A stretch of 15,939 nt of DNA from Phycisphaerae bacterium (GTDB lineage Bacteria; Planctomycetota; Phycisphaerae; Sedimentisphaerales; Anaerohalosphaeraceae). The stretch lies in contig JAIPFN010000123.1 of the NCBI GenBank assembly GCA_021736615.1, positions 1 to 15,939 of the forward strand, written 5' to 3'. The position numbers were made by a program, and so were the translations under genes. The notes beneath the pieces were generated by a model. It did no database searches. It saw only the letters and a list, made by a program, of their open reading frames with translations, and was not told the DNA's origin. Within the stretch, counting starts at the first letter, position 1. Each line of letters opens with the position of its first letter. Below, in pieces: positions 1 through 15,939 of this stretch.

Positions 1-11
1 TGCCCGCAGGA

Positions 12-34
12 GCTGTCGGCAGGATGCCGACAGC
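12..34. repeat. Perfect 9-bp hairpin upstream of pdxJ
   Basis: Arms GCTGTCGGC (12-20) and GCCGACAGC (26-34) enclose a 5-base loop. No T-run follows directly; the next bases are ACGGTCAATTTT. It may be the terminator or 3' hairpin of a gene that lies left of the window, or part of another dispersed repeat. It lies upstream of the predicted pdxJ -35 box, so it is probably not part of the pdxJ leader. Confidence 0.5.
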
Positions 35-50
35 ACGGTCAATTTTAGGC

Positions 51-78
51 TTGAATCGTCCCTCTAAACTGTTATAAT
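51..78 (+). promoter_or_regulatory. Sigma-70-type promoter of pdxJ
   Basis: TTGAAT (51-56) and TATAAT (73-78) are separated by 16 bases, close to the sigma-70 consensus. Transcription would start near 84-86, giving a leader of about 33 bases before the ATG at 118. The leader carries a modest ribosome binding site, AGGGA, at 107-111. Confidence 0.6.
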
Positions 79-117
79 CGGCGTTTAAATCGCCCATTTA
101 ACTTTCAGGGACATATT

Positions 118-834
118 ATGGCATTATTAAATGTAAATATCGATCATGTAGCGACTATCCGGCAGGCACGTATGACTGACGAGCCGGACCCGGTCTGGGC
201 CGCCTCAATCTGTGAGCTTGCCGGTGCCAACGGTATTACCGTGCATCTGCGCCAGGACAGACGACATATCTCCGACAGAGACGTCGAGGTCCTCAACCAG
301 ACCGTTGCAAGCAAGTTCAACCTGGAAATGTCTATAGCCGAACCGATCGTCAAGATCGCCGAAAGGATTCGCCCGGACCAGGTAACCCTGGTCCCTGAAA
401 AACGGGAGGAACTGACAACCGAGGGCGGACTGGATTGCGTCAAATACAAAAAGCAGCTTGCCGCGATAGTAAAGCGAATGCACAAAAAAGGGATCCTCGT
501 CAGCACGTTCATCACACCGGATGAAGATAATATCCTCGCATCTGCCGAGATCGGCTGTGACGCGGTCGAACTGCACACGGGAGCCTACTCAAACGCAAAG
601 ACAGACAAGGCAATAGAAAAAACTCTTAACGCACTACGCGACGGACGCGACATGGCGATGACAAGCGGAATGATCGTCCACGCCGGCCACGGACTGACAT
701 ACAGGAACATCGCACCGGTAGCAAAAATTGAAGGACTCTGCGAATTCAACATAGGACACAGCATAATCTCTAGAGCGGTCCTTGTAGGATTGAAACAGGC
801 AACAAAAGAAATGTTAAAAGCGATTAGCGATTAG
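118..834 (+). CDS. pdxJ: Pyridoxine 5'-phosphate synthase PdxJ
   Basis: PdxJ is the cytoplasmic TIM-barrel enzyme that condenses 1-deoxyxylulose 5-phosphate with 3-amino-2-oxopropyl phosphate to give pyridoxine 5'-phosphate, the last ring-forming step of DXP-dependent vitamin B6 synthesis. The 238-residue protein has the normal length and family motifs: NIDHVATIRQAR at residues 7-18, HLRQDRRH at 43-50 with the phosphate/active-site His43, Arg45 and His50, Glu70 in FNLEMS, VELHTGAYS near 150-158, HAGHGLTYRN at 188-197 with His191, and EFNIGHSIISRA near the C-terminus. The ATG at 118 follows AGGGA with 6-base spacing. The last codons and the TAG stop lie inside a heptamer tandem repeat (820-854) that continues into the spacer before dapA, so the terminal Ile-Ser-Asp is repeat-encoded. 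dapA follows 35 bases later on the same strand, so the two are probably co-transcribed. Confidence 0.97.
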   Translation: MALLNVNIDHVATIRQARMTDEPDPVWAASICELAGANGITVHLRQDRRHISDRDVEVLNQTVASKFNLEMSIAEPIVKIAERIRPDQVTLVPEKREELTTEGGLDCVKYKKQLAAIVKRMHKKGILVSTFITPDEDNILASAEIGCDAVELHTGAYSNAKTDKAIEKTLNALRDGRDMAMTSGMIVHAGHGLTYRNIAPVAKIEGLCEFNIGHSIISRAVLVGLKQATKEMLKAISD

Positions 835-854
835 CAATTAGCAATTAGCTAAAA
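820..854 (+). repeat. Heptamer array at the pdxJ-dapA junction
   Basis: Five 7-base units are seen: GCGATTA (820-826), GCGATTA (827-833), GCAATTA (834-840), GCAATTA (841-847) and the degenerate GCTAAAA (848-854). The array begins inside pdxJ, supplies its stop codon (TAG, 832-834), and runs straight into the dapA ribosome binding site AAGGAG (855-860). No flanking hairpins are visible, unlike the three bracketed arrays elsewhere in the window. Confidence 0.85.
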
Positions 855-869
855 AAGGAGAATATAAAA

Positions 870-1739
870 ATGTTTAGCGGATCATTAGTAGCATTGATAA
901 CCCCTTTCCAGAACGGGAAAATTGATTACAAGACAATGGAAGAACTCGTTGACTTTCACCTGGAAAGCGGAACCGACGGGATCGTTCCGGTAGGCACGAC
1001 AGGCGAATCGCCTACGCTTACCCACGAAGAAAACAAAAAGGTTATCGAGTTTGTTGTCAAAACGGTCGGCGGGCAGGTTCCCGTGATCGCCGGGACCGGT
1101 TCCAACAGCACGGCCGAAGCAATAGACATGACAGAATACGCCCGCAAAGTCGGAGCGGACGCGTCGCTGCAGGTTACGCCTTACTACAACAAACCAACAC
1201 AGGAAGGCTTCTATCAGCACTTCAAAATGATCGCCGAAGAAGTCAATCTGCCGGTGGTACTGTATAACATACCGGGCAGATCGGCAGCGGGGATGACCGC
1301 CGAGACGATCATTCGGCTGTCGCACATTGAAAACATCGTCGCCATCAAGGAAGCGAGCGGAAGCCTGGACATCGCAAGCGACATCGCAGGCAACTGCGAC
1401 CTGAACATTCTGTCGGGCGACGACTCGCTGACACTGCCGCTTGCCTCGATCGGGGCAAAAGGGGTAATCAGCGTCGTAGCCAACATCGTCCCGGGAGACG
1501 TCAAAGCGATGACCGATCTTATCCTGGAGGGTGACCTGGTAAGCGCAAGGAAATGGCACCACAAACTGTTTACGCTTTCTAAGAGTCTGCTGAGCATGTC
1601 GACAAATCCAATACCGATCAAAGCGGCAATGGAAATCCTCGGCATGGCACCGGAAGAAATGCGGTTGCCGATGACGCCGCTGGAAGAATCCAAAAAGGTA
1701 GTACTAAAGAAAATACTAAAAGATTACGGCCTGCTGTAA
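870..1739 (+). CDS. dapA: 4-hydroxy-tetrahydrodipicolinate synthase DapA
   Basis: DapA condenses pyruvate with aspartate semialdehyde, the first committed step of the diaminopimelate/lysine pathway, and feeds peptidoglycan synthesis. The 289-residue TIM-barrel protein has the family length. Visible motifs include GTTGESPTL at 42-50 with the Thr43/Thr44 pair, TPYYNKPTQ at 103-111 with Tyr106, LYNIPGRS at 131-138 with Tyr132 and Arg137, and the Schiff-base Lys160 in VAIKEASG. These match the E. coli catalytic residues with a one-residue shift. The ATG at 870 has a strong ribosome binding site AAGGAG (855-860) at 9-base spacing. It is probably co-transcribed with pdxJ. Its stop is followed within 4 bases by a hairpin-bracketed heptamer element. 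Other members of the DapA superfamily (N-acetylneuraminate lyase, KDG aldolase) are less likely given the GTTGE and Tyr/Arg pattern. Confidence 0.96.
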   Translation: MFSGSLVALITPFQNGKIDYKTMEELVDFHLESGTDGIVPVGTTGESPTLTHEENKKVIEFVVKTVGGQVPVIAGTGSNSTAEAIDMTEYARKVGADASLQVTPYYNKPTQEGFYQHFKMIAEEVNLPVVLYNIPGRSAAGMTAETIIRLSHIENIVAIKEASGSLDIASDIAGNCDLNILSGDDSLTLPLASIGAKGVISVVANIVPGDVKAMTDLILEGDLVSARKWHHKLFTLSKSLLSMSTNPIPIKAAMEILGMAPEEMRLPMTPLEESKKVVLKKILKDYGLL

Positions 1740-1742
1740 AAT

Positions 1743-1823
1743 CAAACTGACCTATCGGCCAGTTTGAGAATTACGAATTACGAATTACGAATTACGAATT
1801 TAGGTTTCGGCCTGGCGGCCGAG
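1743..1823 (+). repeat. Hairpin-bracketed heptamer element, copy 1
   Basis: Hairpin A has arms CAAACTGACC (1743-1752) and GGCCAGTTTG (1757-1766), with loop TATC and one A/C mismatch. Four perfect AATTACG units (1769-1796) follow, then a degenerate AATTTAG (1797-1803). Hairpin B has arms TTCGGCC (1806-1812) and GGCCGAG (1817-1823), with loop TGGC and a G/T wobble at the base. Forty bases separate hairpin A from the TCGGCC core of B. The same layout recurs at 9848-9928, and inverted at 11282-11358. Confidence 0.85.
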
Positions 1824-1836
1824 GCATTTTCATAAC

Positions 1837-1873
1837 AAACGGCAGTTACGATATCGAATTGTGACTGCCGTTT
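1837..1873. promoter_or_regulatory. 13-bp inverted repeat abutting a -10 box
   Basis: The left arm AAACGGCAGTTAC (1837-1849) pairs with GTGACTGCCGTTT (1861-1873), with one G/T wobble and an 11-base loop. The right arm touches TATAAT (1873-1878), the likely -10 box of the nucleotidyltransferase gene; I see no good -35 box. It could be an operator overlapping the promoter, or a terminator for dapA transcripts, although the T-tract after the stem is interrupted (TTTATAATATTT). Confidence 0.5.
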
Positions 1874-1878
1874 ATAAT
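1873..1878 (+). promoter_or_regulatory. -10 box upstream of the nucleotidyltransferase gene
   Basis: This is a perfect TATAAT ending 22 bases before the ATG at 1901. A transcript starting near 1885 would retain the ribosome binding site AAGGA (1889-1893). The -35 region falls inside the inverted repeat and does not match the consensus. Confidence 0.45.
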
Positions 1879-1900
1879 ATTTAATCTTAAGGATTTCGAC

Positions 1901-2818
1901 ATGGCGAACCAGACCAAACCATCTTTACTCGTTCTTGCAGCCGGTATGGGGAGCCGCTACGGCGGGCTTAAACAGATCGACCCTATCGGTCCCAGCGGCG
2001 AAGCTATTATAGAGTATTCAATGTATGACGCGGTTAAGGCCGGGTTTGGCAAAATCGTCTTTGTAATCCGGCAGTCATTCGAGCAGGCGTTCAAGGATAT
2101 GATCGGCGACAAGCTCGACGGTTTGTGCGAGGTTCAGTACGTCTACCAGGAACTGGACAGATCGCTCGGCGATTTTGAACTTCCCGAAGGCCGCGAAAAA
2201 CCCTGGGGCACCGGACATGCGATACTCGTCGCAGCCGATGTAATCAACGAGCCGTTCGCGGTCATTAACGCCGACGATTTTTACGGGGGGTACTCATACA
2301 AAGCCATCGCCGAATACCTGACCAAGGCAGCGGGCGAAAACGACTACTGTATGGTCGGGTATACGCTGAGCAATACACTGTCTGAAAACGGAACGGTATC
2401 ACGCGGTGTCTGTGAATGTGACAGCGATGGGAACCTGCTCAACGTGTCCGAACATACGAAGATCGGCATGGCCGATGGAGTGGTATGCGGTCTTGATGAC
2501 ACCGGAAAAGAAATAACACTAACAGGAAAAGAACCGGTATCTATGAACCTGTGGGGATTCGGGCCTTCAATTTTCGGTCATCTGAAAACCCGGTTTGACC
2601 GGTTCCTCGCCGAACACGGCAATGAAGAAAAATCGGAATTCTACATCCCATTCGTCGTCGACGAACTGATCAAACAGTCCATCGCAAAAGTCAAAGTACT
2701 CAAATCCGAGGCAAGCTGGTTCGGTGTAACATACCCCGACGACAAACCGGCAGTAGTAGCCAAAGTAGCAGAACTGGTCGAAAACAGCCTCTACCCAAAG
2801 AATCTCTGGGAAAAATAA
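1901..2818 (+). CDS. Nucleotidyltransferase family protein (sugar-nucleotide type)
   Basis: This 305-residue cytoplasmic protein belongs to the GT-A-fold NTP-transferase family, which transfers a nucleoside monophosphate to a sugar phosphate or similar acceptor. The N-terminal signature LAAGMGSRYGGLKQ at residues 12-25 is the nucleotide-binding loop (G-X-G-S-R-Y-GG-K). WGTGHAI and the metal-binding VINADDFYG follow at mid-length, the latter supplying the acidic Mg-binding residues. VSMNLWGFGPSIF is typical of this subfamily. The ATG at 1901 follows AAGGA (1889-1893) at 7-base spacing. It stands alone between the copy 1 repeat element and a promoter-bearing spacer. The acceptor cannot be named from sequence; the YGGLKQ form is often annotated only as a nucleotidyltransferase and is distinct from classical GlmU, RfbA or GalU. 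Confidence 0.85.
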   Translation: MANQTKPSLLVLAAGMGSRYGGLKQIDPIGPSGEAIIEYSMYDAVKAGFGKIVFVIRQSFEQAFKDMIGDKLDGLCEVQYVYQELDRSLGDFELPEGREKPWGTGHAILVAADVINEPFAVINADDFYGGYSYKAIAEYLTKAAGENDYCMVGYTLSNTLSENGTVSRGVCECDSDGNLLNVSEHTKIGMADGVVCGLDDTGKEITLTGKEPVSMNLWGFGPSIFGHLKTRFDRFLAEHGNEEKSEFYIPFVVDELIKQSIAKVKVLKSEASWFGVTYPDDKPAVVAKVAELVENSLYPKNLWEK

Positions 2819-2834
2819 GCAGAAAATTTTGATT

Positions 2835-2862
2835 TTGCGATTTTCGGGTTATACTTTATATA
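2835..2862 (+). promoter_or_regulatory. Candidate sigma-70 promoter
   Basis: TTGCGA (2835-2840) and TATATA (2857-2862) are separated by 16 bases, with an overlapping alternative TATACT at 2850-2855. It lies just after the nucleotidyltransferase stop and would transcribe the small frame at 2945 and perhaps the YbaK-like gene. Confidence 0.4.
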
Positions 2863-2944
2863 GCGGGGGTTGTCCCTGCGCAAAGCAATCTGAAAATTAT
2901 ACCGTTTATACCGGTTAAACAGCAAACCGGAGATCGGGAGTTTT

Positions 2945-3139
2945 ATGCATCCAAACCGATTGCGGCAAATAGTGTCTTTCGAATGGGGTTCACACAACTC
3001 CACCAGAAGTCTTCGCCGATTCCACTTGCATATCGACCATATCATTCACGGTCGGTTTTGGCTGATAATCAGAATCATTGCCCTGTCGGCAATTATCATC
3101 CTATTATCTGTATTCGCCGCCCCGCTCCATGGGATATAA
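2945..3139 (+). CDS. Possible small single-pass membrane protein
   Basis: I do not recognise this 64-residue product. It starts with ATG after GGGAG (2936-2940), a short 4-base spacing. The N-terminal 37 residues are rich in Arg, His and Asn. They are followed by a strongly hydrophobic stretch of about 20 residues (LIIRIIALSAIIILLSVFA), consistent with one transmembrane helix and a cytoplasmic basic N-terminus. A promoter lies upstream. Against it, another frame is open across the same bases (2983-3237), and the region may simply be untranslated leader. The hydrophobic segment and start context make this the better of the frames. Confidence 0.35.
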   Translation: MHPNRLRQIVSFEWGSHNSTRSLRRFHLHIDHIIHGRFWLIIRIIALSAIIILLSVFAAPLHGI

Positions 3140-3233
3140 AAACGGACAACTTTTTTCCTCCGAACTGCCTCTGTAGTTTGGCATTATTAATTAGTGATAC
3201 TTATGAATTAAACTTTTTTCACGGAGGTGTACT

Positions 3234-3695
3234 ATGAAACTTATGGACTTTCTTAATAAGGTTTCTGCCGATTATGAAGTCACCGAGCACCTGCCAACCT
3301 TTACCAGTCAGGAACTGGCCGCCGAAGAACATATTCCGGGCATTATGGTCGCCAAACCGGTGATCGTACGAGCCGACGAGGAGTATTACATGTGTGTTTT
3401 GCCGGCATGCTACAAGATCGACTTTGACACGCTGAAGAGGCAGGTGGGCGCCGACGAAATAGAACTCGCCGACGAAAACGAAATGGCAAAACTCTTTGAC
3501 GACTGCTCACTCGGCGCTGAACCGCCCTTTGGTAGTCTGTACGGGCTTTTGACGTTTATGGACTCCAGCCTTGAAGACGACGAATATATAGTCTTCCAGG
3601 GAGGGACGCACGATAAATCGATCAAGATGGATATGGAAGATTACCTGGAACTGGCAATGCCGAGGATTTTAAGCTTCTGCTACCCATCGCTATAA
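3234..3695 (+). CDS. YbaK/prolyl-tRNA editing-domain protein
   Basis: This is a stand-alone 153-residue domain of the YbaK/ProX family, cytoplasmic enzymes that hydrolyse mischarged aminoacyl-tRNA (for example Cys-tRNAPro or Ala-tRNAPro). Lys41 in VAKPVIVR sits where the family's conserved lysine lies, GAEPPFG at residues 94-100 is the conserved glycine/proline loop, and VFQGGTHDKSIKM near the end matches the family's last strand and loop. Its length fits a single domain, so it is not part of a prolyl-tRNA synthetase. The start is supported by GGAGG (3223-3227) at 6-base spacing. The substrate cannot be assigned. It is flanked by non-coding spacers and appears monocistronic. The reading AKPVIV rather than the usual AKTLVV suggests a divergent subfamily. 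Confidence 0.8.
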   Translation: MKLMDFLNKVSADYEVTEHLPTFTSQELAAEEHIPGIMVAKPVIVRADEEYYMCVLPACYKIDFDTLKRQVGADEIELADENEMAKLFDDCSLGAEPPFGSLYGLLTFMDSSLEDDEYIVFQGGTHDKSIKMDMEDYLELAMPRILSFCYPSL

Positions 3696-3818
3696 GAAGC
3701 ACTATAAAAAGCAAAAGCCGGAAGTTGAGCGAAGTAAAGTCCGTGTGCAGGGAATTGCTGTAATGTCTCTGGTTGGCAATTCGGTCTGAAACCATATATC
3801 AGGTACTTTTTTGTTTTA

Positions 3819-4175
3819 CTAACGTAAATCTGACGGATTCCTTCTTCTGAGCCAACCTACAATCATTGTTGCGATAAAAATCGCCATGGTAACTCCAGCT
3901 GGCGGAACCGGTACCGAGCGAATCGAATCAGGCGGGGTATTGGCCAGCGGAAAGGGGAATGTCGGCTCATTCTTATTTAGCATTTCAATGTTAATGTCTT
4001 TGGCGAGTTCGGCCCTGGCAAAACTGCTGTTCTCCGGGTAAGATAGTGAGTCAAACTCATCGGCCCCCTGGCAATACGCTGCCGACCTGCCGAACAGCAA
4101 AGTAACGATTATACAGAATATAAGTCTACTGAGTCTCCTGAGACTTCTGACGAATGTCTTTTTCTCACTTTCCAT
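3819..4175 (-). CDS. Small secreted protein with PEP-CTERM-like anchor
   Basis: This 118-residue protein of unknown function has two hydrophobic ends. Residues 10-34 form a signal peptide (basic stretch, then LIFCIIVTLLFG, then small residues before QGADEF). Residues 88-112 (VPVPPAGVTM, a hydrophobic helix, then WLRRR) match the layout of exosortase sorting signals: a Pro-rich motif, a transmembrane helix and a basic cluster. The roughly 50 residues between them are acidic and Pro/Asn-rich with no recognised domain. The ATG at 4175 is preceded on the minus strand by a strong AGGGGGA site. It is divergent from hisC across a 242-base spacer. The core is very short, so the mature product may be a peptide-like surface protein. 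No exosortase gene lies in the window. The sorting-signal assignment comes from layout only. Confidence 0.65.
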   Translation of the reverse strand: MESEKKTFVRSLRRLSRLIFCIIVTLLFGRSAAYCQGADEFDSLSYPENSSFARAELAKDINIEMLNKNEPTFPFPLANTPPDSIRSVPVPPAGVTMAIFIATMIVGWLRRRNPSDLR

Positions 4176-4405
4176 CGTTTCCCCCTGACAGTTATCAACT
4201 CTATATACTAATAGGGAATCCCGGCATAAAACTTCCGGTTAGATTCATATCTGCACAACAGAAACTCCCCCTGTTTGCTGAAAACCCTCTTTATTATAAT
4301 TAGATTCGAATATTTATACTATATGCCCCTATGTCAGGTTCATTTTAAAATTACCGCCCAAAAGAAAAATTGCCGGATTATCGTGGATAAACGTAAAAAA
4401 ATGAT

Positions 4406-4411
4406 TATAAT
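4406..4411 (+). promoter_or_regulatory. -10 box of hisC, predicted leaderless
   Basis: A perfect TATAAT ends 6 bases before the hisC ATG (4418). Sigma-70 start sites usually fall 6-7 bases after the -10 box, so transcription would begin at or next to the A of the ATG. No Shine-Dalgarno sequence is present between them (CCCGGC). The -35 region is weak. Confidence 0.5.
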
Positions 4412-4417
4412 CCCGGC

Positions 4418-5467
4418 ATGAGTTATTTTAGAAACATTATAGACGAGATGGACGGTTATGTGCCCGGGTTTCAGCCTGTTGGCACTGACGTTGTTAAGCT
4501 TAATACGAACGAAAATCCGTATCCGCCCTCTCCGCAGGCCGTTGAGGCGATACGCAATTTTGACACTACTGCCCTGAAACGATACCCCCAGCCGTTCGGC
4601 GATTCATTCTGCAAAACAGCCTCCGACGTCCTCGAGGTCGAACCGGATAACCTACTATGCACTAACGGAGGCGACGATCTGCTTACGATCTGCTTTAGAT
4701 CCTTCTGCGACGAAAACCGTCACGCCGTCTTTCCCGGCCCGACATATTCGCTATACCCGGTACTGGGGAAACTGCAAAACTGCAGGACCGTCGAAATACC
4801 ATTTTCCAGTAACTACGCCCTGCCTGCCGATGAGCTTGTAGAATCCGGCGCGGCGCTGGTCATCGTCTGCAATCCCAACGCACCCAGCGGGTCGTTCATA
4901 CAACCGGCCGAGATAAAGAAACTCGCCGACCGCCTCAAAGGCAAAAGCATCCTCCTGATTGACGAAGCATACGCCGACTTCGCCGAATCCAACTGCGTAT
5001 CGCTGATCAAAGATTGTGAAAATGTGATTATTCTGCGTTCTATGAGCAAGGGCTATTCGCTAGCCGGGCTGCGATTCGGATACGCCATCGCACCGAAGGA
5101 CATTATCGCAGGACTGCGAAAGGTCAAAGACTCCTACAACGTCGACGCATTAGCGATTGCCGCAGCGGCAGCGGCTATATGGGATCAGGGGTACTTCAGG
5201 GAAAACGTAGAAAAGGTCAAAGCGGAAAGATCACGTCTGACCGCTGCCTTGAGAGAAATGCAGCTTGAGGTACCCGACAGCCAGGCAAATTTCATACTCG
5301 CCAGGTGCATCAATTCCGATGCAAGCAAAGTCCATGAAGCTCTGGCCAAACAAAACATCTATGTAAGGTACTTCAAACTCGAAGGGCTTGAAGACAAACT
5401 GCGAATAACAATAGGAACAAAAGAACAAAACGACAAGCTAATACAAGCCCTGAAAAAAATCCTGTAA
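4418..5467 (+). CDS. hisC: Histidinol-phosphate aminotransferase HisC
   Basis: HisC is a PLP-dependent fold-type I aminotransferase that converts imidazole acetol phosphate plus glutamate to histidinol phosphate. The 349-residue protein has the normal length and motifs: LNTNENPYPPSP at 28-39, TNGGDDLL at 82-89 (cofactor phosphate loop), FPGPTYSLY with Tyr110, CNPNAPSG at 151-158, IDEAYADF at 171-178 with the Asp that holds the PLP ring nitrogen, SMSKGYSLAGLRFGY at 208-222 with Schiff-base Lys211 and Arg219, and LRITIG at 328-333 with the substrate-carboxylate Arg329. It stands alone, away from any other histidine gene, so a related aromatic or broad-specificity aminotransferase role is possible. 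The ATG at 4418 has no ribosome binding site and lies 6 bases after a TATAAT. It converges with the histidine kinase gene across 35 bases. Confidence 0.9.
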   Translation: MSYFRNIIDEMDGYVPGFQPVGTDVVKLNTNENPYPPSPQAVEAIRNFDTTALKRYPQPFGDSFCKTASDVLEVEPDNLLCTNGGDDLLTICFRSFCDENRHAVFPGPTYSLYPVLGKLQNCRTVEIPFSSNYALPADELVESGAALVIVCNPNAPSGSFIQPAEIKKLADRLKGKSILLIDEAYADFAESNCVSLIKDCENVIILRSMSKGYSLAGLRFGYAIAPKDIIAGLRKVKDSYNVDALAIAAAAAAIWDQGYFRENVEKVKAERSRLTAALREMQLEVPDSQANFILARCINSDASKVHEALAKQNIYVRYFKLEGLEDKLRITIGTKEQNDKLIQALKKIL

Positions 5468-5502
5468 AGTTGTTAGCGTCTCACACCTTTATGCCTTGCT
5501 CC

Positions 5503-8500
5503 TTACGCCGAAGGCAGTTCTACATAGAAGGTCGTACCTTTTCCATACACCGATTCAAGCCGAATATCCCCATTGAGCCTTTGCAGGATACGCTTGACAA
5601 TAGTCAGCCCGATTCCCTGCCCTTCGACACCGTCGTTTGGATTTAACCTGTGAAACAGTTCGAATATTTTGCTCATGTGATTGTCAGATATCCCGATACC
5701 ATTATCCTCGATACGGTAAACAGACTTGCCGCCCTCGACACAACCGGAAATTTGTAAAACGAACTTGCGATCAAGACTTCGGTACTTGATCGCGTTATCG
5801 ATTAGATTCGTAAAAACTCTGCTTACCTGGTCGGCATCACCCATGCAATCGGGCAAATCGCCTATGTTGATCTCCGCGTGATTTTCATCCAACTGGAATT
5901 GCATGGATTTAAGCACTTCCTGCAATCGTTCTGTAATATTCAGCTTTTCAATATATATCTCTGAGGACCCCACCCTTGACACCGCCAGCAGACCATTTAG
6001 AAGAACCTTCATTTTGTCCGTGCTGGAGACAATAAACTCGACCGATTGGTGGACTTCCTCATTAAACAGCTTTTCCGCCTTCGCCTTGAAAGCTTCGTAC
6101 GTCATTTCTGTTTGCATCAAAGTCTTCAAATCATCCACGGCCTCCAAAAGCACCCCGCTGAAACCCTTAATATTCACCAGCGGCGACTTCAGGTCGTGAG
6201 AGACAGTATAGACTACGCTTTGAAGCTCTGAATTTTTAGCTTCCAAAGTCTTTAAAAGTTCTTCACGCTCAATTTCGCCTTTTTTACGTTCCGTAACATC
6301 ATGAAAGATTACCGCGAAATGACCCGCTTGCGGACTGTATGCCCTAACCTCATAATGCTTTGACAACACATGGCTGTAATTTTCAAAAAAGATCGAATTA
6401 CCACTAATCGCCACATCACCGTATTTCTCTATCCACTCAGGCTCGGTATCAGGCATAATCTCCAGTACGGTTTTGCCGACAATATCTTCAGCAGCAAGAC
6501 CGGTTAGCTTCTCAAATGCAGGATTAACATCGAGGAAACGATAATCGACCGGCTTACCATACGAGTCGCATATAATCTCATGCAGTGCCGCCCCGCTTGT
6601 CATTTCATTGAACAGACGCTTATATTTTATCTGGCTCTCCCTTAAGAGTTCTTCGGCCTTTTGACGTTCTGTAATATCCTGCGCAAAAGCAATATTATAT
6701 CCAACACCATCATACTCAAGATAGTTAACCGTCAGCTCCGCCGGATAGGTACTCTTGTCCTTGCGAACATGGACGGATTGAAATGTTAACTTCTTTTTGG
6801 TCTTAAGCTCCTGCCAATGCTTATCCCATATCTGACGAACATATTCCTGGTCGATATCACAAACGCTAAGCTTTAGAAGCTCTTGCCGACTAAATCCAAG
6901 CGAACTGCATGCCTGATCGTTAACATACGAAAAACAGGCGTCCTCAGTAATCCAGTACGCCTCAAATGCTGCCTTATCAACCGAAACCTGTGTCATATAC
7001 AACTGTTGGTTCGCCGCCCTCAACTGCTGGTCATTTGCCAGAAGCTGCTGATTGGCCGCACGTAACTGCTGCTCACTGGCAAGTAGTTTTTCCCGGGAAT
7101 TTTTCTTTTCTGTAATATCTCTGCCTACTCCCTGAAACTCCACTAACAAGCCGTCATCATCAAAGATCGCATGATTGGTCCAACTAATCCAGGCCGTTTC
7201 ACCGTTAGGCAGGCCCACCTGATACAGCCACTCCTTGACCGGGTCGTCACGAGTTAAGGACTTTAAATCTTCTTTAACAACATTCTTTTGATCTTCAAGA
7301 ACGAACTGCAAAAAAGTCTGGCCGATCAGTTCTTCCTTCTTTTTACCAAAATACCTGCAGTATGCGTCATTAACAAATGTCAACGTAAAATCCGACGAAC
7401 TACGGTAGATCAATTCCGTCTGGTCCTGAACTATCGCGCGATAAAGCTTGCGGCTTTCTTCAAGTTCTGCTGTTCGATTGGCAACAAGATTCCGGAGATG
7501 CCTGTTAATCAGATAACCTGAAAAACCTGCAACAAAAACACCGCCCAGGACTCCAAGCAAAACCAACAAATAATGATAATCAGCCTTCTGATCAGGGTCA
7601 TAAATAAAACCATCAAGGGAATAATCTCCATCCATCATACCAAGCTCAACATAAGTATCGGCGATCCGCTTCCATCGACCAGAATTGATGTGCCCAATCT
7701 CAACAAGGTCTGGAAGCATTAACTTATTAATGCATTTAAACTCATTAAGCATATACTCACGTGTACTTTTCGATTTATAGTTATTCTGTATAACATCCAT
7801 GATCTCTTCAGGATTTTTCATTGCATATTCCCATCCTCGCAATGATGCCCGACGAAAAGCTCTGACGCGTTCAGGATGTTCGGAGAGTTCCTTTTCCGAA
7901 GTAAACAAACAATCCCCGTAGAAATCAACTCCATATTTGATCGGCTTGAGTATTATACTTTCTATTCCTCGTTTTTTTAATTCTAACGGCTGGTCGGTAA
8001 TATAAGCGTGAATAGCATCTACCTTACCGTCTATTAAATCATTTATGTCCCATGACAATTCCATGATTTTTAAACTATCGAGATCAACCCCTTCGCTGAT
8101 AAGCATAGCCCGAAGTTCAGCAGAACTGTCTAATCGCCACATCACTTTTCTTCCTGACAGATCTTGCGGTGAATGAATATTAGAGTCGGCTCTTGCAAGA
8201 ATTATCTGAGGCGAATGCTGGAATATTACCGCCAGCACCACAACCGGCTTACCCTGATTGCGGGCAATCAGAAGCTCAGGCATCTCAACACCATACTCTG
8301 CGCGGCCGGAGACTACTTCGTCTATAAAATTCATTCCCGGATGACCCTCTGCAATCGTCACATCAAGCCCGGCATCGCGGTAAAAACCTTTCTCTACAGC
8401 TGCATAATAACCGGCAAAATTAAACTGATGAAGCCATTTCAGTTGAAGACGAACTTTTTCGAGTTTGGCGGGTGATTTTTCCTCAGCGGACGCCAAGGGT

Positions 8501-8547
8501 GATAAAGCGATGATTGTCAATAAAACAAAGACCAGAGGTTTTTTCAT
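5503..8547 (-). CDS. NMT1/THI5-type sensor histidine kinase with three PAS domains
   Basis: This 1014-residue membrane sensor kinase has a signal peptide (1-21), a periplasmic NMT1/THI5-like (SsuA-type) solute-binding domain at about 30-305 (VRLQLKWLHQFNFAGYYAA, GHPGMNFIDEVVSG) and a transmembrane helix at about 326-347. Three PAS domains follow (about 367-480, 523-628 and 643-755), two ending in DITE. The HisKA domain has phospho-acceptor His784 in VSHDLKSP; the HATPase domain has NLIDNAIKY (914-922), DNGIGI (948-953) and GQGIGLTIV (976-984). Between PAS1 and PAS2, residues 493-520 are four heptads (QQLRAAN, QQLLAND, QQLRAAN, QQLYMTQ), a coiled-coil linker. No receiver domain is attached and no response regulator is adjacent, so it is an orphan kinase. 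The ligand may be a thiamine-pyrimidine-like or sulfonate-type small molecule, but the fold does not fix it. On the minus strand AAGGA precedes the ATG at 8-base spacing. Confidence 0.9.
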   Translation of the reverse strand: MKKPLVFVLLTIIALSPLASAEEKSPAKLEKVRLQLKWLHQFNFAGYYAAVEKGFYRDAGLDVTIAEGHPGMNFIDEVVSGRAEYGVEMPELLIARNQGKPVVVLAVIFQHSPQIILARADSNIHSPQDLSGRKVMWRLDSSAELRAMLISEGVDLDSLKIMELSWDINDLIDGKVDAIHAYITDQPLELKKRGIESIILKPIKYGVDFYGDCLFTSEKELSEHPERVRAFRRASLRGWEYAMKNPEEIMDVIQNNYKSKSTREYMLNEFKCINKLMLPDLVEIGHINSGRWKRIADTYVELGMMDGDYSLDGFIYDPDQKADYHYLLVLLGVLGGVFVAGFSGYLINRHLRNLVANRTAELEESRKLYRAIVQDQTELIYRSSSDFTLTFVNDAYCRYFGKKKEELIGQTFLQFVLEDQKNVVKEDLKSLTRDDPVKEWLYQVGLPNGETAWISWTNHAIFDDDGLLVEFQGVGRDITEKKNSREKLLASEQQLRAANQQLLANDQQLRAANQQLYMTQVSVDKAAFEAYWITEDACFSYVNDQACSSLGFSRQELLKLSVCDIDQEYVRQIWDKHWQELKTKKKLTFQSVHVRKDKSTYPAELTVNYLEYDGVGYNIAFAQDITERQKAEELLRESQIKYKRLFNEMTSGAALHEIICDSYGKPVDYRFLDVNPAFEKLTGLAAEDIVGKTVLEIMPDTEPEWIEKYGDVAISGNSIFFENYSHVLSKHYEVRAYSPQAGHFAVIFHDVTERKKGEIEREELLKTLEAKNSELQSVVYTVSHDLKSPLVNIKGFSGVLLEAVDDLKTLMQTEMTYEAFKAKAEKLFNEEVHQSVEFIVSSTDKMKVLLNGLLAVSRVGSSEIYIEKLNITERLQEVLKSMQFQLDENHAEINIGDLPDCMGDADQVSRVFTNLIDNAIKYRSLDRKFVLQISGCVEGGKSVYRIEDNGIGISDNHMSKIFELFHRLNPNDGVEGQGIGLTIVKRILQRLNGDIRLESVYGKGTTFYVELPSA

Positions 8548-8890
8548 TATGCTAATCCTTGATTCCTACAGCAGCCAATACTGATACTGAAAACAAATCA
8601 GACAATAAGACCGATCATTATTCAAAAACCACACTTTGAGCATAATACGAGCCAAAATAAAAAACAATACCATGTATACTTGATATTATAAATTCGAAAA
8701 GCCGGTTCATCAACAATAAAATATTTTTTTTATAGACAAATTAAATACACAACATGTGCCCTTTGCCGGCAATAAAATAATATCTGTCAATCATATTACT
8801 TCTCAACTAACCAATTAAACCTGCCGATTTAATACATATGAAAATTGGGGAGATTCCTTTCCTTAGACTTATTAAACGGGGGATCAATAA
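8548..8890. other. 343-base AT-rich divergent spacer, no gene seen
   Basis: The spacer separates the divergent kinase and prepilin genes. It is clearly more AT-rich than the flanking coding DNA, with A/T runs near 8700-8750. TATAAT-like hexamers occur on the minus strand around 8685-8692, and near 8651 as TATTAT, but no convincing -35/-10 pair stands out. GGGGGA just before 8891 is the ribosome binding site of the first prepilin gene. No reading frame, tRNA or repeat is recognised. Confidence 0.5.
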
Positions 8891-9340
8891 ATGCTATACC
8901 GTACAAAAAAGGGTTTTACTCTTATTGACGTAATCATTTCGGTGGTGATTTTGATCGTCGCTATCAGCGGGGCAATACAGTTCAGATACCATGCGGCCAT
9001 CCAGACAAGAAAAGCAAATATGCGCACCTCCGCTGCCGAGCTTGCGCTCATGCTCGTCGAGACATGGCGCGGAGTTGACGGCGATGACGCTTTCGACGCA
9101 ATAGACCACTACGCTCCGGAGCTGACCGTAACTTCGTCGGCCGGTCCTTCCATGCCGTCCGGGTATAATTGGCTCGGAAGTTACGCGATAGAATGGAACG
9201 ATTACGATTACACGGCAACTCTGTCGTCAAGAAACATCGGCGGCGGCCTTAAAGCTCTCAACGTCATAGTCGCCTGGCCGTACGGCAATAGCAATGCTGA
9301 CAAAGAATACAGGATAACGTCTTATGCGGATACAAATTAG
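8891..9340 (+). CDS. Prepilin-like protein with Asp at position +5
   Basis: This 149-residue type IV prepilin/pseudopilin-like protein has a short basic leader (MLYRTKKG) and a prepilin peptidase site after Gly8. The mature end FTLIDVIISVVILIVAI forms the usual hydrophobic N-terminal helix. The conserved Glu at mature position +5 is Asp13 here, a conservative but uncommon change. The remainder is a small, probably beta-rich periplasmic domain that I do not recognise. The ATG at 8891 follows a GGGGGA site. The next gene overlaps its end by 17 bases, so the two are translationally coupled. The position suggests a minor pilin or GspI/GspH-like pseudopilin, but no secretion ATPase, platform protein or secretin is in the window to prove the system type. 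Confidence 0.8.
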   Translation: MLYRTKKGFTLIDVIISVVILIVAISGAIQFRYHAAIQTRKANMRTSAAELALMLVETWRGVDGDDAFDAIDHYAPELTVTSSAGPSMPSGYNWLGSYAIEWNDYDYTATLSSRNIGGGLKALNVIVAWPYGNSNADKEYRITSYADTN

Positions 9341-9845
9341 AAATGCCGGAACCGGTAACAGAAAAAAATCCGCCTTTACATTGATTGAGCTTATGGTAAC
9401 GCTATTGATCTCGGCGATCATAATATCTGCGGTGGGCGTGATGGTCTCTGACTCGAGCGGATGGTTTTCCGACAGCTACGAAAAGATATATTCTCAGCCT
9501 GCCGTCGAAAGTCTGCTCGCCAGAAAAACTTTCGAGGCGGTCATACGTCAATCGTCTGACATCGGCCTTGAGATCAGCCCTGACGGAAGTTCTGCCGAGA
9601 TATACTATTACAGTTCGCCGGCTAACCCGCTTGACAGCTATGCCCGGTTTTACGTCACCGGCACCGACCTCATTTTGGAGAAAGGTTCTATAAGCCCGTC
9701 GGCAACAACTTCCACAGAAACAGTATGCCGAAACGTATCGCAATGCACTTTCAAAGCAGCGGGCTCTTCCGTGCAGATGATACTGATTTTAGACGATGGA
9801 AAGAACAAACAAGGATCGGTAACCTCAGCGATCCTGCACAATTAA
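9324..9845 (+). CDS. Prepilin-like protein, GspJ/minor-pilin type
   Basis: This 173-residue protein has a basic leader, a prepilin signature KKSAFTLIELMVTLLIS and the expected Glu22 at mature position +5. The residue before the cleavage site is Ala17 rather than the usual Gly. The hydrophobic helix continues to about residue 42. The C-terminal part, with alternating polar and hydrophobic strands, suggests a minor pseudopilin, closest in outline to GspJ. It overlaps the preceding prepilin gene by 17 bases; AGGAT (9310-9314) lies about 9 bases before the ATG. A hairpin-bracketed heptamer element begins just 2 bases after its stop codon. It probably works with the neighbouring prepilin and PilX-like proteins as a minor-pilin complex at the inner membrane. 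Confidence 0.8.
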   Translation: MRIQIRNAGTGNRKKSAFTLIELMVTLLISAIIISAVGVMVSDSSGWFSDSYEKIYSQPAVESLLARKTFEAVIRQSSDIGLEISPDGSSAEIYYYSSPANPLDSYARFYVTGTDLILEKGSISPSATTSTETVCRNVSQCTFKAAGSSVQMILILDDGKNKQGSVTSAILHN

Positions 9846-9847
9846 CT

Positions 9848-9928
9848 CAAACTGACCGAATCGGTCAGTTTGCAGGGTTTAGGGGTTAGGGGTTAGAGGT
9901 TAGGGAATGATTCGGCCAAAAGGCCGAG
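9848..9928 (+). repeat. Hairpin-bracketed heptamer element, copy 2 (G-rich)
   Basis: Hairpin A is perfect here: CAAACTGACCG (9848-9858) and CGGTCAGTTTG (9862-9872), with a 3-base loop. The heptamers are GGGTTTA (9875-9881), GGGGTTA (9882-9888), GGGGTTA (9889-9895), GAGGTTA (9896-9902) and a partial GGGAATG (9903-9909). Hairpin B has TTCGGCC (9911-9917) and GGCCGAG (9922-9928) with loop AAAA. The spacing from A to the TCGGCC core of B is 39 bases. The G-runs satisfy a loose G-quadruplex pattern on the coding strand. Confidence 0.85.
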
Positions 9929-9976
9929 GTTATTTTTATATAAAAAAATCCGAAGCGCAAGCTCAGGAATAAAACC

Positions 9977-11212
9977 ATGAAAATTCAAAATAAACTGCGG
10001 GACATAAAAATGAACAGAAAAAACAAAAACAGAAATTCAGGTTTCGCGATGGCGATGGTACTTTCGGTAATCGTACTGCTGCTTTTGCTCGGCGGAAGTT
10101 TACTCGGCCTTTCACAAAACGCGGAAATAGCATCGATCAGACGTTCACAGGAAATCGCCGCGAAATGCGCCGCAGACGCAGGGATGACAAAAGTGATGTC
10201 CGATCTGAAGACCGCCTACGAGACTGGAACTCTGGACTTGAACAACCTGCCGTCGGAGTTCGCAGTAGATATCGAAAACTTCGACGCAAACTTCGGATAT
10301 ATAGTCTATCTGGACTCAACGGGAAATATTATGATCGACAGTACAGGATCAGCAGGACCATCCGACAAAACAGTTCACTGCAGAGTCGATGTTTACTCAA
10401 GCCGATTCGAATACACACTTTTCGCAGACAACTTTGATATCCAAAACAACGCTTACATCGACGGGTACAATTCCGACTTTGGACCTTACGGCGGAATAAA
10501 TGTTTGCAGTATTTCAATAGGAACAAACAACACCGAAAACAACGCAATAGAACTTGATAATAACGGCTATATCAATGGAGATATTTTCGTCGGACCAGGC
10601 AGTGACCCTTCCAAAGTAATCAACGGAGGTAAGCACTTTGATGTAACCGGGGAGATTTCAGCAGCTGAGGAAGAAAAGAACACACCCATAGTCGCCCCGC
10701 CTTCACTGGATTACAAAGGATCGAGCCCGTCAGGAACCGTAACCGAAAACGGCAGATATAGCGAGATCGTAATGGGCAACGGAGAAACCGTAACTATCGA
10801 TGGCGAGATAACCCTTCGCATCGAAGGTAATGTAGAACTGGACAACAATGCTGAAATCGAAATCACAGAAGGCTCATCACTGACTCTTTTTATTGACGGC
10901 ACTTTCAAAATGTCCAACGGAGGAAAGATAAACAACATCACCCAGAAACCGCCTCACTGTATAATATTCAGCACGGCAACCAGCGAAGTTGAGTACTGTT
11001 TTGACAATATCGGCGTGTTTTACGGAGCACTCTACGCCCCAAACGCGAAAGTTGAGATCAAGAATAACGCAATAATATACGGAGCGATCCTGGGCAAAGA
11101 ACTGCAAATCGACAATTCCACAGAGATATATGGAGACAAAGCACTTTTAAATTTAAAAGGGACATTCAACGATCCAGACACTACACTGGTGAAAGGAAAG
11201 TGGTGGGAATGA
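9977..11212 (+). CDS. PilX-like prepilin with large beta-repeat domain
   Basis: This 411-residue protein has a prepilin-like N-terminus: a basic leader, then SGFAMAMVLSVIVLLLLLGG, with a candidate cleavage after Gly22. It lacks the +5 Glu, as do PilX-type and GspK-type minor pilins. After a helical region to about residue 90 comes a long beta-rich C-terminal part with recurring motifs such as IQNNAYIDG, ELDNNGYINGD, NVELDNNAEIEI and VEIKNNAIIYGAILG. This pattern resembles a right-handed beta-solenoid of the kind attached to PilX-like proteins (DUF7305-type, from memory). Two in-frame starts have ribosome binding sites: 9977 (AGGAA) and 10010 (CGGGA). The latter gives a leader of normal length, MNRKNKNRNSG. 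It lies on the same strand as the two prepilins but is separated from them by the copy 2 repeat element. Confidence 0.75.
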   Translation: MKIQNKLRDIKMNRKNKNRNSGFAMAMVLSVIVLLLLLGGSLLGLSQNAEIASIRRSQEIAAKCAADAGMTKVMSDLKTAYETGTLDLNNLPSEFAVDIENFDANFGYIVYLDSTGNIMIDSTGSAGPSDKTVHCRVDVYSSRFEYTLFADNFDIQNNAYIDGYNSDFGPYGGINVCSISIGTNNTENNAIELDNNGYINGDIFVGPGSDPSKVINGGKHFDVTGEISAAEEEKNTPIVAPPSLDYKGSSPSGTVTENGRYSEIVMGNGETVTIDGEITLRIEGNVELDNNAEIEITEGSSLTLFIDGTFKMSNGGKINNITQKPPHCIIFSTATSEVEYCFDNIGVFYGALYAPNAKVEIKNNAIIYGAILGKELQIDNSTEIYGDKALLNLKGTFNDPDTTLVKGKWWE

Positions 11213-11280
11213 TCTTTTTTTGGATTTTTTATATTTTTTTAGTGGCATGCGCCTTTTTTTGGTGTAAATTATAATATAGT
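11213..11280 (+). terminator. T-rich tract after the PilX-like gene, possible terminator
   Basis: Several T-runs follow the stop codon (T7 soon after 11213, and later T6-T7 runs). The last T7 (11254-11260) follows a very short stem, GGC/GCC around loop ATGC. The stem is too weak to be a convincing intrinsic terminator. The TATAAT at 11270-11275 could instead be a -10 box for the downstream gene. Confidence 0.3.
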
Positions 11281-11281
11281 T

Positions 11282-11358
11282 TCGGCCTTGGGCCGATTCC
11301 TTAATTAGTAATTCGTAATTAGTAATTTCTAATTCCAAACTGACCGCAGGGCAGTTTG
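11282..11358 (-). repeat. Hairpin-bracketed heptamer element, copy 3 (inverted)
   Basis: Read on the minus strand, hairpin A comes first: CAAACTG (11358-11352) pairs with CAGTTTG (11342-11336), with one internal mismatch and a 3-base loop. The heptamers GAATTAG, AAATTAC, TAATTAC, GAATTAC and TAATTAA (11335-11301) follow. Hairpin B is TCGGCC / GGCCGA (11296-11282) with a 3-base loop. The inner spacing is 39 bases. Its heptamer consensus GAATTAC equals that of copy 1 in the same relative orientation, so the whole module is inverted relative to copies 1 and 2. Confidence 0.85.
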
Positions 11359-11448
11359 ATCACAGTACTCGGTTCGGGGACGGCGAATACGTTTGAGACA
11401 CTTTTATTAAGTAACATTTCAGGTTATTTTAAGAAAGAGAGGTTTTTC

Positions 11449-12540
11449 ATGTTTTCGTCTCGTTTATTGCCGGTCATTTGCATCGTTCTTCTGCTCACTT
11501 GTTTTTCCCATGCAGGTCTTATCGGCAGTTCCTATCCCGACGGCAAAGTTACCGAAATCATGAAGGTTGACGGCGGCGGCGATTTTCGCTGCAGAATATC
11601 CGGCAAGTCCCTCATCGCCGGTGCCCGCCTGAGAGTTCATGTACGCGGCGCAGATTCAATCTCAAATGCTGATGAGGCCAAAGCTTTTACCGAGGCCGCG
11701 TTTAAGGAAGCCAAGGTAATCCGGCTGACAAATGTTCGGCTGCGGAATTATTTTCGCGTCATAGCCGACGTCGATATCGACGGAAAGGACCTCGCCGATC
11801 AACTGGTCAAACAGGGCTTTGCAAAATCTGTCAAACCAGCCGCTCATGATACCGGCTCGATTAAGACAGACTCTTATTTGTCCGTGCCTAAAACCACCGC
11901 GCAAGGCACTACCCAACCGACCGGAACAAGTTTCGTCGGCAGAAAGGTCATGGCTTTACGCAAAAAAGCTATGACGAATTCTCAAATTACAAATTCAATG
12001 AACAGCTCACCCGTTGTCCTGGGCGGCGAAGGTTTTCAGCCGGACATGACTTTCGAGGAAGCTATCGACAAGATACGAAACTCTTTCAGCCCGGAACTGC
12101 CAATCGTAGTTCTATGGCCGGAGATCGAACGGAATTGTTTTGTCGAGCGGGACACGCCTATCGGCATTGAATGGAACGGAAAGATTACGGCCGGAAAGGG
12201 ACTGGAGCTATTGCTTATGTCAGTCGCCCAGAGCGGTGGAGCGGGCTTACAGTATTATGTCGACGGCGGGATCGTCACTATCGCCTCGAACAATATTAAA
12301 TTCGACAAACCCGTCATCCGCGTTTACAACGTAGCGGAACTGACATCCGTTTCGCCGGCAATGAACCGGGGGTACGGCAATCAAGGCGGATATGGCAATC
12401 AGGGAATGTACGGCAATCAAGGCATGTATGGAAATCAGGGCGGATACGGAAACCAAGGCATGTACGGAAATACACGAAACAACAGAGACAACAGAAGCAA
12501 TCGAAACAGCAGAAACAGACCCTTCTCAGGGGGAAGGTAA
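11449..12540 (+). CDS. Secreted SNase-fold protein with YGNQ repeat tail
   Basis: This 363-residue exported protein has a signal peptide (MFSSRLLPVICIVLLLTCFSHA, about 1-22). Residues 32-130 resemble a degenerate staphylococcal-nuclease (OB-fold) domain: RLRVHVRGADS matches the active-site strand and loop, and YFRVIADVDIDGKDLADQLVKQGFAK matches its C-terminal half. Arginines matching Arg35 and Arg87 seem kept, but the acidic residues matching Asp40 and Glu43 are Gly and Ser, so nuclease activity is doubtful. Residues about 185-285 (TFEEAIDKIRNSF, IVVLWPEIE, GIEWNGKITAGKGLELLL, YYVDGGIVTIAS) resemble the short secretin/TonB N-terminal (STN-like) fold. The tail holds six YGNQG-type repeats (from residue 309) and then an Asn/Arg-rich end. 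I chose the ATG at 11449 because it follows AGAGAGG at 6-base spacing and begins a clean signal peptide; an upstream TTG at 11356 lies inside the repeat element. Confidence 0.7.
   Translation: MFSSRLLPVICIVLLLTCFSHAGLIGSSYPDGKVTEIMKVDGGGDFRCRISGKSLIAGARLRVHVRGADSISNADEAKAFTEAAFKEAKVIRLTNVRLRNYFRVIADVDIDGKDLADQLVKQGFAKSVKPAAHDTGSIKTDSYLSVPKTTAQGTTQPTGTSFVGRKVMALRKKAMTNSQITNSMNSSPVVLGGEGFQPDMTFEEAIDKIRNSFSPELPIVVLWPEIERNCFVERDTPIGIEWNGKITAGKGLELLLMSVAQSGGAGLQYYVDGGIVTIASNNIKFDKPVIRVYNVAELTSVSPAMNRGYGNQGGYGNQGMYGNQGMYGNQGGYGNQGMYGNTRNNRDNRSNRNSRNRPFSGGR
11976..11996 (+). repeat. Short in-frame heptamer run inside the SNase-like gene
   Basis: GAATTCT (11976-11982), CAAATTA (11983-11989) and CAAATTC (11990-11996) are three degenerate 7-base units coding part of the Asn/Ser/Thr linker TNSQITNS. 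They resemble the AATT-type heptamers of the intergenic arrays. Three diverged units could be chance in an AT-rich linker. Confidence 0.3.
12373..12473 (+). repeat. 18-base coding repeat encoding YGNQGG/YGNQGM
   Basis: Five complete 18-base units (12373-12462) and a partial sixth (12463-12473) encode Tyr-Gly-Asn-Gln-Gly-(Gly/Met). Units 1, 3 and 5 use TAC for Tyr and CAA for Gln; units 2 and 4 use TAT and CAG. That alternation points to expansion as a 36-base dimer. Confidence 0.85.
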
Positions 12541-12557
12541 TTATCTAAGCGTCCTGC

Positions 12558-13952
12558 TCACTTGCCGATACAAAAACTGGAAAAGATCCGATCAAGTATC
12601 GCCTCGTCGACATCCTCTCTCTCAATGCCTGCAAGGGCGTCGTAACCGGTCCGCAAAAACATTGCCGCCACTTCATCGTTACCCGCGAGCACCTCACACG
12701 CACCGTCTGCAATATTGCTTATCGCCTCGCTGACCGCTAATCGATGCCGCTCGTTGATCGCGATTCTGTCGGCCATCTCACTGCCTGCCGTCTGCACGAT
12801 AAGACGCTGCTGCACTTTTGCACGCAGGTTCGCTATCGAAGCCTCATCGGAAACGCTCGTAACACCGGCAGGCATTTCAAAAAGTTTTTCAAGCTCGGCG
12901 GTTTTCCGGGCAACGGATTTGCCGTCCAACCGATCACTCTTAGTCAAAACCAACATCAGCTCATTGGCGGCGATCTGCTTAAGTATCGAAATATCTTCCG
13001 AGTAATCGTCTTTGGAAATATCTACGCAAAATATCACCAGGTCAGCTAAATTCAGTGCTGCCATCGCGGCGGCCTGGCCAAGTTTATCCAGCACCTTCTC
13101 GCTGCCGTGATACTCACCCAAACCTGCACAATCAAAAATTGCGCACCTCAACTTGTCCATCTCAAGAAGATCGGTAAGCACATCCCGCGTCGTCCCCGAT
13201 TCGTCGGAGATAATACTTCGCTCGGAGCCAAGCAGCGCGTTCATCAATGAACTCTTGCCTGCGTTAGCGGCGCCGGCAAGGCCGACCGAAGGTATGTCGA
13301 TAAGTTCTTCGTACCGCAAAGAACTGTCAAGAATTGATTGAAGCCGGTTTGCGATTTCGCCAATAGTCGCCGCCGCTTTTTCGCTTGCAACCAACTCAAT
13401 ATCCTCCTCACTGAAATCCAGACCCGCCTCGATAAGACTCATAATGTCAAGCAGATCGCTACGTATAACCCCGATGGTCTCACACAGTTTTCCGGCAAGG
13501 AGTTTTTCCGCCGCCGATAACTGAAACTTGTTACTGCTGGAAACGATCTGGGAAACCGCCTCGGCCTGTGAAAGATCGATCTTGCCGTTTAGATATGCCC
13601 GCAGAGTAAACTCGCCGGGACCTGCAAGACGACACTGGCCCAATACCTTTTGCAAAACAGCCTCGACAACCGGTTGGGCCGCAAAGAAATGAAACTCGGC
13701 AATATCCTCACCGGTATAGGAACAAGGCCCTGGAAATGAATAGACTGTAGAATCAACAGAAACGCCGTCGATAACAATACGCCCGGAACAAACCCCGCGC
13801 CTGCCAAAGCAAACCCCGCCATTAGTAATCCATTCAACGATCCTGCCCGTCTCGCTGCCCGAGAGACGCAGAATAGTCCGGCTAACCGAACCGGGCGCCC
13901 CCAAAGCAGAGCTAATAGCAGCAATCGTATCACCAATCTCATGCATAGCCAT
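12558..13952 (-). CDS. mnmE: tRNA modification GTPase MnmE
   Basis: MnmE works with MnmG to install the 5-carboxymethylaminomethyl (or related) group on U34 of certain tRNAs; it is a cytoplasmic, K+-activated dimeric GTPase. The 464-residue protein has the expected order: an N-terminal folate-binding domain (DTIAAISSALG, GEFTLRAYLNGKIDLSQAEAV at about 113-133), a helical domain, an inserted G domain, and the C-terminal CIGK (461-464) with its functional cysteine. G-domain motifs are GAANAGKS (227-234, keeping the K+-binding Asn230), SGTTRD (252-257), DCAG (274-277) and TKSD (337-340). Two are off-consensus: DTAG reads DCAG and NKxD reads TKSD. The region that carries the catalytic Glu282 in E. 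coli reads EKVLDKLG and seems to lack that Glu. It lies 80 bases downstream of yidC on the same strand, the common order, and its 3' end converges on the SNase-like gene 17 bases away. Confidence 0.93.
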   Translation of the reverse strand: MAMHEIGDTIAAISSALGAPGSVSRTILRLSGSETGRIVEWITNGGVCFGRRGVCSGRIVIDGVSVDSTVYSFPGPCSYTGEDIAEFHFFAAQPVVEAVLQKVLGQCRLAGPGEFTLRAYLNGKIDLSQAEAVSQIVSSSNKFQLSAAEKLLAGKLCETIGVIRSDLLDIMSLIEAGLDFSEEDIELVASEKAAATIGEIANRLQSILDSSLRYEELIDIPSVGLAGAANAGKSSLMNALLGSERSIISDESGTTRDVLTDLLEMDKLRCAIFDCAGLGEYHGSEKVLDKLGQAAAMAALNLADLVIFCVDISKDDYSEDISILKQIAANELMLVLTKSDRLDGKSVARKTAELEKLFEMPAGVTSVSDEASIANLRAKVQQRLIVQTAGSEMADRIAINERHRLAVSEAISNIADGACEVLAGNDEVAAMFLRTGYDALAGIEREDVDEAILDRIFSSFCIGK

Positions 13953-13975
13953 ATCGTCACTCTTTCGGGCGGCAC

Positions 13976-14031
13976 CTTTCGCCTTACAACTTACATCTTA
14001 CGCTTTTCGCTTTTCGCCTTTCGCTTTACGC
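13976..14031 (-). repeat. Eight-unit heptamer array between yidC and mnmE
   Basis: On the minus (coding) strand, one base after the yidC stop, the units read GCGTAAA, GCGAAAG, GCGAAAA, GCGAAAA, GCGTAAG, ATGTAAG, TTGTAAG and GCGAAAG, filling 14031 down to 13976. The array occupies most of the 80-base intercistronic gap. No bracketing hairpins are visible. The GCGA core recalls the GCGATTA units at the pdxJ-dapA junction, also on the coding strand. Confidence 0.85.
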
Positions 14032-14032
14032 T

Positions 14033-15939
14033 CTATTGCTTAAACAGCGGTTTAACTTTTTTCTTTTTTTTCTTACCGCCGGTTTTTTGGGTAACCGCGA
14101 CAAGCCCTTGCGCTTCTTCCTCTTCTTTTTCGCGGATATGTTTTCTGATAACAGTCTGCTCAAAAACTCCGCCGAACGTACTTGCCATAATATAAAGGTT
14201 CAGCCCCGAAGGTGCGGTGTAAAGGAAGATCAGCATCATAAAGGGCATCATAAACAACATCATTTTTTGCTGCTGAGCGACCTGCGGATCGACATTCTTG
14301 CCGGTCTGCTGCGGCATGAGCTTTTGCTGCAGGAACATCGCCACACCAAGCAGAACCGGCAGCAGGTTAAACGAATCGATCGTCCAGCCGACAAACGGAA
14401 CAACTATCGGAGTCGAAAATGTATAAAGAGCGTCCGGCACGGAAAGGTCCGTGATCCACACCGGCAAAAAGCCTGCCCCGCGAAGTTCGATATTCGCATA
14501 GATAGCACGGTAAAGCGCAATCCAGATCGGCATCTGGAGCATCATCGGAACCATACTCATCATACCGGCAGCAGGGGAAATATTCCTGTCGCGGTAAAAC
14601 TGCATGGTCGCCTTTTGAAGCTCCTGACGGTTGTTGGCATACTTTTTCTTGATCGCAACCATCTCGGGATCGCTGGTTATCTTCTGCATCTTCATCATAG
14701 AGACCTGGCTCTTTTTGGTAACCGGATGCAATACAAACCGGATAAGCAGAACGAATATAATGATAACAATACCGTAGTTATGAAGCACGAAAGGATACAT
14801 CATTTTCATCAGCCACATGATGCCGAAAGACATCGGATTGATGATCGCGTCAGGACAGCAGAAGCACGCCATGAAACTGACCGTCTGAATATACCCGAGC
14901 TTTTTATAGATCGGATTATCTTCAAAAAGATCCTTGATCTTCGGCCCGACAAAAACCTGAAAGTCATAACTAACCGATGCGCCCGCGGCGATCTCACCCG
15001 ACGATATGGTCATGCCAAAACTAATATCCTCGTCGCCGTCAGGCTTAGCCTCGAACGATATTGGATCGAAATACTGCCCCTTGCCGAGAATGACATCGGT
15101 ACTGAACTCTTCGCCTTCATTGGGCACAGGCCGAACTATCGCGGCAAAATATTTATTTGTTATCGCCGACCACAAGAACTTGCCCTTGTTATTCTTAAGC
15201 GACAAATCAAGTTTTTCTTTGGCGGAACTCTTGGCACCGGGCTTCATCGCTGAATAAAGTTTTCGCTGGTCACGCTTTGAAGACTCGACAGTCTCTCCGA
15301 CAAGAAAACCGGAAACGACGGCACGCATATCCTGCCTCGAACCTTCCCTCTCGATACCCGCCGGCCCCTGAAGATACATAACAGGCTTAACACTCCCGCC
15401 GTCAAGGTTTGTAACATCCAGCGACATATTAACATCATAGCTGCCCGGCGTAACCGTAAAAGTCTTAACCAGCTTTACAGCGTCAGTCTTCTTTTCCGAC
15501 CCGTCTTCCAGTTTGGCCCTGGTAAACAAAACCGCTTGAAAAGAAACCGACTCACTGCCGTCGTCACCTTTAGCCACCTGGGCGGCCTTCCAGTTGAGCA
15601 TGGAAAGGTCAATCTGTTGATCGCCAATACGAAATATACCGTTCGATAACGAATAGACATCGCCGCCTTTGCGCTCGACAGGTGAAAGAATCTCAAGCGG
15701 TTTCGGATCTTTAGGATTTCTATCGTCCCACTCGCTTAGAGACGCCTGTGCAATCGATGCTCCGCGACTGGTAAGTTCAACGGCAAACTTAAAACCGGTT
15801 CCTTTATCGGTAGAACCGAGCAAAACAGTCTCAAGGTCGCCGTTAACAACGCGATATTTCAAAGAAGGATCAACGGCAGCCTTAATCGTCGCAGGGCTGG
15901 GTTCTACAGGTTCCGGAGAAGTCTCGCCGGTTTCACTGG
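14033..15939 (-). CDS. yidC: Membrane protein insertase YidC (5' end outside window)
   Basis: YidC inserts and folds inner-membrane proteins, alone or with SecYEG. The frame is open to the right edge, so the N-terminus, including the first transmembrane helix, is missing; the visible part starts in a Pro/Glu/Ser/Thr-rich linker. A large periplasmic beta-sandwich domain follows (about 15860-14960), then the conserved membrane core. LLIRFVLHPVT carries the conserved hydrophilic-groove arginine, the cytoplasmic hairpin has SMMKMQKITSDPEMVAIKKKY, and SMVPMMLQMPIWIALYRAI and the later MMLFMMPFMMLIFLYTAPSGLNLY helices complete the insertase fold. The C-terminus ends in a Lys-rich tail (GGKKKKKKVKPLFKQ), as in forms that contact ribosomes. 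A TTG at 15862 is not the real start because coding sequence continues upstream. mnmE follows after a heptamer-filled gap. Confidence 0.95.
   Translation of the reverse strand, partial: SETGETSPEPVEPSPATIKAAVDPSLKYRVVNGDLETVLLGSTDKGTGFKFAVELTSRGASIAQASLSEWDDRNPKDPKPLEILSPVERKGGDVYSLSNGIFRIGDQQIDLSMLNWKAAQVAKGDDGSESVSFQAVLFTRAKLEDGSEKKTDAVKLVKTFTVTPGSYDVNMSLDVTNLDGGSVKPVMYLQGPAGIEREGSRQDMRAVVSGFLVGETVESSKRDQRKLYSAMKPGAKSSAKEKLDLSLKNNKGKFLWSAITNKYFAAIVRPVPNEGEEFSTDVILGKGQYFDPISFEAKPDGDEDISFGMTISSGEIAAGASVSYDFQVFVGPKIKDLFEDNPIYKKLGYIQTVSFMACFCCPDAIINPMSFGIMWLMKMMYPFVLHNYGIVIIIFVLLIRFVLHPVTKKSQVSMMKMQKITSDPEMVAIKKKYANNRQELQKATMQFYRDRNISPAAGMMSMVPMMLQMPIWIALYRAIYANIELRGAGFLPVWITDLSVPDALYTFSTPIVVPFVGWTIDSFNLLPVLLGVAMFLQQKLMPQQTGKNVDPQVAQQQKMMLFMMPFMMLIFLYTAPSGLNLYIMASTFGGVFEQTVIRKHIREKEEEEAQGLVAVTQKTGGKKKKKKVKPLFKQ

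Follow-up and report, generated by a model that had tools for sequence, protein, structure and literature searches.

Three short sequences in a 15,939-nucleotide stretch of a Phycisphaerae contig (the window) share two hairpins, A and B, with a tandem array of seven-base units between them. What kind of element are they, and what role, if any, do they have at the gene ends where two of them lie? The window's PdxJ is 90% identical to that of the Planctomycetota MAG G001. On this identity the window is, judging by protein similarity, part of a Phycisphaerae-like Planctomycetota genome and not a cyanobacterial one, the frame in which the arrays had been viewed at first.

Three copies of a modular element

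The sequence-only reading described a three-copy modular element, and the three elements are real: their coordinates and parts hold. The exact hairpin A pattern (CAAACTG, 4 to 14 bases, CAGTTTG) occurs three times in the window, each time inside an element, and is absent from 69 further loci (1.15 Mb with the window included). None of 200 dinucleotide shuffles per element folds as well as the true sequence (z of -4.2, -4.9 and -3.6 for elements 1, 2 and 3). Because the pattern is confined to the elements and the shuffles never fold as well, the elements are beyond chance. Their parts, together with two free arrays, are as follows.

819-849, plus strand: free heptamer array without the element hairpins, including the pdxJ stop codon
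1741-1767, plus strand: left end of element 1 (ATCAAACTGACC, 1741-1752) and hairpin A, starting one base past the dapA stop codon (1737-1739)
1768-1800, plus strand: heptamer array of element 1, GAATTAC x 4.7
1804-1825, plus strand: hairpin B of element 1, then ATTTTCATAA; terminator-like match with 9 pairs
1837-1873, plus strand: terminator-like hairpin immediately 3' of element 1, 16 pairs
9846-9872, plus strand: left end of element 2 (CTCAAACTGACC, 9846-9857) and hairpin A, abutting a stop codon (9843-9845)
9874-9905, plus strand: heptamer array of element 2, AGGGGTT x 4.6
9911-9928, plus strand: hairpin B of element 2, then GTTATTTTTA; terminator-like match with 7 pairs
11282-11296, minus strand: hairpin B of element 3, whose flanks match an empty site in G001
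11302-11334, minus strand: heptamer array of element 3, AATTACT/AATTACG
11336-11359, minus strand: hairpin A of element 3 (minus-strand sequence TCAAACTGCCCTGCGGTCAGTTTG)
13983-14032, minus strand: free heptamer array immediately 3' of the yidC stop codon

The hairpin A stems themselves span 1743-1766, 9848-9872 and 11336-11358 (minus strand) in elements 1, 2 and 3, and the hairpin B stems (TCGGCC...GGCCGA) span 1807-1822, 9912-9927 and 11282-11296. The arms of hairpin A are perfect in element 2 and carry one mismatched pair each in elements 1 and 3. Element 1 is built on AATTACG, element 2 on GGGGTTA, and element 3 on a mixture of AATTACT and AATTACG.

Distribution among genomes

The earlier suggestion of a dispersed unit is borne out by further copies in G001, where all 150 scored candidates match a model of the unit. 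Among the nearest genomes, 47 of 118 match at E<=1e-3 (G001 counted). Across the phylum, 2 of 392 genomes match at E<=1e-5, one of them being G001. As far as searched, the family is thus confined to a Sedimentisphaerales-like clade of Phycisphaerae. The exact hairpin A pattern has no match in viral contigs, and one full-length copy has none in plasmids. For the gene that separates element 2 from element 3, no match was found in G001, and G022, G024 and G002 have distant ones (29-33% identity).

Paired hairpins and a seven-base spacer

Both hairpins carry compensatory changes, as expected of the structural constraint that had been proposed. Fifteen of 18 pairs have changed on both sides. Doubly changed cells in the alignment number 71, where shuffles give 13 and none of 500 reaches 71. 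An initial alignment of 27 copies gave no clear covariation above shuffles. That hairpin A acts as sense-strand RNA only is doubtful, since 12 of 27 copies are unpaired at one inner pair. Ten of these 12 are A-C and would pair as G-U on the opposite strand, so that hairpin A may be active on either strand.

The core between the hairpins has a periodicity of 7 bases (z 32). The distance between the end of A and the centre of B, read 116 times at 103 sites, is 32-35 in 8 readings, 39-43 in 16 and 45-48 in 71, with 21 at other values. The spacing is therefore variable and moves in steps of 7 bases, where the three window copies had suggested a fixed distance. Nor is the array strictly bracketed by A and B: it is also found with hairpin B and no hairpin A, an arrangement of 19 copies in G001. 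The sequence-only reading had counted arms that occur independently, at random spacing, as evidence against itself. Independent occurrence is partly true, in the case of B. An array with B and without A is not what one would expect of a simple decayed MITE.

Arrays also differ between genomes at single sites. The free array at the end of yidC is missing from the G001 orthologue, and G001 and G022 have different arrays at two seemingly orthologous gene ends (L071/L116 and L213/L117).

Complete copies have the ends of a mobile element

Complete copies in related genomes are mostly about 170 bp long and have inverted ends, CTCAAACTGACC...GGTCAGTTTGAG. They run from the left inverted end through hairpin A, a period-7 exchangeable array, and hairpin B with its T-rich tail to the right inverted end; hairpin A consists of the left end and an inverted copy of it. 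By eye, complete copies also have an extra stem between hairpin B and the right end. The hairpin at 1837-1873 lies at roughly the corresponding place and differs from it in sequence.

Exact target duplications of at least 6 bp flank 19 of 49 candidate pairs of ends (6 bp in 5, 7 bp in 13 and 11 bp in 1), where permutation yields a mean of 0.5 and a maximum of 4 in 2000. The 19 copies measure 149-207 bp, mostly 168-171. Full-length relatives thus combine terminal inverted repeats with target-site duplication, and the family is short, multicopy and, judged from length alone, non-coding, as MITEs are. Near-identical copies are present in G094 among the matches listed, a nested insertion occurs at L091, and in G050 (L257, L266) a second interior has, by eye, identical ends and 7-bp duplications. 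Occupied and empty sites are found in both directions: element 3 is present in the window and its site is empty in G001, and the interval between a nuclease-like gene and mnmE holds an element in G001 and none in the window. The inverted ends, 6-7 bp duplications and empty sites bear out the miniature non-autonomous mobile element that had been offered as one interpretation.

A scan for the right inverted end found it in none of the three window copies, which have the left end alone and are best explained as left halves. Eighty copies without a right end were tested for duplications at fixed offsets, and at none of these are duplications in excess (15, with 16.3 expected).

That the unit is a structured RNA, or a site bound by a regulator, maintained by selection alone and never mobile is very improbable. 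Such selection would produce the pairing-preserving double changes in both hairpins and the sense orientation of copies behind genes. Against it stand the target duplications, the dispersed copies that are nearly identical, the nested insertion, and presence and absence among close relatives. In addition, Rfam 15 has no match at the elements up to an E of 1, and a single weak one at another place in the window.

Candidate transposases

A DDE-type transposase would move the element in trans. Eight draft genomes contain at least 50 matches to PF01609 (DDE_Tnp_1). Flanks were scanned for 34 of these, in 30 search loci and 4 further stretches with one mismatch allowed in the ends, and none of the 34 genes proved to be an autonomous partner carrying these ends. 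The same genomes have no PF12762 match and a single PF13612 match, the gene at L232, whose flanks lack element ends. Three candidate autonomous partners were discarded. Those at L217 and L247 are other insertion sequences inside element copies (in the heptamer array and in the right half, respectively), and C149 of G001, the sole candidate among end pairs 0.7-3 kb apart, consists of separate copies around ordinary genes.

The elements could instead be palindromes of the REP/BIME kind that depend on a Y1 (TnpA-REP, RAYT) transposase for movement, and short palindromes in intergenic space would suit this. Y1 genes occur in all 12 genomes inspected, and their matches are more numerous in the 8 that have the element (1 to 7 in each) than in the 4 without a model match (1, 1, 1 and 4). 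Their presence in genomes without the element, and the combination of inverted ends and target duplications of 6-7 bp, make this origin highly unlikely; such ends and duplications are not generally expected of Y1 elements.

Copies at gene ends

In G001, 80 of the 111 copies examined abut or overlap the stop codon of an upstream gene in sense orientation; 40 lie 0-15 bp past the stop and 40 overlap it. For randomly chosen intergenic points the share is 4.7%. Within G001, no link between stop adjacency and model score was seen (28 of 40 higher-scoring against 21 of 34 lower-scoring copies, p 0.47). In the window, elements 1 and 2 are at gene ends and element 3 is not.

The terminator-like calls include hairpin B of both element 1 and element 2, and the top four calls by G-C pairs lie in or beside these two elements. 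Both have the form of an intrinsic terminator, a GC-rich stem with a U-rich tail. The T-rich tail of element 3 belongs to the host flank. Over the whole window, terminator-like matches are not in excess of shuffles (18 against 19.9).

The best explanation, with a probability of roughly 0.6, is a MITE family specific to this clade, in which the left half with its terminator-like hairpin B is retained at gene ends. After insertion behind a gene, hairpin B and the U-rich tail would act as a putative intrinsic terminator or 3'-end stabilizer. The left half from A through the array to B would be kept in consequence of this role while the right half decays. The array would serve as a spacer, and slippage by 7 bases or local replacement would alter its length and its unit. 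We infer the retention at gene ends and do not see it happen, because few of the full-length copies in G094 and G050 (2 of 20) lie at a sense stop. If the terminator reading is true, these would be transposon-derived ends of bacterial transcription units.

An unlikely alternative that still carries some weight is a native gene-end module of array and terminator hairpin B, basic to the clade and spread other than by transposition, that a MITE has captured; hairpin A would then be an add-on. This would accommodate the 19 copies without A, 13 of which are at sense stops (from the list read by eye), the free window arrays, which both contain or adjoin a stop codon, and the arrays that differ between G001 and G022. 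Heptamers in Xanthomonas and Nostoc, as far as the available part of PMC4692102 describes them, likewise lie near stop codons, generally without mobile elements. Against a native module, A, the array, B and the right end form one unit with target duplications in the full-length copies of G094 and G050, and the site of element 3 is empty in G001.

More doubtful still is a set of swappable 3'-end cassettes, in which an array and a terminator hairpin sit at the stop codon, the array is exchanged in place for one with a different unit while the hairpins stay, and a MITE can carry the whole. The 7-bp length of the duplication and the 7-base period of the array would then agree for mechanistic reasons, and rounds of insertion and excision or templated copying at stop codons would make the heptamers. 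If true, this could explain why heptamer arrays are common in bacteria.

Comparison with known repeats

Heptamer arrays are seen in several bacterial groups and have no settled explanation. The GGGNATC arrays of Xanthomonas and Nostoc share the period, a preference for four units, and a position near stop codons on the coding strand. They differ, in the portion of PMC4692102 at hand, in generally lacking mobile elements, whereas the arrays here are a hairpin-bracketed part of one. Beggiatoaceae have many intergenic TAACTGA arrays; these are of a single unit type and mostly just 5' of start codons, and the accessible text of PMC4679880 mentions no hairpins. In Geobacter metallireducens, dispersed families contain four or five heptamers in tandem. 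Their units are GGGACCG or MTYCTGA, and the excerpt of PMC2700814 does not mention inverted ends or target duplications.

Here, heptamer arrays belong to a mobile element that is present in many genomes of a single clade, and in G001 they are strongly tied to stop codons. Their unit types vary from copy to copy and also among seemingly orthologous sites. The origin of the arrays can therefore be tested in sister strains. A search mostly of non-subscription literature found no reports on planctomycete heptanucleotide repeats or MITEs, or on transposition in Sedimentisphaerales, which leaves their absence unproven.

Two pneumococcal repeats resemble parts of the element in the sections of PMC3049150 available. 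SPRITE is short and has the shape of a Rho-independent terminator, with U-rich sequence past the stem; it has simple AAAA/TTTT ends, no heptamer array is described there, and target duplication is not established. BOX, organized as boxA-(boxB)n-boxC, appears to be the nearest analogue, by architecture only. Like the present element, it is short and modular, with conserved ends, tandem central modules that vary in number, predicted stem-loops, inverted ends and target duplications (PMC3049150, as far as its available text goes). BOX belongs to another phylum and its centre is made of boxB modules, whereas the present element has an exchangeable 7-base unit and, in G001, copies that abut stop codons.

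Window elements and their host

The three elements described from the sequence alone, each consisting of a hairpin A, a heptamer array and a hairpin B, are present in the window as reported (1743-1823, 9848-9928 and, inverted, 11282-11358). The A arms are perfect in copy 2 and contain one mismatched pair each in copies 1 and 3. Within the window the exact A pattern is confined to these elements, and it occurs in 0 of 69 other loci compared. When each element was folded separately, none of its 200 dinucleotide shuffles equaled it. Rfam gave no match at the three elements.

The cyanobacterial frame offered in the sequence-only reading is a poor fit, because the relatives of PdxJ and the gene order point to Planctomycetota MAGs. 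The PdxJ protein of the window is 90% identical to that of contig VRUI01000043.1 (L001) from a Planctomycetota MAG (G001), and 71-81% identical to those of the next 32 loci, whose titles mostly name Phycisphaerae, Sedimentisphaerales or Planctomycetota MAGs. The order pdxJ-dapA-galU-ybaK is common to the window and L001. These gene names, with hisC, mnmE and yidC, are putative assignments from the window translations.

Distribution

The element family looks clade-restricted. A strict pattern (hairpin A, 25-45 bases, CGGCC) searched in 20 genomes has 45 matches in G001, double reports of one site included, and 1 in a second genome, G002; a control pattern in the same search has 3. Among 59 G001 relatives (G001 counted), a pattern search finds a match in eight. 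The matches in G021 and G052 seem to be due to chance, judged by their cores; the G057 match is a genuine copy read in reverse.

A covariance model of the element unit (R1), derived from 27 copies, has matches at E<=1e-3 in 47 of 118 relatives (G001 counted), with up to 36 candidates scored per genome. All 150 candidates scored in G001 match, so the true copy number may exceed 150. In a phylum-wide draw of 392 genomes, with 10 candidates scored in each and stricter filters, two match R1 at E<=1e-5, one being G001.

Heptamer cores

Core statistics are based on 116 of 200 candidate readings, retained by a script for paired A arms, a gap of 18-56 and a T-rich stretch after B. These represent 103 sites, 13 of which were read on both strands, a redundancy that dilutes rather than creates a period. 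Identity at lag 7 in the 109 unique cores is 0.574 versus 0.324 in shuffles (z 32.5), and 7 is the best period in 84 of them. The A-to-B distance, which had appeared fixed in the window copies, is instead quantized.

The type of array unit varies among copies within one genome. Crude typing of 55 G001 copies with hairpin A, which counts AATG arrays containing TGATTATT under ATTGATT, yields ATTGATT (22), AATTAC[GT] (18), AATGNNT (10), GGGNTTA (1), TTAGTCG (1) and unclassed arrays (3). Units such as AAAAATC are found in other genomes.

The nearest known system by architecture is the pneumococcal BOX element, and the nearest by the terminator-like part is pneumococcal SPRITE (PMC3049150). Heptamers reside at stop codons in Xanthomonas and Nostoc, generally with no mobile-element link found (PMC4692102), and other heptamer families are described in Beggiatoaceae (PMC4679880) and Geobacter (PMC2700814).

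Hairpin structure

Fitting 93 G001 matches (92 distinct) to the model leaves 92.5% of cells paired, and both sides vary in 15 of the 18 pairs. Doubly changed cells number 71, versus 13.1 in shuffles and 6-19 in slid structures, in an alignment whose fit to the tested structure favors that structure. A first set of 27 rows has no such double-change signal. Hairpin B varies in sequence across genomes and keeps its hairpin form. We file the element as putatively terminator-like, by anatomy only.

Ends, target duplications and filled sites

In full-length copies, the sequence past hairpin B finishes with a right end, GGTCAGTTTGAG, that repeats the left end, CTCAAACTGACC, in inverse form. Hairpin A consists of this left end joined to its own inverted copy. 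The right end is absent from all three window copies. Exact target duplications of at least 6 bases accompany 19 of 49 candidate end pairs, some of which are mirror readings (6 bp in 5, 7 bp in 13 and 11 bp in 1). Permuted flanks give a mean of 0.5 duplications, with a maximum of 4 in 2000. By its ends and target duplications, the family is filed as a MITE with a putative mobilizer. Searches of eight genomes with DDE_Tnp_1 (flanks examined for 34 of 50 listed matches), PF12762 and PF13612 found no transposase-carrying copy.

Near-identical copies occur in genome G094, several at contig ends, and locus L091 is a nested insertion. In genome G050, loci L257, L259, L261 and L266 form a second short element family with the same ends and another interior; L257 and L266 have 7-bp duplications. 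Two insertion sequences have lodged in element copies (L217, about 1317-2650, and L247, about 788-2215), one of them inside the heptamer array.

The flanks of element 3 are contiguous in G001. When joined, they carry about 6 extra bases relative to G001, as expected from a diverged duplication; a global alignment with the element left in does not place the right flank. The interval from the nuclease-like gene to mnmE contains an element in G001 and none in the window. In G001, the space between dapA and galU is occupied by an unrelated large hairpin repeat (L001 11650-11740, with GGGTGGCACCTTCAAG), and R1 has no match downstream of dapA in L001-L036.

Other features of this region of the window are:
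about 5468-11225, a stretch of ~5.8 kb (histidine-kinase-like gene, pilin-like genes, element 2) with no counterpart in G001 between hisC and the nuclease-like gene; element 3 is just outside it, in flank shared with G001
12373-12471, where the nuclease-like gene contains, in its C-terminal part, a tandem repeat of 18/36 bases

Position at gene ends

The gene-end set comprises 111 G001 copies rather than all 150; mid-ranked matches for which no flanks had been retrieved are excluded, as are several second hits of lower strength. The left neighbor is sense in 87, antisense in 22 and absent in 2. In 80 of the 111, the sense stop of this neighbor falls inside the element or no more than 15 bp from its left end. 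These divide into 40 with the stop at 0-15 bp and 40 whose frame ends inside the element; in 18 of the latter the stop is the TGA within CAAACTGACC, 9 bases into the element. An antisense start is equally close in 7 of 111. Random intergenic points fall at sense stops in 4.7% of cases; because this null cannot score overlaps, the like-for-like figure is 40/111, not 80/111.

Full-length copies of a mixed set are unevenly placed, with 2/11 at sense stops in G094, 0/9 in G050, 5/8 in G001 and 4/8 in other genomes. Thus, either insertion habit varies by lineage or copies at gene ends last longer. Longer survival is the explanation we tentatively favor.

Modularity

A script finds hairpin B with a T-rich tail in G001 55 times with hairpin A and 55 times without, the latter including reverse readings and diverged A arms. 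It classed 44 of 102 listed copies as lacking A; 19 are genuinely A-less when read by eye, and 13 of these 19 G001 copies are at sense stops.

Two orthologous-looking gene ends differ in their arrays between G001 and genome G022. One (L071/L116) has (AATTACT) versus (GGGAATA) between retained hairpins, and the other (L213/L117) has A-(AATTACG)-B versus (AAAAATC)-B, the B stems differing as well. Separate insertions at one place are a possible source of these differences.

Free heptamer arrays are also present. In the window, an AGCAATT array (819-849) spans the pdxJ stop codon, and a second (13983-14032) is immediately 3' of the yidC stop codon on the minus strand; both are missing from the G001 orthologues. 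Arrays of other units, without these hairpins, occur in other planctomycetes and an outgroup (L005 1829-1876, L015 6080-6166 and L063 2074-2103).
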